Positions 1 to 59,627 of a stretch of 59,627 bases of DNA are shown here, in pieces. A program made the position numbers and the translations under genes. Position 1 is the stretch's first letter; each line of letters starts with the position of its first letter. The notes under the pieces were generated by a model. That model searched no databases. It was not told the origin of the DNA and saw nothing but the letters and a program-made list of their open reading frames with translations. The stretch lies in contig JAGCVW010000013.1 in NCBI GenBank assembly GCA_017962165.1, forward strand, positions 1 through 59,627, in the 5' to 3' direction. The DNA is from Bacteroidales bacterium. Lineage in GTDB: Bacteria; Bacteroidota; Bacteroidia; Bacteroidales; UBA932.

Positions 1-143
1 ACGCAGATGGAGTTCAGGCAGAAGCAAACTGCACCCCTGATACCGCTATCGCTCGTATGACGCTGCGCGTCTGTGAGCGACCCTAGTCCGGGCAAAAAGC
101 GGCTCAGGGGTGCAGTTTGCTTCTGCCTGAACTACATCTGCGT
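1..143. repeat. Long inverted repeat (two 40-bp arms)
   Basis: Positions 1-40 and 104-143 are reverse complements at 39 of 40 positions (the mismatch is at position 10), separated by a 63-nt centre. The element may continue to the left of the window. Part of the right arm recurs word for word at 45674-45707. No ORF here looks real, so this is non-coding foldback DNA. Confidence 0.85.
93..126 (+). repeat. Dispersed 34-nt repeat, copy 1
   Basis: These 34 nt, starting CAAAAAGCGGCTCAGG, are identical to 45674-45707. This copy overlaps the right arm of the terminal inverted repeat. An exact 34-nt match between two intergenic sites 45 kb apart is not expected by chance. Confidence 0.85.
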
Positions 144-152
144 CACAGCGTG

Positions 153-234
153 CATACCTGGTATGTTTTTCGACCAGGTGTGAGCATTTTGGCCGCTTTT
201 TGCACATACCTGGCATATTTCTGAACCAGGTGTG
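153..234. repeat. Pair of 30-nt direct repeats, period 52
   Basis: Copies at 153-182 and 205-234 begin CATACCTGG and end CCAGGTGTG. In each copy the ACCTGG and CCAGGT ends can pair, giving a short hairpin with a variable loop. With only two copies and an internally palindromic unit this is not a CRISPR array. A similar arrangement with different sequence occurs at 50658-50741. Confidence 0.75.
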
Positions 235-262
235 CACGGTAGCTGGAAATATACAGCTAAAT

Positions 263-290
263 CGAATAACGATTAGAGGCCCGAAGGGCC
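263..290 (-). terminator. Possible leftward terminator
   Basis: Read on the minus strand, a GGCCC-TTC-GGGCC hairpin (278-290) is followed by TCTAATCGTTATT. A similar tail follows the hairpin that ends the small RNA at 53641-53664. It could stop read-through past tRNA-Val. The tail is not a pure U run, so the call is tentative. Confidence 0.35.
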
Positions 291-319
291 GAGGGCGGCA
301 TCAGCCGACCGGCCGGGCC

Positions 320-397
320 GGGTATTTTGGAGCGAAGCGAGAAAATACGGAAAGGCGGAAAGGCCGCAGGGGGTGTCGGGGGATGTGTCATCCCCCG
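320..397. repeat. Hairpin-rich intergenic element (GCTTCGCTC type)
   Basis: It contains two perfect inverted repeats: GTATTTT/AAAATAC (321-347) around GGAGCGAAGCGAG, and GGGGGATG-TGT-CATCCCCC (378-396). On the minus strand the second hairpin is followed by GACACCCCCTGC, much like the hairpin and flank at 2361-2395. No coding function is visible. It is probably one copy of a dispersed structured element. Confidence 0.55.
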
Positions 398-402
398 TCT
401 AA

Positions 403-433
403 AACGAAAAAGCGGCCTGAAAGGTCGCTTTTG
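403..433 (-). terminator. Terminator of tRNA-Val
   Basis: On the minus strand AAAAGCGACC pairs with GGCCGCTTTTT around a short loop, immediately downstream of the tRNA. The 3' arm ends in a T run, as in an intrinsic terminator. Confidence 0.75.
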
Positions 434-435
434 AG

Positions 436-510
436 TGGGAGATACTGGATTCGAACCAGTGACCCCCTGCTTGTAAGGCAGGTGCTCTAAACCAACTGAG
501 CTAATCTCCC
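436..510 (-). tRNA. tRNA-Val (anticodon TAC)
   Basis: Read leftward from 510, the acceptor stem GGGAGAT pairs with ATCTCCC, the D arm contains AGCTCAGTTGG, the anticodon stem CCTGC/GCAGG encloses the loop CTTACAA (anticodon TAC), and the T arm has the usual GGTTCGAATCC. The discriminator base is A at 436 and CCA is not encoded. It has its own promoter (529-559) and terminator (403-433). Confidence 0.93.
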
Positions 511-528
511 TTGCATTTTTGAGGACTG

Positions 529-559
529 CAAAGATACTCCTATTTTGCGAAACGGCAAG
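529..559 (-). promoter_or_regulatory. Promoter of tRNA-Val
   Basis: The minus strand carries TATCTTTG (536-529), a perfect Bacteroidetes -7 box. CTTG lies exactly 19 nt further upstream (559-556), one mismatch from the -33 consensus TTTG. The box runs into GCAGTCC, as it does in the tRNA-Glu promoter. Confidence 0.75.
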
Positions 560-663
560 TTTTTCGTGCAAGTTTTCTCAAAAATGCTTAACTTCGCGGC
601 TCCTGTGCAACGAAAGGCACGGAAAATGAATCTTAAAAGACAGATAATAATTGAAACAAAGAT

Positions 664-1878
664 ATGAGTATCAAGTTTATCGTTAAAGCAACTGTGGCAA
701 TTGCCCTTACAGTTTTTGCATTTGCTTCATGTAACCACCGCAGGCACGATCCTGAACGCCCGGATGACAAGGGCAAAGAAGATGTGCCGGAAGAGCAGGT
801 GACAGCAGGCCTTTCTGTGTCAGCTACCTATCTCGGTGATTATTACAACAATGGATTCTACGATTACATCCTTCTTTTCCAGATTGGCGAAATCGGCGAG
901 GATGGTTACTTCACTCACGGTGGAGTCGAGCTCAGCCTTGACATCCTTACTGGGGAAGGCGGTCCGTCCCGTTTCCCTGCAGGAATCTATGAAATTACGA
1001 ATGACAAACTCAACTCGGCCGGTATAATCCCTTCGATTCCCGATAAGGATGAGGAGGGGAATGATGTTTATGGCGACACCCGCCTCTATACAGAGCAGGA
1101 TGCCGAGAACTACTGGCTTGAGCCTCTTCAGAAAGCCCATCTTGAGGTGGCTGTCAATGGTGCGCAGTACACCATCAGCGTCCAGTTCACCGTCGACGGA
1201 GAGGATTATTCATATCTCTACAAGGGAGCCCTTTCGATTACCGACAGAAGCGGCAAGGAAGTTGATCCCGGTAAGGATGACGGCCCTCAGGGCGACTATG
1301 ATTTCAAAGCCAATGCCGCATATGCTTTCAACAACGGCCATGCGTGGGAAGGCTACGACAACATAGATGAATGGACAATTGAACTCGTGACGGACGCAGA
1401 TGACGCCGAGTGGATTTCCATCGAATTCGAGGCCGCCACTACCAGCAATCACGAAGTTCTCCCTACCGGAACCTTCGTAATCCCTGCAGATTTCTATGAC
1501 GATTCGTTTGACTTCGTTCCCGGAGTCCTTTGCCCTTACTATGTGTATGACGGCGATGAGTACGGAACCATGTACATCTATGGTTACCAGACATGGTTCG
1601 CAGCCGATTCGGGCAACCTTCAGATCAGCCAGTCCGGAGACAACTACACCATCGCCCTGACGTTCTATACGGATGAAGAATCCGGTAAGGTGAAGGTCAC
1701 CTCTACTTACACCGGAACCGTCGAGGTGGATGCCAGCGAGTACTATGACGGTGACAGTTCACTTACCGTGGCTAAGGCCAGGAAAACTGTTCCCTCAATC
1801 AGGAAGGCTACTGTTAAGAAAAATACCAACAAGCGCGAGGTAAAGTCGGCATGCAGGATTGCAGGCCGGCTTTCCTAA
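664..1878 (+). CDS. Putative lipoprotein with two internal repeats
   Basis: I do not recognise the family. The 404-residue product starts with a hydrophobic signal ending in a lipobox (FASC, Cys at about residue 23), so it should be a lipid-anchored envelope protein. The rest looks like two diverged copies of one all-beta domain of about 150 residues (roughly 50-195 and 210-350): both contain an FPAG- or LPTG-type turn and end in a strand pattern of the type YTIxxxFTxD followed by YxGxxxV. The domains are acidic, but the last 36 residues hold about 12 Lys/Arg, an odd basic tail. tmRNA begins only 16 nt after the stop. No clear -7 box was found upstream. Coding is supported by length, signal peptide and codon use. 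Confidence 0.8.
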   Translation: MSIKFIVKATVAIALTVFAFASCNHRRHDPERPDDKGKEDVPEEQVTAGLSVSATYLGDYYNNGFYDYILLFQIGEIGEDGYFTHGGVELSLDILTGEGGPSRFPAGIYEITNDKLNSAGIIPSIPDKDEEGNDVYGDTRLYTEQDAENYWLEPLQKAHLEVAVNGAQYTISVQFTVDGEDYSYLYKGALSITDRSGKEVDPGKDDGPQGDYDFKANAAYAFNNGHAWEGYDNIDEWTIELVTDADDAEWISIEFEAATTSNHEVLPTGTFVIPADFYDDSFDFVPGVLCPYYVYDGDEYGTMYIYGYQTWFAADSGNLQISQSGDNYTIALTFYTDEESGKVKVTSTYTGTVEVDASEYYDGDSSLTVAKARKTVPSIRKATVKKNTNKREVKSACRIAGRLS

Positions 1879-1894
1879 GCGCCTGGCTTACACC

Positions 1895-2288
1895 GGGGAT
1901 GTTTTGGTTTTGACAGCATCGTAGACGGCAGTAAGCACGCCGGGAGTCGGAAGCCCTCCCGTTAATCCCAGTTTCCAAAAATTAGTAGGCAACTACAACT
2001 ATTCATACGCTTGCTAAGTCTCCAAGAGACAGGCATTAATCAGAGCCGCCAAGGCTGCGGCACTGACGTATATCCCGCCAGGATTCAGGCCGGTCCTTTC
2101 TGGCACACGGGGTATCATCCAGACCGGATGCACGGAGCGACTCCTTTAAACTCCGCCAAGACTTAAAGGATAAGCGTCGGCATAGCCCGTCTTCCGGCAT
2201 ACCTTCGCCGACACCAAAGGAAGAATAAGCGTGTAGAAAGCTACCGGGTATTATGTTTGGACGAGGGTTCGAGTCCCTCCATCTCCAC
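1895..2288 (+). ncRNA. ssrA: tmRNA (ribosome rescue RNA)
   Basis: tmRNA frees stalled ribosomes and tags the unfinished peptide. The 5' end GGGGATG pairs with CATCTCC at the 3' end to form the acceptor stem, followed by the typical TTTTGGTTTTGAC. The 3' end has the T-arm signature GGTTCGAGTCC and discriminator A2288; CCA is not encoded. The tag reading frame appears to start after TTAGTA at 1988 (GGC) and end at TAA 2015-2017, reading GNYNYSYAC. That ending differs from the usual -LAA or -AA. No promoter box is visible in the 16 nt after the preceding gene, so the promoter may lie inside that gene or transcription may be shared. Confidence 0.93.
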
Positions 2289-2290
2289 GA

Positions 2291-2322
2291 AAAAAGGGGT
2301 CACTGAGGTGGCTCCTTTTTCC
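2291..2322 (+). terminator. Terminator of tmRNA
   Basis: AAAAAGGGGTCAC pairs with GTGGCTCCTTTTT around TGAG, right after the tmRNA 3' end, and the 3' arm ends in a T run. The flanking TCTCCACG and CGTGGAGA could extend the stem into the tmRNA acceptor end. Confidence 0.8.
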
Positions 2323-2329
2323 GTGGAGA

Positions 2330-2395
2330 TTCGCTTCGCTCATCTTACATCTTATCTCGATTGAGGGGGCGTACCCCCTCAAACACCCCTGCCTT
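2330..2395. repeat. Intergenic element with perfect 9-bp hairpin
   Basis: TTCGCTTCGCTC (2331-2342) is followed by TTGAGGGGG-CGTA-CCCCCTCAA (2361-2382) and then ACACCCCTGCC. The same three parts occur in the element at 320-397, and the CGCTTCGCTC motif recurs at 31623-31632. There is no U run, so it is not a classical terminator. Confidence 0.5.
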
Positions 2396-2434
2396 ATTAA
2401 TCTGTCTCGTTTATTATTCTTCCTTATTATTTGT

Positions 2435-2442
2435 TATATTTG
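2435..2442 (+). promoter_or_regulatory. -7 box upstream of the mscS-like gene
   Basis: TATATTTG matches TAnnTTTG and lies 20 nt before the ATG at 2462. No good TTTG is seen at the -33 position. It probably starts the channel-rmuC-addBA transcription unit. Confidence 0.6.
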
Positions 2443-2461
2443 TAAGGATATAGCCACGGAT

Positions 2462-5053
2462 ATGAAAAGGAAAAGCTTGATAGCACTTGTTGCGGCGCTG
2501 GTGATAAGCATCCCGGCGCTGGCGGTTTTCAATGAGAAAGACCTGAGCCAGACCATCTCGGTGCTGAGATTTGAGTTGAAGCAGCAGTATGACAAGCTGA
2601 CTGCCAGGCAGGAAAGGCTGAATTCGCGCAACGACGGCCGCCGCCGCCAGATGATAACCCTGATGAAGAAGTGCAACGAGCTTTCGTTGATGCTCTATTC
2701 GCAGAATCAGGACTTTACATTTGATCATACCTATGCCCTGGGCGAGGTGACAAAGCAGTATGAGTCGTTCAGCAAAACCCGTCTCCCGTTCGACGACATG
2801 GTCGTGAAACTGGATCTGGAGATCGACCGCCACGAGCGCCTTATCGAGTCGCTGCGCCGTCTTCCCCCGGCACTGGAGGAAATCGAGGACGTCCCGGACA
2901 GCATAGTCAGGGAGATAGGCGGCCCGAGTTTCCAGACGAAGCGCATGCCGCGCCGTCCTTCGGCCGCGCAGATGCCGCAGATGGATTCCGCCCGCCGGGC
3001 CGAGTTCGAAAAGGAGCGCAGGACTTTCGTTCTCGATTCTCTCGGACAGGTGGACAGGGATTCCTGCATCTACTACGCCCTCAGTATGCTCAGGATGTAC
3101 AAGGAACAGCGCGACAAGGTTGTCCGCGACTCCGAGCACTATACCGCGATGAACGAGCGCCTCAAGAGCAGCTATGACTATGCCCAGAACAAGTACAGGC
3201 TCATCCAGAAGCGAATCTTCGTGGAAGGCCAGGACGATTATTTCACAGTCCTGAAGAGTTTTACTACCTACGTCAGGCGGGCATGGCAGGACGCGGTCCA
3301 GAAATACTCGAGCACAGGGGAGAAGAGCGAGTGGAGAGGCCCTATTGTGGTCGGTTTCATCTTCTTTGTCCTGTTCTACCTGATTATCGCCGTGGTGGTG
3401 AGCAACCTGGTCGTAAGGATTACCATGCACAAGGTGAAGTACTTCCAGACCGAAGACTTCCGCCAGCGCCGTCACATCATGATCATGCTGATAGGTGCGT
3501 TCATTTTCGCGATTTCGGTTATGATAGCGCGGCTCTGCGTCCACCAGAACTTCATAGTGGAGGCTTCGATCCCGCTGCTGATTTTCGCATGGCTGCTCAT
3601 AGCTATCCTGGCTTCACTCCTGATAAGGCTCGATCCGGATGCCCTTAAGAGCAGTCTGAAGCTCTACACTCCCGTTATTATCATGGGCCTGATTGTGATC
3701 AGCTTCCGCATCATCTTTATCCCCAACAGGCTGCTGAACCTGATTTATCCGCAGGTGCTGCTGGGCTTTGCAATCTGGCAGCTGGTAATATGCATCAAAG
3801 CCGGAGAAAAGGTCAGACGGAGCGACAAGATCTATGCGTGGATCACCCTGGTGGTGATGATAGCGGCTACAATCCTCTCGTGGGCGGGATATGTCCTGAT
3901 GGCAGTACAGATATTTATCTGGTGGCTCTTCCAGCTCGCCGCAATCGGTACTATTACAGCCGTCTACGACCTGCTGGACCTCTACGAGAAGAAGTTCCTG
4001 TTCAGTAAGTTCGAATCTACTGAGAAGCGCGACGGCGAACATATCGGCGTGACATGGCTGTTCGACTTCATCGAGATGGCTGCCGTGCCTGTGGCCGCAA
4101 TCCTCTCCGTGCTCTTCAGCATATGGCTCGCGGCGGGTATCTTCGACCTTACCTCCATCTGCAAGACCATCTTCTACAATCCGTTCTTTAACCTCAGCGA
4201 TACCAAGGGCAATCCCATCCTGCACCTGTCGCTGTTCAAGCTCGTGGTAGTGAGCGCTTCGTTCTTCATCTTCCGTTACGCTTCCTATCTGGGTAAAGCA
4301 GTTTACAAGATGCGCAAGTACGAGAGCGTAAAGACCAAGAGCGGCAAAGCAGTCCTGATGGACAACGAAGTGAACCTTACCTTGGCAAACAACGTAATCG
4401 CATTCATAGTCTGGGGCATCTATATCATATTCTCGATCATACTCCTGAAGATCCCCATGGGAGCCCTCTCGATAGTGGCCGCAGGTCTGGCTACCGGTAT
4501 CGGTCTGGCCTTGAAGGACGTCCTGAACAACTTCATCTACGGCATCCAACTTATGTCCGGCCGCCTGCGCGTCGGTGACTATATCGAGTGCGACGGTATC
4601 AGGGGCAAGGTGGAGAGTATTTCCTACCAGACGACGACGATCCAGACCATGGACGGCGCGCTTATGGCGTTCACCAACAGCACTCTCTTCAACGAGAACT
4701 TCAAGAACCTCACTAAGAACAACTCCTACGAACTGGTCGTTATCCCCGTAGGCGTCGCTTACGGCTCAGACGTGAACGTTGTCCGCGAGAAGCTTACGGA
4801 GGCCCTCAAGTCCCTCTACAGGAAGGACCACTACGGAAGGGAAGTGATCGACAGGAAGAGGGGTATTACTGTGGCCTTCAGTGATTTCGGCGACAGCAGC
4901 GTGGACCTTGTCGTAAAACAGTATGTGCTGGTTGAGGAAAGGATTCCGTATATCGCAGCGGCAAAGGAACTTATCTACAATACCCTCAATGAGAACGGAA
5001 TCGAAATCCCGTTCACTCAAAGAGACGTCTACATAAAGCAGAACGTAAAATGA
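2462..5053 (+). CDS. Mechanosensitive channel of the MscS family (large type)
   Basis: Inner-membrane channel that opens under membrane tension and releases solutes during osmotic downshock. The 863-residue product has an N-terminal signal-like segment (1-22), a long charged coiled-coil region up to about residue 280, then about ten or eleven hydrophobic helices. The C-terminal part (about 645-770) is the MscS pore and beta domain: a glycine/alanine-rich pore helix (AAGLATGIGLALKDVLNNF), then RVGDYIE and a GKVESI strand. The size resembles large MscK-type channels, not the 290-residue MscS. Its last 4 nt overlap the start of rmuC (ATGA), so the two are probably co-translated. The specific subfamily is not assigned. 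Confidence 0.88.
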   Translation: MKRKSLIALVAALVISIPALAVFNEKDLSQTISVLRFELKQQYDKLTARQERLNSRNDGRRRQMITLMKKCNELSLMLYSQNQDFTFDHTYALGEVTKQYESFSKTRLPFDDMVVKLDLEIDRHERLIESLRRLPPALEEIEDVPDSIVREIGGPSFQTKRMPRRPSAAQMPQMDSARRAEFEKERRTFVLDSLGQVDRDSCIYYALSMLRMYKEQRDKVVRDSEHYTAMNERLKSSYDYAQNKYRLIQKRIFVEGQDDYFTVLKSFTTYVRRAWQDAVQKYSSTGEKSEWRGPIVVGFIFFVLFYLIIAVVVSNLVVRITMHKVKYFQTEDFRQRRHIMIMLIGAFIFAISVMIARLCVHQNFIVEASIPLLIFAWLLIAILASLLIRLDPDALKSSLKLYTPVIIMGLIVISFRIIFIPNRLLNLIYPQVLLGFAIWQLVICIKAGEKVRRSDKIYAWITLVVMIAATILSWAGYVLMAVQIFIWWLFQLAAIGTITAVYDLLDLYEKKFLFSKFESTEKRDGEHIGVTWLFDFIEMAAVPVAAILSVLFSIWLAAGIFDLTSICKTIFYNPFFNLSDTKGNPILHLSLFKLVVVSASFFIFRYASYLGKAVYKMRKYESVKTKSGKAVLMDNEVNLTLANNVIAFIVWGIYIIFSIILLKIPMGALSIVAAGLATGIGLALKDVLNNFIYGIQLMSGRLRVGDYIECDGIRGKVESISYQTTTIQTMDGALMAFTNSTLFNENFKNLTKNNSYELVVIPVGVAYGSDVNVVREKLTEALKSLYRKDHYGREVIDRKRGITVAFSDFGDSSVDLVVKQYVLVEERIPYIAAAKELIYNTLNENGIEIPFTQRDVYIKQNVK

Positions 5054-6333
5054 TACTTTATATCATAATTGCCGCAGCAGCGGCCGCACTCGTTGCCTGG
5101 GCCTTGACTCATTTCATCGCGAAGTCGAATTATACCCGCGAAATGGTCAGGCTGGAGGGGGAACTGAACGCCGAGAAGGCGCTTCGCGCCCACGAGGCCG
5201 AAGTGGCGCAGGTCCGTCTCGATGAAGCCAGGGCGAACTATGACAAGACTCTGGCAGACCTCAAGGAGAACCAGAAGGCAGTGATTGAAGCCACCAAAAA
5301 CGAACTGGCGCTCGAAAACGAGAAGCGCATGAAGGCCCGCGAGGAATCCATCAAAAAAGAGGCCGCAGAGACAATCAAAAATATCACGGAGGGGCTCGAT
5401 AAGAACATCAAAGAGATGAAGGATGCCTTCGAGGCCCAGAAAAAGGCCCATACCGAAGACAGCGCCTCCATCAAGACCAAGTTCGACGAGACGGTAAACA
5501 ATCTCCGCAAGCAGACCGAGTCCATAGGCAACCAGGCAGACGATCTTGCAAAGGCCCTCAAGGGACAGAACAAGATGCAGGGTATCTTCGGAGAAACCAT
5601 CCTGGAGAATATCCTGATCAAGGAGGGCCTGACTCCCGGGCGCGACTACGACGCCGAGTTCTACCTTCGCGACCGCAAGGGCAATATCATCCAGAACGAA
5701 GAAACCGGCCGCAAAATGCGCCCGGACTTCGCCCTCCATTTCCCGGACAATACGGATGTGCTGCTGGACTCCAAGGTTTCGCTGACCGCCCTTTCCGATT
5801 ACTACAGCGCGGAGACTGACGAGCAGCGTAAAGACGCCTCCAAACGTAATCTGGAATCTATCCTGGCGCATATAGGCGAACTCACCTCAAAAGAGTACCA
5901 GAAGTACGTGGAGGGCCGCACAACGCTTGAGTATGTGATAATGTTCATCCCCAATTACGGCGCATATCAACTCGCCAAGATGGAGGACCCGGACATCTTC
6001 GCCAAGGCATTCAAGCAGAATGTGCTTATCACTACTGAGGAGACGCTTATTCCGTTCCTGCGCCTGATACGCTCGGCCTGGGTCCAGAAAGACCAGCTCG
6101 ACAACATGGCCGACATAGTCAATGGCGCCCAGAAGATGGTGGACCGCGTCGCGATTTTCTGTGAGAAGAATACCGAGGTCGGCAACTCGCTCGCCCGCAC
6201 GGTGAAGCTCTTCGAGGACAATACCCAGCGCCTCGTGGACGGCCGCCAGAGCATAGTCAAAGCCGCCAATGAAGTCATAGAAGCCGGAGTGAAACTCACT
6301 CCGGGCAAATCGTTGCCCGAAGCTGCAGAATAG
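5050..6333 (+). CDS. rmuC: DNA recombination protein RmuC
   Basis: RmuC family proteins are predicted nucleases that limit inversions and rearrangements at short inverted repeats. The 427-residue product has an N-terminal membrane helix (1-20), a long coiled coil (about 25-165), and the conserved RmuC domain (about 170-380) with GIFGETILENIL, RPDFALHFPD and LLDSKVSLTAL; the acidic and lysine residues fit the PD-(D/E)XK-like core of the family. Length is normal. The start overlaps the upstream stop by 4 nt, and addB follows 6 nt after its end, placing it in a DNA-repair operon. Confidence 0.92.
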   Translation: MILYIIIAAAAAALVAWALTHFIAKSNYTREMVRLEGELNAEKALRAHEAEVAQVRLDEARANYDKTLADLKENQKAVIEATKNELALENEKRMKAREESIKKEAAETIKNITEGLDKNIKEMKDAFEAQKKAHTEDSASIKTKFDETVNNLRKQTESIGNQADDLAKALKGQNKMQGIFGETILENILIKEGLTPGRDYDAEFYLRDRKGNIIQNEETGRKMRPDFALHFPDNTDVLLDSKVSLTALSDYYSAETDEQRKDASKRNLESILAHIGELTSKEYQKYVEGRTTLEYVIMFIPNYGAYQLAKMEDPDIFAKAFKQNVLITTEETLIPFLRLIRSAWVQKDQLDNMADIVNGAQKMVDRVAIFCEKNTEVGNSLARTVKLFEDNTQRLVDGRQSIVKAANEVIEAGVKLTPGKSLPEAAE

Positions 6334-6339
6334 CCGGCC

Positions 6340-9204
6340 ATGAACCCGTTCCTCAGACAGGTCGCACTCCATTACTACAGGCAGGAGGGCTTGGGGGAGA
6401 AGATATTCATCTTCCCCAACCGTCGTTCGCTTGCGTTTTTCCGCAAGCATCTTTGCGACTGCGCCGCTGAGGATAAAAGAACGCTTCTTGCTCCCCGGCT
6501 CACTACCATCAACGATTTCTTCTGCACGATGACGGGCACTTCGTCCTCGGACAGGATATCCCTGCTTCTCGAACTCTATCCTGTTTACGGTAAACTGAAC
6601 CCAAAGGCGGAATCGCTCGACGATTTCATCTATTGGGGCGACGTTCTGCTTTCGGATTTCGACGATGTGGACAAGTACAGGGTCGACGCCAGGATGCTTT
6701 TCGCGAACATAGCGGACCTCAAGGCCATCAGGGACGACTTCGAGTATGCGGACAAGACCCAGCTTGCAGCTATCGAGAAACTGGCCGGGCACTTCAAGAC
6801 CGTGCCCCATACCGGCAATCCCCGCAGGGATGTCAAGGAGAATTTCCTGCAAATCTGGAATATACTTTTTCCGCTCTACACGGGCTTCCGCGAAGCGCTG
6901 AAAGCCAGGGGCATGGCCTATGAAGGCATGGTCTACAGGGACCTTGCCGACAGACTGGAAGATACTCCGGTCCAGGACGTGCTCAACAGCGCTTTCCCGG
7001 GAATCCGGACCTGCGTGTTCGTGGGCCTAAACGCCCTGAACGAGTGCGAGAAGGCGGTGATGAAGAAGCTCCATAATGCCGGCCTCGCGGAGTTCTGCTG
7101 GGATTATGACGGCAAGTTTATAAGGGAGAACATGGCTCTGTTTCCCAGCGCATTCACGCCTGAAATCCCGGCCGCAAAGCCCCGGGTCCATATATGCAGC
7201 GTCCCGTCGGCGACCGGCCAGGCGAAGCTGCTGCCGGGCCTGCTCGCCAGCGTGCCCGAGGGCGAGCGGGGGCTGGACTTCGCCGTGGTCCTTGCCGACG
7301 AGACGATGCTGATGCCGGTACTCAATAGCCTGCCAGGCCTCGAGAGCGGGGTAAACGTGACCATGGGCTACCCGATGGGCGCAAGCGAATGGTCTTCGCT
7401 GATGCACGACGTGCTGGCCCTCCAGACCCACATGCGGCAGAAGGGCGGGGAGTGGTTTTTCTACCACAGGAATGTCCATGACATCGTATCATCGGCTATT
7501 GTACAGGCCCTGCTTTCCGAAGAAGAGAAGGATAAGGTCAAAGAAATAGTCAAAGCGGCCAAATACTATATCCCGCAGTCGGATTTCGGCGGTGGCTCCG
7601 TCCTCGGAACAATCTTCCGGCCGGTAGTGAAAGACCTCGCGGACGCCGGCGCCGCGCAGACGGACGCGCTGGCGGACTACCTGCTCGAGGTTACCGTCAC
7701 CCTCGCGTCGCTCCTGTGCGGCGCCCCGCAGGCCGATGTCCTGCAGCTGGATTTCGCGAAACGCTACTATCAGGCGGTGACCAGGCTGCGCGACCTCTCT
7801 CTGGGCGTGCTCCCGCGGACATGGATCCACCTGCTCGAACAGATACTGGCCGGCATCAGCGTCCCCTTCGAGGGCGAACCGCTCGGCGGCCTCCAGGTGA
7901 TGGGCCCGCTCGAGACCCGCGCTCTCGACTTCAAGCACATAGTGATACTCAACGCAAACGAGGGAGTGTTTCCGCGCATCAGCGCCGGCTCTTCGTTCGT
8001 GCCCGCTGAACTTCGCATAGCCTTCGGCCTGCCCACCTACGAGCGCCAGGACGCAGTCTGGGAGTACTATTTCTACAGGATGATAGCCAGGGCGGAGAAT
8101 GTCTGGATGCTGTATGATTCCCGTACGGAAGGGCTTAAGACAGGGGAGGAGAGCCGTTATGCCAAGCAACTGCGTTACCTGTATCCCGACCGCTTCGATA
8201 TAGAGGAATCGGTAGCCCAGACCGATGTGTCGGGCTCCGACGGAATAGAGGATATTCCCAAAACACAGGCGGATATTGACTGCATAAGAAATAAGGAATA
8301 TTCTGCGAGTTCTCTCAGCAAGTATATAACATGCCCGGCCCAGTTCTATTATGCTGTCGTGCAGAAACTGGAACCCGAGGACGAAATCAAGGATACCCTT
8401 GACCCCGGGACCCTGGGCAGTGTTTGCCACGACACCCTCGAAGCCCTGTATGAAGGCGAGGAGGCGATGAAGTCCGACAGGGATTTCGACAAACTCGACA
8501 GGAAGAAAAAGGGATTTCAAAGAACCGTCACCAAAGAGTATCTTCAGGGCTGGCTGAAACGCAGTGCCGACATCAAACGCAAAGTTTTGTCGCTTATTCG
8601 CCTTAAACTCAAGAGCGTGGAAGTAGCCGGGGAAGACCTGGTAACGGCAGATATTATCGTCAGGTACGTACTCAGGGTCATAGAAAGCGATCTTAAACTG
8701 CTTGGACAGCGTGATTCGTTCCGGATACTCGGTCTCGAAGAGCATATGGACGCGGTCGAAATCGCCGGGCACAAATTCTTCGGTTACATAGACCGCATCG
8801 ACTCCTTCGACGAGGGTATCGTCAGGGTAGTGGATTATAAGACCGGAGGGGATAAGCCCGAGGTGCTGTCTGCAGACTACAATGCGGCTAAACTGCTGGA
8901 CCACAAATACAAGGCGGCCTTGCAGTTCTTTATCTACGACCGTCTTATCGAAGCGGACAAACGCTTCGCCGGAAAGGAGGTGCGCAACGCCATGTATGCG
9001 ATGGGCAGTTTCTTCACCGAAGACGTCCAGGCGTACCCCCAGAATGAAGATTTCAACCGGAAGGTCGAAGATGCGCTTGAGGCCCTCTTTGCCGAGATGG
9101 AGGATCCGGCGCACGGGTTTGCCCGTGTCGAAGACAAGATAGGAAGCCCTTGCGGATATTGTGATTTCAGGGCCATTTGCGGCCGCGCATCAAAGGAGAG
9201 GTGA
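6340..9204 (+). CDS. addB: AddB-like PD-(D/E)XK nuclease of the RecB family
   Basis: Probable nuclease subunit of the AddAB double-strand-break resection complex. The 954-residue product opens with a degenerate helicase-like region (KIFIFPNRRSLAFFRKH near residue 21) and ends with a RecB-type nuclease domain (about 660-950): catalytic motif VRVVDYKTGG near residue 830 and an iron-sulfur Cys set made of ITCPAQFYY (near 663) plus CGYCDFRAIC (near 937). That split Cys pattern is the AddB hallmark. Its TGA overlaps the ATG of the next gene by one base. Bacteroidetes AddB proteins diverge strongly in the N-terminal half, so the symbol rests on architecture and neighbour. Confidence 0.85.
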   Translation: MNPFLRQVALHYYRQEGLGEKIFIFPNRRSLAFFRKHLCDCAAEDKRTLLAPRLTTINDFFCTMTGTSSSDRISLLLELYPVYGKLNPKAESLDDFIYWGDVLLSDFDDVDKYRVDARMLFANIADLKAIRDDFEYADKTQLAAIEKLAGHFKTVPHTGNPRRDVKENFLQIWNILFPLYTGFREALKARGMAYEGMVYRDLADRLEDTPVQDVLNSAFPGIRTCVFVGLNALNECEKAVMKKLHNAGLAEFCWDYDGKFIRENMALFPSAFTPEIPAAKPRVHICSVPSATGQAKLLPGLLASVPEGERGLDFAVVLADETMLMPVLNSLPGLESGVNVTMGYPMGASEWSSLMHDVLALQTHMRQKGGEWFFYHRNVHDIVSSAIVQALLSEEEKDKVKEIVKAAKYYIPQSDFGGGSVLGTIFRPVVKDLADAGAAQTDALADYLLEVTVTLASLLCGAPQADVLQLDFAKRYYQAVTRLRDLSLGVLPRTWIHLLEQILAGISVPFEGEPLGGLQVMGPLETRALDFKHIVILNANEGVFPRISAGSSFVPAELRIAFGLPTYERQDAVWEYYFYRMIARAENVWMLYDSRTEGLKTGEESRYAKQLRYLYPDRFDIEESVAQTDVSGSDGIEDIPKTQADIDCIRNKEYSASSLSKYITCPAQFYYAVVQKLEPEDEIKDTLDPGTLGSVCHDTLEALYEGEEAMKSDRDFDKLDRKKKGFQRTVTKEYLQGWLKRSADIKRKVLSLIRLKLKSVEVAGEDLVTADIIVRYVLRVIESDLKLLGQRDSFRILGLEEHMDAVEIAGHKFFGYIDRIDSFDEGIVRVVDYKTGGDKPEVLSADYNAAKLLDHKYKAALQFFIYDRLIEADKRFAGKEVRNAMYAMGSFFTEDVQAYPQNEDFNRKVEDALEALFAEMEDPAHGFARVEDKIGSPCGYCDFRAICGRASKER

Positions 9205-12200
9205 TGGAAGAGCTAGACAGGATACTTAAGCCCGTCCGCGAAGAAGGCGGAGTTGAGGTGATGAAGGCGTCCGCCGGTTCCGGCAAGACGTTCTCCCTTG
9301 CGCGCGAGTACATCCGGCTCCTCCTTACTAACCGCGACGAGGACCATGCTTACCGCCACATTCTGGCGGTGACCTTTACCAACAAGGCCACGGAAGAGAT
9401 GAAGTCCAGGATCATCGATTCGCTGGACACCCTTGCAAGATATCCCGAACATTCGCTCTACCGCGACTATCTTATGAAGCACTGCGGCTTCCAGTCCGAA
9501 GAGGAGCTTCAGAAGGCAAGCAAACGCGCCCTGGCCGACATCCTCGGTGACTACGGCGCATTCTCGGTGAGCACCATAGACCATTTCTTCCAGAGAGTGC
9601 TAAGGGCATTTTCGAGGGAGGTGGGGCAGTTCGCCGAGTATCAGGTGGAACTCAACCGCGACGCCCTGGTCGCGGAGGCCGTGGACCGCGTGCTCGACTC
9701 GCTGTCCGAGGGCGACGGCGCCCTGCTCGACTGGCTTTCCAGGACTTCGGTCGAAAGTATCGCATCCGGCGACGGCTACCGTCTCAGGGACGGCCTCGGC
9801 ACTTTCGCGGACGGTTACATGTCGGAGGATTACCGCGACAAAGCGGAAGCCCTGGGAATGGACAGGACAAAGGCCTTCTCGGAAGAGAACCTCAAGGCCC
9901 TCAGGCAGGTATGCGACAAGATAGTCAAGGACTATGATACCGGACTCAAGGCCGCAGCCGCAGCTGCACTCTCCGCAGCGGAAGCCCAGCCCAAACCGGG
10001 CAAAAACCTGATTTCGAGGCTGCAGGAGATTGCCCGGAACGGTCTTGCCGGAACCAGAAAAGAGTTCACTTCCGAGCCGCCGAAGTTCTGGACAGACGCC
10101 CTGGAAGCCGGCATTGTCACCGAGGTGGCCGCCTATGGGCTCGAGCCACTGAAAATCTACCGGACAGCGCAGATACTCCGTACCCAGATATCCGTATTCA
10201 GGGTGGCAGACGCCCTGGACAGGCAGTTCCAGAACCTGCTTAAAGAAAAGAACGTGCTGAGCCTGGACGATACCAACTCCATTCTCAGGGACATAATCGG
10301 CGGTTCCGACGCTCCGTTCATCTATGAAAAGGTAGGCGTACGCTACAGGCATTTCCTGCTGGATGAATTCCAGGACACGTCATCTACCCAGTGGGACAAC
10401 TTCCGCCCGCTGCTGGCAAACAGCATATCCGAAGGCTGCTACAACCTAATCGTAGGCGACGTAAAACAGAGCATCTACCGCTGGCGCAGCGCCCGCTGGG
10501 ACATCCTGGACCAGAAAGTCCAGGACGAACTCCGGCGCACCGCCCTCCATCCTCTGCTCAACAACAGGCGGAGCGCTAAGGAGATAGTGGGTTTCAACAA
10601 CAGTTTCTACAAGACCTGGGCGGAGAAACTGGACATCCAGTTGGGCTCCGAGATAGCGGGCAGCGCTGCGGCCGAAGAGGCCTCGCGCCGCTCGATAGCC
10701 GACATATACTCCGACGTGGAACAGGTCCACATGAGCCGTTTCACCGTCCCCGGCAGTGTAGAGGTTACTTACTGTGAGAAGCAGTACCTCTACGATTACA
10801 CGGTCGCCGCGGTCAAGGAAGCAATGGCAAGGGGTTTCACCCCCCGGGACATAGCTGTGATCGTGAGGACCAACGCCATGGGCCAGGAGGTTGCAGCACG
10901 TCTCATACGGGAGCAGTTCCACGTCATCACTAACGACTCACTGCGCATCGGCAGCGGCTGGTCGGTAAGGACTCTGGTGGCAAGGCTCTACCTCATCGAC
11001 AACCCGTCGGACAGGATCAACAGTTTCCATGCGGGCGAATTCAAGCCGGAGGCGCTGGATTCCTGCCAGTCGCTGACCGACCTCTGCGAACGCATTCTCG
11101 CCGGTCTCCCGGCTGACAGGGTCAACGCCGACACCCTGTACGTGCTGGCCTTCATGGACCTCGTCCGCGATTTCGTCGCCTCGAACGGCAACTCGCTTCA
11201 CTCTTTCCTCAAATACTGGGCGGAAGAAGGCATGCGCAGGAGCATCTCGTCGCCTGAAGGGACGGACGCCATAACCATCATCACCATCCATTCGGTCAAG
11301 GGCCTCGGCTATCCTTGCGTCATTTTGCCCGTAGGCGCAGAATTCTGGATTTATTCGCTCGCGAAGTTCTGGGAGGCGCCGGATGTCAAGGGTACGCCGT
11401 TGGAGAAGGTCGAGCCGGCTCTTTACAATACCGGCCTGAGCTCCGGTTCGCGCGACACCCTGTTCGCAGATAACTACTGCCGCGAACTCAGGATGACCTA
11501 TATCGACAAGGCCAACGTCTGGTATGTGGCGACTACCCGTGCGGCCCAGGCCATGCACATAATCGGTATCAAGCCTTCGGATGCGGTCTGCCGGAGAGCG
11601 AAAGGCGATCCGTGGGCCAGGTTCGGCGGCTTCGGGGAGGCGCTCTACGAGTATTGTACCGACGCCGCGCAGGCCGTGGAGGCGCAGCCGCTTGAAAACA
11701 CGGACGGCTTCCTCGAGCGCTACCTGTTCGGGACGGTCTCTCCGAAGGAGGAACTGCCCGGACGCGCATGGATAAAGCCCATGCCGCCGAAGGAGGATGT
11801 GGACCTGAAGTACTATAGTGCAGGTGAGGCCGGAGCAAATGCCCGCCCGCAGGTCAGGATCAAGACGGATTCGGCCGATTTTTTCGATCCGGAAGGGGAG
11901 ACCGGAATAGCCGCCTCTCGTCGCATACGCGGCACCGTGCTCCACAAGATACTGGAGACCGTGGCCGGGCCGGAGGATCTGCCGCGTTCAGTGGCCATGG
12001 CGGTCGACGCCGGACTGCTGTCGGCGGATCAGGGCAGGGAAGCCGAAGTTATGCTTGCCCATGCAATCGGGTTCGTCACTCCCCGCGGCTGGTTCCCGGG
12101 CGATGCTGCCAGACTGCTGGACGAAAGGGAAATCATCACCCCGGACGGTGCTACCCTGCGTCCCGACAGGGTGGTACTCAAGGACGACGGCTCGGTAGAG

Positions 12201-12344
12201 ATCGTGGACTACAAGTTCGCCGAGGAAAAGGGCTCGTACATACGGCAGGTCCGCCGGTACGCACAACTGTACCGGGCCATGGGCTATAAGGATGTGAAGG
12301 CCTTCCTCTGGTATGTGGACAAAGACGAGGTCCTGCAGGCCTAG
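9204..12344 (+). CDS. addA: AddA-like UvrD/Rep helicase-nuclease
   Basis: Motor subunit of the presumed AddAB complex that unwinds and degrades broken DNA ends. I place the start at ATG 9204, not the upstream ATG at 9177, because 9204 overlaps the addB stop and follows AAAGGAGAG, a rare Shine-Dalgarno-like sequence here. That gives 1046 residues. Motifs in order: Walker A ASAGSGKT (about 22-29), motif II DEFQDTSS (near 387), GDVKQSIYRWR, motif VI VATTRAAQ (near 775), and a C-terminal RecB-type nuclease motif IVDYKFAEE (near 1001). Both subunits thus carry a nuclease domain, as in AddAB. Its stop codon shares the palindrome CTAG with the convergent holA stop. Confidence 0.88.
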   Translation: MEELDRILKPVREEGGVEVMKASAGSGKTFSLAREYIRLLLTNRDEDHAYRHILAVTFTNKATEEMKSRIIDSLDTLARYPEHSLYRDYLMKHCGFQSEEELQKASKRALADILGDYGAFSVSTIDHFFQRVLRAFSREVGQFAEYQVELNRDALVAEAVDRVLDSLSEGDGALLDWLSRTSVESIASGDGYRLRDGLGTFADGYMSEDYRDKAEALGMDRTKAFSEENLKALRQVCDKIVKDYDTGLKAAAAAALSAAEAQPKPGKNLISRLQEIARNGLAGTRKEFTSEPPKFWTDALEAGIVTEVAAYGLEPLKIYRTAQILRTQISVFRVADALDRQFQNLLKEKNVLSLDDTNSILRDIIGGSDAPFIYEKVGVRYRHFLLDEFQDTSSTQWDNFRPLLANSISEGCYNLIVGDVKQSIYRWRSARWDILDQKVQDELRRTALHPLLNNRRSAKEIVGFNNSFYKTWAEKLDIQLGSEIAGSAAAEEASRRSIADIYSDVEQVHMSRFTVPGSVEVTYCEKQYLYDYTVAAVKEAMARGFTPRDIAVIVRTNAMGQEVAARLIREQFHVITNDSLRIGSGWSVRTLVARLYLIDNPSDRINSFHAGEFKPEALDSCQSLTDLCERILAGLPADRVNADTLYVLAFMDLVRDFVASNGNSLHSFLKYWAEEGMRRSISSPEGTDAITIITIHSVKGLGYPCVILPVGAEFWIYSLAKFWEAPDVKGTPLEKVEPALYNTGLSSGSRDTLFADNYCRELRMTYIDKANVWYVATTRAAQAMHIIGIKPSDAVCRRAKGDPWARFGGFGEALYEYCTDAAQAVEAQPLENTDGFLERYLFGTVSPKEELPGRAWIKPMPPKEDVDLKYYSAGEAGANARPQVRIKTDSADFFDPEGETGIAASRRIRGTVLHKILETVAGPEDLPRSVAMAVDAGLLSADQGREAEVMLAHAIGFVTPRGWFPGDAARLLDEREIITPDGATLRPDRVVLKDDGSVEIVDYKFAEEKGSYIRQVRRYAQLYRAMGYKDVKAFLWYVDKDEVLQA

Positions 12345-13387
12345 ACGCTGAGTATTTTCGCAGTAAGCTCGACCAGCAATTCTCCCGGATCAGTGGTTCC
12401 GGAGCCATCGCCGCCTTTCCCCAGATAGTCGTACTCGCACAGCATGGAAACTATTTTCATGGCTTTAGGCACCGGATAATTCCGGACGGCCTGGTCGTAC
12501 TGGCGGTAGAAGTAGGGGTTGACGCCGGCAAGGGCGCGGGCTTTGTCGTCCTGGGAAGGGTAGGGTGTCCTCTGGAGAAGGGCTCCGTAACGGAGGATGC
12601 GGTTGAATTCGTTGAACATCGCGCTCACGGCGGCGGGCAGGGCGAAGCGGGCCGAATTGCCGATATGGGCAGCGATCTTCAGGGCTTTGGCCGAATTGCG
12701 TGCGGAGATTTCCTTGTTGAGTTCGAAGACGGTGAACTGGCGGGAAACGCCTACGTTGCGCTCTATGTCAGCCGCGCTGATGCGGGTCGTCCCTTCCGGC
12801 AGGGCTTTCAGGAGTTTGTCGGTCTCCAGGACTATGGTCGAGAGGTTGCTGCCCACCGACTCGCCCAGCAGCGCGGCCGCATCGGGATCTATGCGCAGGC
12901 CTCTTGATTCATAGTAGGAACTGATCCAGGATGGGATTTCGTAGTCCCTTACGGGCTGGCTGTCAACCACCGCGCCGATTTTCAGCGCTTCCTTGTAGAG
13001 GGATTTGCGCTTGTCGGCGGAAGCGCCGTGCATCAGGATTACCAGAACGGTAGTATCCAGCGGGTCTTCGCAGTAGATACTAAGCTGCTCGAGGGTTTTC
13101 ATAAGCTGGGCTTCGCGCACCACCACAAGCACCCTGTCCGACATCATCGGGAACTGGCGGGCGGCGGAGATGACCTGCTCGGCGGTAACGTCTGCGCCGT
13201 AGCAGACAGTTTCGTTGAAGTCCTTGGAGAATTCGTCTATGCAGTTGGCCAGTATAGCTTCGCAGACAAGGTCGGGATAATAGGCCTCCTCGCCCATCAG
13301 AAGGTAGACGGGCTTGAACTGACCGTTTTTGATCTCGTCAATAAGCTCCCGGCACTGGGAAGCGACATTAATTCCTTGCTTAGCCAT
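12341..13387 (-). CDS. holA: DNA polymerase III delta subunit
   Basis: Clamp-loader subunit that opens the sliding clamp. At 348 residues it has normal length. The N-terminal region shows PVYLLMGEEAYYPD, typical of HolA, followed by the degenerate AAA+ and C-terminal helical collar. A TTG at 13396 would extend the ORF by three codons, but the promoter box (13401-13394) overlaps that codon, so ATG 13387 is the likely start, only 7 nt after the box. The mRNA would then be leaderless or nearly so. The stop overlaps the addA stop in CTAG. Confidence 0.88.
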   Translation of the reverse strand: MAKQGINVASQCRELIDEIKNGQFKPVYLLMGEEAYYPDLVCEAILANCIDEFSKDFNETVCYGADVTAEQVISAARQFPMMSDRVLVVVREAQLMKTLEQLSIYCEDPLDTTVLVILMHGASADKRKSLYKEALKIGAVVDSQPVRDYEIPSWISSYYESRGLRIDPDAAALLGESVGSNLSTIVLETDKLLKALPEGTTRISAADIERNVGVSRQFTVFELNKEISARNSAKALKIAAHIGNSARFALPAAVSAMFNEFNRILRYGALLQRTPYPSQDDKARALAGVNPYFYRQYDQAVRNYPVPKAMKIVSMLCEYDYLGKGGDGSGTTDPGELLVELTAKILSV

Positions 13388-13393
13388 TCCATA

Positions 13394-13401
13394 CAAAGAT
13401 A
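13394..13401 (-). promoter_or_regulatory. -7 box of holA
   Basis: The minus strand reads TATCTTTG, a perfect -7 box, whose final G is 7 nt before the A of the holA ATG. There is no TTTG at the -33 position. It decides the start of holA. Confidence 0.7.
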
Positions 13402-13442
13402 ATAATTTGTATATTTACACGATATAATCTTTACGTGAAAAA

Positions 13443-14297
13443 ATGGCAATAATCGAGATTAAGAACGTCACCAAGACTTTCGGGGAGAAAGTGGCTCTGG
13501 ACAATGTGAGCCTCGACATCCCGGAAGGCGGAATTTTCGGTCTGCTGGGCCCCAACGGAGCCGGCAAGACCACCCTCATACGTATCATTAACCGCATAAC
13601 CATACCTACCGGGGGCCAGGTCTTTTTCCAGGGCCGCCCTATCACCCAGAGCGACGTCGAGAAGATAGGCTACATGCCCGAGGAGCGCGGCCTTTACCGC
13701 AAGATGAAGGTCGGCGACCAGGCCATGTACCTTGCCCAGCTGAAGGGCATGAGCTCGGCCGACGCCCAGCGCGAACTCAAGAAATGGTTCGTCCGCTTCG
13801 AGATCCAGGGCTGGTGGGACAAAAAAGTGGAGGAGCTCTCGAAGGGCATGGCCCAGAAACTCCAGTTTATCACTACTGTGGTCCATAAACCGAAGCTGAT
13901 GATCCTGGACGAGCCGTTCTCAGGTTTCGATCCCGTCAACGCGGATATTATCCGCAAGGAGATTCTCCGTCTCAAGGACGAAGGCGCTACTATTATTCTC
14001 TCCACGCACAACATGGAGAGCGTCGAGGAACTCTGCGACAACATCGCCCTGATCAATCAGGCCAGACTGGTCATCACCGGAGGCGTCGACGAAATCCGCC
14101 GCAAATATGGAAACAACAACGTCGAGCTGGTCTATACCGACGCCGACGGCCGCCACACCGAGGTCCTTCCGCGCGAGACGGACGGTGCTTCGACCCTGGA
14201 GGCCTACATCGAAAAGGGAGTCGCCATCAATTCCTACAAGGAGCTGATGCCCAGAATGAACGACATATTCATCAAACTCGTAACGGAAGGGAAGTAA
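13443..14297 (+). CDS. ABC transporter ATP-binding protein, NatA type
   Basis: ATPase of a two-gene exporter resembling NatAB sodium exporters; the substrate is not provable here. The 284-residue product has Walker A LLGPNGAGKTT (about 34-44), signature LSKGMAQK (near 132; the usual LSGGQ is changed to LSKGM, as is common in this subfamily), Walker B LMILDEPFSGFDP (near 152), and the switch histidine in STHN. The permease gene follows after 3 nt. The region upstream is divergent with holA; only a weak TATATTTA at 13410-13417 could serve as its promoter. Confidence 0.88.
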   Translation: MAIIEIKNVTKTFGEKVALDNVSLDIPEGGIFGLLGPNGAGKTTLIRIINRITIPTGGQVFFQGRPITQSDVEKIGYMPEERGLYRKMKVGDQAMYLAQLKGMSSADAQRELKKWFVRFEIQGWWDKKVEELSKGMAQKLQFITTVVHKPKLMILDEPFSGFDPVNADIIRKEILRLKDEGATIILSTHNMESVEELCDNIALINQARLVITGGVDEIRRKYGNNNVELVYTDADGRHTEVLPRETDGASTLEAYIEKGVAINSYKELMPRMNDIFIKLVTEGK

Positions 14298-14300
14298 GCC

Positions 14301-15647
14301 ATGAAACTGCATACAATAGGAATAGTCATAAGGCGCGAATATCTGAACCGCGTCAAGAAAAAGAGTTTCCTCGTCACTACTTTCGTCGTTCCCATCCTGA
14401 TGGCGGCCCTGTGCATAGTGCCCGTTGTCCTGATGATGAACAGCAAGGAGAAGACAAAGAAGATAGCCGTGGTCGACCAGTCCGGCATCGTAATGCCTTA
14501 TCTGGAGGACAACGACGTCCTGAATTACACTGACTGCAGCGCGGAGCCCCTTGATTCGGTCAAGGCTTACATGGCGGCCCGCGGTTTCGACGGCGTGCTC
14601 CATATTTCGGAGCTCAACGACGAAAAGAGCGTCTCGGCAGACTTTACCTCCCAGAAGCCCGTAGGAATGAGTACTACGGAGATGATGAACGGCAGGATCA
14701 ACGCCGCGGTCGAGGCCTACAGGGTAAGCACCTACGGTATAAAGGACCTCGACAAGATAATGAAGGAGATAAAGTCCAACGTAAGGATCAACTCCTTCAC
14801 CCGCGACGAAGAGGGCAAGGAAAAGATAAGCGACGCAAGCGTCAACTCCATCCTCAGCATGGTGCTCGGCATTTTCATTTTCATCTTCATCACCATGTTC
14901 GGCGCGATGGTCATGTCCGCCGTGATCGAAGAGAAGTCCAGCCGTGTGGTAGAAGTCCTCATCAGTTCGGTCAAGGCTACCGAGCTCATGTTCGGCAAGA
15001 TCATCGGCATCGCCCTTGTCGCCTTCACCCAGTTCCTGCTGTGGATACTCCTGACCGGAGCAATCGTAGGTGCGGCCATGGGCATCATCCTCCCGAAGAT
15101 GACGGCCGACAAGGATCCGATGGAGATGGTCGAAGCCATGTCCGGCATGAATCCAGATATGGTCAACCTCCCGTTTGCGACCGGCAACGCCGAAATCGAC
15201 GCGGTAATCGGAACTCTCCAGGGTCTGAACCTCGGAAGCATAGCCCTGTATTTCGTCATTTTCTTCATCCTCGGCTACTTCCTCTACGCTTCACTCTATG
15301 CAGCAATAGGTTCGGCAGTGGAGAATGAAGGGGATACCCAGCAGCTCCAGCTGCCGGTGACTATCCCCCTGATGCTGGCCTACTTTATTGCGCTGTATGC
15401 CTTCAACGCGCCCGACAGCAGTATAGCGGTCTGGGGCTCGCTGATCCCGTTCACCTCGCCTATAGTGATGCTTGCGCGCATCCCGTTCCATGTCCCGGCC
15501 TGGCAGATCATCCTTTCGATAGCGCTTCTGGCCCTGACTACTTTCGGCTGCGCATGGCTTTCGGCCAAGATATACAAAGTCGGTATCCTGATGTTCGGCA
15601 AGAAGTCGACCTTCAAGGATCTTTGGAAATGGCTCAAAATGAAATAG
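14301..15647 (+). CDS. ABC transporter permease, NatB/ABC-2 type
   Basis: Membrane partner of the ATPase just upstream. The 448-residue product has one helix near the N terminus (about 22-47), a large extracytoplasmic domain (about 50-185), and a block of five or six helices (about 190-430), including the EEKSSRVVEVLISSV segment typical of NatB-like permeases. Its likely role is export of sodium or a small toxic compound. It lies 3 nt from its ATPase and 4 nt from the next gene. Confidence 0.87.
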   Translation: MKLHTIGIVIRREYLNRVKKKSFLVTTFVVPILMAALCIVPVVLMMNSKEKTKKIAVVDQSGIVMPYLEDNDVLNYTDCSAEPLDSVKAYMAARGFDGVLHISELNDEKSVSADFTSQKPVGMSTTEMMNGRINAAVEAYRVSTYGIKDLDKIMKEIKSNVRINSFTRDEEGKEKISDASVNSILSMVLGIFIFIFITMFGAMVMSAVIEEKSSRVVEVLISSVKATELMFGKIIGIALVAFTQFLLWILLTGAIVGAAMGIILPKMTADKDPMEMVEAMSGMNPDMVNLPFATGNAEIDAVIGTLQGLNLGSIALYFVIFFILGYFLYASLYAAIGSAVENEGDTQQLQLPVTIPLMLAYFIALYAFNAPDSSIAVWGSLIPFTSPIVMLARIPFHVPAWQIILSIALLALTTFGCAWLSAKIYKVGILMFGKKSTFKDLWKWLKMK

Positions 15648-15651
15648 AGAT

Positions 15652-16485
15652 ATGAAGAAACTCCTAATGTTGTTAACGGCTGCCGCGCTGCTTTCGTCCT
15701 GCGGGACGGTAGTGTGGTCTTCGTTCGAGTGGAAAAAGATTCCCGCGGACGGTCACCGTACCGGAGTGACGGCTCCCAATGCGGATAACCCCGAAGAGGC
15801 CCTCGGAGTAAGCAACGGCGAATTCTACATGACCCCGGGCGGCAAGATCATCATCGGTGGAGCCACCCCCGAGGTCGCCAGGATACTCTACGGCGCCCAG
15901 GAAGAGATGGCGGACCTGAAGACGGTCGTCGGCCACTCCCTGAACGGAATGAAGGCAAGGCGGCCTGAGAGCGCCCTTTCCAACTGGACTGTCGACGCCA
16001 TTATGGAGGCTGCTGAGAACTATACAGGGATGAAGATCGACCTCGGAATCACCAATTTCGGCGGAATCCGGGCCGACATCCCCCAAGGCGAAATCCTCAA
16101 GGACGATATAGTCTCGATGTTCCCCTTCAAGAATTATCTTGCGGTGGTTACCCTTCCCGGCTGGAGGGTAAGGGAGATCTTCAACCAGATGGCCCAGGAA
16201 GGCGTTCAGGCCTTAGGAGGAGTGAAACTGGTGATTAAGGACAAACAGATTGAGAGCGCCCTGGTAGGGGGAGAGCCCCTCAACGATACGAAGTCGTACA
16301 ACCTGGCTACAATCAATTTCCTTCTCAACGGAGGAGACGGCCTCAAGCTGGGCGAGGAGGCTATTCAGACGGTAGTTACGGATGTCCTTGTCATTGATGT
16401 AATACTGCCCAAAGTCCTCAAACTCGACTCTGAAGGCAAGACGGTCGATTATGCAACAGACGGCCGTGTAACCATAATCAAATAA
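15652..16485 (+). CDS. 5'-nucleotidase C-terminal domain lipoprotein
   Basis: Substrate-binding half of a periplasmic 5'-nucleotidase, encoded apart from the catalytic half. The 277-residue product begins with a lipoprotein signal (LLSSCG, Cys near 17). The 5_nucleotid_C domain is visible in NWTVDAIMEAA, NFGGIRADIPQGEI, MFPFKNYLAVVTLPG and FLLNGGDGLKL. No metallophosphatase motifs are present. The matching catalytic domain is encoded by the next gene, 12 nt downstream, so the order is reversed relative to a fused 5'-nucleotidase. Confidence 0.87.
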   Translation: MKKLLMLLTAAALLSSCGTVVWSSFEWKKIPADGHRTGVTAPNADNPEEALGVSNGEFYMTPGGKIIIGGATPEVARILYGAQEEMADLKTVVGHSLNGMKARRPESALSNWTVDAIMEAAENYTGMKIDLGITNFGGIRADIPQGEILKDDIVSMFPFKNYLAVVTLPGWRVREIFNQMAQEGVQALGGVKLVIKDKQIESALVGGEPLNDTKSYNLATINFLLNGGDGLKLGEEAIQTVVTDVLVIDVILPKVLKLDSEGKTVDYATDGRVTIIK

Positions 16486-16497
16486 GGAGGGAAGGCG

Positions 16498-17310
16498 ATG
16501 AAAAAGAATGTATTTGTTTTGGCGGTAGCCGCCCTGATGGCTGTCTCATGCGGGACGACCTCGACCAGCCTTGTAATCCTCCATGTGAACGATACCCATT
16601 CCCACCACGAAGCGATGAGAAGCGGAGCCCGCAAGGGCCAGGGCGGAGTTATAGAACGCACCGCCATCATCGACAGCGTCCGCAATGCCCGCGGCCAGAG
16701 CAACGTCCTTCTGGTCCACGCCGGCGACTTCAACCAGGGAACGTCCTATTACACCACCTTCGGCGGCCTGCTCGAGGTAGATCTGGTCAATGCCATGGGC
16801 TACGACTGCATCACGCTTGGCAACCACGAATTCGACAACGGCCTTGAAGACCTTGCGGCGCGCGTAAAGAAGATCAAGTGCCCGGTGCTCTGCGCCAATG
16901 TAGACTTCTCCGGGACGCCTCTCGACGGGCTTATCAAGCCTTACGCCACTTTCAGGAGGGGAGGCCTTAAGATAGGCGTGGTCGGAGCCACATCCGACCT
17001 TGCCAAGATGGTCTCCGCCTCGATAGCTGCCAGGCTTACCCAGCTGGACAATGTAGAAACGGTCAATTACTGGAGCAAGTACCTCCGCAGCAATGAAAGC
17101 TGCGACATGGTGATTTTCCTCTCCCACCTGGGATATCAGGAGGATCAGGATATAGTCCCGAGTCTCCATGGAGTGGATATCGTGATCGGCGGCCACAGCC
17201 ATACCTTCGTGGACGGTTTCGTCTATGTGGCTGATGCCGACGGAAAGCAGGTCCCCGTCATTACGGACGGCTGCTGGGGCTATGATATGGGAGAAGTAAT
17301 CGTCAGGTAA
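16498..17310 (+). CDS. Metallophosphatase domain of split 5'-nucleotidase
   Basis: Catalytic half of a nucleotidase or UshA-type phosphatase, predicted to be a lipoprotein (MAVSCG lipobox, Cys near 19). The 270 residues show all metallophosphoesterase motifs in order: HVNDTHSH (DxH), HAGDFNQG (GD), LGNHEFDNG (GNHE), LSHLG, and GGHSHTF (GHSH). The protein ends just after this domain and lacks a C-terminal substrate domain, which the preceding gene supplies. Both are lipoproteins, so they may assemble on the same membrane surface; that is inference. Confidence 0.88.
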   Translation: MKKNVFVLAVAALMAVSCGTTSTSLVILHVNDTHSHHEAMRSGARKGQGGVIERTAIIDSVRNARGQSNVLLVHAGDFNQGTSYYTTFGGLLEVDLVNAMGYDCITLGNHEFDNGLEDLAARVKKIKCPVLCANVDFSGTPLDGLIKPYATFRRGGLKIGVVGATSDLAKMVSASIAARLTQLDNVETVNYWSKYLRSNESCDMVIFLSHLGYQEDQDIVPSLHGVDIVIGGHSHTFVDGFVYVADADGKQVPVITDGCWGYDMGEVIVR

Positions 17311-17313
17311 CAT

Positions 17314-18189
17314 ATGATAAGGTCGATGACAGGCTACGGCAAGGCCGTGGCGCAGCTTGCAGGGGGGAACCTCACGGTAGAGATACGGAGCCTCAACGCC
17401 AAAAGCGCGGACGTGAGCCTTAAAACCTCCCTCATCCCCAAGGACAAGGACATAGCCGTCAGGCGCAGGATAGCCGACGCCCTGGTACGCGGGACCATCG
17501 ACGTCTTCCTGACCTGGGAGCCCACGGCTGCGGCTTCGGCCGGAACCGTCAACGCTGAACTGGTCAGGGAGTATTACAGACAGATTTCCGCCGTCCGGGC
17601 CGATATGGGAGCCGGCGGGAGCGACGACAGCATCCTTGCTGCAATTCTCCGTTTCCCCGATGTCGTGGACAGCGGGAAGAAGGATTTCATCACCGAGGAA
17701 AACTGGCCCGTTGTCGAGGCTGCGTTCGACGAATGCCTCGCCATGGTTGACCAGTACCGCATCCATGAAGGAGAGGCTCTCCGCAAGGATATTACCGGCA
17801 GGGTGCAGCTCATCCTTGACCTGTACGATGAAATCGAAGCCCTCGAAGGCGAGAGGATAGAGGCTGTAAGGGCGAAAATCCTCAAGGCGGCCCAGGAACT
17901 TAGCATTAACATGGGCGGAGAACGTTTCGAGCAAGAGATGATACTGTATCTGGAGAAGATGGACATAAACGAAGAGAAAGTCCGGCTCCGCCAGCACTGC
18001 AAGTACTTCCTGGACACGATGGACAGCGAACCCTATCCGGGAAAGAAACTGGGCTTCATCATCCAGGAAATGGGCCGCGAAATCAATACTACGGGCTCGA
18101 AAGCCTCCCACGCCGGAATCCAGAAATGCGTGGTCCGTTGCAAGGACGAACTGGAAAAGATACGTGAGCAATCAATGAACATACTATAA
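17314..18189 (+). CDS. yicC: YicC/YloC family endoribonuclease
   Basis: Family members are RNases linked to RNA decay and stationary-phase survival. The 291-residue product starts with the family signature MIRSMTGYG, followed by VEIRSLNAK, and ends with the DUF1732 region containing GFIIQEMGREINTTGSKA. Length is normal. Many bacteria have gmk directly after yicC; here glnS follows after 4 nt instead. The start ATG is 3 nt after the upstream stop. Confidence 0.9.
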   Translation: MIRSMTGYGKAVAQLAGGNLTVEIRSLNAKSADVSLKTSLIPKDKDIAVRRRIADALVRGTIDVFLTWEPTAAASAGTVNAELVREYYRQISAVRADMGAGGSDDSILAAILRFPDVVDSGKKDFITEENWPVVEAAFDECLAMVDQYRIHEGEALRKDITGRVQLILDLYDEIEALEGERIEAVRAKILKAAQELSINMGGERFEQEMILYLEKMDINEEKVRLRQHCKYFLDTMDSEPYPGKKLGFIIQEMGREINTTGSKASHAGIQKCVVRCKDELEKIREQSMNIL

Positions 18190-18193
18190 GCAT

Positions 18194-19852
18194 ATGGAAG
18201 AAGAAAGCAGGAAACTCAATTTTCTTGAGGAAATAATCGAGGAAGATCTCAGAACCGGGAAAGTGGATTCAATCCTGACCCGTTTCCCTCCGGAGCCCAA
18301 CGGATATCTGCATCTGGGCCATGCCAAGAGCCTTTGCATCAATTTCGGCCTTGCGCAGAAATACGGAGGGAAGACCAACCTCCGCTACGACGACACCAAC
18401 CCTACCAAGGAAGATACGGAGTATGTGGACGCCATCAAGGAAGACATCAAGTGGCTCGGTTTCCAGTGGGAGAAGGAACTCTACGCTTCCGATTATTTCG
18501 ACCAGCTCTACGAGTGGGCCGAAGACATGATCAAGCGAGGGCTGGCCTACGTCGACGACGAGACTCAGGAAGAGATTTCTGAGCACCGCGGTACGGTGGA
18601 CAAACCGGGCATCGAGAGCCCTTACCGCAACCGCAGCGTGGAAGAGAATCTCAGGCTGTTCCGCGAGATGAAGGCAGGGAAGTATGCCGACGGCGAGAAG
18701 GTGCTTCGCGCAAAGATTGACATGGCCCACCCCAACATGATGTTCCGCGACCCGCTGATGTACCGCATCAAGCATGCACACCATCACAGAACAGGCGACA
18801 AATGGTGCATCTACCCCATGTATGACTTCACCCACGGCCAGTGCGACTCAATAGAGCATATCACCCATTCCATATGCACGCTCGAATTCGACGTCCACCG
18901 TCCCCTTTATGACTGGTACATCCAGACACTGGGTATATTCCCTTCTCATCAGTATGAGTTCGCCAGGCTCAACCTCACTTATACCCTGATGTCGAAGCGC
19001 AAGCTCCTCGAGCTTGTCCAGAAGGGATTCGTGTCCGGCTGGGACGATCCCCGAATGCCTACGCTCTGCGGCGTAAGGCGCAGGGGCTACACTCCCGAGG
19101 CGCTTAAGATGTTCTGCGACAAGATAGGTGTGACGAAGCGCGACCAGCTCATGGACATCCAGCTCCTTGAGTGGTGCGTAAGGCAGGACCTCAATGCCCG
19201 CAGCAACCGCTACATGGTCGTCTCCGACGATCCCATCAAGATTACCCTCACAAACTGGCCGGAAGGCAAAGTGGAGTGGTTCGAGTGCCCGCTTAATCCG
19301 GCGGAACCTGAAGGCGCAACCCGCAAGGTCCCGTTCACGGGCGAACTGCTCATAGACAGGGCGGACTTCATGGAGGACGCGCCCAACAAGTTCTTCAGGC
19401 TCAAGCCCGGCGGAGAAGTGCGCCTCAAGTACACTTACATCATCAAGTGCAACGAACTGGTCAAGGACGCCGACGGAAAGGTTGTGGAACTGAAGTGCAC
19501 CTACGATCCTGCGACCCGTCCGGGCGGAGGCGAGTGGCGCTCGGTCAAGGGAACGATCCACTGGGTGTCGACCGCCTTCATGAAGGAGATCGAGCTCAGG
19601 CAGTACGACCGCCTCTTCACCCTTGCCGACATGAGCCAGGTGCCTGAGGACAAGGACTATAAGGATTTTCTGAACCCCCAGAGCCTCGTTATCGAAAAAG
19701 GCTTCGCCGAGCCCGCCCTGCTCGAAGACAAGTCCGGAATAGCCGTACAGTTCGAGCGCGTCGGCTACTACATCGCCGACAAAGACAGTACTCCGGAGCA
19801 TCCGGTCTTCAACAAAACCGTCGCCCTCAAGGATTCCTATAAGCCTGAATAA
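18194..19852 (+). CDS. glnS: Glutaminyl-tRNA synthetase
   Basis: Attaches glutamine to tRNA-Gln. The 552-residue class I enzyme has the HIGH motif in PPEPNGYLHLGHAKS (about 36-50), the KMSKS-equivalent LMSKRKL (near 270), and a C-terminal beta-barrel anticodon-binding region. Length matches GlnS and is longer than most GltX proteins; WDDPRMPTL after the KMSKS loop is also GlnS-like. Its TAA overlaps the ATG of the next gene by one base. Confidence 0.93.
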   Translation: MEEESRKLNFLEEIIEEDLRTGKVDSILTRFPPEPNGYLHLGHAKSLCINFGLAQKYGGKTNLRYDDTNPTKEDTEYVDAIKEDIKWLGFQWEKELYASDYFDQLYEWAEDMIKRGLAYVDDETQEEISEHRGTVDKPGIESPYRNRSVEENLRLFREMKAGKYADGEKVLRAKIDMAHPNMMFRDPLMYRIKHAHHHRTGDKWCIYPMYDFTHGQCDSIEHITHSICTLEFDVHRPLYDWYIQTLGIFPSHQYEFARLNLTYTLMSKRKLLELVQKGFVSGWDDPRMPTLCGVRRRGYTPEALKMFCDKIGVTKRDQLMDIQLLEWCVRQDLNARSNRYMVVSDDPIKITLTNWPEGKVEWFECPLNPAEPEGATRKVPFTGELLIDRADFMEDAPNKFFRLKPGGEVRLKYTYIIKCNELVKDADGKVVELKCTYDPATRPGGGEWRSVKGTIHWVSTAFMKEIELRQYDRLFTLADMSQVPEDKDYKDFLNPQSLVIEKGFAEPALLEDKSGIAVQFERVGYYIADKDSTPEHPVFNKTVALKDSYKPE

Positions 19853-21111
19853 TGTACAAGAGTTACTGGCTGTCGCTGTTTTTCTGCCTGCTGACCATTG
19901 GAATAGTAGGCTACACGCGCATGGACGATGCGCTGGACAAAGAGGCCGGAAAGGATCAGAAGATTGAGTACAGCGTCGTTTTCAATGCCGCTACACTCGA
20001 ACAGAAGATTATCGGGCTTCCTTACGACGAAATCTCCAAACGCTACGAACCCGCTGAGATGATTACAGGAAAGAAGAAAAGCGGTTATTTCTCCGCTCAT
20101 TATACTAACCTGCAGATATTCACCAGGGGTGAGGATCACATAGTAAGAGGTATGACCGTTCAGTTCAAGAACGGCATCGCCGCTTCAATCAAGCCGGACA
20201 AGCCGGATGAAAAGGAGAGACTTTCAGCAAAGGTCCTGAACCTCAATCCTTTGGCGTTCAAGATGATAGATTCCGAATTCGGGACCAGGGAAGTTGCAGT
20301 ACTGAAAGGTACTCCGGAAGGATTCAAGAAATACCTCATCCTTGCCTTCGGCCTCCTGTTCCTGCTTCTTCTGTCTGCAGGCGGCTTTTTCATCGTCTGG
20401 CCTCTGGTCACACTCTTAGTGAAGAAATCCGGCGGTTGGACGGCGAGAATACTCGGTATCGTCCTGATTCTGGCCGTCACCTGGCTGTGGTTCCCGTTCA
20501 TTGCCTATACGGCGGACAACATAGGCATGTATATGGGCGTGGGCCTGCCTGTGACGCTTTTAGGCCTGGTCTCACTGTTTGTTTCGACAAAGAAGCGCCG
20601 TTTTATCCCCCGCGGGACGGATAATGGGTTTGCCTACGGTCTGGTTGCTTATTCCTGCCCGTTCTCCTTTGACTTGGCGATTAACCATATGCAGAATCTC
20701 TGGACTCTCATTATGCTCGATCCCGAGAGCGAGAGGTTTGATCTCCATACCGAAATTTCCGAAAGGATAGGCCTGGACAGCGAGGATTATAAGAGGACGA
20801 TGGAGAACGAAGACTCCACTATGGTGCATATCCCGAGCGAAGACAGTCTCAAGGATGACTTTGTCGACGATTACATAGAGATGCTGCTCTGTCACACCCC
20901 CGTCTTGTATGACTCAGTCCTGCGTGCCAGCCTCTATGCTCAGAAGATGGGCTACGACGTCCAGACTTTCGTCGAAAGAATGTCGCATATCGCACGGACC
21001 AAATACGGCCTCAGCGGCGGTTTCGTCGTCGAGTCCAAAAAAGAGTCCGATCCGGAACCGGACGAGCCCTCCAATCCCCTCGACTCTCTGTTTAACCAGC
21101 TGAAGAAATAA
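19852..21111 (+). CDS. Unknown membrane protein
   Basis: I do not recognise the family. The 419-residue product has an N-terminal hydrophobic helix (about 4-22), a soluble segment of about 140 residues, three closely spaced helices (about 163-245; the middle one contains AVTWLWFPFIAYT), a basic loop (STKKRRF), and a cytoplasmic-looking C-terminal region (about 270-419) that is helical and ends in an acidic, proline-rich stretch before DSLFNQLKK. It starts within the glnS stop codon, so it is translationally coupled to glnS. No signature links it to tRNA charging. Confidence 0.75.
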   Translation: MYKSYWLSLFFCLLTIGIVGYTRMDDALDKEAGKDQKIEYSVVFNAATLEQKIIGLPYDEISKRYEPAEMITGKKKSGYFSAHYTNLQIFTRGEDHIVRGMTVQFKNGIAASIKPDKPDEKERLSAKVLNLNPLAFKMIDSEFGTREVAVLKGTPEGFKKYLILAFGLLFLLLLSAGGFFIVWPLVTLLVKKSGGWTARILGIVLILAVTWLWFPFIAYTADNIGMYMGVGLPVTLLGLVSLFVSTKKRRFIPRGTDNGFAYGLVAYSCPFSFDLAINHMQNLWTLIMLDPESERFDLHTEISERIGLDSEDYKRTMENEDSTMVHIPSEDSLKDDFVDDYIEMLLCHTPVLYDSVLRASLYAQKMGYDVQTFVERMSHIARTKYGLSGGFVVESKKESDPEPDEPSNPLDSLFNQLKK

Positions 21112-21171
21112 TCCCTGTCATGCCTGACCTGATCGGGCATCTTAACACTTAACAAATCTTACTATGACAAA

Positions 21172-21194
21172 AAAACCCCCGATCAGGTCGGGGG
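21172..21194 (-). terminator. Terminator of the esterase operon
   Basis: On the minus strand CCCCCGACCTGATCGGGGG is followed by a run of eight T, a strong intrinsic terminator 30 nt past the esterase stop. A second, weaker hairpin at 21120-21139 repeats CTGATCGGG and may serve the rightward operon. Confidence 0.85.
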
Positions 21195-21228
21195 TGACGA
21201 TTAGACTAGGTTGGGGGTGACGATTAGA
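21190..21228. repeat. Two 16-nt direct repeats spanning the esterase stop
   Basis: GGGGGTGACGATTAGA occurs at 21190-21205 and 21213-21228. On the minus strand the second copy holds the esterase TAA, and the G run of the first copy forms one arm of the terminator hairpin. ACGATTAG also appears at 269-276 and 53665-53672. Confidence 0.7.
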
Positions 21229-22648
21229 GTTTCATATCGAACGGGGAGAAGGGGAGGCCTTCGCAGGAGTGGAGGTTGCCGGGGCGGAAGTCGGCCCAGC
21301 CGTAGCGGAGGCCGACGGGGTCGGGAACCTGGTCGCTGCTGACGCGCAGAGTGCCTGAACCCCATTCCATCCATGCCTGGGTGACGGGTACGTAAACGCC
21401 GTCGGGGCCGCAGATCTCAAGACCTTCTATGCCTTTTTCGCGGTCGATGCCGTTGGTGCAGTTGGAAACCTTGAGCAGCAGTTCGCCTGGATTCGTTTCA
21501 GACTTCCGGAGTTCGAGGGCTTCGGGGGAGTAGCAGGCGATAGTCTCGTAACCATAGTCGCGGTTGAGGGCCAGATAAGCGAGCCTCTCGCCGACCTGCC
21601 TTTTCTGGCAGGGGTGGATCTGGCCGGTCTCATAAGGATAAACGAGGTCGTTGGTGACCACTATGCCCCCGTTGGGGATGGTGGCGGCAGCCAGATGCTG
21701 GGCGCGCCTGAAGGCGGGGGCGCTTCCGCCGTAGCCCTCCCAGGGCGCGATTTCGCACTGGTAGAAGGGCATGGCGGCGACAGTGTCGCCCCAGTCTTCG
21801 CGCCAGCGCCTGACCAGCGCGCCCATCCTTTCGACCAGGACGTCGTCGTGGCCCACGTTGGAGCAGCCCTGATACCAGATGAATCCCTTTGCGGTGTAGC
21901 CCTGCATGGGGTGTTGCATGGAATTATACATCCTGAACGGGTTGTGGTAATGGTTCTGTTCTATGCGTTCAAGGGGTTCGCCGTATGCCTCGAGAATTTC
22001 CCTGGGAAGCCAGCTCTCGACGCGGGTCCCGCCGTAGGGGAAAGCGACGATTCCGACCGGGATGTCGAGTACGGCGTTGAGCTGGCGGGCGAAGAAGAAT
22101 GCGGTGGCGCTCATCCACTGCACGCCCCTCGGGTCGGCGTCGAGCCAGCCGCTGCATTTGCGGACATCGTCCAGAGGCTCGTCTGACTGGTCCTGCGAGA
22201 CCGAGAACATCCTGACCTTGCCCTGCAGCTTCACGTTTGCAATGATCTCGGAGGAGCCTTCGACCGGGCAGCTGAAGTAACCACGCACGGGCATCTCCAT
22301 ATTAGACTGGCCGCTGGCTATCCAGACTTCGCCTATCAGAACATTCCTGATCGTGAGCTTTCCTCCGTCTCCTTCGATCCTGATGTCATACTGGTTGTAT
22401 GAGGCTTCAGGGGTGTGAACTTTTACTTTCCAGACTCCGTTGCCGTCCGTAGTCGCCTTGTAGGCTTTACGGTCCCAGCCGGTGGTTACCTTGACGGCCG
22501 CCCCCGGAGAGGCATGGCCCCAGACCAAGGCCTCGCTCTGTTGCTGAAGGACCATCCTGTCGGAGCAGGGCTCCTTGACCGTAAGTTTTGCAAATGCGCT
22601 GAGACAGAGAAGCAGCAGCGCGGCTGCGGTGATTATGCGTTTCATCAT
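21224..22648 (-). CDS. Sialate O-acetylesterase (SGNH/GDSL hydrolase)
   Basis: Probable secreted or periplasmic esterase removing acetyl groups from sialic acid or other glycans. The 474-residue product has a cleavable signal peptide (about 1-21). Family motifs are clear: WIASGQSNMEMP with the catalytic serine, FPYGGTRVESW, and GFIWYQGCSNVG; the C-terminal half contains TGQIHP with a candidate catalytic His. Length is typical. It is the last gene of a leftward operon, starting 3 nt after the GH31 remnant. A second in-frame ATG one codon on is equally possible as start. Confidence 0.87.
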   Translation of the reverse strand: MMKRIITAAALLLLCLSAFAKLTVKEPCSDRMVLQQQSEALVWGHASPGAAVKVTTGWDRKAYKATTDGNGVWKVKVHTPEASYNQYDIRIEGDGGKLTIRNVLIGEVWIASGQSNMEMPVRGYFSCPVEGSSEIIANVKLQGKVRMFSVSQDQSDEPLDDVRKCSGWLDADPRGVQWMSATAFFFARQLNAVLDIPVGIVAFPYGGTRVESWLPREILEAYGEPLERIEQNHYHNPFRMYNSMQHPMQGYTAKGFIWYQGCSNVGHDDVLVERMGALVRRWREDWGDTVAAMPFYQCEIAPWEGYGGSAPAFRRAQHLAAATIPNGGIVVTNDLVYPYETGQIHPCQKRQVGERLAYLALNRDYGYETIACYSPEALELRKSETNPGELLLKVSNCTNGIDREKGIEGLEICGPDGVYVPVTQAWMEWGSGTLRVSSDQVPDPVGLRYGWADFRPGNLHSCEGLPFSPFDMKL

Positions 22649-22651
22649 GTG

Positions 22652-23693
22652 CTAGAAATACAATGTGGCGGAAGTCCCGTCGTAGACTGCGCTTTGCTGC
22701 CGGACTCCGTCCGGAGAGACTATCCTGACTGTAAAGTTACGTTTTTTCGGCATACCCTTGAACTTTCCTTCGCGTTCTGCGAGGGTAAAAGTCCGGGCAT
22801 ACTCGTTCCAGGTCATCCCTATGCGGCTGAACCTGCCCTTTTCGTAATTGTAATTCGTGCCTTCGTCTTCATACAGGCAGTATGAAGCATCGCTGCCGGT
22901 AAAGATCGTAAGGGTGAGATCGGTCTGGAGTTCGGCCGTGCTCTCGACTGCCGCGCCGGTGGGTACTATCTGCCCTGAACGCCAGTAGCGGGGGCTGTGG
23001 TCGTAGGGAGCCCATGCCTTCAGGGTCTGGCCGCCGCGGTAGTAGCGGAAGTCGTCGTGGGCGTCGTACCAGCCCGAGCCTTCGGGGAGGTAGACTTCGC
23101 GGCTGCGGGCCTTGTAGGTGTACACTGGGCATACGAGGATGGCATCGCCGAACATGAACTCGTCGCTTATCGAGCGGGCCTTCGGGTCATCGGTGAAATC
23201 CATCACCAGCGGCCTCATGATCGTATAGTCGTCGAAATGGACGCGGGCGGCCATCGTGTAGATGTAGGGCATGAGTTCGTAGCGCAGGCGGTCGGCGGCC
23301 AGGATTGCTTCGTAGGCAGGGCTGCCTTCGGAGTCGATGTTCCACGGCTCGCGCTCCGGCCATTGGCCATGGGCCCGGTAGAGAGGGCAGAAGACGCCCC
23401 ACTCGTGCCAGCGGGCTTGCATCTCGCGCCATTCCAGCAGGTCTTCGGTAACCTGGCCGGTGCCGTTGTAGATTGCCTGGGCCGGCATGAAGCGCTACGC
23501 ACAGGCTGTGCCTGCGGGGAAAAAACGCGCCGCGGGGGACTGCCTGCACCCTGATTATGTCTGCGGATTCGGCGGTGAGCCTTACTTTTGTGCCGTCACC
23601 GGTGCGGACGGTTATCGAATTGCCCGCACACGAAGCGAGCAGCAGACCCGCAATCAGCGGGGCTGCGAGTCTGAAGCGGATACCCGTATTCAT
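22652..23693 (-). pseudogene. GH31 glycosidase with large internal deletion
   Basis: The 5' end encodes a lipoprotein signal (LLLASCAG) and about 40 residues typical of a GH31 N terminus (ESADIIRVQAVP). Near 23500-23520 the reading frame breaks, and the other frame (23488-22652, 278 residues) carries the end of a GH31 barrel and the C-terminal beta domains, from WHEWGVFCPLYRAHGQ onward. GH31 enzymes are usually 650-950 residues; most of the N-terminal sandwich and the barrel section with the catalytic aspartates are missing. A short palindrome, GCACAGGCTGTGC, lies at the junction (23508-23520). It was probably an alpha-xylosidase- or alpha-glucosidase-like enzyme of the same operon. An assembly error is the main alternative. 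Confidence 0.8.
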
Positions 23694-23696
23694 ATT

Positions 23697-24896
23697 CTAA
23701 ATGAGTCCGAGAAGTTTGTCGCGGCTGAGCAGGCAGTTTCCGATTCCGGCAGCTTTGTTGCCGAGTTTGGAGAACCGGAACTTTGTGTCGGAACTTACCT
23801 TGGTAAGGGAGAAGCGGTTAACCGCGGTCTTGACGGGCAGCATGAGGTAGTCTTTGCCGACTATCAGGCGGCCGCCGATGATAACGAGCCCGGGGTTGAA
23901 GATGTTGATCACGCCCGCGATTCCGCGCCCGAGGGTCGCTCCCACCTCCTCTATGCCTTCGATGGCAAGCACGTCTTCTTCCTCGACGGCTTTGAGGATG
24001 TCTTTGAGGTGGAGGTCGCCATGGTTGTCGTAGATGGTGGCAAGGGAGGATTTGCGTCCTTCGCGCAGACGTTCGATTATCATCCTGTGGAGGGCGCTGC
24101 CGGAGGCTCCCGTCTCGAGACAGCCGACCTTGCCGCAGCGGCAGATGAGGTTATTGGTAAGGACGGGGAAGTGGCCTATCTCTCCGGAGAAGCCGGATTT
24201 GCCGTAGAACAGCTTTCCTTCGAGTATCATTCCCATTCCGAGGCCCCAGCTGAGATTTACGAAGATGACGTCCTTTTCGCGGTCGGGACCGAGGTTCATG
24301 TACTCGCCGTAGGTCATGGCCCTGGAGTCGTGTTCGATGGTGACCGGCACTCCGAGTTGTTGCTCGAAGAGGTCTTTCATGGGGATGTCGTCGCTGACGA
24401 AGTAGGTAAGGGAATAACCCTTTTCAGGATTTACGCGCCCCGACAGGGACACTCCGACTCCGAGTACGTCGTCCCAGCCGATATTGGCTCCGGAGACTTC
24501 CTCCCTGATGCGGAGGCAGATGTTCTTGAAGGATTCGGCGTTCGCTTCAAGGACGAAGGGGATGTCCTGGATGAAGCGTATGAGGCTTCCCTTGAAATCG
24601 CAGATGGCTATATGGAAGTGCTGGCGCGCCACGTCTACGCCTACGAAATAACCGGCTCCGGGATTGAGCCCGTAGGTGCTGGGGCGGCGTCCGCCCTTGG
24701 TTCCGACCTTGCCTTCGTCCTGGACGAGGCCATCCTCGATCATCTCGGAAATGATCTTGGTGATAGTCGGGACGCTGGTGTCGAGATCGCGGCTGAAATC
24801 TGAAATGCTGTATGTGCCGTGGTCGATGCAGAGGCGCAGTATCTCTTTCTTGAGCTGCGCATTCTTGCTGTCTTCCGTAACGAGTCGTGCTGTCAT
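23697..24896 (-). CDS. ROK family transcriptional regulator
   Basis: Sugar-responsive repressor of the NagC/XylR type. The start is placed at ATG 24896; the open frame continues upstream to 25337, but that part overlaps the promoter and the divergent gene. The 399-residue product has an N-terminal winged helix (about 10-75: SISDFSRDLDTSVPTITKII) and a ROK domain (about 85-399) with the zinc site CRCGKVGCLETGA near 252. Its stop is 3 nt before the GH31 remnant, so it probably controls the operon including the esterase. Ligand unknown. Confidence 0.87.
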   Translation of the reverse strand: MTARLVTEDSKNAQLKKEILRLCIDHGTYSISDFSRDLDTSVPTITKIISEMIEDGLVQDEGKVGTKGGRRPSTYGLNPGAGYFVGVDVARQHFHIAICDFKGSLIRFIQDIPFVLEANAESFKNICLRIREEVSGANIGWDDVLGVGVSLSGRVNPEKGYSLTYFVSDDIPMKDLFEQQLGVPVTIEHDSRAMTYGEYMNLGPDREKDVIFVNLSWGLGMGMILEGKLFYGKSGFSGEIGHFPVLTNNLICRCGKVGCLETGASGSALHRMIIERLREGRKSSLATIYDNHGDLHLKDILKAVEEEDVLAIEGIEEVGATLGRGIAGVINIFNPGLVIIGGRLIVGKDYLMLPVKTAVNRFSLTKVSSDTKFRFSKLGNKAAGIGNCLLSRDKLLGLI

Positions 24897-24913
24897 ATCT
24901 GTCGATTTTCTGA

Positions 24914-24921
24914 CAAATTTA
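24914..24921 (-). promoter_or_regulatory. -7 box of the ROK operon
   Basis: The minus strand carries TAAATTTG, 18 nt before the ATG at 24896. No TTTG is seen at the -33 position. It lies back to back with the rightward box at 24936, so a bound repressor could affect both. Confidence 0.6.
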
Positions 24922-24935
24922 TAAAATAAAATGCG

Positions 24936-24943
24936 TATATTTG
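24936..24943 (+). promoter_or_regulatory. -7 box of the HAMP-like gene and trkH
   Basis: TATATTTG lies 36 nt before the ATG at 24979. No good -33 box is seen. The region between box and start is A/T-rich, as is usual for Bacteroidetes leaders. Confidence 0.6.
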
Positions 24944-24978
24944 GAGGTTGTTTAAAAATTTTTTGAATATTTTTAATA

Positions 24979-25812
24979 ATGGCGAAGGGGAAAGTAAGAA
25001 AAATCATTAAGGGGGCGCGCATCGGCATGCGCGGCAAGCTGATCCTCAGCCTTGGCGCGATCGCGGCCGTCCTGCTCCTCTCCAGCGTTATCTCCGTGCT
25101 GGAGTACAGCAAGATGAGTTCGTATGTTTCGGACCTCATCGCCAAAGACATCAACAGTATCAACGACGCACGCCGCCTTGGCGAAGCGGCCGAGGAATAC
25201 AACCTGGCTATTCTGGCGGCAATCGGAGACGGCTCCGTGACGGAACTCCCGGACTTCGACGCCATGGCCTTCATGCAGAAGTGCGACAGCCTTAGCAAGG
25301 CATTTACCGGTACCTCCGAACTGGCGGACTCGGTCAAATATGCCTATTCGGCCTATATGCTTACTTCCCTGGAACTGGGGTATGTCATCAAGGCCGATTT
25401 CATCAACACCCGCGACTGGTATTTCGACCGCCTGCAGCCCCGTTTCGGCAGGCTCCGCAGGGATATCGACAACCTGAGCCTCGCCATCTACGATGACCTG
25501 CGCTCCAATTCCGAGAACATGGACAGCAGCCTTTACCGCAGCATCATCCCCGGCATCGTGGCGGTGGGAGTAGGACTGCTTCTGGTCGTGATGCTTCTGC
25601 TCTTCATGCTCTCGTATTACGTGAAGCCTACCTACAGGATGGTGGCAGGCCTGAGCGCCTATCGCTCCTACAACAAGAAATACAACGTCAGTTTCGACGG
25701 CGACGACCAGCTCAGGGAAATCAACGACGGCATAGCCGAACTGACGGCCGAGAACCAGACTCTTCGCAAAAGGATAGTGGATCTGAAGAATGAACCTAAA
25801 GGCAATCAGTAG
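24979..25812 (+). CDS. Two-helix sensor-like membrane protein with HAMP-like segment
   Basis: Not assigned to a named family. The 277-residue product has a basic N terminus, a first membrane helix (about 21-43), a helical extracytoplasmic domain of about 145 residues resembling four-helix-bundle sensor domains, a second helix (about 192-216), and a cytoplasmic stretch (YYVKPTYRMVAGLSAYR onward) that looks like a HAMP linker followed by a short coiled coil. No kinase, cyclase or methyl-accepting output domain follows. Its 3' end overlaps trkH by 23 nt, so it may sense conditions and act directly on TrkH; that is inference. Confidence 0.75.
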   Translation: MAKGKVRKIIKGARIGMRGKLILSLGAIAAVLLLSSVISVLEYSKMSSYVSDLIAKDINSINDARRLGEAAEEYNLAILAAIGDGSVTELPDFDAMAFMQKCDSLSKAFTGTSELADSVKYAYSAYMLTSLELGYVIKADFINTRDWYFDRLQPRFGRLRRDIDNLSLAIYDDLRSNSENMDSSLYRSIIPGIVAVGVGLLLVVMLLLFMLSYYVKPTYRMVAGLSAYRSYNKKYNVSFDGDDQLREINDGIAELTAENQTLRKRIVDLKNEPKGNQ

Positions 25813-27241
25813 GAATGTGGGCTATGCGTTGCTCGTCAGCGCACTGTTCATGCTTCTCGCTCTGTTCGTCTCGTGGGGGACGCACGACGGAGCGCAGACA
25901 GGCCTTTTCATCAGCTTCCTGATCACCTTCATATCGGGCTTTTTCCCCTTCATTTTCGTCAGGGGAGCCCAGCCGATCACCATCAAGGACGGCTACATGA
26001 TCATCGTGATCTCGTGGCTGCTCTCGTTCATTTTCGGAATGCTGCCGTATGCCCTCTGGGGCGACCCGTTCACCCTGGCCAACGCATGGTTCGAGAGCGT
26101 TTCCGGATTCACGGCCACCGGAGCTACGGTCATCTCCGACGTGGAATCCCTGCCGCCCAGCCTGCTGTTCTGGCGCTCCGCCACCCATTTCATCGGGGGC
26201 TTGGGAGTCACCGTGTTCCTTCTGCTGCTCATCCCGTCCGCGAGCCCCATACGTTCGCGCCTTACCAATATGGAACTGTCCTCGCTCTCGAAATCGGGCT
26301 ATGCTGCCCGTTCCGGCAAGACGGTCTTCATCTTCACATACGTGTATCTGGGCATTTTCGTGCTCTCGAGCGTGAGTTACCTGCTCGCCGGCATGGGCCC
26401 GCTGGATGCCGTGTGCCAGGCCTTCAGCGTCAGTGCGACGGGCGGATTCAGCACCCGCAACGACTCTATCCTGGGCTTCCACTCGACCACGGTCGAGGGC
26501 CTGACGATGCTGTTCATGCTGCTGTCCTCGCTGCATTTCGGCCTGCTGTTCCTTGCGGTGGTTAACCGTTCGCTCAAGCCGCTGAACAGCCCGGTGCTTA
26601 AGTTCTATCTGTGCACGGTTCTGGCCGTTTCGCTCATTACCGGCCTCTCGCTCAGGTTCAGCGGCACCATCCCCACCCTTGGCAGGGCAATGTGGTGCGG
26701 CGCCTTCCAGACTATAAGTACTGTCACGACTACTGGTTTTGCCATCGCAGACAATTCCGCGTTCCCGATGTGGACAAATGTCCTGCTGCTCGGAATGGCG
26801 GTGATGTGCGGCTGCGCGGGATCCACCTCCGGCGGTATCAAGGCCGACCGTGTGTTCATACTTCTCAAGACCATAGGCCGACAGATAGGCAAGACTCTGC
26901 ATCCCAACCTGGTCAACGAAGTCAAGGTGGGGCCGCGCGTCCTCCACGAAGAAGAAGTCACGCAGTATCTCCTGTATATAGCTTTCTACGGACTTGTCCT
27001 CCTGATTTCGACCGTAACAGCCCTCTGTCTCGGTATCGGGGCCGAAAGTGCTTTCTCCGGTTCGGTCTGCTCCCTGGGCAACGTAGGACCGGCAATCGGA
27101 GATATAGGCTCGATGGGCAATTACGGAGCCCTGAGCGGCCCGGCCAAGTTCCTGTTCTCGCTCGACATGTTCTTCGGACGTGTGGAAATCTACCCCATAG
27201 TCGCGGTCATCGCGATGATCTTCGACCGTCACAGGAGGTAG
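25790..27241 (+). CDS. trkH: TrkH family potassium uptake protein
   Basis: Inner-membrane potassium channel subunit. The 483-residue product has about ten membrane helices and four pore loops with recognisable filter segments: SGFTATGATV, VSATGGFSTRND, STVTTTGFA and LGNVGPAIGD. Length is typical. The NAD-binding regulator TrkA that normally gates TrkH is not in this window; the overlapping upstream gene encodes an unrelated HAMP-like protein. The start codon lies within that gene (23-nt overlap); a GTG at 25817 is an alternative start. The helicase gene follows after 1 nt. Confidence 0.92.
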   Translation: MNLKAISRNVGYALLVSALFMLLALFVSWGTHDGAQTGLFISFLITFISGFFPFIFVRGAQPITIKDGYMIIVISWLLSFIFGMLPYALWGDPFTLANAWFESVSGFTATGATVISDVESLPPSLLFWRSATHFIGGLGVTVFLLLLIPSASPIRSRLTNMELSSLSKSGYAARSGKTVFIFTYVYLGIFVLSSVSYLLAGMGPLDAVCQAFSVSATGGFSTRNDSILGFHSTTVEGLTMLFMLLSSLHFGLLFLAVVNRSLKPLNSPVLKFYLCTVLAVSLITGLSLRFSGTIPTLGRAMWCGAFQTISTVTTTGFAIADNSAFPMWTNVLLLGMAVMCGCAGSTSGGIKADRVFILLKTIGRQIGKTLHPNLVNEVKVGPRVLHEEEVTQYLLYIAFYGLVLLISTVTALCLGIGAESAFSGSVCSLGNVGPAIGDIGSMGNYGALSGPAKFLFSLDMFFGRVEIYPIVAVIAMIFDRHRR

Positions 27242-27242
27242 C

Positions 27243-28655
27243 ATGCGCGACAGGGCGGCTTTTCTTTCGGGCGAATTCCTCAAGAATTTCGGTTACGAAC
27301 CTACTTCATGCCAGGAAAACCTTTTCCGCGAGGTGGGTGAGTTCCTGACTTCTGACGAAGGCGACATCATGGTCGTCAACGGCTATGCTGGAACCGGCAA
27401 GACGGCCGCCATGGCCGCGGTAGTCGGCGCGCTACGTTCCCTGGAAGTACCTTCGGTCCTGCTTGCCCCGACCGGCCGCGCGGCCAAAGTCTTTGCGTCT
27501 TTCGCTGGCGCACCGGCTCAGACCATTCACAAGGCAATATACCGCCAGAAGGGCGTAGGAACCGACGGCTTCGGCCAGTTCTCGCTGGCCCCAAACAAAC
27601 TCAAAAGCACGCTGTTCGTAGTAGACGAGGCCTCTCTGATAGGAATCGACGGCGGCGAGGGGCCCGGCATGTTCGGCACGGGGAATCTTCTCGAAGATCT
27701 CGTGGCGTACGTCAGGGCCGGGCTGGACTGCCGCCTGATTCTGGTCGGCGACGCCGCCCAGCTGCCCCCGGTAGGCATGGACGCGAGTCCCGCGCTGTCT
27801 CCGGATTACATGGCCGGCTTCGGAGGTGTGCGTTTTGCCTCCATGACGACCGTTGTGCGCCAGGCTCAGAGTTCCGGTATCCTAATGAACGCGACAGCCC
27901 TGCGCAGCAACCTCGAGGCGGGGAAGCTCTGCCTGAATCTGGGAGGCTATACGGATATCGAGAGGATAGGCGGAGAGGAACTTATCGAAAAGATAGGCTG
28001 GGCCTACGACCACTACGGCGAAGATGAAACCATTATCCTGTGCCGCTCCAACAAAAGGGCTATACGATACAATCTGGGTATACGCGGTACGGTCCAATTC
28101 AAGGAAGAGAGGCTGATCCGCGGCGACAAACTGATGATAGTGAAGAACTGTTACCAGTTCCTGGACGAGGACTCGAAGATGGGCTACATAGCCAATGGCG
28201 ACACTGCCGAGCTCAAGCGCATACGCGGCTATGAAGACCGCTACGGGCTCCATTTCGCAGAGGCCACCCTCCGCTTCCCGGATTACGACGACGAAGAGGT
28301 TACTGCCAAGGTCTGCCTGGATACTCTGGAGTCGGAATCGGCCTCTTTGACTTACGAACAGCAGAATGCCCTCTACCAGGGAGTCAACGAGGACTATTCG
28401 GACATCAAGTCCAAGCAGAAACGTTGGATGGCGGTGCGCGAGGATCCATACTACAACGCCCTTCAGCTCAAATACGCCCAGGCCGTGACCTGCCATAAAT
28501 CCCAGGGCGGCCAGTGGAAGTGCGTGTTCATCGACTGCCCGTTCTGGCAGGATGAACAGACTCCCGATGATCTTAAGTGGCTCTACACGGCACTGACCAG
28601 GGCCGTGGAGAAAGTGTATCTGGTCAATTTCCCCGACAGGTTTTTCGTGAAATGA
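27243..28655 (+). CDS. RecD-like ATP-dependent DNA helicase (SF1B)
   Basis: DNA helicase of the RecD/Pif1 group. The 470-residue product shows Walker A GYAGTGKTAA (about 43-52), Walker B LFVVDEAS, motif III GDAAQLPPVG, motif V AVTCHKSQGGQW, and motif VI YTALTRAVEKVYLV near the C terminus. It lacks the long N-terminal region of RecD2. No recB/recC neighbours exist, but addAB lies elsewhere in this window. Its TGA overlaps the ATG of the following peptidase gene (ATGA). Confidence 0.88.
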   Translation: MRDRAAFLSGEFLKNFGYEPTSCQENLFREVGEFLTSDEGDIMVVNGYAGTGKTAAMAAVVGALRSLEVPSVLLAPTGRAAKVFASFAGAPAQTIHKAIYRQKGVGTDGFGQFSLAPNKLKSTLFVVDEASLIGIDGGEGPGMFGTGNLLEDLVAYVRAGLDCRLILVGDAAQLPPVGMDASPALSPDYMAGFGGVRFASMTTVVRQAQSSGILMNATALRSNLEAGKLCLNLGGYTDIERIGGEELIEKIGWAYDHYGEDETIILCRSNKRAIRYNLGIRGTVQFKEERLIRGDKLMIVKNCYQFLDEDSKMGYIANGDTAELKRIRGYEDRYGLHFAEATLRFPDYDDEEVTAKVCLDTLESESASLTYEQQNALYQGVNEDYSDIKSKQKRWMAVREDPYYNALQLKYAQAVTCHKSQGGQWKCVFIDCPFWQDEQTPDDLKWLYTALTRAVEKVYLVNFPDRFFVK

Positions 28656-30469
28656 AACGTATTACAATACTGCTGGTTTGCATAGCGCTCTGCGCCGGCC
28701 TTCACGCTGAGGAAGTCAATCCGACTCCTTCTCCCGATTCCACCTATATCGCATATACGTCCGGAGGTGATCTTTACGTACGCTCCGCAGCCGGAGGGGA
28801 GGTCCTGCGCCTGACGAATGACGGCAGCGATGTGATCCTGAACGGTTATGCCTCATGGGTCTACTATGAAGAGATATTCGGCCGGCCCTCACGCTACAGG
28901 GCCTTCTGGTGGAGTCCGGATTCGCGCAAACTGGCATTCTACCGTTTCGACAACTCGGTGGTGGAGATGTTTCCCATCTATTCGCCTTACGGGTCCAAGG
29001 GAGGCAGCCTGAGCGAGACTCGCTATCCGCTGGCCGGCGATCTGAACCCTAAGGTGCGTATAGGAATCGTCGACCTTGAATCGCCCGACAGGATAGTCTG
29101 GGCCGATTTTGACGAGGATGACGACCAGTATTTCGGCACCCCTTTCTGGGGCGCCGACAGCAGGAAACTGTTCGTCCAGAGGGAGCCGAGGGTCCAGCAG
29201 GAACTTGAACTGTTCGCAGTAGACGCTGCGTCTGGTTCAAAGACTTCAATCTATCGTGAGACCTGCCCCACATGGCTGGACTGGATGCAGGACATGCTCT
29301 TCACTAAGGACGGTCTTTACATGGCCAGGGCTTTCGAAACGGGCTGGCAGCAGATTTATTTCCTGTCCTACGACGGAAAGGTCCTCAGGCGCCTGACTTC
29401 CGGGGTTAACTGGAGAATAGGGTTGCTGGCTGTGGATTCAGGGACAGTTTATTTCACTTCATACCGCGATTCCGATGTCCATCCCTGCCTCTATTCCGTC
29501 GATCGTAAGGGCCGTCAGAAGTTGCTCTCCGATCCCGGCTACGCAGTGAGCGTGGCGGATCTGGACCTGAGCAGAAAGCAAGCGAAAGTCTATTATTCCG
29601 ATATCAATTCGGACTGGATGCCGTATACCGTCGATCTTCGCAAGGCTCGGTCTGTGCCGGACGCCCCCGCCCCTTCAAAGGTGGAAGGCCCACATTTCGA
29701 CATAGTCTACGCCGAAATGTCCGACGGGCAGAAAGTGCCTGCCGCGATAGCCCTGCCGCGCGATTTCGACTCTTCGAAGCAGTATCCCGTGGTGATGGAA
29801 ATATACGGAGGCCCCGACAATCCCTATGTCAGGGATTCAAAACGCAGGGCAAGCCCTATGGTGCGCTGGTTCTGGGAAACGGGCGTCATCCGGGCAATCG
29901 TCGATACCCGCGCCGCCGGCCACAATGGCCGCAAGGGCACGGACCTCGTTTACCGCGATGTGGTGAGCGTGCCGGTCGAAGATGCCTGCACCTGGGCCCG
30001 CTGGCTAGGGGCGCTTCCATATGTGGACGCATCCCGGATAGGCGTAGAGGGCTTTTCTTTCGGAGGCACGATGACCGCTATGCTGGTAATGAACCATCCT
30101 GAACTGTTCCGCTGCGGAGTCGCCGGCGGGGGAGTCTACGACTGGGAACTCTACGACAGCCATTATACCGAAAGGTTCATGGACACTCCCCAGCGCAACC
30201 CTGAAGGCTATGCCAGGGCGCGCGTGCTGAACTATGTCCGCAACTACGACCCTGCGCGCTCCCGTCTCAAGCTGACCCACGGGACGGGCGACGACAACGT
30301 CCATCTTCAGAACACCCTGCTGCTTGTGGATTCGCTCCAAAGGAACGGCAAGCAGTTCGACCTGATGCTCTATCCCGACGGCATGCACGGCTACCGCTCA
30401 GAGCAGGCCCTCCACGACAACGAAGCAGACAGGGAATTCTGGATCAGGAATCTCTCTTTGCAGCAATAA
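28652..30469 (+). CDS. S9B dipeptidyl peptidase IV-like protein
   Basis: Secreted serine peptidase cutting dipeptides, often X-Pro, from peptide N termini. I start it at ATG 28652, which overlaps the helicase stop and begins a clean signal peptide (about 1-19); the longer frame from 28577 would begin inside the helicase. The 605-residue product has a beta-propeller (about 30-350) and an alpha/beta-hydrolase domain with Ser in GFSFGG (near 466), Asp in GTGDDNVH (near 547) and His in GMHGYR (near 578). It is somewhat short for DPP-IV (about 720). Its last 26 nt overlap the convergent methyltransferase gene. Confidence 0.88.
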   Translation: MKRITILLVCIALCAGLHAEEVNPTPSPDSTYIAYTSGGDLYVRSAAGGEVLRLTNDGSDVILNGYASWVYYEEIFGRPSRYRAFWWSPDSRKLAFYRFDNSVVEMFPIYSPYGSKGGSLSETRYPLAGDLNPKVRIGIVDLESPDRIVWADFDEDDDQYFGTPFWGADSRKLFVQREPRVQQELELFAVDAASGSKTSIYRETCPTWLDWMQDMLFTKDGLYMARAFETGWQQIYFLSYDGKVLRRLTSGVNWRIGLLAVDSGTVYFTSYRDSDVHPCLYSVDRKGRQKLLSDPGYAVSVADLDLSRKQAKVYYSDINSDWMPYTVDLRKARSVPDAPAPSKVEGPHFDIVYAEMSDGQKVPAAIALPRDFDSSKQYPVVMEIYGGPDNPYVRDSKRRASPMVRWFWETGVIRAIVDTRAAGHNGRKGTDLVYRDVVSVPVEDACTWARWLGALPYVDASRIGVEGFSFGGTMTAMLVMNHPELFRCGVAGGGVYDWELYDSHYTERFMDTPQRNPEGYARARVLNYVRNYDPARSRLKLTHGTGDDNVHLQNTLLLVDSLQRNGKQFDLMLYPDGMHGYRSEQALHDNEADREFWIRNLSLQQ

Positions 30470-31550
30470 GCCTGCGAACCGGCCCCTCAGGGAGGTCAAG
30501 CGCCACCCCGAAAATGTGGATGTCCGCGTCCGGGCGGACTTTCAGACGCGAGCGCAGCTCGTCCGAGCTCATGGGCACATTGCGGGCCGAGACCTCTGCG
30601 AACGGGTATTTGGAGGCACACTCCTTCATGCCGGCGCGGCCCCAGTCGAACACGTCCAGGATGGTGTAATATTTCCCGAACGCCTCCTTTGTCTCCGCAA
30701 TATAGAGGTGTGTGAATCGGGCCAGTTTTGTAAGTCCATAGCGAACGCAGGGGAGTTTGAACGCTCCGGCTTTGGTGATGGCAGGATCGGGCTCAAACAG
30801 CAGTTTGCCGCGGAGTCCAGCCTCATCCCGGGGGCAGACCGCCAGCGCGCTGAGTTCCTCCTCCGGAGTGAATTCAAGCCTGTCCCGCAGGTCGGTGGCG
30901 ACGATCCTTACGTTCCGGTTGGGCTCGCGGGTGAGAAGGAGCAGCAGTTCCTTTACTTCGCCGCCCGAGCTGACGACATGTAACTCCTTGAGATTCGGGC
31001 TGAAGCGCTCGCGCAGCATGGTCAGGTCAGCCATGGGCGAGAGCTTAACAAGAAGCAGGGGAGCCTTCCCGAGCAAAGCCGGGAGCAGCCCGAGTACGTC
31101 CGGCCTGCAGTCTTCTACCAGGAAGACCTTCTTTCCGGCGCCGTCCCGTCGCGACGGGTCCATGTAGATTGCATCCACCGGAGGCAGGCTTTCCAGCATT
31201 TCGGCGGCGTCCTGCGAACTGAATTCGACATTGCTCACGCCCAATTTGCCGAAATTGTGCCGCACGGCCGCCGAGAGTTCCGCGTTCAGTTCGTTGTGGT
31301 AAACCCTGACGGCCTTCTGCGCGAAAGCCCAGCTGTCCACGCCGAGGCCGCCGGTAAGGTCCGCGACTGTCTTGCAGCCATTCAGAAGCTTGGCCTTATA
31401 TTGGGCAGTAGCGGCCGAAGAACACTGCTCGGAAGCCAGTCTGGACGGCACAGTCAATTCTATGCCCGCCCATTCCGGCACCTTGGCCAGCACTTTCTCT
31501 GTCGCTTCCCTCCGCTCCGCGGCAATTATTTCCGCAAAGGATTGTTTCAT
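30444..31550 (-). CDS. Class I SAM-dependent methyltransferase, THUMP-like domain
   Basis: Probable RNA or protein methyltransferase; target unknown. The start is ATG 31550, 6 nt after a -7 box (31563-31556), giving 368 residues; an upstream ATG at 31610 lies before the promoter and inside a palindrome. The SAM-binding motif is VADLTGGLGVDSWAFA, followed by VEFSSQDAAEML and the catalytic-region motif IYMDPSRRD. The C-terminal part fits the THUMP-like domain found with such enzymes in Bacteroidetes. The mRNA is likely leaderless or nearly so. The 3' end overlaps the convergent DPP-IV gene by 26 nt. Confidence 0.8.
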   Translation of the reverse strand: MKQSFAEIIAAERREATEKVLAKVPEWAGIELTVPSRLASEQCSSAATAQYKAKLLNGCKTVADLTGGLGVDSWAFAQKAVRVYHNELNAELSAAVRHNFGKLGVSNVEFSSQDAAEMLESLPPVDAIYMDPSRRDGAGKKVFLVEDCRPDVLGLLPALLGKAPLLLVKLSPMADLTMLRERFSPNLKELHVVSSGGEVKELLLLLTREPNRNVRIVATDLRDRLEFTPEEELSALAVCPRDEAGLRGKLLFEPDPAITKAGAFKLPCVRYGLTKLARFTHLYIAETKEAFGKYYTILDVFDWGRAGMKECASKYPFAEVSARNVPMSSDELRSRLKVRPDADIHIFGVALDLPEGPVRRLIAAKRDS

Positions 31551-31555
31551 CTTCG

Positions 31556-31563
31556 CAAAAATA
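31556..31563 (-). promoter_or_regulatory. -7 box of the methyltransferase gene
   Basis: The minus strand reads TATTTTTG, matching TAnnTTTG; its final G is 6 nt before the A of ATG 31550. No TTTG is present at -33. Confidence 0.6.
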
Positions 31564-31585
31564 CAAAAAACAACCGGAACCTCGA

Positions 31586-31756
31586 CGCCTTCGGACGGGA
31601 TATCCCCCACGGGGGGCTCAGTCGCTTCGCTCCTTCGTACCCTTCCATCCTATCCTGCGTCATCGCTGCGCGATAACTTGTCTAGGACGGACACCTACCC
31701 TCTTCCCGTGGACCGGGGTGGCCACGCCCCCGTGGGGGACATCCCGTCCGAAGGCG
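31586..31756. repeat. Foldback element with 30-bp arms
   Basis: Arms 31586-31615 and 31727-31756 are reverse complements at 29 of 30 positions. The 111-nt centre holds CGCTTCGCTC (31623-31632), a small palindrome ATCGCTGCGCGAT, and a 26-nt core (31703-31728) that recurs at 45605-45630. It sits between a divergent methyltransferase and phosphohexomutase, so it is not simply a terminator. No transposase and no clear target-site duplication are seen. Confidence 0.85.
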
Positions 31757-31795
31757 CAGAAATGAAAAAAAGATATACAGTTCACAAAAAAATTG

Positions 31796-31803
31796 TAAAT
31801 TTG
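31796..31803 (+). promoter_or_regulatory. -7 box of the phosphohexomutase gene
   Basis: TAAATTTG lies 30 nt before the ATG at 31833, just right of the foldback element. No TTTG is found at -33. Confidence 0.6.
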
Positions 31804-31832
31804 AAAGAAAGAAACTAAAACCACATAACGAT

Positions 31833-33494
31833 ATGTCTGATTACAAGTCTGTCGCGCAGTCGTGGCTCTCGCAAGAGTTCGACGAGCAAACCCGCAATGA
31901 AGTTAAGGAACTGATGGCCGGCGACCCTGTCGCCCTCGAAGACGCTTTCTACCGCAATCTTGAATTCGGTACGGGCGGCCTTCGCGGCATCATGGGCGCA
32001 GGAACCAACCGAATGAACAAGTACACGGTCGGTATGGCTACCCAGGGCCTTGCGAACTACATTCTGGCCAATGTGAAGGGAGAAGACATCAAAGTCTGCA
32101 TCTCCTTCGACAGCCGTAACCACAGCCGTGAATTCGCCCGCATTACAGCGGACGTCCTGAGCGCAAACGGCCTCCATGTATTCCTGTTCGACGACATCCG
32201 CCCGACTCCGGAACTCAGCTACAGCATACGCCTCAAAGGGGCTACCGCCGGCGTGATGGTGACTGCTTCGCACAATCCGAAGGAGTACAACGGTTACAAG
32301 GTCTTCTGGTCCGACGGCGGGCAGATTACTTCGCCGGTAGACAAGGATATAGTAGCCGAGGTGGCTAAGATTACCTCTCCTTCGCAGGTGAAGTTCGTTC
32401 CCGGCGCAGGAGCGGGGAAGATCGAGATGATGGGCGCCGCAGAGGATGAATGCTACCTTCGCGACATCCTCTCGCTGACCCTCAGCAAGGATATCTGCCG
32501 CAAGCACTCCGGCTTCAAGTTCGTCTATACGCCGCTCCACGGCTGCGGTGTAAGGCTCGTGCCCGAGACTCTCAGGCGCCTGGGCTTCGAGAATGTCATC
32601 CATGTCCCCGAGCAGGACGTCAGCGACGGAAATTTCCCGACCGTGATGTCCCCGAATCCGGAAGAACCGTCGGCCCTTAAGATGGCTATCGCCAAGGCCG
32701 ACGAGACCGGGGCTGATATCGTCATCGCCACCGATCCTGATGCAGACCGCATGGGCATAGCCGTACGTGATCCCGAAGGGAAGATGGTGCTGTTCAACGG
32801 TAACCAGACCGCATCCCTGATGACTTACTACATCCTGAACCGCCGCAGGGAACTGGGCCTCCAGAAACCCGGCCAGTATGTGGTGAAGACCATAGTTACG
32901 ACCGAGCTCATAAGGGAGATCTGCGAGGGCTTCGGAATTCCGGTTTACAACGTCCTGACCGGCTTCAAGTACATTGCAGAGGTCGTAAAGCGCAACGAAA
33001 AGGACGGCGAATTCATCTGCGGCGGCGAAGAGAGCTACGGCTTCAACGTGGGCCAGTTCGTCCGCGACAAGGACGCGCAGATCGCTTCCGCGATGGTGGC
33101 TGAAGCAGCAGCATGGGCAGCCGAGCAGGGTCTGACACTCTACCAGCTCATGCAGAAAATATACAAGGAGTACGGCTACCGAAAGGAGGGCCTGGTCTCA
33201 GTTGTCCGCAAGGGCAAGTCCGGCGCTGAAGAGATCGCCGCTATCATGGCCGGCCTGAGGGCCAATCCTCCCAAGGAACTGTGCGGAAGTCTGGTCACTA
33301 AGGTCATTGACTACCTGGAGCCGGAAAAGACGGGCCAACCGAAGTCAAACGTCCTTCAGTTCTTCGATGAAGCGGGAGATGTCGTCAGTGTACGCCCGTC
33401 CGGCACTGAACCGAAGATCAAGTTCTATTTCGGAGCTAAGGGCAACGATGCAGACGAGAAGATAGCGGCCCTGAAGGCGCAGTTCTGCAGCTAG
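31833..33494 (+). CDS. Phosphoglucomutase/phosphomannomutase (alpha-D-phosphohexomutase)
   Basis: Interconverts hexose 1- and 6-phosphates for cell-wall and glycan precursors. The 553-residue product has the four family loops: phosphoserine loop TASHNPKEYNGYK (Ser near 145), metal loop DPDADRMG (near 300), sugar loop GGEESYGF, and phosphate-binding loop RPSGTEPKIKFY near the C terminus. The length fits the larger PGM/PMM type, not GlmM, which is encoded separately at 51147. Its TAG shares CTAG with the convergent nth stop. Confidence 0.9.
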   Translation: MSDYKSVAQSWLSQEFDEQTRNEVKELMAGDPVALEDAFYRNLEFGTGGLRGIMGAGTNRMNKYTVGMATQGLANYILANVKGEDIKVCISFDSRNHSREFARITADVLSANGLHVFLFDDIRPTPELSYSIRLKGATAGVMVTASHNPKEYNGYKVFWSDGGQITSPVDKDIVAEVAKITSPSQVKFVPGAGAGKIEMMGAAEDECYLRDILSLTLSKDICRKHSGFKFVYTPLHGCGVRLVPETLRRLGFENVIHVPEQDVSDGNFPTVMSPNPEEPSALKMAIAKADETGADIVIATDPDADRMGIAVRDPEGKMVLFNGNQTASLMTYYILNRRRELGLQKPGQYVVKTIVTTELIREICEGFGIPVYNVLTGFKYIAEVVKRNEKDGEFICGGEESYGFNVGQFVRDKDAQIASAMVAEAAAWAAEQGLTLYQLMQKIYKEYGYRKEGLVSVVRKGKSGAEEIAAIMAGLRANPPKELCGSLVTKVIDYLEPEKTGQPKSNVLQFFDEAGDVVSVRPSGTEPKIKFYFGAKGNDADEKIAALKAQFCS

Positions 33495-34123
33495 AACTTA
33501 CCGTAAGATTTGCACCACTCTTTCAGTGCGCACTCTCCGCAACGGGGGGTGCGTGCGGTGCATATATAGCGGCCGTGGAGAATCAGCCAGTGGTGTGCGA
33601 CGGGCCTCAGGTCTTCGGCTATGTGGCCTTCCAGGTCGCGTTCCACGGCTTCCGGGGTCTTCCCATCCGACAGACCAAGTCTGTGCGATACCCTGAAAAC
33701 ATGGGTGTCGACGGCTATGACGGGTTTGTCGTAGACGATTGAGGCGACTACGTTCGCGGTTTTACGGCCCACTCCGGGAAGGGCCATGAGCTCGTCGATG
33801 TCGGAAGGAACAGAGCCGCCGTGGACTTCCAGCAGTTTGCGGGCCATGCCGACAAGGTGGGCGGCCTTGGAATTCGGATAGGAGACGGACTTGATGAGCT
33901 GGTAGACTTCGCCCGGTTCGGCGGCGGCCAGCGCTTCTACGGTAGGAAAACGCTCGAACAGCGCGGGGGTGACCATGTTCACCCGCTTGTCCGTGCACTG
34001 GGCCGACAGGACTACTGCGCAGATGAGCTGGAAAGGGGAGTCGAAGTCTAGTTCCGACTGCGCTTCCGGCCTGTTCTCGGCGAACCAGCGAACTATCTGC
34101 TCGTAGCGGGCTTTGCGCGTCAT
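33491..34123 (-). CDS. nth: Endonuclease III
   Basis: Base-excision repair DNA glycosylase/AP lyase for oxidised pyrimidines. The 210-residue product has the helix-hairpin-helix LPGVGRKTANVV with the catalytic Lys, the catalytic Asp in VDTHVFRV, and a C-terminal iron-sulfur Cys set in CTARTPRCGECALKEWC. Length is normal. Its ATG overlaps the ftsE stop by 4 nt, so it is translated from the ftsE-nth transcript. Confidence 0.94.
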   Translation of the reverse strand: MTRKARYEQIVRWFAENRPEAQSELDFDSPFQLICAVVLSAQCTDKRVNMVTPALFERFPTVEALAAAEPGEVYQLIKSVSYPNSKAAHLVGMARKLLEVHGGSVPSDIDELMALPGVGRKTANVVASIVYDKPVIAVDTHVFRVSHRLGLSDGKTPEAVERDLEGHIAEDLRPVAHHWLILHGRYICTARTPRCGECALKEWCKSYGKF

Positions 34124-34839
34124 ATCGTAATGCTCAGGTCGATAACCTCGCCGGGGCTCTTGAGCTCGCGGCAGCGCTCGTCGGCGCAGACGAAGACCCT
34201 GCCGGGGTAGTTCTCGAAAATATGGCGGTCGTGGGTGACTATGACCACCGCAGTCCCTTCGGATTCATTGATCTTTTGGAAGAGTTTCATGATTCCGCCG
34301 GCGGTCTCGGCGTCGAGGTTGCCCGTGGGTTCGTCGGCCAGGATCACCTCGGGCCTGTTGAGGATGGCGCGCGCGATTGCGATGCGCTGCTGCTCGCCGC
34401 CCGAAAGCTGGTGGGGCATTTTGTGGTCCTTGGTCTCCATGCCCACTGCTTCGAGGACTTCGGATATGCGTTTCTCGATAGCGGAAGTGTCCTTCCAACC
34501 GGTGGCCTTGAGGACGAACTCCAGGTTGTCGTGGACGCTCCTGTCTGTCAGGAGCATGAAATCCTGGAATACGACGCCGCACTTACGGCGCAGGGCGGGG
34601 ATGTCCCTGGACCTGATGTTGTGGACCCTGAAGCCGCATACCTCGCAGCGGCCTTCCTCCAGGGGGTATTCGGCTATGAAGGTCTTGATTATGGAGGTCT
34701 TTCCGGATCCCACTTTGCCTACTATGTAGACGAAATCGCCGGGGTAGATTTCCATGTCGACATCGTAGAGGACGGTGTCTTCTCCTCCCTTAATGTGGGC
34801 TTTCCTGAGAGAGATCAGGGGTTCCTTGTCCTGGGCCAT
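34120..34839 (-). CDS. ftsE: FtsE-like ABC ATP-binding protein
   Basis: ATPase that with FtsX couples cell division to activation of wall hydrolases. The start is ATG 34839 (MAQDKEPLISL), downstream of the promoter at 34879-34872; the longer frame to 34911 crosses that promoter. The 239-residue product has Walker A GKVGSGKTS, Q-loop VFQDFMLL, signature LSGGEQQR, Walker B VILADEP, and the FtsE-like DEPTGNLD. Walker A has VGSGKT where ligand importers often have NGAGKS. No ftsX is adjacent; nth follows instead. A LolD-like role is the main alternative. Confidence 0.82.
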   Translation of the reverse strand: MAQDKEPLISLRKAHIKGGEDTVLYDVDMEIYPGDFVYIVGKVGSGKTSIIKTFIAEYPLEEGRCEVCGFRVHNIRSRDIPALRRKCGVVFQDFMLLTDRSVHDNLEFVLKATGWKDTSAIEKRISEVLEAVGMETKDHKMPHQLSGGEQQRIAIARAILNRPEVILADEPTGNLDAETAGGIMKLFQKINESEGTAVVIVTHDRHIFENYPGRVFVCADERCRELKSPGEVIDLSITI

Positions 34840-34871
34840 CAAAAAATTGAATTTTTTGTAGTGAAACACTA

Positions 34872-34879
34872 CAAATATA
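34872..34879 (-). promoter_or_regulatory. -7 box of ftsE-nth
   Basis: The minus strand reads TATATTTG, 33 nt before ATG 34839. It lies only 13 nt from the divergent box at 34893, so the two polymerases would compete for the same DNA. Confidence 0.6.
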
Positions 34880-34892
34880 GCGAGATTTTTAG

Positions 34893-34900
34893 TAAATTTG
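34893..34900 (+). promoter_or_regulatory. -7 box of the TPR protein gene
   Basis: TAAATTTG lies 38 nt before ATG 34938. It is back to back with the ftsE box. Confidence 0.6.
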
Positions 34901-34937
34901 TAAGATTGCAAACGATAATAAAAATTAACTCAAACAT

Positions 34938-37892
34938 ATGAGGGTTTCCCCGATTCTGAAGCTTGCCTTTACGGCTACGCTCCTTACTCTGCTAAGTATG
35001 CCTCTGGCCTTGTCCAGGGATACCAAAGCATACAAAAATGCGCTGGACATGTACCGTCACGGCATGTACGAAAGGGCCATGGCCCTGTTCGAACAGCAGG
35101 CTGGAGACGACTTGTGCGAAGACTATGCGCTGCTGTGCGCCGTGAAGCTCCGCAGCCGCAACTGCGGCCGCAGGGTGGAGGCCATGGACGCCGCACACCC
35201 CAAGACCATGATCAACTCCGCGGTCCACTTCGAGTATGCGCTCCTTCTTTTCGACGAGGGCGAGTATGCGAAGGCTACCGAAGAGTTCGCCAAGGTGAGC
35301 CGGACAAGGCTCACGAGGGCGGAACTCAGCGAGTACTGGTACAAGAAGGGCTTCGCCGCCTACAACGTAGGGAACATGGACGAAGCGGCGGACTGCTTCC
35401 TCGAATGCACGGACCGCGAATCGCAGTATCTCAACCCTTCGCGCTTTGCCCTCGGCAGCATAGCATACGGGAAGTCGGATTTTGAGAAGGCGGCTTCATG
35501 GTTCGAGCTGACTAAGACGGACGAACGTTTCCGCCTTATGAGCGAGTTCTACCTGGTCGACTGCCACTTCATGATGAAGGACCATGACTATGTGGTGACC
35601 AACGGCGAAAGGATATTCAGTGAACTGACCCCGGAGAGCAAGCAGCATATGTCGAGGCTCCTGTCGGAATCCTACCTGGTTGTCGGAAACGCCGCTAAAG
35701 CAAAGGAATATCTTGGCTGGGAGAAAATCTCGGGCGGGTCGAACTCCGATTATTTCCACGCCGGCTCCGTCTATTATGCCCTCGGAGACTATACGAATGC
35801 CGTGAGGTACTTCGAGCAGATGACAGACAGGTCGGACTCAATCGGCCAGATCGCCTCCTATCAGCTCGGCCATTCATACATTAAACTCAAGAACAAGGTC
35901 AAGGCGATGAACTGCTTTGGGCAGGCCTGCGATAAGGATTTCGACGACGTCATCAAGGAGGACGCGTTCTTCAACTACGCTAAACTCGCCTTCGACCTCA
36001 ACGGCGACGATTCGGTCTTCGCCGACTATATCGCGAAGTACAATACTTCCCGCAAGGGCGAGATGATCTACGACTATCTTGCCATGTCTTCGCTCAAAAA
36101 GCGCGACTATGCCGCCGCGGTGGAAGCCTACGACAATATAGACGAGCTTACTGACGCCCAGAAGATCAACTACGTCAAGGCGAACTATCTCCGCGCCGAG
36201 CAGCTTATCCGCGGGGGAGCATACAAGGACGCGGTGCGCTACCTCAAGGCGGCCTCAGCCTACTATTTCCCCAAGAGCGACCGTTTCAACCAGCTCTGCC
36301 GCTACACCCTCGCCGAGACTTATTATCGCACGGAGTCTTATGCGGAGGCAAGGAAAATCTATACGGACCTTTACAACCTCTCGGCCCTCGACGGCCGCCA
36401 GGAAGGTAAAATGATACCCTACGGCATCGCCTATACCTATTTCAAGCAGGGAGATTATTCCGGAGCGGCGAAGTGGTTCGACACATACATCAAGTCCCGG
36501 GACGTCTATGCCAGGGCGGACGCGATGCTTAGGCGCGCCGACTGCGATTTCGCCCGCAAGGACTATGCTAACGCCGCCGCCGGCTACCAGGCTTATGTCG
36601 GAGAGTTCCCTTCATCGACGGATATCTACCCGTACTACCATATGGGCGTGGCGTACGGCCTGGTAGGGGACAAGGCCCGCAAGGTCAAGTCCCTTTCGAT
36701 GGTAAAGGGCGCAGTTCCTGGCAGCAAGTATTACAACCAGGCCCTCTACGAGCTTGGTCGCGGGTACAACGAAGTGGGAGACCCCGAAATGGCCATCAAC
36801 GCCTTCGAACTTCTGGAAGACAACACTACCGACAAGGAGTTCATCGCAAGGGCGAAGATGGGCAAGGGCATGGTGCTCAGGAATTCCTCCAAGTTCGACG
36901 AAGCCCTTGACTGCTATAAGCAGGTGGTCTCCCAGATGCCCGGGACCGAGTACTCCAACGACGCCCTGCTCTCAATCCAGTCGATTTACAATGCCAAGAA
37001 ACAGCCCGAAAAATACATAGAGTATCTAGAGGCCAATAACCTGAGCATAGGCTCCAGCGAGGCCGACAGGATGCAGCTCTATTACAATACCGCGGAGCAG
37101 GTGTTCCTCGCAGGCAATTATTCCGGCGCAGTTACTTCATTCGTGCGGTATATCAGTCAGTATCCGGACGCCAAAAACGTCCCTACAGCGTATTACTACC
37201 TGGCTGAATCTTACAAGAACATAGGCCAGAAGGAAAAGGCCTGCGAGCATTACCGCAGGAGCCTGGACGAAGGTCTGAAGGGCTCGTACGCCGAGCTGGC
37301 CCTCGTCAACTACGCCGCCCTGTCCTATTCGCTGGAGCATTTCGAAGATGCCTACACTGCTTACTCCAGCCTCCTTGCCCAGCCGGAGATGCTCTCCAGC
37401 AAGGTTGAGGCCCTGTCCGGGCAGATGCGCTCGGCCTACCGCGCGAGGATGTATCAGGAAGCCCTTGCCGCAGCCGGGAAACTCGAAACATCGGCGGATA
37501 CCCCGGCACTGCGCAGGGAAGCCCAGTATGTACAGGCCAAGTCCAATCTCGTGACCGGACGCCGCGACGAAGCTTTTAAGATACTCCGCAAGCTTGCCTC
37601 CGAGCCTTCGACTGCCGAAGGCGCGGAGGCGCGTTACCTCATTATACAGTCGAGTTTCGACGGAGGAGACTTCGCCGAAGTGGAAAACCTCGTCTACGAT
37701 TTCGCCGCGAAGGCCGGAGACCAGTCTTACTGGCTCGCCAAGGCCTTCATCGTGCTGGGAGACTCCTTCGTGGAAAGGGGCAACATAGAACAGGCTGTCG
37801 TGACATACGAAAGCGTGCGCGACGGCTACACTCCTTCTGAGGAAGGGGATGACATCCTCGATACTGTCGAACACAAACTTGCAACACTCTGA
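34938..37892 (+). CDS. Large tetratricopeptide repeat protein, exported
   Basis: Probable periplasmic scaffold protein. The 984-residue product has a signal peptide (about 1-26) and then helical repeats throughout, many with the TPR pattern of alternating small and aromatic residues (for example YKNALDMYRHGMYERAMALF and FAAYNVGNMDEAADCF). More than fifteen repeats are likely. Such proteins are often next to an outer-membrane barrel in Bacteroidetes, and here the barrel gene follows after 5 nt, which suggests a joint role in the envelope. The exact function is unknown. Confidence 0.87.
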   Translation: MRVSPILKLAFTATLLTLLSMPLALSRDTKAYKNALDMYRHGMYERAMALFEQQAGDDLCEDYALLCAVKLRSRNCGRRVEAMDAAHPKTMINSAVHFEYALLLFDEGEYAKATEEFAKVSRTRLTRAELSEYWYKKGFAAYNVGNMDEAADCFLECTDRESQYLNPSRFALGSIAYGKSDFEKAASWFELTKTDERFRLMSEFYLVDCHFMMKDHDYVVTNGERIFSELTPESKQHMSRLLSESYLVVGNAAKAKEYLGWEKISGGSNSDYFHAGSVYYALGDYTNAVRYFEQMTDRSDSIGQIASYQLGHSYIKLKNKVKAMNCFGQACDKDFDDVIKEDAFFNYAKLAFDLNGDDSVFADYIAKYNTSRKGEMIYDYLAMSSLKKRDYAAAVEAYDNIDELTDAQKINYVKANYLRAEQLIRGGAYKDAVRYLKAASAYYFPKSDRFNQLCRYTLAETYYRTESYAEARKIYTDLYNLSALDGRQEGKMIPYGIAYTYFKQGDYSGAAKWFDTYIKSRDVYARADAMLRRADCDFARKDYANAAAGYQAYVGEFPSSTDIYPYYHMGVAYGLVGDKARKVKSLSMVKGAVPGSKYYNQALYELGRGYNEVGDPEMAINAFELLEDNTTDKEFIARAKMGKGMVLRNSSKFDEALDCYKQVVSQMPGTEYSNDALLSIQSIYNAKKQPEKYIEYLEANNLSIGSSEADRMQLYYNTAEQVFLAGNYSGAVTSFVRYISQYPDAKNVPTAYYYLAESYKNIGQKEKACEHYRRSLDEGLKGSYAELALVNYAALSYSLEHFEDAYTAYSSLLAQPEMLSSKVEALSGQMRSAYRARMYQEALAAAGKLETSADTPALRREAQYVQAKSNLVTGRRDEAFKILRKLASEPSTAEGAEARYLIIQSSFDGGDFAEVENLVYDFAAKAGDQSYWLAKAFIVLGDSFVERGNIEQAVVTYESVRDGYTPSEEGDDILDTVEHKLATL

Positions 37893-37897
37893 CCAGA

Positions 37898-41594
<3,697 letters not shown>

Positions 41595-41598
41595 CCCG

Positions 41599-43626
41599 AT
41601 GAACATACCCTTCAGACTCAAGGTCTTTTTGCCTTTAATCTTCCTGTTCGCCGTCCTGCTGGCCTTTACGCCCAGGACAGCGAAGTGGAACTATGAATAC
41701 AGGAAAGGCTCGGTGTGGCAGTATGAAACCTGCCGCGCCAGGTTGGATTTCCCCATCCTCAAAACCGAGGCTCAGAAGGCTGAGGAAGCTCTTAGGAACT
41801 CTTCTGTGCGCACTCCGTATTTCAAGCTTTCGGAGTCGGTCGGCGTTGAATCCCTTTCAGGAGCCTCCGGGCTTGACTGTCAGTCGTATCCAGGGTTCGT
41901 GCCGGCGGTCATATCCTCGCTGCGCGCCATCTATTCCAAGGGAGTAGTCGACGACGCCGGACTCGCCGCGCTGGAAGGCCAGGAAATAGCCTATATCCAG
42001 AAAGGCAAGCGTGCCCAGAAAGTGCCCTCTACCGAGCTTTTTAGCCTCGCATCGGCCCGTTCCGCACTGCTTGCAAGAGTTTCCGAGTCATTCCCTGATA
42101 TGATGGCTGATTCGCTGCTCCGATCCAGCGGCGCTTACTCTCTGATCGTCCCCAATCTTGTCTATGACGAGCAGCTCACTTCGCTTGTGAACAGCCAGGC
42201 CGACAATTCCGTTTCGGAGACGGCCGGATTCGTAAAGGCCGGAGATGTCATCATCTCCAAAGGCGACATAGTTACGGAAGAACTTGCCCAGGTGCTGGAT
42301 TCCTACAAGGCGGAATATGAACACAGCGTGCTTTCGGGAGGGAAGGACTGGCAGTTGTGGCTGGCCAACATCCTCATCTGCCTTGCAGTGCTGGTCTGCT
42401 TCTACTTCGCCATCCATTTTTCAAATCCGCTGGTCTTCAAGGATTACAACCGCTATCTGTATATCCTTACCATGTTCGCCCTCATGGCGGCTCTCCAGAT
42501 GGCCTGCATCAGGTTCTGGCCCAGATGGCTGCTGCTCGTGCCGTTCCCGGTATTCGCGCTCTACCTTAAGGCCTTCTTCAGGACCAGGGTCATCTATCCG
42601 GTCTATATCGTATCGCTGCTGCCGCTGCTTCTCTTCTCATCAAGCGGCCCGGCGCTGTTCCTGATGTATGTGGCTTCGGGAACCGTTACCCTCTACGTAT
42701 TCAACTATTTCTCACGCGGGGTAAAACAGTTCTTGCTGGCTATTGTGACCTTCGTGATCAGTGCGCTGGTGCATCTGGCATGCAGCTTTACCGGCCTCGT
42801 GATCCTGAATTTCCCCAACGACCTGATATTCCTCTTCATCGCGGCCCTGCTCCAGATTGCGACCTATCCCTTCATCTACCTGCTGGAAAGGATCTTCAAT
42901 CTGGTATCCAATTCGCGCCTCGACGAACTCGCGGAGAATTCCAACGAACTTCTGCGCGACCTTGAGAAAAAGGCCCCGGGGACCTTCCAGCATTCGCTCC
43001 AGGTCTCGGCCCTCGCCCAGTCGATAGCCCGCGCAATAGGCGCGGACGAGTCGCTCCTGAAGGTCGGCGCCCTTTACCACGACATAGGAAAGATGACCAA
43101 CCCCCTCTGCTTCGTAGAGAACGAATCGCTGATTACCACGGACGAGGCCAGATATCATTCGGAACTTACCCCTCTGCAGAGCGCCCAGGACATTATCAAG
43201 CATGTCACGGACGGCATGGAGCTGGCCCATGACCACCACCTGCCGACCGTAGTCTCGGACTTCATCCTGACCCACCACGGGACCAACTGCGTGTCGTATT
43301 TCTACGATAAATTCATCAGGGAGGGAGGAGATCCGGAGCAGAAGTCTGAGTTCTGCTATCCCGGCCGTAAGCCACATACGAAGGAGCAGGTAATCCTGAT
43401 GATCTGCGATACTATAGAAGCAGCCTCAAGGACCCTCAGGGACTATTCTCCTGAAGCTATCTCGAATCTTGTGGAAAGGCTTGTCCAGGATAAGATTGAC
43501 GACGGGCAGCTGGAGGAGGCCGATATTACGGTCAAGGAACTGACTACGGCAAAGCAGGTGATCAAGGGCTACATAGCCCAGATCCACCACGAAAGGATCA
43601 AGTACCCCTCAAGACGCAAAAAATAA
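41599..43626 (+). CDS. 7TM-HD family phosphohydrolase (PgpH-like)
   Basis: Membrane HD-domain hydrolase; characterised relatives (PgpH) degrade cyclic di-AMP. The 675-residue product has an N-terminal helix, an extracytoplasmic domain (about 30-255), seven membrane helices (about 260-440), and a cytoplasmic HD domain (about 455-650) with HSLQVSALAQSIARA, YHDIGKM (HD pair near 492), and DHHLPTVVSDFILTHHG. All metal ligands expected of the family appear present. It starts 4 nt after gyrB. Activity on c-di-AMP is inferred from the family. Confidence 0.88.
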   Translation: MNIPFRLKVFLPLIFLFAVLLAFTPRTAKWNYEYRKGSVWQYETCRARLDFPILKTEAQKAEEALRNSSVRTPYFKLSESVGVESLSGASGLDCQSYPGFVPAVISSLRAIYSKGVVDDAGLAALEGQEIAYIQKGKRAQKVPSTELFSLASARSALLARVSESFPDMMADSLLRSSGAYSLIVPNLVYDEQLTSLVNSQADNSVSETAGFVKAGDVIISKGDIVTEELAQVLDSYKAEYEHSVLSGGKDWQLWLANILICLAVLVCFYFAIHFSNPLVFKDYNRYLYILTMFALMAALQMACIRFWPRWLLLVPFPVFALYLKAFFRTRVIYPVYIVSLLPLLLFSSSGPALFLMYVASGTVTLYVFNYFSRGVKQFLLAIVTFVISALVHLACSFTGLVILNFPNDLIFLFIAALLQIATYPFIYLLERIFNLVSNSRLDELAENSNELLRDLEKKAPGTFQHSLQVSALAQSIARAIGADESLLKVGALYHDIGKMTNPLCFVENESLITTDEARYHSELTPLQSAQDIIKHVTDGMELAHDHHLPTVVSDFILTHHGTNCVSYFYDKFIREGGDPEQKSEFCYPGRKPHTKEQVILMICDTIEAASRTLRDYSPEAISNLVERLVQDKIDDGQLEEADITVKELTTAKQVIKGYIAQIHHERIKYPSRRKK

Positions 43627-43638
43627 TACAAACGATAT

Positions 43639-44631
43639 ATGAAACTTACTAAGAAACAGGTAGACAAGCTCAACATCGAGCTTACCATGCATGTAGAAGC
43701 GGCCGACTATGCCGAAACCGAAAGGAAAAAACTCGCCGAAGTAAGGCGCAACGCCGATTTCAAGGGCTTCCGTAAAGGCAATGTCCCTCTGTCCCTCATC
43801 CAGAAGGTCTATGGCGGACAGGTCCTCGCGGACGCCGTCAACCAGGTGATCTCCGAGGGCCTCAACAAATTCATCGAGGATGAGAAACTCCACATCCTCG
43901 GCGAGCCTCTCGGCAGCGAGAACCAGCCCGAGGTAGAGTGGCAGAGCGGAAACGATTTTGATTTCGTGTTCGACATCGCCCTTTCGCCCGAAGTCAAGGT
44001 GGACGTAGTGAAGGAAGACAGCGTTCCCAGCTATGCCATCAGCGTTTCCGCCAAGGAAAAGGCCGACATGGCTGCTTCGATGAAGAAGTACTACGAGGGC
44101 AAGAAAGAGGAGAAGAGCGACGCGGATATTGAGAAGGAAGTTGAGGAGCGTTTCGAGGCGTCCAACAAGGACGAAGCGGCATGGCGCCTGAACAAGGACA
44201 TTCGCGATTTCTATGTCGCGAAGGCCGGCATCGAACTGCCCGAGGCATTCCTTCGCAGGTGGCTGCTCCATGCAAATGAGGGTAAGGTTACCGAAGAGCA
44301 GCTCGAGAAGGAGTTCCCCTCATTCCTCGAGGACTTCAAGTGGCAGCTCGTCCGCGGATACCTGATGAAGAAATTCGGCTTCGAGATCACCAAACAGGAC
44401 ATCGAGGAGGCCGCAAAGGCTTTCGTGACCTACCAGTATGCGATGTACGGCATCGGCAACGTCCCGGAGGACATGATTGCGGAGGCCGTCAAGAACGTCC
44501 TTAACGACCAGAAGCAGATCGACCGCCTTGCAGAGCAGGTCGAGGATCAGAAGGTCCTTGCGAAGATCAAGGAAACCATTACCCTCAAGGCCAAGAAGAT
44601 CACTTCCGAAAAGTTCAGGGAGCTCAAGTAA
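43639..44631 (+). CDS. tig: Trigger factor lacking the PPIase domain
   Basis: Ribosome-bound chaperone that shields nascent chains. The N-terminal ribosome-binding domain is clear, with FKGFRKGNVPLSLIQKVYG containing the GFRxGxxP docking loop (near 42-50). The C-terminal helical chaperone domain follows (about 135-330). At 330 residues it is about 100 shorter than usual, and no FKBP-type PPIase sequence lies between the two parts; only about 40 mostly helical, charged residues link them. The reading frame is intact, so this is a domain loss and not a frameshift. It starts 12 nt after the HD gene; its TAA overlaps the next ATG. Confidence 0.87.
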   Translation: MKLTKKQVDKLNIELTMHVEAADYAETERKKLAEVRRNADFKGFRKGNVPLSLIQKVYGGQVLADAVNQVISEGLNKFIEDEKLHILGEPLGSENQPEVEWQSGNDFDFVFDIALSPEVKVDVVKEDSVPSYAISVSAKEKADMAASMKKYYEGKKEEKSDADIEKEVEERFEASNKDEAAWRLNKDIRDFYVAKAGIELPEAFLRRWLLHANEGKVTEEQLEKEFPSFLEDFKWQLVRGYLMKKFGFEITKQDIEEAAKAFVTYQYAMYGIGNVPEDMIAEAVKNVLNDQKQIDRLAEQVEDQKVLAKIKETITLKAKKITSEKFRELK

Positions 44632-45572
44632 TGCTGAACCGACTGTTTGCAGCCCTCGCGCTCGCCGCGCTGTGTCTTCCCGCCATGGCGGCGAAGAAAC
44701 CCGTCGCCGATCCCCGCGAGGGCTGTCAGTATAAGGTTGAGTATCAGGAAGGGAAGAAGCTTTATACGGTGGGCCTGACCTACGGTGAGGGAGAGGCTGC
44801 TATCACGCATTTCCGGCTTGCGGGCAGGAAGTGGCTTGCGATGGGCGATCCTATCATCCTGGGGATTGACCCCTCAGACCAGCTTTTCACGACTGATTCC
44901 CTGGGATTGGTCACCATCGACGGACAGAAGTATGCTTTGATCTCGTATTTGAGAAGTTTCGACGGCGGGAAGGAGCTCAGCTATGCGGTTTCCCTCATCG
45001 GGCTTGCCGATGCGTCTGTGGAAACCGTCGGTTTCGACGGCCGCAATTTGCTCGATCCTTCCGTTTTACCTGACTTCAAGATCGAGGGCATGTCCAGTCT
45101 TGGCTTCGCCGTGAATCCGTCTCCGGCCCTGGACTGGCTCTCAGCCCTGATTGCCTCCGATTCCAGGCTTGTCGTTCTGCCTGAAGATGTCTATATGACC
45201 GACAAGGCCATCGAGTGGTGGCTGGAGAACAATCCCGGGGCGATGGGCTCCGCAAAGCGCTTCGAGATTGGCTCGGTCCCGGCTGAGAGCTCGCTCGCGG
45301 CGGCCTTCAAGACTGCGCGCAAGGAGGCCAAAGGCAAGTATCAGTGCGCAGCAGTCGACACTCGCGGTTACACAAGTCTGGTTGTCCGTAACACCTCGTC
45401 CGGAAACTACATGCTGGTATGGGCCGTTCCTGCCTGCACCAACCGCGCTACCCAGTGGTATCTGAAAAACTTCTATTTCGAAAATGAAACAACCCTTGCA
45501 ATGATCTATTACAAGGGCAGTTCGATGGCCAAAATCCGCCTCAATCTAGCTGGTAAAACTATTCTGAGATAA
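44631..45572 (+). CDS. Secreted protein of unknown function
   Basis: I do not recognise the family. The 313-residue product has a clear signal peptide (about 1-21, AMAAKK cleavage region) and a globular, mostly beta N-terminal half, with a more helical part near 200-240. The final 60 residues contain CTNRATQWYLKNFYFEN. No catalytic motif is visible. The ATG overlaps the trigger-factor stop by one base, so the two are probably co-expressed. The foldback element begins one nt after the stop. Confidence 0.75.
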   Translation: MLNRLFAALALAALCLPAMAAKKPVADPREGCQYKVEYQEGKKLYTVGLTYGEGEAAITHFRLAGRKWLAMGDPIILGIDPSDQLFTTDSLGLVTIDGQKYALISYLRSFDGGKELSYAVSLIGLADASVETVGFDGRNLLDPSVLPDFKIEGMSSLGFAVNPSPALDWLSALIASDSRLVVLPEDVYMTDKAIEWWLENNPGAMGSAKRFEIGSVPAESSLAAAFKTARKEAKGKYQCAAVDTRGYTSLVVRNTSSGNYMLVWAVPACTNRATQWYLKNFYFENETTLAMIYYKGSSMAKIRLNLAGKTILR

Positions 45573-45655
45573 GCGGACGACAGTTCGGTCTGAGTTCCGG
45601 CCCCTTCCCGTGCCCGGGGGTGGGCACGCCTCTCAGACCGAAACTGTCGCTCCGC
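45573..45655. repeat. Foldback element with 22-24-bp arms
   Basis: Arms 45573-45594 and 45632-45655 pair with small bulges. The centre holds a 26-nt core (45605-45630) that matches 31703-31728 at 22 of 26 positions. Two of the four differences are a compensatory swap (G-C to C-G) in the core hairpin. It lies between convergent genes and could also help termination there. Confidence 0.8.
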
Positions 45656-45673
45656 TCATGCGACGAAATCGGA

Positions 45674-45707
45674 CAAAAAGCGGCTCAGGGGTGCAGTTTG
45701 CTTCTGC
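45674..45707 (+). repeat. Dispersed 34-nt repeat, copy 2
   Basis: Identical to 93-126. It lies between the foldback element and the stop of the M20 peptidase gene. Here the second arm of the long inverted repeat is absent, so this is a partial or solo copy. Confidence 0.85.
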
Positions 45708-45717
45708 TACGCTGATT

Positions 45718-47064
45718 CTAGTAGTATTGGTAGAACAGGGCAATGGATTCCATGCCGCCGAAGAGCTGCTTCAGAAGGTAACTTTCGTTGGGGGAGTGGA
45801 TCGTGTCACGTTCCAGGCCGAAGCCCATCAGGAGCGGGTCGATTCCGAGAATCTGCTGCATTTCGGCGAGGACGGCTATAGAGCCGCCGCCGCGGCTGGG
45901 GACGGGCTCGATTCCGTAGACCTCGCCAATGGCGCGGGAGGCGGCTTTGTAAGCGTCCGAGCCGATGGGGATGAGGAAACCGTCGCCGCCTTCGCATTCC
46001 TTTACTTCTACATGGACGTCGCGCGGGGCGATGCTCTCGAAATACTTCTTGAAGAGGGGCGTGATCTCGCGGCTTAACTGGTTGGGAACCAGGCGCATGG
46101 AGATCTTGGCGTGGGCTTCGCTCGGAAGCACGGTCTTGGCGCCTTCGCCGGTGTAGCCGCCCCATATGCCGCAGACATCGAGGCAGGGCCTGATGCCGGT
46201 GCGCTCGAGGGTAGTGTAGCCCTTTTCGCCGCGAACTTCGTCGATTCCGAGGAACTGCTTGTATTCGCCGAGGTCGAAGGGAGCCTTTGCCAGTAATTCG
46301 CGGTCTTCCTTGCTGAGTTCCACTACCTTGTCGTAAAATCCGGGAACCGCTACGCGCTGGTTCTCGTCGTGGAGTTTTGCGATCATCTCGCAGAGAACCG
46401 TGATGGGGTTGGCGACAGCGCCGCCGTAGTGGCCGCTGTGGAGGTCTTTGTTGGGGCCGGTGACCTTGACTTCGAGGTAACTCAGGCCGCGCATTCCGCA
46501 GTTGATGCTGGGGACTTTCTCGCTTATCATGGTCGTGTCGGAGACCAGGCAGATGTCTGCCTTGAGCATGTCCTTGTGTTCTTTCATCCAGTCGGGAAGG
46601 CTGGGGCTGCCGATTTCCTCCTCGCCCTCGAAGATGAACTTGACGTTGTGGCGGAGCTTGCCGCTGCGGACCAGGAATTCGAAGGCCTTGATGTGCATGA
46701 AGAGCTGGCCCTTGTCGTCGTTGGCGCCGCGGCACCAGATGGCATCGTCGTGGATTACGGGCTCGAATGGGTCCGTAAGCCATTTCTCAAGGGGCTCCGG
46801 CGGCTGGACGTCGTAGTGGCCGTAGACCAGGACGGTCTTTGCTCTGGGGTCGATGATTTTCTGGCCGAAGACGACAGGGTTGCCCTTGCTGGGGTAGATA
46901 GCCGCCTCGTCGGCGCCGGCTTCAATCAGAAGCTCGGCAAGCCTTTCGGCGCAGCGTTTCATGTCGGGTTTATGTTCTGCTTTGGCGCTTATCGAAGGAA
47001 TCCTCAGGAGGCTGAAGAGTTCTTCGAAGAAGCGCTCCTTGTTCTGCTGGATGTACTGTTTCAT
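45718..47064 (-). CDS. M20 family metallopeptidase (dipeptidase)
   Basis: Zinc-dependent exopeptidase, probably cytosolic because no signal peptide is present. The 448-residue product has the metal-site motifs VYGHYDVQPPEP (near 80), GANDDKGQ with the bridging Asp, FEGEEEIGSPS with the catalytic Glu pair, and DLHSGHYGG in the dimerisation region. Length fits M20 dipeptidases. Its ATG overlaps the stop of the S9 peptidase gene by 4 nt, so peptides released in the envelope by that enzyme could be finished here; that is inference. Confidence 0.9.
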   Translation of the reverse strand: MKQYIQQNKERFFEELFSLLRIPSISAKAEHKPDMKRCAERLAELLIEAGADEAAIYPSKGNPVVFGQKIIDPRAKTVLVYGHYDVQPPEPLEKWLTDPFEPVIHDDAIWCRGANDDKGQLFMHIKAFEFLVRSGKLRHNVKFIFEGEEEIGSPSLPDWMKEHKDMLKADICLVSDTTMISEKVPSINCGMRGLSYLEVKVTGPNKDLHSGHYGGAVANPITVLCEMIAKLHDENQRVAVPGFYDKVVELSKEDRELLAKAPFDLGEYKQFLGIDEVRGEKGYTTLERTGIRPCLDVCGIWGGYTGEGAKTVLPSEAHAKISMRLVPNQLSREITPLFKKYFESIAPRDVHVEVKECEGGDGFLIPIGSDAYKAASRAIGEVYGIEPVPSRGGGSIAVLAEMQQILGIDPLLMGFGLERDTIHSPNESYLLKQLFGGMESIALFYQYY

Positions 47065-48923
47065 AGATTGGTATCGAAATAGTCGGTTATTTTCTGGTAG
47101 AGGTAGACGCGCTCGAAGCCCATCATATTGTGCTCGGCCGAAGGGAAGGGGAAGTAGTCGACCTGTTTTCCGGCATTGATGCAGGCCTGCACGAAGCTCA
47201 GGGAGTGCTGCCAGACTACGGTATTATCCACTGCACCCTGGCATATTAGAAGTTTAGCCTTCAGCCTGTCGGCCTTGTCCTGAAGGCGGGTAAGAGCGAA
47301 GCCGTCGGGATTAGTCTTTTCCGTGTCCATGTAGCGCTCGCCGTACATGACTTCATACCAGCTCCAGTCGATTACCGGACCGCCTGCGACAGCGACCTTG
47401 AATAAGTCGGGGTAGGTCAGGGCCATGGTGATGGTCATGAAGCCGCCATAGCTCCAGCCGTGGATTCCGACGCGCTCGCGGTCTACCCACGGCTGGTCGA
47501 GAAGGCGGTTGATCCCGACCATCTGGTCTGCCATTTCGGCCTGACCGCAGAGGCGGTTGATGGCCTTTTCGTAGGCCGCGCCATGGTTCTGGGTCCCGCG
47601 GTTGTCCTGGACGTAGACTACGTAGCCTTTCTGTGCCATGAGGAGTTCCCACATGCGCACGCCGCCCAGCCAGCTGTCCTTGACCATCTGGGAGTGCGGT
47701 CCGCCGTAGACGTATATTATCAGGGGGTATTTCTTCGAGGGGTCGAAGCCCAGCGGTTTGTAGAGGCAGTAGTGGTTTTCGAACTGTCCGTCGGCCGAGG
47801 GGACGGTGCCGAATTCGATTTCGGGGACGGCGTAGTTTTCAAGGGGATCGTCGACTGTCTGCGGGGCTCCGGCAGTTTTGCCCTTCGCGCTGTAACGTTG
47901 GACCGCGCCGGGCATTGAAAAGCTGGTGTAGCAGTCTGTGATGCCGTTTTCCTTTATGAGGACGTTGTGCCAGCCGCGCTCTTTGGTGATGCGTTCGGGC
48001 TTGCCGATCTTGGATTTCGATGCTGTATTGCCGGGAGTGAGCTTGACCCTGAACAGGTGACGCTCTGCGGGGGAGACTTCGGCCGAATAGTAGTAGACGT
48101 AGCCGCCCTTGATGGTTATGAACTGTACATCGGCCTGCACGGGGGTGAGGCGTTTCAGGCCTCCGTCGAGATCGGCCAGGTAGATGCTTTTGAAACCATG
48201 GCGGTTATCAGTGAAATAGAGGAAAAGATTGTCGGAGACGCAGACCTGCGGGTCGTAGGGCTCAACCCAGGCTTCATTATGCTCTTCCAGGACTGTCTTT
48301 ATCAGATCTCCAGTAGCCGAGTCATAAAGGTTAAGGTGCATGTGGTGCTGGGTGCGGTCAAGCACCTGGGCGAGCAGTTTGTCTGAGCCCAGCCAACTTA
48401 CAGCGGCGATATACCTGTCGGGTCCGAAGTCGTTGATTTTCAGCTCTGTGGACTGGCGGGTTCCGGGGTCGTAGACATGGAGCTTAACCCTCTCGGATGC
48501 ACTGCCGTTCATGGGGTATCTGAGGGGCAGGAGACTGCCTGTGCTGATATCGAGAAGAGGGAACACGGGCACCAGGGATTCGTCCTTGGAATAGTAGGCG
48601 AGGCGCCTGCCGTCGGGCGAGGGAAACAGTCCGCCGTCGATGCCGAATTCGTTGCGGCTTACGCTTATTCCGTAGTGGATGTCTTCACTGTCTTGGGCTA
48701 TCCACACCGTATCGGCTCCTTCGAGAAAGAACACTCCCCGGCCTTCCTCGACCCTGTAGCGGGGTTCCTGTACGTCTGGCATGTCTATCCTCGGAAACAC
48801 GGGATAGACGCTGCGGTCGATGGTGGCCTCGGTCATGGTGAGGATCCTTCCCTGCGGATTTGTCTCCGGTCTTACTTCGATGACGCTGCCCAGGGCGAGG
48901 GCAATCAGAATGCTCAGTATCAT
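47061..48923 (-). CDS. S9 dipeptidyl peptidase IV-like protein
   Basis: Second prolyl-oligopeptidase-type enzyme in this window. The start is ATG 48923 (MILSILIALALGSV, a short signal peptide), 7 nt after a -7 box; the longer frame to 48959 would begin upstream of that promoter. The 620-residue product has a beta-propeller and an alpha/beta-hydrolase domain with Ser in HGWSYGGF (near 490), Asp in CQGAVDNT (near 566) and His in SAEHNMMG (near 598). It is translationally coupled to the M20 dipeptidase (4-nt overlap). The mRNA is probably leaderless or nearly so. Confidence 0.88.
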   Translation of the reverse strand: MILSILIALALGSVIEVRPETNPQGRILTMTEATIDRSVYPVFPRIDMPDVQEPRYRVEEGRGVFFLEGADTVWIAQDSEDIHYGISVSRNEFGIDGGLFPSPDGRRLAYYSKDESLVPVFPLLDISTGSLLPLRYPMNGSASERVKLHVYDPGTRQSTELKINDFGPDRYIAAVSWLGSDKLLAQVLDRTQHHMHLNLYDSATGDLIKTVLEEHNEAWVEPYDPQVCVSDNLFLYFTDNRHGFKSIYLADLDGGLKRLTPVQADVQFITIKGGYVYYYSAEVSPAERHLFRVKLTPGNTASKSKIGKPERITKERGWHNVLIKENGITDCYTSFSMPGAVQRYSAKGKTAGAPQTVDDPLENYAVPEIEFGTVPSADGQFENHYCLYKPLGFDPSKKYPLIIYVYGGPHSQMVKDSWLGGVRMWELLMAQKGYVVYVQDNRGTQNHGAAYEKAINRLCGQAEMADQMVGINRLLDQPWVDRERVGIHGWSYGGFMTITMALTYPDLFKVAVAGGPVIDWSWYEVMYGERYMDTEKTNPDGFALTRLQDKADRLKAKLLICQGAVDNTVVWQHSLSFVQACINAGKQVDYFPFPSAEHNMMGFERVYLYQKITDYFDTNL

Positions 48924-48929
48924 ATTACA

Positions 48930-48937
48930 CAAATATA
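48930..48937 (-). promoter_or_regulatory. -7 box of the S9-M20 peptidase operon
   Basis: The minus strand reads TATATTTG; its final G is 7 nt before the A of ATG 48923. No TTTG at -33. Confidence 0.65.
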
Positions 48938-48959
48938 TGAATTCTGGCGCGAAAATCAT

Positions 48960-48967
48960 TATCTTTG
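48960..48967 (+). promoter_or_regulatory. -7 box of the priA-like gene
   Basis: TATCTTTG, with its final G 7 nt before the A of ATG 48974. It is divergent from the peptidase promoter 22 nt to the left. Confidence 0.65.
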
Positions 48968-48973
48968 TTCTGA

Positions 48974-50476
48974 ATGGCCGCGAAGCTCTACATACAGGTT
49001 TGCCTTCCGCTCAGGCTGGATTTCCTTCCATGGTACAGCACCCGGGAGGAGGTCCGGATCGGGCAGAGGGTAAGCGTGCATTTTGCCCGGAGGGCCTATG
49101 TGGGAGTGGTGGTTTCCATAGGCGGCCAGCCGGATGTTGCCGCCGTCTATGCGATCGACTCAGCCGAGACTGGCCTTGCCGACATCAGCGAAGAAGAACT
49201 CCGGCTCTGGGAGTTCGTTTCTTCATATTATATGTGTACGCTGGGCGAGGTGTACAAGGCGGCCTATACTGCCGGGAAACTTCGTTTCGAGCAGACCACC
49301 GCCAGGATTGCGGCCAGGAAAAAGGCTGCACCCGCCGTGGAGCCGAAGGCGTTCCAGGAAGCGATTGACTTTGGGGACAAGCCGGTTTTGCTGCGCGGGA
49401 CGGACCGCGTGCCGTATTATCTCGACGAAATACGCAGGACGCTTGCTTCCGGTCGCCATGTCCTTATACTGGAGCCCGAGACTGATTTCGGCTTCAGCCT
49501 TCGGGATGCGCTTTCGCGCGCGCTTCGAGACCAGCTCATGTTTTACGGCGCCACCTCCGGGCAGAAGGAAAAGAGGGAAGTGATGGCTGCAGTTCGCGGA
49601 GGCGCCGGTCCGGTTGCCGTGATCGGAGTGCGTTCGACCGTGTTCCTGCCATGGCAGAACCTGGGCTTGGTGATTGTGGACGAAGAGCAGGACGCCTCCT
49701 TCAAGCAGAACGAACAGGTGCCGCATTACAACGGCCGCGATGTGGCCGCCATGCTTGCCCGTATCCACGGCGCCCGCCTTATACTCGGGTCTTCCTGCCC
49801 CTCGCTGGAGAGCCTCAGCAACTGCCTCAGCGGCAAGTATGAGATGGTCCGTGTGGGCGAGGTCCTGCCGGAAGTGGAGATAATCGACATCCCGGCCGAG
49901 CGCCGCAAACGCGGGATGGTAGGGAACTACTCACGCCGTGCGCTGGAAGAGATTGCCGCACTGCCTGCAGATGCCCTGGTGACCATAGTCCGCTGCTATC
50001 AGACTGAAGACGATGCTGCGGCAGAATTGAAGGAGGTGCTGCCCGGACGCGATCCCCAGCTGCTGACTCCGGCCGCCGCGCGCAAGTCCTCGTCGCACAG
50101 CGCGTTAACACTTGTACTTCAGGCAGACTCGCTGTTTGACCGGACAGACTTCAGGGCCGACGAGAAGGCGCTGCAGATGCTGTGCTCTATTCGCGCCCAT
50201 ACCGATAAACTCATCGTACAATGCGGCGCTGCGGCCCATCCCGTCTACAGGGCCCTGGCCGGTGACCGCGCTGCCCAGGATGCGGCTATCGCAGATTTGC
50301 TCTCCGAGCGAAAGACATATAAATTGCCTCCTTTCACCCGTCTCGTGGATATCCACGACAAACACGGCCTGGTCAAAAGGGAAGTCCTCCAACGCGACTC
50401 AAAACTCGCCGCGCGCAAGGCCGAACTGAAGCTCAAGTACGGCGCGCTTTACGCTTTCGACGTGGATCCGCTGTAA
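48974..50476 (+). CDS. priA: Degenerate primosomal protein N' (PriA) homologue
   Basis: PriA normally restarts collapsed replication forks. Homology is clear from PLRLDFLPWYSTREEVRIGQ at the N terminus, VRSTVFLPWQNLGLVIVDEE, NGRDVAAMLARIHGARLILG, TDFRADEKALQML and KLPPFTRLVDIHD. The helicase features are lost: the GxTGSGKT loop is replaced by RGTDRVPYY (near 141), DEEH has become DEEQ (near 235), the eight-Cys zinc-binding insert is missing, and the QVxGRAGR motif reads MLCSIRAH. At 500 residues it is about 300 short of normal. The frame is intact, so it may keep DNA- or protein-binding without ATPase activity. Its mRNA is probably leaderless. Confidence 0.82.
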   Translation: MAAKLYIQVCLPLRLDFLPWYSTREEVRIGQRVSVHFARRAYVGVVVSIGGQPDVAAVYAIDSAETGLADISEEELRLWEFVSSYYMCTLGEVYKAAYTAGKLRFEQTTARIAARKKAAPAVEPKAFQEAIDFGDKPVLLRGTDRVPYYLDEIRRTLASGRHVLILEPETDFGFSLRDALSRALRDQLMFYGATSGQKEKREVMAAVRGGAGPVAVIGVRSTVFLPWQNLGLVIVDEEQDASFKQNEQVPHYNGRDVAAMLARIHGARLILGSSCPSLESLSNCLSGKYEMVRVGEVLPEVEIIDIPAERRKRGMVGNYSRRALEEIAALPADALVTIVRCYQTEDDAAAELKEVLPGRDPQLLTPAAARKSSSHSALTLVLQADSLFDRTDFRADEKALQMLCSIRAHTDKLIVQCGAAAHPVYRALAGDRAAQDAAIADLLSERKTYKLPPFTRLVDIHDKHGLVKREVLQRDSKLAARKAELKLKYGALYAFDVDPL

Positions 50477-50502
50477 ATATTTGCCCTCCCTGGGCAAAAA
50501 AA

Positions 50503-50533
50503 TTTGGTGCGTAAATTATTTTATCTATCTTTG
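50503..50533 (+). promoter_or_regulatory. Promoter of tRNA-Glu
   Basis: TTTG (50503-50506), exactly 19 nt, then TATCTTTG (50526-50533): a perfect Bacteroidetes -33/-7 promoter. The box runs into GCAGTCCC, as in the tRNA-Val promoter. AGTCCC-AATC-GGGACT forms a small hairpin just before the tRNA. Confidence 0.88.
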
Positions 50534-50554
50534 CAGTCCCAATCGGGACTAACT

Positions 50555-50626
50555 GCTGGGTTCGTATAACGGTTAGTACTCGAGATTCTCAATCTCGCAA
50601 TAGGAGTTCGATTCTCCTACCCAGTA
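50555..50626 (+). tRNA. tRNA-Glu (anticodon CTC)
   Basis: Acceptor GCTGGGT pairs with ACCCAGT (a G-U pair at the end), the anticodon stem CGAGA/TCTCG encloses loop TTCTCAA (anticodon CTC), and the T arm is AGGAG-TTCGATT-CTCCT. The start TTCGTATAACGGTTAG resembles tRNA-Glu. The discriminator is A; CCA is not encoded. It reads GAG codons. Confidence 0.9.
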
Positions 50627-50630
50627 CATA

Positions 50631-50659
50631 AGGGATGGCCAATCGGTCATCCCTTTTTT
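50631..50659 (+). terminator. Terminator of tRNA-Glu
   Basis: GGGATGGCC-AATC-GGTCATCCC followed by six T, 5 nt after the tRNA. Confidence 0.9.
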
Positions 50660-50741
50660 CGTACACCAGAGGGCCGTTTCGTGTACCAAATGCCCGAAAT
50701 TACTCGGTTCGTACACCAGAGGGCCTGTTTTCGTACCAAAT
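50658..50741. repeat. Pair of 34-nt direct repeats, period 50
   Basis: Copies 50658-50691 and 50708-50741 both start TTCGTACACCAGAGGGCC and end GTACCAAAT. In copy 1 GTACAC pairs with GTGTAC across 14 nt; in copy 2 GTAC pairs with GTAC. The layout (two palindromic 30-34-nt units, period about 50, next to a tRNA) resembles 153-234 although the sequence differs. Confidence 0.75.
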
Positions 50742-50758
50742 CCTAGTTCACGGCATAC

Positions 50759-50793
50759 AAAAAAAGAATCGCCACCTTGTGACGACTCTTTTG
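50759..50793 (-). terminator. Terminator of rpmE
   Basis: On the minus strand AAAAGAGTCGTCAC pairs with GTGGCGATTCTTTTT, ending in a run of seven T, about 20 nt after the rpmE stop. Confidence 0.85.
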
Positions 50794-50811
50794 CATCCTA
50801 AACGCAAGAAC

Positions 50812-51063
50812 TTATTTCTTGCGGGCCTTGTATCTCTGATAGAACTGGTCAACGCGTCCGGCGGTGTCGATGATCTTCGTTTTGCCGGTGTAGAAGGGAT
50901 GAGAAGTGTTGGAAATCTCGACCTTCACGAGGGGGTACTCAACGCCTTCGATCTCGATGGTCTCCTTGGTGTTGACACACGAGCGGGTGATGAATACATC
51001 TTCGTTTGACATATCCTTGAAAGCTACAAGACGGTAGGTTTCGGGATGGATTCCTTTTTTCAT
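50812..51063 (-). CDS. rpmE2: 50S ribosomal protein L31, type B
   Basis: Ribosomal protein of the large subunit. The 83-residue product begins [20 protein letters not shown] and contains [14 protein letters not shown] and [11 protein letters not shown], all characteristic of L31. It lacks the CxxC zinc motif of the A type, so it is the zinc-independent B type. It has its own strong promoter and terminator, with a leader of about 25 nt. Confidence 0.95.
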
Positions 51064-51091
51064 TTTACACTAGTGTTTACTTAAGCGGCTG

Positions 51092-51122
51092 CAAATATAG
51101 AAAGATATTTCATCAAACCAAA
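51092..51122 (-). promoter_or_regulatory. Promoter of rpmE
   Basis: On the minus strand TTTG (51122-51119), exactly 19 nt, then TATATTTG (51099-51092). This is a complete -33/-7 pair, as expected for a ribosomal protein gene. Confidence 0.85.
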
Positions 51123-51132
51123 GATTATTTAC

Positions 51133-51140
51133 TAAATTTG
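51133..51140 (+). promoter_or_regulatory. -7 box of the glmM-like gene
   Basis: TAAATTTG; its final G is 7 nt before the A of ATG 51147. This spacing rules out the TTG at 51138 as start, since it overlaps the box. Confidence 0.65.
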
Positions 51141-51146
51141 CGTATT

Positions 51147-52568
51147 ATGACACTGATTAAATCCATCTCCGGCATCCGCGGAACAATCGGCGGCCCGGCA
51201 GGCGAAGGCCTCACCCCTATCGACATCGTCAAGTTCACTTACGCTTATTGCAAGACTCTCCCGAGCCGCAAGCCGGCGCCCAACAACGGCGGACGCTATA
51301 AAGTAGTAGTCGGCCGCGACGCCCGCATCAGCGGACAGATGGTCGAGCAGCTCGTCTGCGGAACCCTCATTTCCTGCGGAGTGGATGTAGTGAAATGCGG
51401 TTTTGCCAGCACCCCCACAACCGAACTTGCAGTGAGGTTTGCCGGCGCAGACGGGGGAATCATCCTCACCGCCTCGCACAACCCCCGTCAGTGGAACGCC
51501 CTGAAGCTCCTGAACGACAAGGGCGAGTTCCTTACCGCAGCGGAAGGCCAGGCTATACTCGACCTTGCGGCGAGCGAGGATTTCGACTTCGCCCCGGTGG
51601 ACAAGATCGGAACGATTACCGAGCACGACTATACCGACGAACATATCGACTCCGTCCTGGCCCTTGAGGCGGTGGACGTCCCCGCGATCAAGAAAGCGGG
51701 CTTCAAGGTAGTCCTGGATGCGGTCAACAGTGTCGGCAGCATCATCATGCCGCGCCTGCTCGAGCGCCTCGGAGTGGAGTGCATCACCATCAACGGAGAC
51801 CCGACCGGCGATTTCGCGCACAACCCTGAGCCACTCCCGGCGAACCTGATCGAACTGCGCGAGACCGTAGTGCGCGAGAAGGCCGACCTTGGAATCAGCG
51901 TTGACCCGGATGTGGACCGTCTTGCCCTGATCTGCGAGACCGGAGACCCGTTCGTGGAGGAGTACACCCTCGTCAGTGTGGCCGATTACCTGCTCGAGAG
52001 AGCGGAAAAGGCGGGCGTGATGCCGCGCAACACCGTTTCCAACCTCAGCTCGAGCCGCGCCTTGCGCGATGTGACCGAAGCCCATGGCGGCACCTATTAT
52101 GCAGCTGCCGTTGGCGAGGTAAACGTCACTACCAAGATGCATGCGGTTAACGCCCTTATCGGCGGCGAAGGCAACGGAGGCGTGATCTATCCCGCTTCCC
52201 ACTGCGGACGCGACGCCATGGTCGGCGTAGCCCTCTTCCTCAGCCACATAGCCCACAAGGGCATGAAAGTCAGCGAGTATAAGAAGACCCTTCATCCTTA
52301 CTTCATCGCAAAGAACAGGATCGATCTGCCCGACGCATCAGCAGTCGTGCCAGTGCTTGAGGCCCTCAAGGAGAAGTTCAAGAACGAGAAGATCAACACC
52401 ATAGACGGCGTGAAGATCGATTTCGAGGCCCAGAAGAAGTGGGTCCATCTCCGCAAGTCCAACACCGAGCCCATCATCAGGGTCTACAGCGAAGCTCCTA
52501 CTGAGGCAGATGCCGTAGCCCTTGGCGAAGAAATAGTCAAATTCGCCCTGGAACTCCTGGCAAAATAA
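51147..52568 (+). CDS. glmM: Phosphoglucosamine mutase-type phosphohexomutase
   Basis: Likely makes glucosamine 1-phosphate for UDP-GlcNAc and so for peptidoglycan. Start is ATG 51147 (MTLIKSISGIRGTIGG); 473 residues, close to GlmM length. The loops are VVGRDARISG, phosphoserine loop TASHNPRQWNALK (near 107), metal loop DPDVDRLAL (near 252), sugar loop GEGNGGVI, and phosphate loop RKSNTEPIIRVYSE. Its C terminus is followed 2 nt later by a DUF1343 muramidase-like gene, which supports a wall-related role. A phosphomannomutase function cannot be excluded. The mRNA is probably leaderless. Confidence 0.85.
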   Translation: MTLIKSISGIRGTIGGPAGEGLTPIDIVKFTYAYCKTLPSRKPAPNNGGRYKVVVGRDARISGQMVEQLVCGTLISCGVDVVKCGFASTPTTELAVRFAGADGGIILTASHNPRQWNALKLLNDKGEFLTAAEGQAILDLAASEDFDFAPVDKIGTITEHDYTDEHIDSVLALEAVDVPAIKKAGFKVVLDAVNSVGSIIMPRLLERLGVECITINGDPTGDFAHNPEPLPANLIELRETVVREKADLGISVDPDVDRLALICETGDPFVEEYTLVSVADYLLERAEKAGVMPRNTVSNLSSSRALRDVTEAHGGTYYAAAVGEVNVTTKMHAVNALIGGEGNGGVIYPASHCGRDAMVGVALFLSHIAHKGMKVSEYKKTLHPYFIAKNRIDLPDASAVVPVLEALKEKFKNEKINTIDGVKIDFEAQKKWVHLRKSNTEPIIRVYSEAPTEADAVALGEEIVKFALELLAK

Positions 52569-52570
52569 TA

Positions 52571-53635
52571 ATGTTCAGTTTCAGGACAACCCCGATAGAA
52601 GAACAACTCGACCGCGGCCTTTTACAGGGCCGCGTGGGTTGTCTGTGCACCCAGAACTGCTTCGACACCTCGACCGGCAAGTATCTCTACGATATATTCA
52701 GGCAGAGAGGCAACCTTGTCAGGCTGTTCCAGCCTTCCGGGACCGAACTTACCCCGGGAACCAACCACATAGAGTTCGGCCAGGAGGATCTGGAAGAACT
52801 TGATGCGCTGGTAGTCGAGATTCAGGATGTCGGGACCCGCTACTTCAATTTCACGCGCGACGTGATGCGTCTGCTCTCTACCCGTGCTCGCATGGAAGAA
52901 GGCCCGTCGATATACATAGTCGACCATTTCAATCCCGCAGGGCGCAGCGTCGAGGGAACGATCCCGGCAGTCGACTCGGATATCTGGACGCCCAAAGTGG
53001 CGCACCGCCATGGCCTTACGCTGGGCGAACTCTGCAGCCTTTATGTCGACGAAATCGGGGCCCGTTTCCCCCTCCATGTGATTTCGGCGGAGACCAACCG
53101 CTCGTCGGCCGACATCATGCCGTGGACCATCGCCCCGTCATCCGACCTTCCGAGCCTGTTCTCTGCATACATGTACAGCGGCGGAGGCCTGTGGAACAAC
53201 ACTACTGTCACGCCGGCAATCGGTACGGCGCGGCCGTATGAATACATAGGAGCCCCATGGCTCCGGCCGGATTCGGTCGCCGCGCCGCCGTGCCCCGACG
53301 GCGTGATCATGCGCCCGTGTTCCTTCACCCCCTCCGCCGGACGTTATGCCGGCGAAAGATGTCTGGGGTACCAGATCATCCTCAAGCCCGAAGCAAGATA
53401 TCACTCTTTGCTGCACACTCTGGAACTGATGCGCTACTTGGCCGACCATTATTCCCAGTTCGAGATGCTCCCGCAGCTCCACGTCAAGGTCGCCGACCCG
53501 GTGATCAGCGAATACCTCCGCGGCGGAATCACCTTCGACATAGTCCAGGAACACGTCAAAGCCGAAGAGCAGAAGTGGATACGCAAAGCCAAGAGGTACG
53601 TCCTCTACGACGATCCGCCGGTAAGAATAAAATAA
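52571..53635 (+). CDS. DUF1343 family protein (NamZ-like, GH171)
   Basis: Relatives of this family (NamZ) are exo-beta-N-acetylmuramidases releasing MurNAc from peptidoglycan fragments. The 354-residue product has VEIQDVGTRYFNF, IVDHFNPAGRSVEGTIP and SGGGLWNNTTVTPAIGTARPYE, matching DUF1343 signatures. Length is slightly short and no signal peptide is visible, so it may act in the cytosol on recycled muropeptides. It is 2 nt from the glmM-like gene, consistent with wall recycling feeding amino-sugar metabolism (inference). Confidence 0.85.
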   Translation: MFSFRTTPIEEQLDRGLLQGRVGCLCTQNCFDTSTGKYLYDIFRQRGNLVRLFQPSGTELTPGTNHIEFGQEDLEELDALVVEIQDVGTRYFNFTRDVMRLLSTRARMEEGPSIYIVDHFNPAGRSVEGTIPAVDSDIWTPKVAHRHGLTLGELCSLYVDEIGARFPLHVISAETNRSSADIMPWTIAPSSDLPSLFSAYMYSGGGLWNNTTVTPAIGTARPYEYIGAPWLRPDSVAAPPCPDGVIMRPCSFTPSAGRYAGERCLGYQIILKPEARYHSLLHTLELMRYLADHYSQFEMLPQLHVKVADPVISEYLRGGITFDIVQEHVKAEEQKWIRKAKRYVLYDDPPVRIK

Positions 53636-53640
53636 CGACT

Positions 53641-53664
53641 AAGGCCCGCTTCACAGCGGGCCTT
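53641..53664 (-). terminator. Terminator-like hairpin shared by both strands
   Basis: AAGGCCCGCT-TCAC-AGCGGGCCTT is a perfect 10-bp stem. On the minus strand it is followed by AGTCGTTATTTTATT, and it would end the leftward small transcript. On the plus strand it ends the glmM-DUF1343 unit but lacks a U run. Confidence 0.75.
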
Positions 53665-53702
53665 AACGATTAGTTAGTAGTGTATTACCTTAAGAAGGTT
53701 AA

Positions 53703-53750
53703 TTATTGTTGGTTAGAATCCTTACGTGAGTAAGTTGAGTTGTTTATCAT
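53703..53750 (-). CDS. Candidate 15-residue small protein
   Basis: ATG at 53750 is 10 nt past the final G of the promoter box, so the leader would be only about 3-5 nt. The frame reads MINNSTYSRKDSNQQ and stops at TAA 53705-53703. The peptide is polar with no membrane or signal features. Evidence for translation is only its position; it may equally be incidental within a small RNA. Confidence 0.4.
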   Translation of the reverse strand: MINNSTYSRKDSNQQ

Positions 53751-53759
53751 TTCCGACGA

Positions 53760-53790
53760 CAAATATACATCAACTTTTCATATCCGCAAA
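53760..53790 (-). promoter_or_regulatory. Strong promoter of the small RNA
   Basis: On the minus strand TTTG (53790-53787), exactly 19 nt, then TATATTTG (53767-53760). The only other complete TTTG-N19-box pairs I found here drive tRNA-Glu and rpmE. The TTTG lies inside the imperfect palindrome GCAAAATATTTTTGC (53786-53800), which could be an operator. Confidence 0.8.
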
Positions 53791-53852
53791 ATATTTTTGC
53801 AAAAAAGTTGATTTTTTACGCTGTGGATTTTAAAAATATTTAAAAACGTAAG

Positions 53853-54530
53853 CTATTTGTCGAGTAATTCGGGCCTTAGCTCGCGGGTGCGGGCAAGAGC
53901 CTGCTCGTCCTGCCAGGCCTGAATCAGCTTGGGATTGCCGCTGAGGAGCACTTCGGGAACCTTCCAGCCGTTGAATTCCGCGGGTCTTGTATACACTGGA
54001 GGAGACAGGAGATCGTCCTGGAAAGAATCGGAAAGCGCCGAGGTTTCGTCGGTAAGGGCTCCGGGAATCAGGCGGACGATGGCGTCTGCCAGACGGGCGG
54101 CGGGGATTTCTCCTCCGCTCACCACATAATTGCCTACAGAGATTTCGCGCGTAATAAGATGTTCTCGGATGCGGTGGTCGATACCCTTGTAGTGGCCGCA
54201 GAGAATGATGATGTTCCCGAGGAGCGACAGGGAATTGGCTATGCCCTGGTCAAGTATCTCTCCGTCGGGGGACATGTAGATGATTTCGTCGTAGTCGCGC
54301 TCGGCCTTAAGTTCCTCTATCATCCTGAAGACGGGCTCCACCATCATCACCATGCCGGCGTCGCCGCCATATGAATAGTCGTCCACATTCTTGCGCGGAC
54401 CGATTCCGTACTTGCGGAGATTGTGGACATGGATCTCGACCAGGCCCTTCTTGATCGCCCGGCCGACTATGCTGTGTCCCAGGGGGCTTTCAAGGAGTTC
54501 AGGCACTACCGAAAGGATATCTATTCTCAT
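53853..54530 (-). CDS. trmD: tRNA (guanine-N1)-methyltransferase
   Basis: Methylates G37 of tRNAs to prevent frameshifting. The 225-residue product starts [16 protein letters not shown] and has the trefoil-knot SAM site motifs [28 protein letters not shown] and [15 protein letters not shown]. Length is normal. The ATG lies 5 nt after the -7 box, so its mRNA is probably leaderless. It stands alone here, not in the rpsP-rimM-trmD-rplS operon seen in many bacteria. Confidence 0.94.
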
Positions 54531-54534
54531 ACTG

Positions 54535-54542
54535 CAAAAATA
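54535..54542 (-). promoter_or_regulatory. -7 box of trmD
   Basis: The minus strand reads TATTTTTG; its final G is 5 nt before the A of ATG 54530. No TTTG at -33. Confidence 0.6.
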
Positions 54543-54554
54543 CCTAAATTTTGT

Positions 54555-54562
54555 TATATTTG
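54555..54562 (+). promoter_or_regulatory. -7 box of the DUF349 gene
   Basis: TATATTTG lies 23 nt before ATG 54585, divergent from the trmD box 12 nt to the left. Confidence 0.6.
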
Positions 54563-54584
54563 TAGGCTTTATAAATCATTTGAT

Positions 54585-56198
54585 ATGACTATTACAGAAC
54601 TTGAGAACCTTTCGCTGGACGAACTCATAGTCTCGCTGCGCCAGATCGGAGCGAGCGAAGACCGTATGGAGAGAGGAAAGGAAGTCGAAGCGGTGAAGTC
54701 CGCATTCTACAAGCTTTTGGGCAAGCTCAAAGCTGAAGCGGAAGCCGCAGGCGAGAACGTGGAAGAGAAGTTCGCCGCCCAGGAGGAAGCTTTCAAGATG
54801 GTTTACTCCGACTACAAGAAGGAGAAGGCCGTCTACAACCGGGAGCAGGACGCCCAGCGTTCGGAGAATCTCGAGAAGAAGAAAGCCGTCATAGCCGAGC
54901 TGAAAGACCTCGTGGATAACCTCAACGATGTCCAGACAGCATTCCCGGCCCTGCGCGAGATACAGGCGAAATGGCGAGCGATAGGCCCTGTGCCTGCCGC
55001 CGATTTCAGGGACATCAACGATACCTACCAGTTCCTTGTCGAGAGGTTCTACGACATGGTCCAGATCAACCACGACCTCCGCGACCTCGACTTCAAGAAG
55101 AACCTTGAGGCGAAGGAGCGCTTCTGCGAAGACGCGGAGAGGCTGGCCGAGTCGGAGGATGTGGTCGGCGCCTTCGCCGAACTGCAGAAGCTGCACGAGC
55201 AGTGGAAGGAGCTCGGCCCGGTAGCCAAGGAATACCGCGAGTCCATCTGGGAGCGCTTCAAGGCAGCAACCGCCATCATCAACAAGCGCTACCAGGCCCA
55301 TTTCGAGGATATCAAGAAAGCCTTCGCCGCCAATCTGGAAGCCAAGGAAGCGCTCTGCGTGAAGGTTGAAGAGATAGCGAACAGGGAGGATATCAAGGAC
55401 GCCGGCCAGTGGAACGCCCTCTCAAAGGAAATAGAGCTTATCCAGGCCGACTGGAAGAAGATAGGCTTCGCCACCAGAAAAGACAACCAGAAGATCTACG
55501 AGCGTTTCCGCGCCGCCTGCAATAAATTCTACGACAGGAAGAAGGAGTTCTTCCAGGAAATCAAGGGCGGAATAGACGCGGCAATCTCCGCCAGGGAGGA
55601 TATCATCGCCCAGGCCGAAGCCCTGAAGACCAGCACTGACTGGAAGAAGACCACCGACCAGTTCATTTCGCTGCAGAAGCAGTGGAAGGAACTTCCCGCC
55701 GTGCCGCGTAAGAAAGGGGAGCAGCTCTGGAAGCGTTTCCGCGCCGCCTGCGACGAATTCTTCGCCCAGAGGGACCAGAACGCAAAACCCGAAAACGACT
55801 TCTACGCAAACCTCAGGGCCAAGAAAGCCCTCATCGCCGAGATCAAGGCCTACAAGCCCGCCGAAGGCGAGAGCCGCGAGAAGGCAAGGGCGGAGTTCGA
55901 GGAGCGCTACAAAGCGATCGGCTTCGTCCCCTTCAAGGAAAAGGACGCTGTCGCCAAGGCCTACAAGGAAGCCATGGCCGAGGCGTTCCCCCAGAAGGAG
56001 CACACCCGCAAGTCAGACCTTATACGCCGTTACAATGCCCTCCAGCAGGACATCGTGACCTATGAAAACAATATTGGTTTCTTCTCGAATTCCAAGAATT
56101 CGGAGCCTCTGATCCGCCAGATGCAGGAAAGGATAGAGGCCGCGAAGGCAGAGTTGAAAGAGATAGAGGAACAAATCCGCAAAGAAGAAGCAGAATAA
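54585..56198 (+). CDS. DUF349 domain-containing coiled-coil protein
   Basis: Function not known. Start is ATG 54585 (MTITELENLSLDELI), after the promoter; the frame extends upstream to 54423 but that part overlaps trmD. The 537-residue product is charged and almost all helical, with at least four DUF349 repeats recognisable by their core W-K-x-[IL]-G or L-P spacing (WRAIGPVPAADFRDI, WKELGPVAKEYRESIWERF, WKKIGFATRKDNQKIYERF, WKELPAVPRKKGEQLWKRF). No signal or membrane segment, so it is cytosolic. yidC follows after 3 nt. Confidence 0.87.
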   Translation: MTITELENLSLDELIVSLRQIGASEDRMERGKEVEAVKSAFYKLLGKLKAEAEAAGENVEEKFAAQEEAFKMVYSDYKKEKAVYNREQDAQRSENLEKKKAVIAELKDLVDNLNDVQTAFPALREIQAKWRAIGPVPAADFRDINDTYQFLVERFYDMVQINHDLRDLDFKKNLEAKERFCEDAERLAESEDVVGAFAELQKLHEQWKELGPVAKEYRESIWERFKAATAIINKRYQAHFEDIKKAFAANLEAKEALCVKVEEIANREDIKDAGQWNALSKEIELIQADWKKIGFATRKDNQKIYERFRAACNKFYDRKKEFFQEIKGGIDAAISAREDIIAQAEALKTSTDWKKTTDQFISLQKQWKELPAVPRKKGEQLWKRFRAACDEFFAQRDQNAKPENDFYANLRAKKALIAEIKAYKPAEGESREKARAEFEERYKAIGFVPFKEKDAVAKAYKEAMAEAFPQKEHTRKSDLIRRYNALQQDIVTYENNIGFFSNSKNSEPLIRQMQERIEAAKAELKEIEEQIRKEEAE

Positions 56199-56201
56199 TA
56201 C

Positions 56202-58061
56202 ATGGACAAAAATTCTATCATCGGTTTTATACTGATGGCGGCAGTCCTTTTCGGCTTTACGTTCATCCAGAACCGTAAGGCAAAGGAGCAGTATGCCATC
56301 CAGCAGGCTTATCAGGATTCAATAGCGCGCGTCGAGGCGGCCCGTGCGGCCGAAATGGCGGCGGTGGAGCAGGAGGCAGCCGCGCCCGAACAGGCACCCG
56401 CGGCGGCCGTTCCTGCCGCGAGGCAGGAGCGCATCTACAAAGATGCAGGGCTGGACGCAGCCCGCAAAGGCGAGGAGCAGATCCTGACCCTCGAAAACGA
56501 CCTCTTTGAGGTCAAATTCACGACCAAGGGCGCCCAGATTGCGTCCGTCCGCCTGAAGGACTTCACGAACTACGGCGGATCTGACCTCTACATCTTCAAG
56601 GAGGGGCAGAACAAGTTCGAACTAAGCGCCTATGTGGGCGAGCAGATAAAGACCAGCGATTTTATCTTCCAGCTGGCCGAAAAGACGGATACCAGCGTCG
56701 TGATGCGGCTCCCGTTCGAGAACGGCGGCTACATAGAGCAGTCCTACTCGATCAAGCCGGGCGCCTATACTGTTGACAACATGCTCTCGTTCGTGGGAGT
56801 GCAGATCCCGCGCAACGTCGGTTCGGTCGACATCGACTTCTCGACCATGATCCCGCGAATGGAGAAGGGCTACAAGAACGAATCGCAGTACTCCAAGGTC
56901 AATTACTACTTCGACGGCGAGAAGAAGCCGGCTGAGATGGGCCGCGGCCGCAACCAGAGCAAGAAGATCGCGTCCAAGCTCGAATGGTTCGCGTTCCAGC
57001 AGCAGTTCTTCTCGATGATAGTGCGCGCTCCCGGGGAGTTCAGCTCCGGTGACATCTCGGTCGCATACCAGGGCGAGGATGATCCCGACCATAACCTGAT
57101 GGCCTGCGAGGCCGCGATGAGGGTCGACATCCTTCCCGGACGGGACATCACTATCCCTCTGGAGTACTATTTCGGCCCCAACCACTTCAAGACCCTCAAG
57201 GACATGGGCCACAAATACGAGAAGATCATCCCTCTGGGAGGATGGCTCGTAGGCTGGTTCACCCGCTACTTCATCATCCCCATGTTCGACTGGCTCCACA
57301 GATCCATAGCTAACTTCGGCCTGATCATCCTGATCATGACGCTCGTCATCAAGCTCGTGACCCTGCCACTGACCTACAAGTCGTTCGCATCGTCGGCGAA
57401 GATGGCGGCCCTGAAGCCGTACATCGAGGAAATCAACAAAAAGTACGCAGGGGAGTCTGACCAGATGAAAAAGCAGCAGGCGACCATGGACCTGTATAAA
57501 CGGGCGGGGGTGAATACCCTCGGCGGCTGCCTTCCGACCCTGCTTACCTTCCCGGTGCTGTGGGCCATGTTCCGTTTCTTCCCGGCCTCGATCGAGCTTC
57601 GTCAGCAGAGTTTCCTCTGGGCCGAGGACCTCAGCGCATATGACTCCATAGTCGATTTCGGCACCCGCGTGCCGCTTATCGGCGACCACCTCAGCCTCTT
57701 CGCCCTGCTGATGGCGGTGGTGATGTGGGGCTACAGCAAGATGACCATGTCGCAGCAGAGCGCCGGCAACGATCCCAGCGCGAAGTCCATGCAGTTCATG
57801 AGCGTCTGGATGATGCCTATAATGATGTTCTTCATCTGCAACAGCCTCTCGTCCGGCCTCAGTTACTACTACCTCCTGTCGCAGCTCATAGCCATCATCG
57901 AGACCTTCGTGATCCGCAAGTGGGTCGTGAATCCCGATGCCGTCAGGGCCAAGGTCGAAGCCAGCAAGGGCAAGCCGCTTCCCAAGAGCAAGTGGCAGCA
58001 GAGGCTTGAGGAAGCCCAGAAGCTCCAGGAGCAGCAGATGAAAAACCGCAACAGAAGATAA
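56202..58061 (+). CDS. yidC: Membrane protein insertase YidC
   Basis: Inserts proteins into the inner membrane. The 619-residue product has an N-terminal helix (about 5-22), an Ala/Glu-rich linker, a large periplasmic domain (about 85-345), and the conserved C-terminal insertase core (about 355-585) with five helices, including FGLIILIMTLVIKLVTLPL and LGGCLPTLLTFPVLWAMFRF. The C-terminal tail is basic. Length is that of Gram-negative YidC. It lies 3 nt from the flanking genes on each side, so it is probably co-transcribed with DUF349 and the next lipoprotein. Confidence 0.94.
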   Translation: MDKNSIIGFILMAAVLFGFTFIQNRKAKEQYAIQQAYQDSIARVEAARAAEMAAVEQEAAAPEQAPAAAVPAARQERIYKDAGLDAARKGEEQILTLENDLFEVKFTTKGAQIASVRLKDFTNYGGSDLYIFKEGQNKFELSAYVGEQIKTSDFIFQLAEKTDTSVVMRLPFENGGYIEQSYSIKPGAYTVDNMLSFVGVQIPRNVGSVDIDFSTMIPRMEKGYKNESQYSKVNYYFDGEKKPAEMGRGRNQSKKIASKLEWFAFQQQFFSMIVRAPGEFSSGDISVAYQGEDDPDHNLMACEAAMRVDILPGRDITIPLEYYFGPNHFKTLKDMGHKYEKIIPLGGWLVGWFTRYFIIPMFDWLHRSIANFGLIILIMTLVIKLVTLPLTYKSFASSAKMAALKPYIEEINKKYAGESDQMKKQQATMDLYKRAGVNTLGGCLPTLLTFPVLWAMFRFFPASIELRQQSFLWAEDLSAYDSIVDFGTRVPLIGDHLSLFALLMAVVMWGYSKMTMSQQSAGNDPSAKSMQFMSVWMMPIMMFFICNSLSSGLSYYYLLSQLIAIIETFVIRKWVVNPDAVRAKVEASKGKPLPKSKWQQRLEEAQKLQEQQMKNRNRR

Positions 58062-58064
58062 CAC

Positions 58065-59627
58065 ATGAAAACGAACGTTCTTGTACTGGCATGCACCCTC
58101 GCCGCCCTGGCGGGCTGCACGGAAAAGCCGTCCGGGGAGGTGTATGAAAAGCCCCTGGAAAACCCCACCCAGGTGACTTTTACCCAGAGGCCTTTCACCA
58201 ACATTGTCGATGTCACATGGCAGGACAACAGCGAAAAGGAGCTGGGCTATGTAATCTGGAAAAGAGACGGCCTGGTACAGAGCGAGCTCGTGACGCTGGA
58301 TCCCAATACTACCTCGTATACCTTTACGGAAGGCCTTGAGCCCGGCGTAAAATACAACCTCGGCGTGCAGGCAAAGGGCCCGGAACTAAAGCTCAGTTCG
58401 CAAATCATCTACAAGAACGTCGAGTTGTTCGATTACAGCTCGCTGCCGCGCATAGTGCTTGACACCGAATGGACAAACACCCCGACCTCGGTAGCTCTTA
58501 CCTACACTATAGAGAACTACAAGTCGCAGTACGAAATCAAACGCTACGGCCTTTGCTGGAACGGTGCGAACATGTCTATGGCTCCCACAGTCGAGGACGG
58601 TCACCAGCACGGCCCCAGGACCAGCGACGGCAAGAACATCACCCAGGCGATTACCGCAGCCTCTCTGGACCATGGCAAGACCTACAATGTCTGCGGATTC
58701 GTGGAGACGGAGATTGGTATCTCGTATTCTGAGCCCAAGAGCGTGTATCTCGGCGATGAGCCCGAGCCCATAGTGTTCGACTGGACAGATATTACTCCCT
58801 CTGATTTTCCCGCCGAAGTCAAGGTCTACAAGACTACCGGCCTCGTGAACGACAGGACCGTCAATTCATGGTACGCAATAGCTGACGTGACAACAGGCAA
58901 AGTCGAGTTCCGATTCGAATTCGGAAAGTTCCAGACGCTCGAAGGATGGTACAGCGGGGGCAGCAAGGACGAAGGCAATATCGTCATGACCAATGCCGGT
59001 TATTTCAACATGACCACCCACGAAACCGGCGACTTCTCAGCGGACAAGGGCATAATCACTCCCTGCCAGTATGCTGGAATAACCCACGGCGCATTTGCCG
59101 TGGACCGCGACCAGAAACCTTATGCTTTCTGGACTGCCAAGGGAACTGACAAGGTGACATACTTCTTCAACGAGCCCGTGCCTTACATTCTCAACGTAAC
59201 CGATTACGGGACGGTGAAGCAGAACTATCCTTCCGACAACTTCGTGTTCGAACCTTACTACGCCATGTGCGCAGGACCATTGCTCGTCAAAGACGGAAAG
59301 ATTATGACGGACGTGACCCAGAAAGGTTCGGATTTCGTGCGCAATTACGAGCAGATAGCTCTGGATATCTTCACCAACAGTTCCACTACTCCCGACCGTA
59401 CGGCGGTGGGTTACACCAAGGACGGTAAGATCATCCTCTACGTCTGCGACGGCCGCATTCCTTCCAGCAAGGGCGCTTCTATAGTTGAACTTGCCCAGAT
59501 AATGCTCGGACTCGGCTGCGAGGGCGCCTGCAACTTCGACGGAGGCGGCTCCACCGCAATGACCGTCAAAGGCGTGCGCCAGAATTCTCTTGAATCCAAT
59601 ATGTCCGGCGGTACTGAAAACCGTTCG
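58065..59627 (+). CDS. Phosphodiester glycosidase family lipoprotein (partial)
   Basis: The frame is open to the window end (521 codons), so the C terminus is missing. It begins with a lipoprotein signal (LAALAGC, Cys near 18). Residues about 35-115 look like a fibronectin type III domain (VTWQDNSEKELGYVIWKRDG), with a second beta domain to about 235. The rest (about 260 on) is a NAGPA/DUF2233-type domain with NAGYFNMTT, AMCAGPLLVKDGKI, DRTAVGYTKDGKI and FDGGGSTAM. Relatives cleave phosphodiester-linked sugars. The envelope location fits its position after yidC, but substrate is unknown. Only the final few residues may be missing. Confidence 0.85.
   Translation, partial: MKTNVLVLACTLAALAGCTEKPSGEVYEKPLENPTQVTFTQRPFTNIVDVTWQDNSEKELGYVIWKRDGLVQSELVTLDPNTTSYTFTEGLEPGVKYNLGVQAKGPELKLSSQIIYKNVELFDYSSLPRIVLDTEWTNTPTSVALTYTIENYKSQYEIKRYGLCWNGANMSMAPTVEDGHQHGPRTSDGKNITQAITAASLDHGKTYNVCGFVETEIGISYSEPKSVYLGDEPEPIVFDWTDITPSDFPAEVKVYKTTGLVNDRTVNSWYAIADVTTGKVEFRFEFGKFQTLEGWYSGGSKDEGNIVMTNAGYFNMTTHETGDFSADKGIITPCQYAGITHGAFAVDRDQKPYAFWTAKGTDKVTYFFNEPVPYILNVTDYGTVKQNYPSDNFVFEPYYAMCAGPLLVKDGKIMTDVTQKGSDFVRNYEQIALDIFTNSSTTPDRTAVGYTKDGKIILYVCDGRIPSSKGASIVELAQIMLGLGCEGACNFDGGGSTAMTVKGVRQNSLESNMSGGTENRS

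Follow-up and report, generated by a model that had tools for sequence, protein, structure and literature searches.

A putative small RNA gene of Candidatus Cryptobacteroides with two unpaired seeds predicted to pair with the start sites of nitrogen and amino-acid genes

In the genome of a gut or rumen member of the Bacteroidales, a leftward transcription unit that lacks annotation looks like a gene for a small RNA of about 115–120 nt (53638..53755, minus strand, the 5′ end being placed from the promoter and the 3′ end from the terminator). On sequence evidence, we assign a probability of roughly 0.8 to the reading that this RNA acts in trans, pairing with mRNA leaders near the start codon and blocking translation; it probably silences genes of nitrogen uptake and amino-acid metabolism. 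Base-pairing small RNAs are a known kind, and the family described here is one without an Rfam match. What is new is the predicted base-pairing with the start sites of nitrogen and amino-acid genes.

The window, i.e. the whole stretch of 59,627 nt that was analysed, is contig C34 of genome G000 (1.24 Mb, 69% complete). The small RNA gene sits between trmD (53853-54530, minus strand), on its upstream side, and a convergent NamZ-like gene (52571-53635, plus strand), the product of which matches Pfam NamZ_N and NamZ_C (exo-beta-N-acetylmuramidase). From Bacteroidales metagenome-assembled genomes, 80 relatives of trmD were kept (protein identity 80–96%). Six of them are named Candidatus Cryptobacteroides, and this was taken as the host genus. 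Together with 20 loci obtained by similarity, the 80 trmD loci make up the 100 fetched loci; some of loci L001–L020 share genomes with loci among L021–L100.

A promoter of the sigma-ABfr type, TTTG-N19-TATATTTG, lies on the minus strand at 53760..53790, as the first-pass annotation had stated (−33 box TTTG at 53790-53787, spacer of 19 nt, −7 box TATATTTG at 53767-53760). The pattern TTTG-N18-20-TAnnTTTG occurs three times in the window, versus 0.18 expected from 100 dinucleotide shuffles. The two other complete pairs are indeed the only ones: that at 50503-50533 (plus strand) directly precedes tRNA-Glu, and that at 51092-51122 (minus strand) precedes an 83-aa ORF (50812-51063; rpmE according to the annotation). 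Of 78 related loci, 74 have a promoter of the form TTG-(18-20)-TAnnTTTG or TAnnTTTTG before the RNA, with a spacing of 19 in 64 of them, and the −7 box starts about 20 to 97 nt ahead of the RNA core. The exceptions are L014, for which upstream sequence is missing, and L086, L093 and L094, in which no promoter was recognisable. The annotation had also read a near-palindrome at the −33 box as a sign of regulation. The inverted repeat is present (GCAAAA-ATA-TTTTGC, 53800-53786), but regulation through it did not hold up: a 6-bp inverted repeat in the −33 region was observed in two of 76 family promoters, that of the window included, versus 2.1 expected from shuffles. A conserved operator at this position was therefore rejected.

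The predicted fold of 53756-53638 has a free energy of −29.3 kcal/mol (z −4.33 versus shuffles), mostly because of the terminator. At the 5′ end the RNA fold contains a stem-loop, CTTAC-TCAC-GTAAG (53721..53734, minus strand), which is variable among relatives and apparently absent in some. It is followed by seed 1, UUCUAACCAACAAUAAUUAACC (53697..53718, minus strand), as delimited by a 38-sequence alignment. Seed 1 is mostly unpaired (mean unpaired probability of its CUAACC 0.81 in 77 RNAs), and its final bases belong to a linker hairpin, ACCUU-CUU-AAGGU (53687..53699, minus strand), which lies between the two seeds. At least 3 bp of a linker hairpin can form in 74 of 76 family linkers, with a mean of −3.4 kcal/mol versus −0.7 for shuffled sequences (L068, with its short linker, was left out of this count). 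Seed 2 is ACACUACUAACUAAUC in the window (53668..53683, minus strand) and ACACUACUAACUAACC in the family consensus; it is recognised from the alignment and from its complement at start codons, and its mean unpaired probability is 0.93 in 74 RNAs.

The gene ends in an intrinsic-terminator hairpin with a GNRA-type loop (53638..53667, minus strand), identified by hairpin scan and covariation. The perfect 10-bp stem that had been pointed out, AAGGCCCGCT-GTGA-AGCGGGCCTT, is there, and with its extension the scan gives 13 pairs; the minus strand offers a weak T tract, CGTTATTTTA. The alignment comprises 38 RNAs, ten of the 48 non-redundant RNAs having been left out, mostly for long 5′ parts. It is apparent from this alignment that CUAACC and ACACUACUAACUAACC are near-invariant and the 5′ part is variable. 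The fold is conserved in the terminator, where nine of 11 consensus pairs show double-sided changes with pairing kept in at least one sequence. The terminator loop reads G-N-G-A (GUGA, GCGA, GAGA or GGGA) in nearly all family members, with variable stem pairs. By sequence, the gene is thus an independent unit with its own promoter and terminator, as is expected of a base-pairing small RNA.

A covariance model, R1, was built from the 38 sequences, that of the window included, and matches 53758-53638 at 115 bits. In the Rfam search of this stretch no match reached the gathering score; the three matches up to E 5 were all far below theirs. A DNA search gave matches in 33 of 61 genomes, namely 28 of the 37 genomes of the genus and five weak ones elsewhere in the order, many of the matches being restricted to the region from the end of the ORF through the hairpin. 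Among the fetched loci, blastn found an 86-nt core at every one of the 20 obtained by similarity and at 58 of the 80 around trmD, 78 of 100 in total, and the covariance model added eight trmD loci, which brings the RNA to 66 of 80; locus L082 ends short of its terminator. Because in 12 of the 58 loci the core and trmD are on opposite strands, the RNA is not simply a trmD 3′ UTR element.

With the covariance model, the RNA gene was found in 120 of 151 genomes of the genus (53 of the 62 good ones), as a single copy in 119 of the 120; the misses may reflect incomplete assemblies and strict filters. Outside the genus it is nearly absent among the searched genomes. The model finds it in five of 393 genomes of an order-level sample, two of which are from the genus, and, at E 0.05, in eight of 79 genomes of a family-level sample, four of which are from the genus. 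Of the order-level matches, L103 spans a coding start and L105 is doubtful. L104 (1501-1622), from another family of the order, combines a weak model match with a promoter-like box TATCTTTG, the stretch CACTAACC and a terminator whose loop is GTGA, and is possibly a distant relative or an unrelated small RNA. At the family level only the match in G544 (E 1.3e-6) is plausible; the others were discarded as the terminator alone, mRNA leaders or coding-like sequence. A stretch resembling ACTACTAAC/ACTACTGACTAATAACTAACC on the minus strand of L229 (G459:C23, near 1500), in a genome with no model match, might be a diverged copy.

The first-pass annotation had left open whether the unit specifies a small RNA or a 15-residue protein. 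The RNA part of that statement stands, promoter, core and terminator being conserved across most of the genus, and the peptide part is not supported. The 15-codon ORF, MINNSTYSRKDSNQQ (53703..53750, minus strand), does exist, and its start is the 10th base past the −7 box, which together with the identical 15-residue peptide in the very close locus L002 and the SNQQ or NQQ endings of ORFs in ten further members would speak for a peptide gene. Against this, the frame is not conserved beyond close relatives: 35 of the 77 family members lack an ATG within their first 45 nt, and the remaining 42 have peptides of 1–35 residues that are alike within close clades only. Even in L021, the trmD of which is 96% identical, the frame ends after seven codons. 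The common SNQQ ending is accounted for by the conserved RNA core, which happens to be in frame. The ORF was judged non-coding, and a gene for a 15-residue protein is the least probable of the readings considered here. Scarcely more credible is the absence of any gene, the hairpin being a bidirectional terminator between two unit ends and the promoter a product of chance. The hairpin does lie between the namZ and trmD ends and has a weak T tract, but chance would not be expected to leave a promoter in 74 of 78 family loci, a near-invariant 16-nt element, both orientations relative to trmD and one copy per genome.

The first-pass annotation put forward no function; the one proposed here is based on sites complementary to the seeds at gene starts. 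With as many as three mismatches allowed, the 16-nt complement of seed 2 occurs at 34 places outside the RNA gene in nine genomes of the genus. In most of these genomes such sites are near the control level. G008 is exceptional, with 11 rows, one of which is the RNA gene, versus four in the control, and all ten of its non-self near-complements lie within 26 nt before the start of an ORF. These ORFs specify aconitase, an EamA transporter, a PaaK-like protein, PurU, AsnA, DapA, a beta-eliminating lyase (presumably threonine-aldolase-like), a lipoprotein, a GTPase and a TonB receptor. Among the other eight genomes, four of 24 non-self near-complements are at gene starts, namely those of an EamA transporter, a Glu/Leu/Phe/Val dehydrogenase and an exported protein in G005 and of IlvD in G003. 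Gene families were assigned by family search, some by a near-identical start only.

An exact pattern, the 12-nt seed-2 complement TTAGTTAGTAGT with an ATG no more than 15 nt after it, was searched in 200 genomes of the genus and gave 45 rows, or 44 places, compared with 17 for the pattern read backwards. The RNA gene itself, recognised by position or sequence, accounts for 14 of the 44 places. At 26 of the 30 others, an ORF of at least 91 residues begins at that ATG; the four that do not begin such an ORF are in L187, L199, L204 and L329. When functions were sorted by hand, 14 of the 26 ORFs fell in nitrogen, amino-acid or TCA-to-glutamate metabolism: Icd (three), ProC (two), the C-terminal part of GuaA (two), and one each of ProB, IlvD, LysA, PII, citrate synthase, aconitase and the beta-eliminating lyase. 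The remainder comprise NSS transporters (three), PaaK-like proteins (two), EF-G (two), an EamA transporter, a TolB-propeller protein, an AMP-binding enzyme and two short ORFs without a family. At least one member per family was searched, several being below NCBIfam cut-offs or truncated at the end of the locus, and the remaining ORFs were named by near-identical starts. Sites also precede genes off the theme, such as those for EF-G, PaaK, the TonB receptor and the GTPase, and G450 has sites and no model match.

A looser pattern was searched in 70 genomes (69 good ones and that of the window). In the antisense orientation, 14 of the 19 non-self places are starts of ORFs with at least 250 residues, compared with three of 11 for the same-sense control; nine of the looser-pattern places coincide with exact-pattern places, and ThrA is added. 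Read backwards, the looser pattern occurs 55 times versus 21 rows. Since the backwards control is rarer for the exact pattern (17 versus 45) but commoner for the looser one, it is the placement at gene starts that counts, rather than the frequency of the sites. Recurrence was judged from the flanking sequence. Before the NSS transporter genes the 12-nt site is identical, whereas the preceding 25 nt are 28–56% alike and the coding starts 87–91%. In pairwise genome comparisons, the 25 nt preceding the exact site are 52% alike for PaaK and 44% for EF-G. For GuaA, ProC and Icd they are 72–84% alike (best register), so these sites may reflect shared descent.

The leaders of the PII gene and of the amt gene beside it were examined across genomes. 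A single 60-residue query located PII in 28 of 111 genomes, and ten of its 28 leaders have a seed-2 complement of at least 8 nt (nine of them at least 9 nt) in the 50 nt before the ATG; in the other 18 no match is longer than 5 nt. Of the amt leaders, nine of 23 have a site, by seed 2 (8 nt) or seed 1 (9 nt). The combined count of 19 of 51 was reached by none of 1000 shuffled seed pairs (mean 0.9, maximum 17), and same-sense seeds give one of 51; the genomes are related, so that these counts are not independent. When the two genes were picked, sites were already known from G489 and G500; leaving these two genomes out gives eight of 26 for PII, seven of 21 for amt and 15 of 47 together.

In the window's own genome, G000, the exact and looser patterns are absent before ATG and no match to PII was obtained. 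The sampled part of G000 has one clear target, the gene for a TrpB-like enzyme (NF009057, TIGR01415). In the leader of this gene, TTAGTAGTGGTTAATTATTGTTTATATG, 9 nt match seed 2 and 14 nt match seed 1, the two standing in antiparallel order. Both seeds are matched in this order in the leaders of aconitase (G008), the TrpB-like enzyme (G000) and PEPCK (G489), the PEPCK matches lying 30–50 nt before its ATG. The predicted duplex gains are −36.5 kcal/mol for aconitase and −14.2 kcal/mol for the TrpB-like enzyme, and in both predicted duplexes the linker hairpin is kept and the two helices are joined.

These observations suggest a mechanism in which seed 2, sometimes together with seed 1, would pair with mRNA leaders at the start codon or just upstream of it, so that the start codon would be occluded and translation blocked. 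Such blocking is predicted by analogy with GibS and FopS as they are described in the literature. The linker hairpin would set the two seeds side by side, and one nearly continuous stretch of target could therefore pair with both. The predicted targets, which vary by species, are mainly enzymes and transporters for the assimilation of ammonium and glutamate and for amino-acid synthesis: PII, Amt, type III glutamine synthetase, citrate synthase, aconitase, isocitrate dehydrogenase, a glutamate-type dehydrogenase, ProB, ProC, ThrA, LysA, DapA, AsnA, IlvD, the TrpB-like enzyme, GuaA and NSS and EamA transporters. The trigger might be nitrogen or amino-acid status.

Genome-wide controls set bounds on how the target claim is to be read. 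Among 882 sampled leaders (about 30% of those of G000 and a sixth each of those of G008 and G489), 11 match the seeds, versus a shuffled mean of 8.2 (sd 4.2; 73 of 300 shuffles reach 11), and same-sense seeds also give 11. Windows 50–150 nt further upstream give nine and seven matches, and windows inside genes zero to two. By duplex energy, fewer leaders pass with the real seeds than with shuffled ones, and the real ones are not stronger. Seven of the 11 antisense matches precede genes for an EamA transporter, the TrpB-like enzyme, ThrA, glutamine synthetase III, PEPCK, Amt and PII; no theme was seen among the same-sense matches. As there is no genome-wide excess, the claim rests on the identity, position, orientation and recurrence of the matches. 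Long perfect targets were sought and discarded: in three good genomes the 11-mer GGTTAGTTAGT occurs in the RNA and just once elsewhere (G473:C3). The 20-mer complement of seed 1 was found in the RNA gene of five genomes and at one place in G040.

The lack of an excess of complementary leaders would also be expected if the conserved RNA acted mainly by binding a protein, whether one of the RRM type or the translation machinery, and its complementarity to leaders were incidental. The conserved stretches are unpaired and CUAACC is repeated, and RbpB of B. thetaiotaomicron is described as binding within single-stranded, AU-rich stretches (PMC11697453). Incidental complementarity would not, however, place antisense sites at the start codons of a coherent gene set, recurring in diverged leaders, with same-sense sites at start codons much rarer, and we consider this alternative unlikely. 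The coherence of the gene set would equally suit a DNA operator, in which TTAGTTAGTAGT is bound by a transcription factor for nitrogen or amino-acid genes and is merely contained in the RNA gene. That is very improbable, given that gene starts are far commoner with one orientation, at 0–15 nt from the ATG by the search pattern, and that within the RNA gene the element adjoins the terminator, a long way from the promoter; nor would an operator be expected to yield antiparallel two-seed leaders that omit the hairpin. A base-pairing small RNA, with a conserved unpaired seed complementary to translation initiation regions, is the reading we prefer.

To our knowledge, few small RNAs of the Bacteroidota have known targets. 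Those described in PMC7366714 and PMC11697453 are concerned mainly with glycan use. GibS of B. thetaiotaomicron pairs by single-stranded seeds with translation initiation regions and represses its targets (PMC7366714, PMC11697453). Like the RNA described here, it is intergenic with a single-stranded seed, and it uses both of its two seeds on one target. It differs in that it directly targets a glucan-branching enzyme together with a hypothetical protein, rather than the mainly nitrogen and amino-acid genes predicted here, and in that its promoter has motif 2 instead of the canonical type (the two RNAs were compared by description). FopS, of which 12–15 copies per genome are reported in the Bacteroidaceae named, represses SusC-type transporters (PMC11697453). 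It resembles the present RNA in its canonical sigma-ABfr promoter, its single-stranded 5′ stretch with a terminator hairpin and its pairing near the start codon, which for the present RNA is predicted. An unpaired 5′ stretch followed by a terminator hairpin, as described for FopS and GibS, is found here with an extra linker hairpin. FopS is multicopy, whereas the present RNA is single-copy (119 of 120 genomes) and nearly confined to one genus. By eye, the leaders of the 14 SusC-type loci examined in G000 have no seed complement close to the start. Mimicry of SusC mRNA leaders, an idea from weak model matches in leaders L117 and L119, was rejected; by eye, one of the 14 loci (L120) is partly RNA-like in its leader.

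Regulatory RNAs tied to nitrogen or to carbon/nitrogen balance have been described elsewhere: NsiR4 and NsrR1 (PMC7281752), a small RNA from the glnA 3′ UTR (PMC9731577) and NfeR1 (PMC10746234). These are from Cyanobacteria, Enterobacteriaceae and rhizobia and were compared by description. As far as those descriptions go, the present RNA differs from them in a predicted set that spans the citrate-to-glutamine route and several amino-acid pathways. Among the titles retrieved on small RNAs and nitrogen, none was on Bacteroidota, and none of the papers searched joins Cryptobacteroides with small RNAs, or B. thetaiotaomicron with both small RNA and trmD.

More tentatively, and at rather less than even odds, the RNA may be a central post-transcriptional regulator of nitrogen and amino-acid metabolism in the genus. 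In such a case the linker hairpin would close the split seed into one composite seed, and the RNA would control the steps leading from ammonium and citrate to glutamine as well as the aspartate, proline and branched-chain pathways. Sponge RNAs bearing seed complements would titrate it in some species (candidates in G002, G001/G522 and G529). A genus-wide RNA with predicted targets among nitrogen and amino-acid genes would offer a testable entry into nitrogen control in Bacteroidota, in a genus of rumen and gut bacteria represented here by metagenome-assembled genomes only, and the hairpin-closed composite seed is a clear structural hypothesis that simple mutants could test.

The candidate sponges differ in form. 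L350 (G002:C312:1200-2800) has a perfect TTTG-N19-TATATTTG promoter (678-708), sites at 742-778 and a terminator-like hairpin at 784-807; three of its pieces complement the seeds, and the first two of these follow the composite order. The fetched piece gave no trmD or namZ match, and the model found no copy of the RNA in G002. In L199 (G001) and L187 (G522), the strand bearing TTAGTTAGTAGT has, at about 1440-1560, two seed-2 sites, a terminator-like hairpin and an imperfect promoter, adjoining what we take to be uvrB; pairing of the G001 stretch with the G001 RNA is predicted at −23.4 kcal/mol. A GGTT-rich stretch of L204 (G529:C21, about 570-720), with no long ORF at the site, resembles the complements of both seeds and is followed by a terminator-like hairpin. 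It is a weaker case than L350 and L199/L187, and all are leads only.

Elsewhere in the window, a tmRNA gene lies at 1895-2290 (plus strand). The tag given by ARAGORN, GNYNYSYAC, has an unusual-looking end and was possibly misread.
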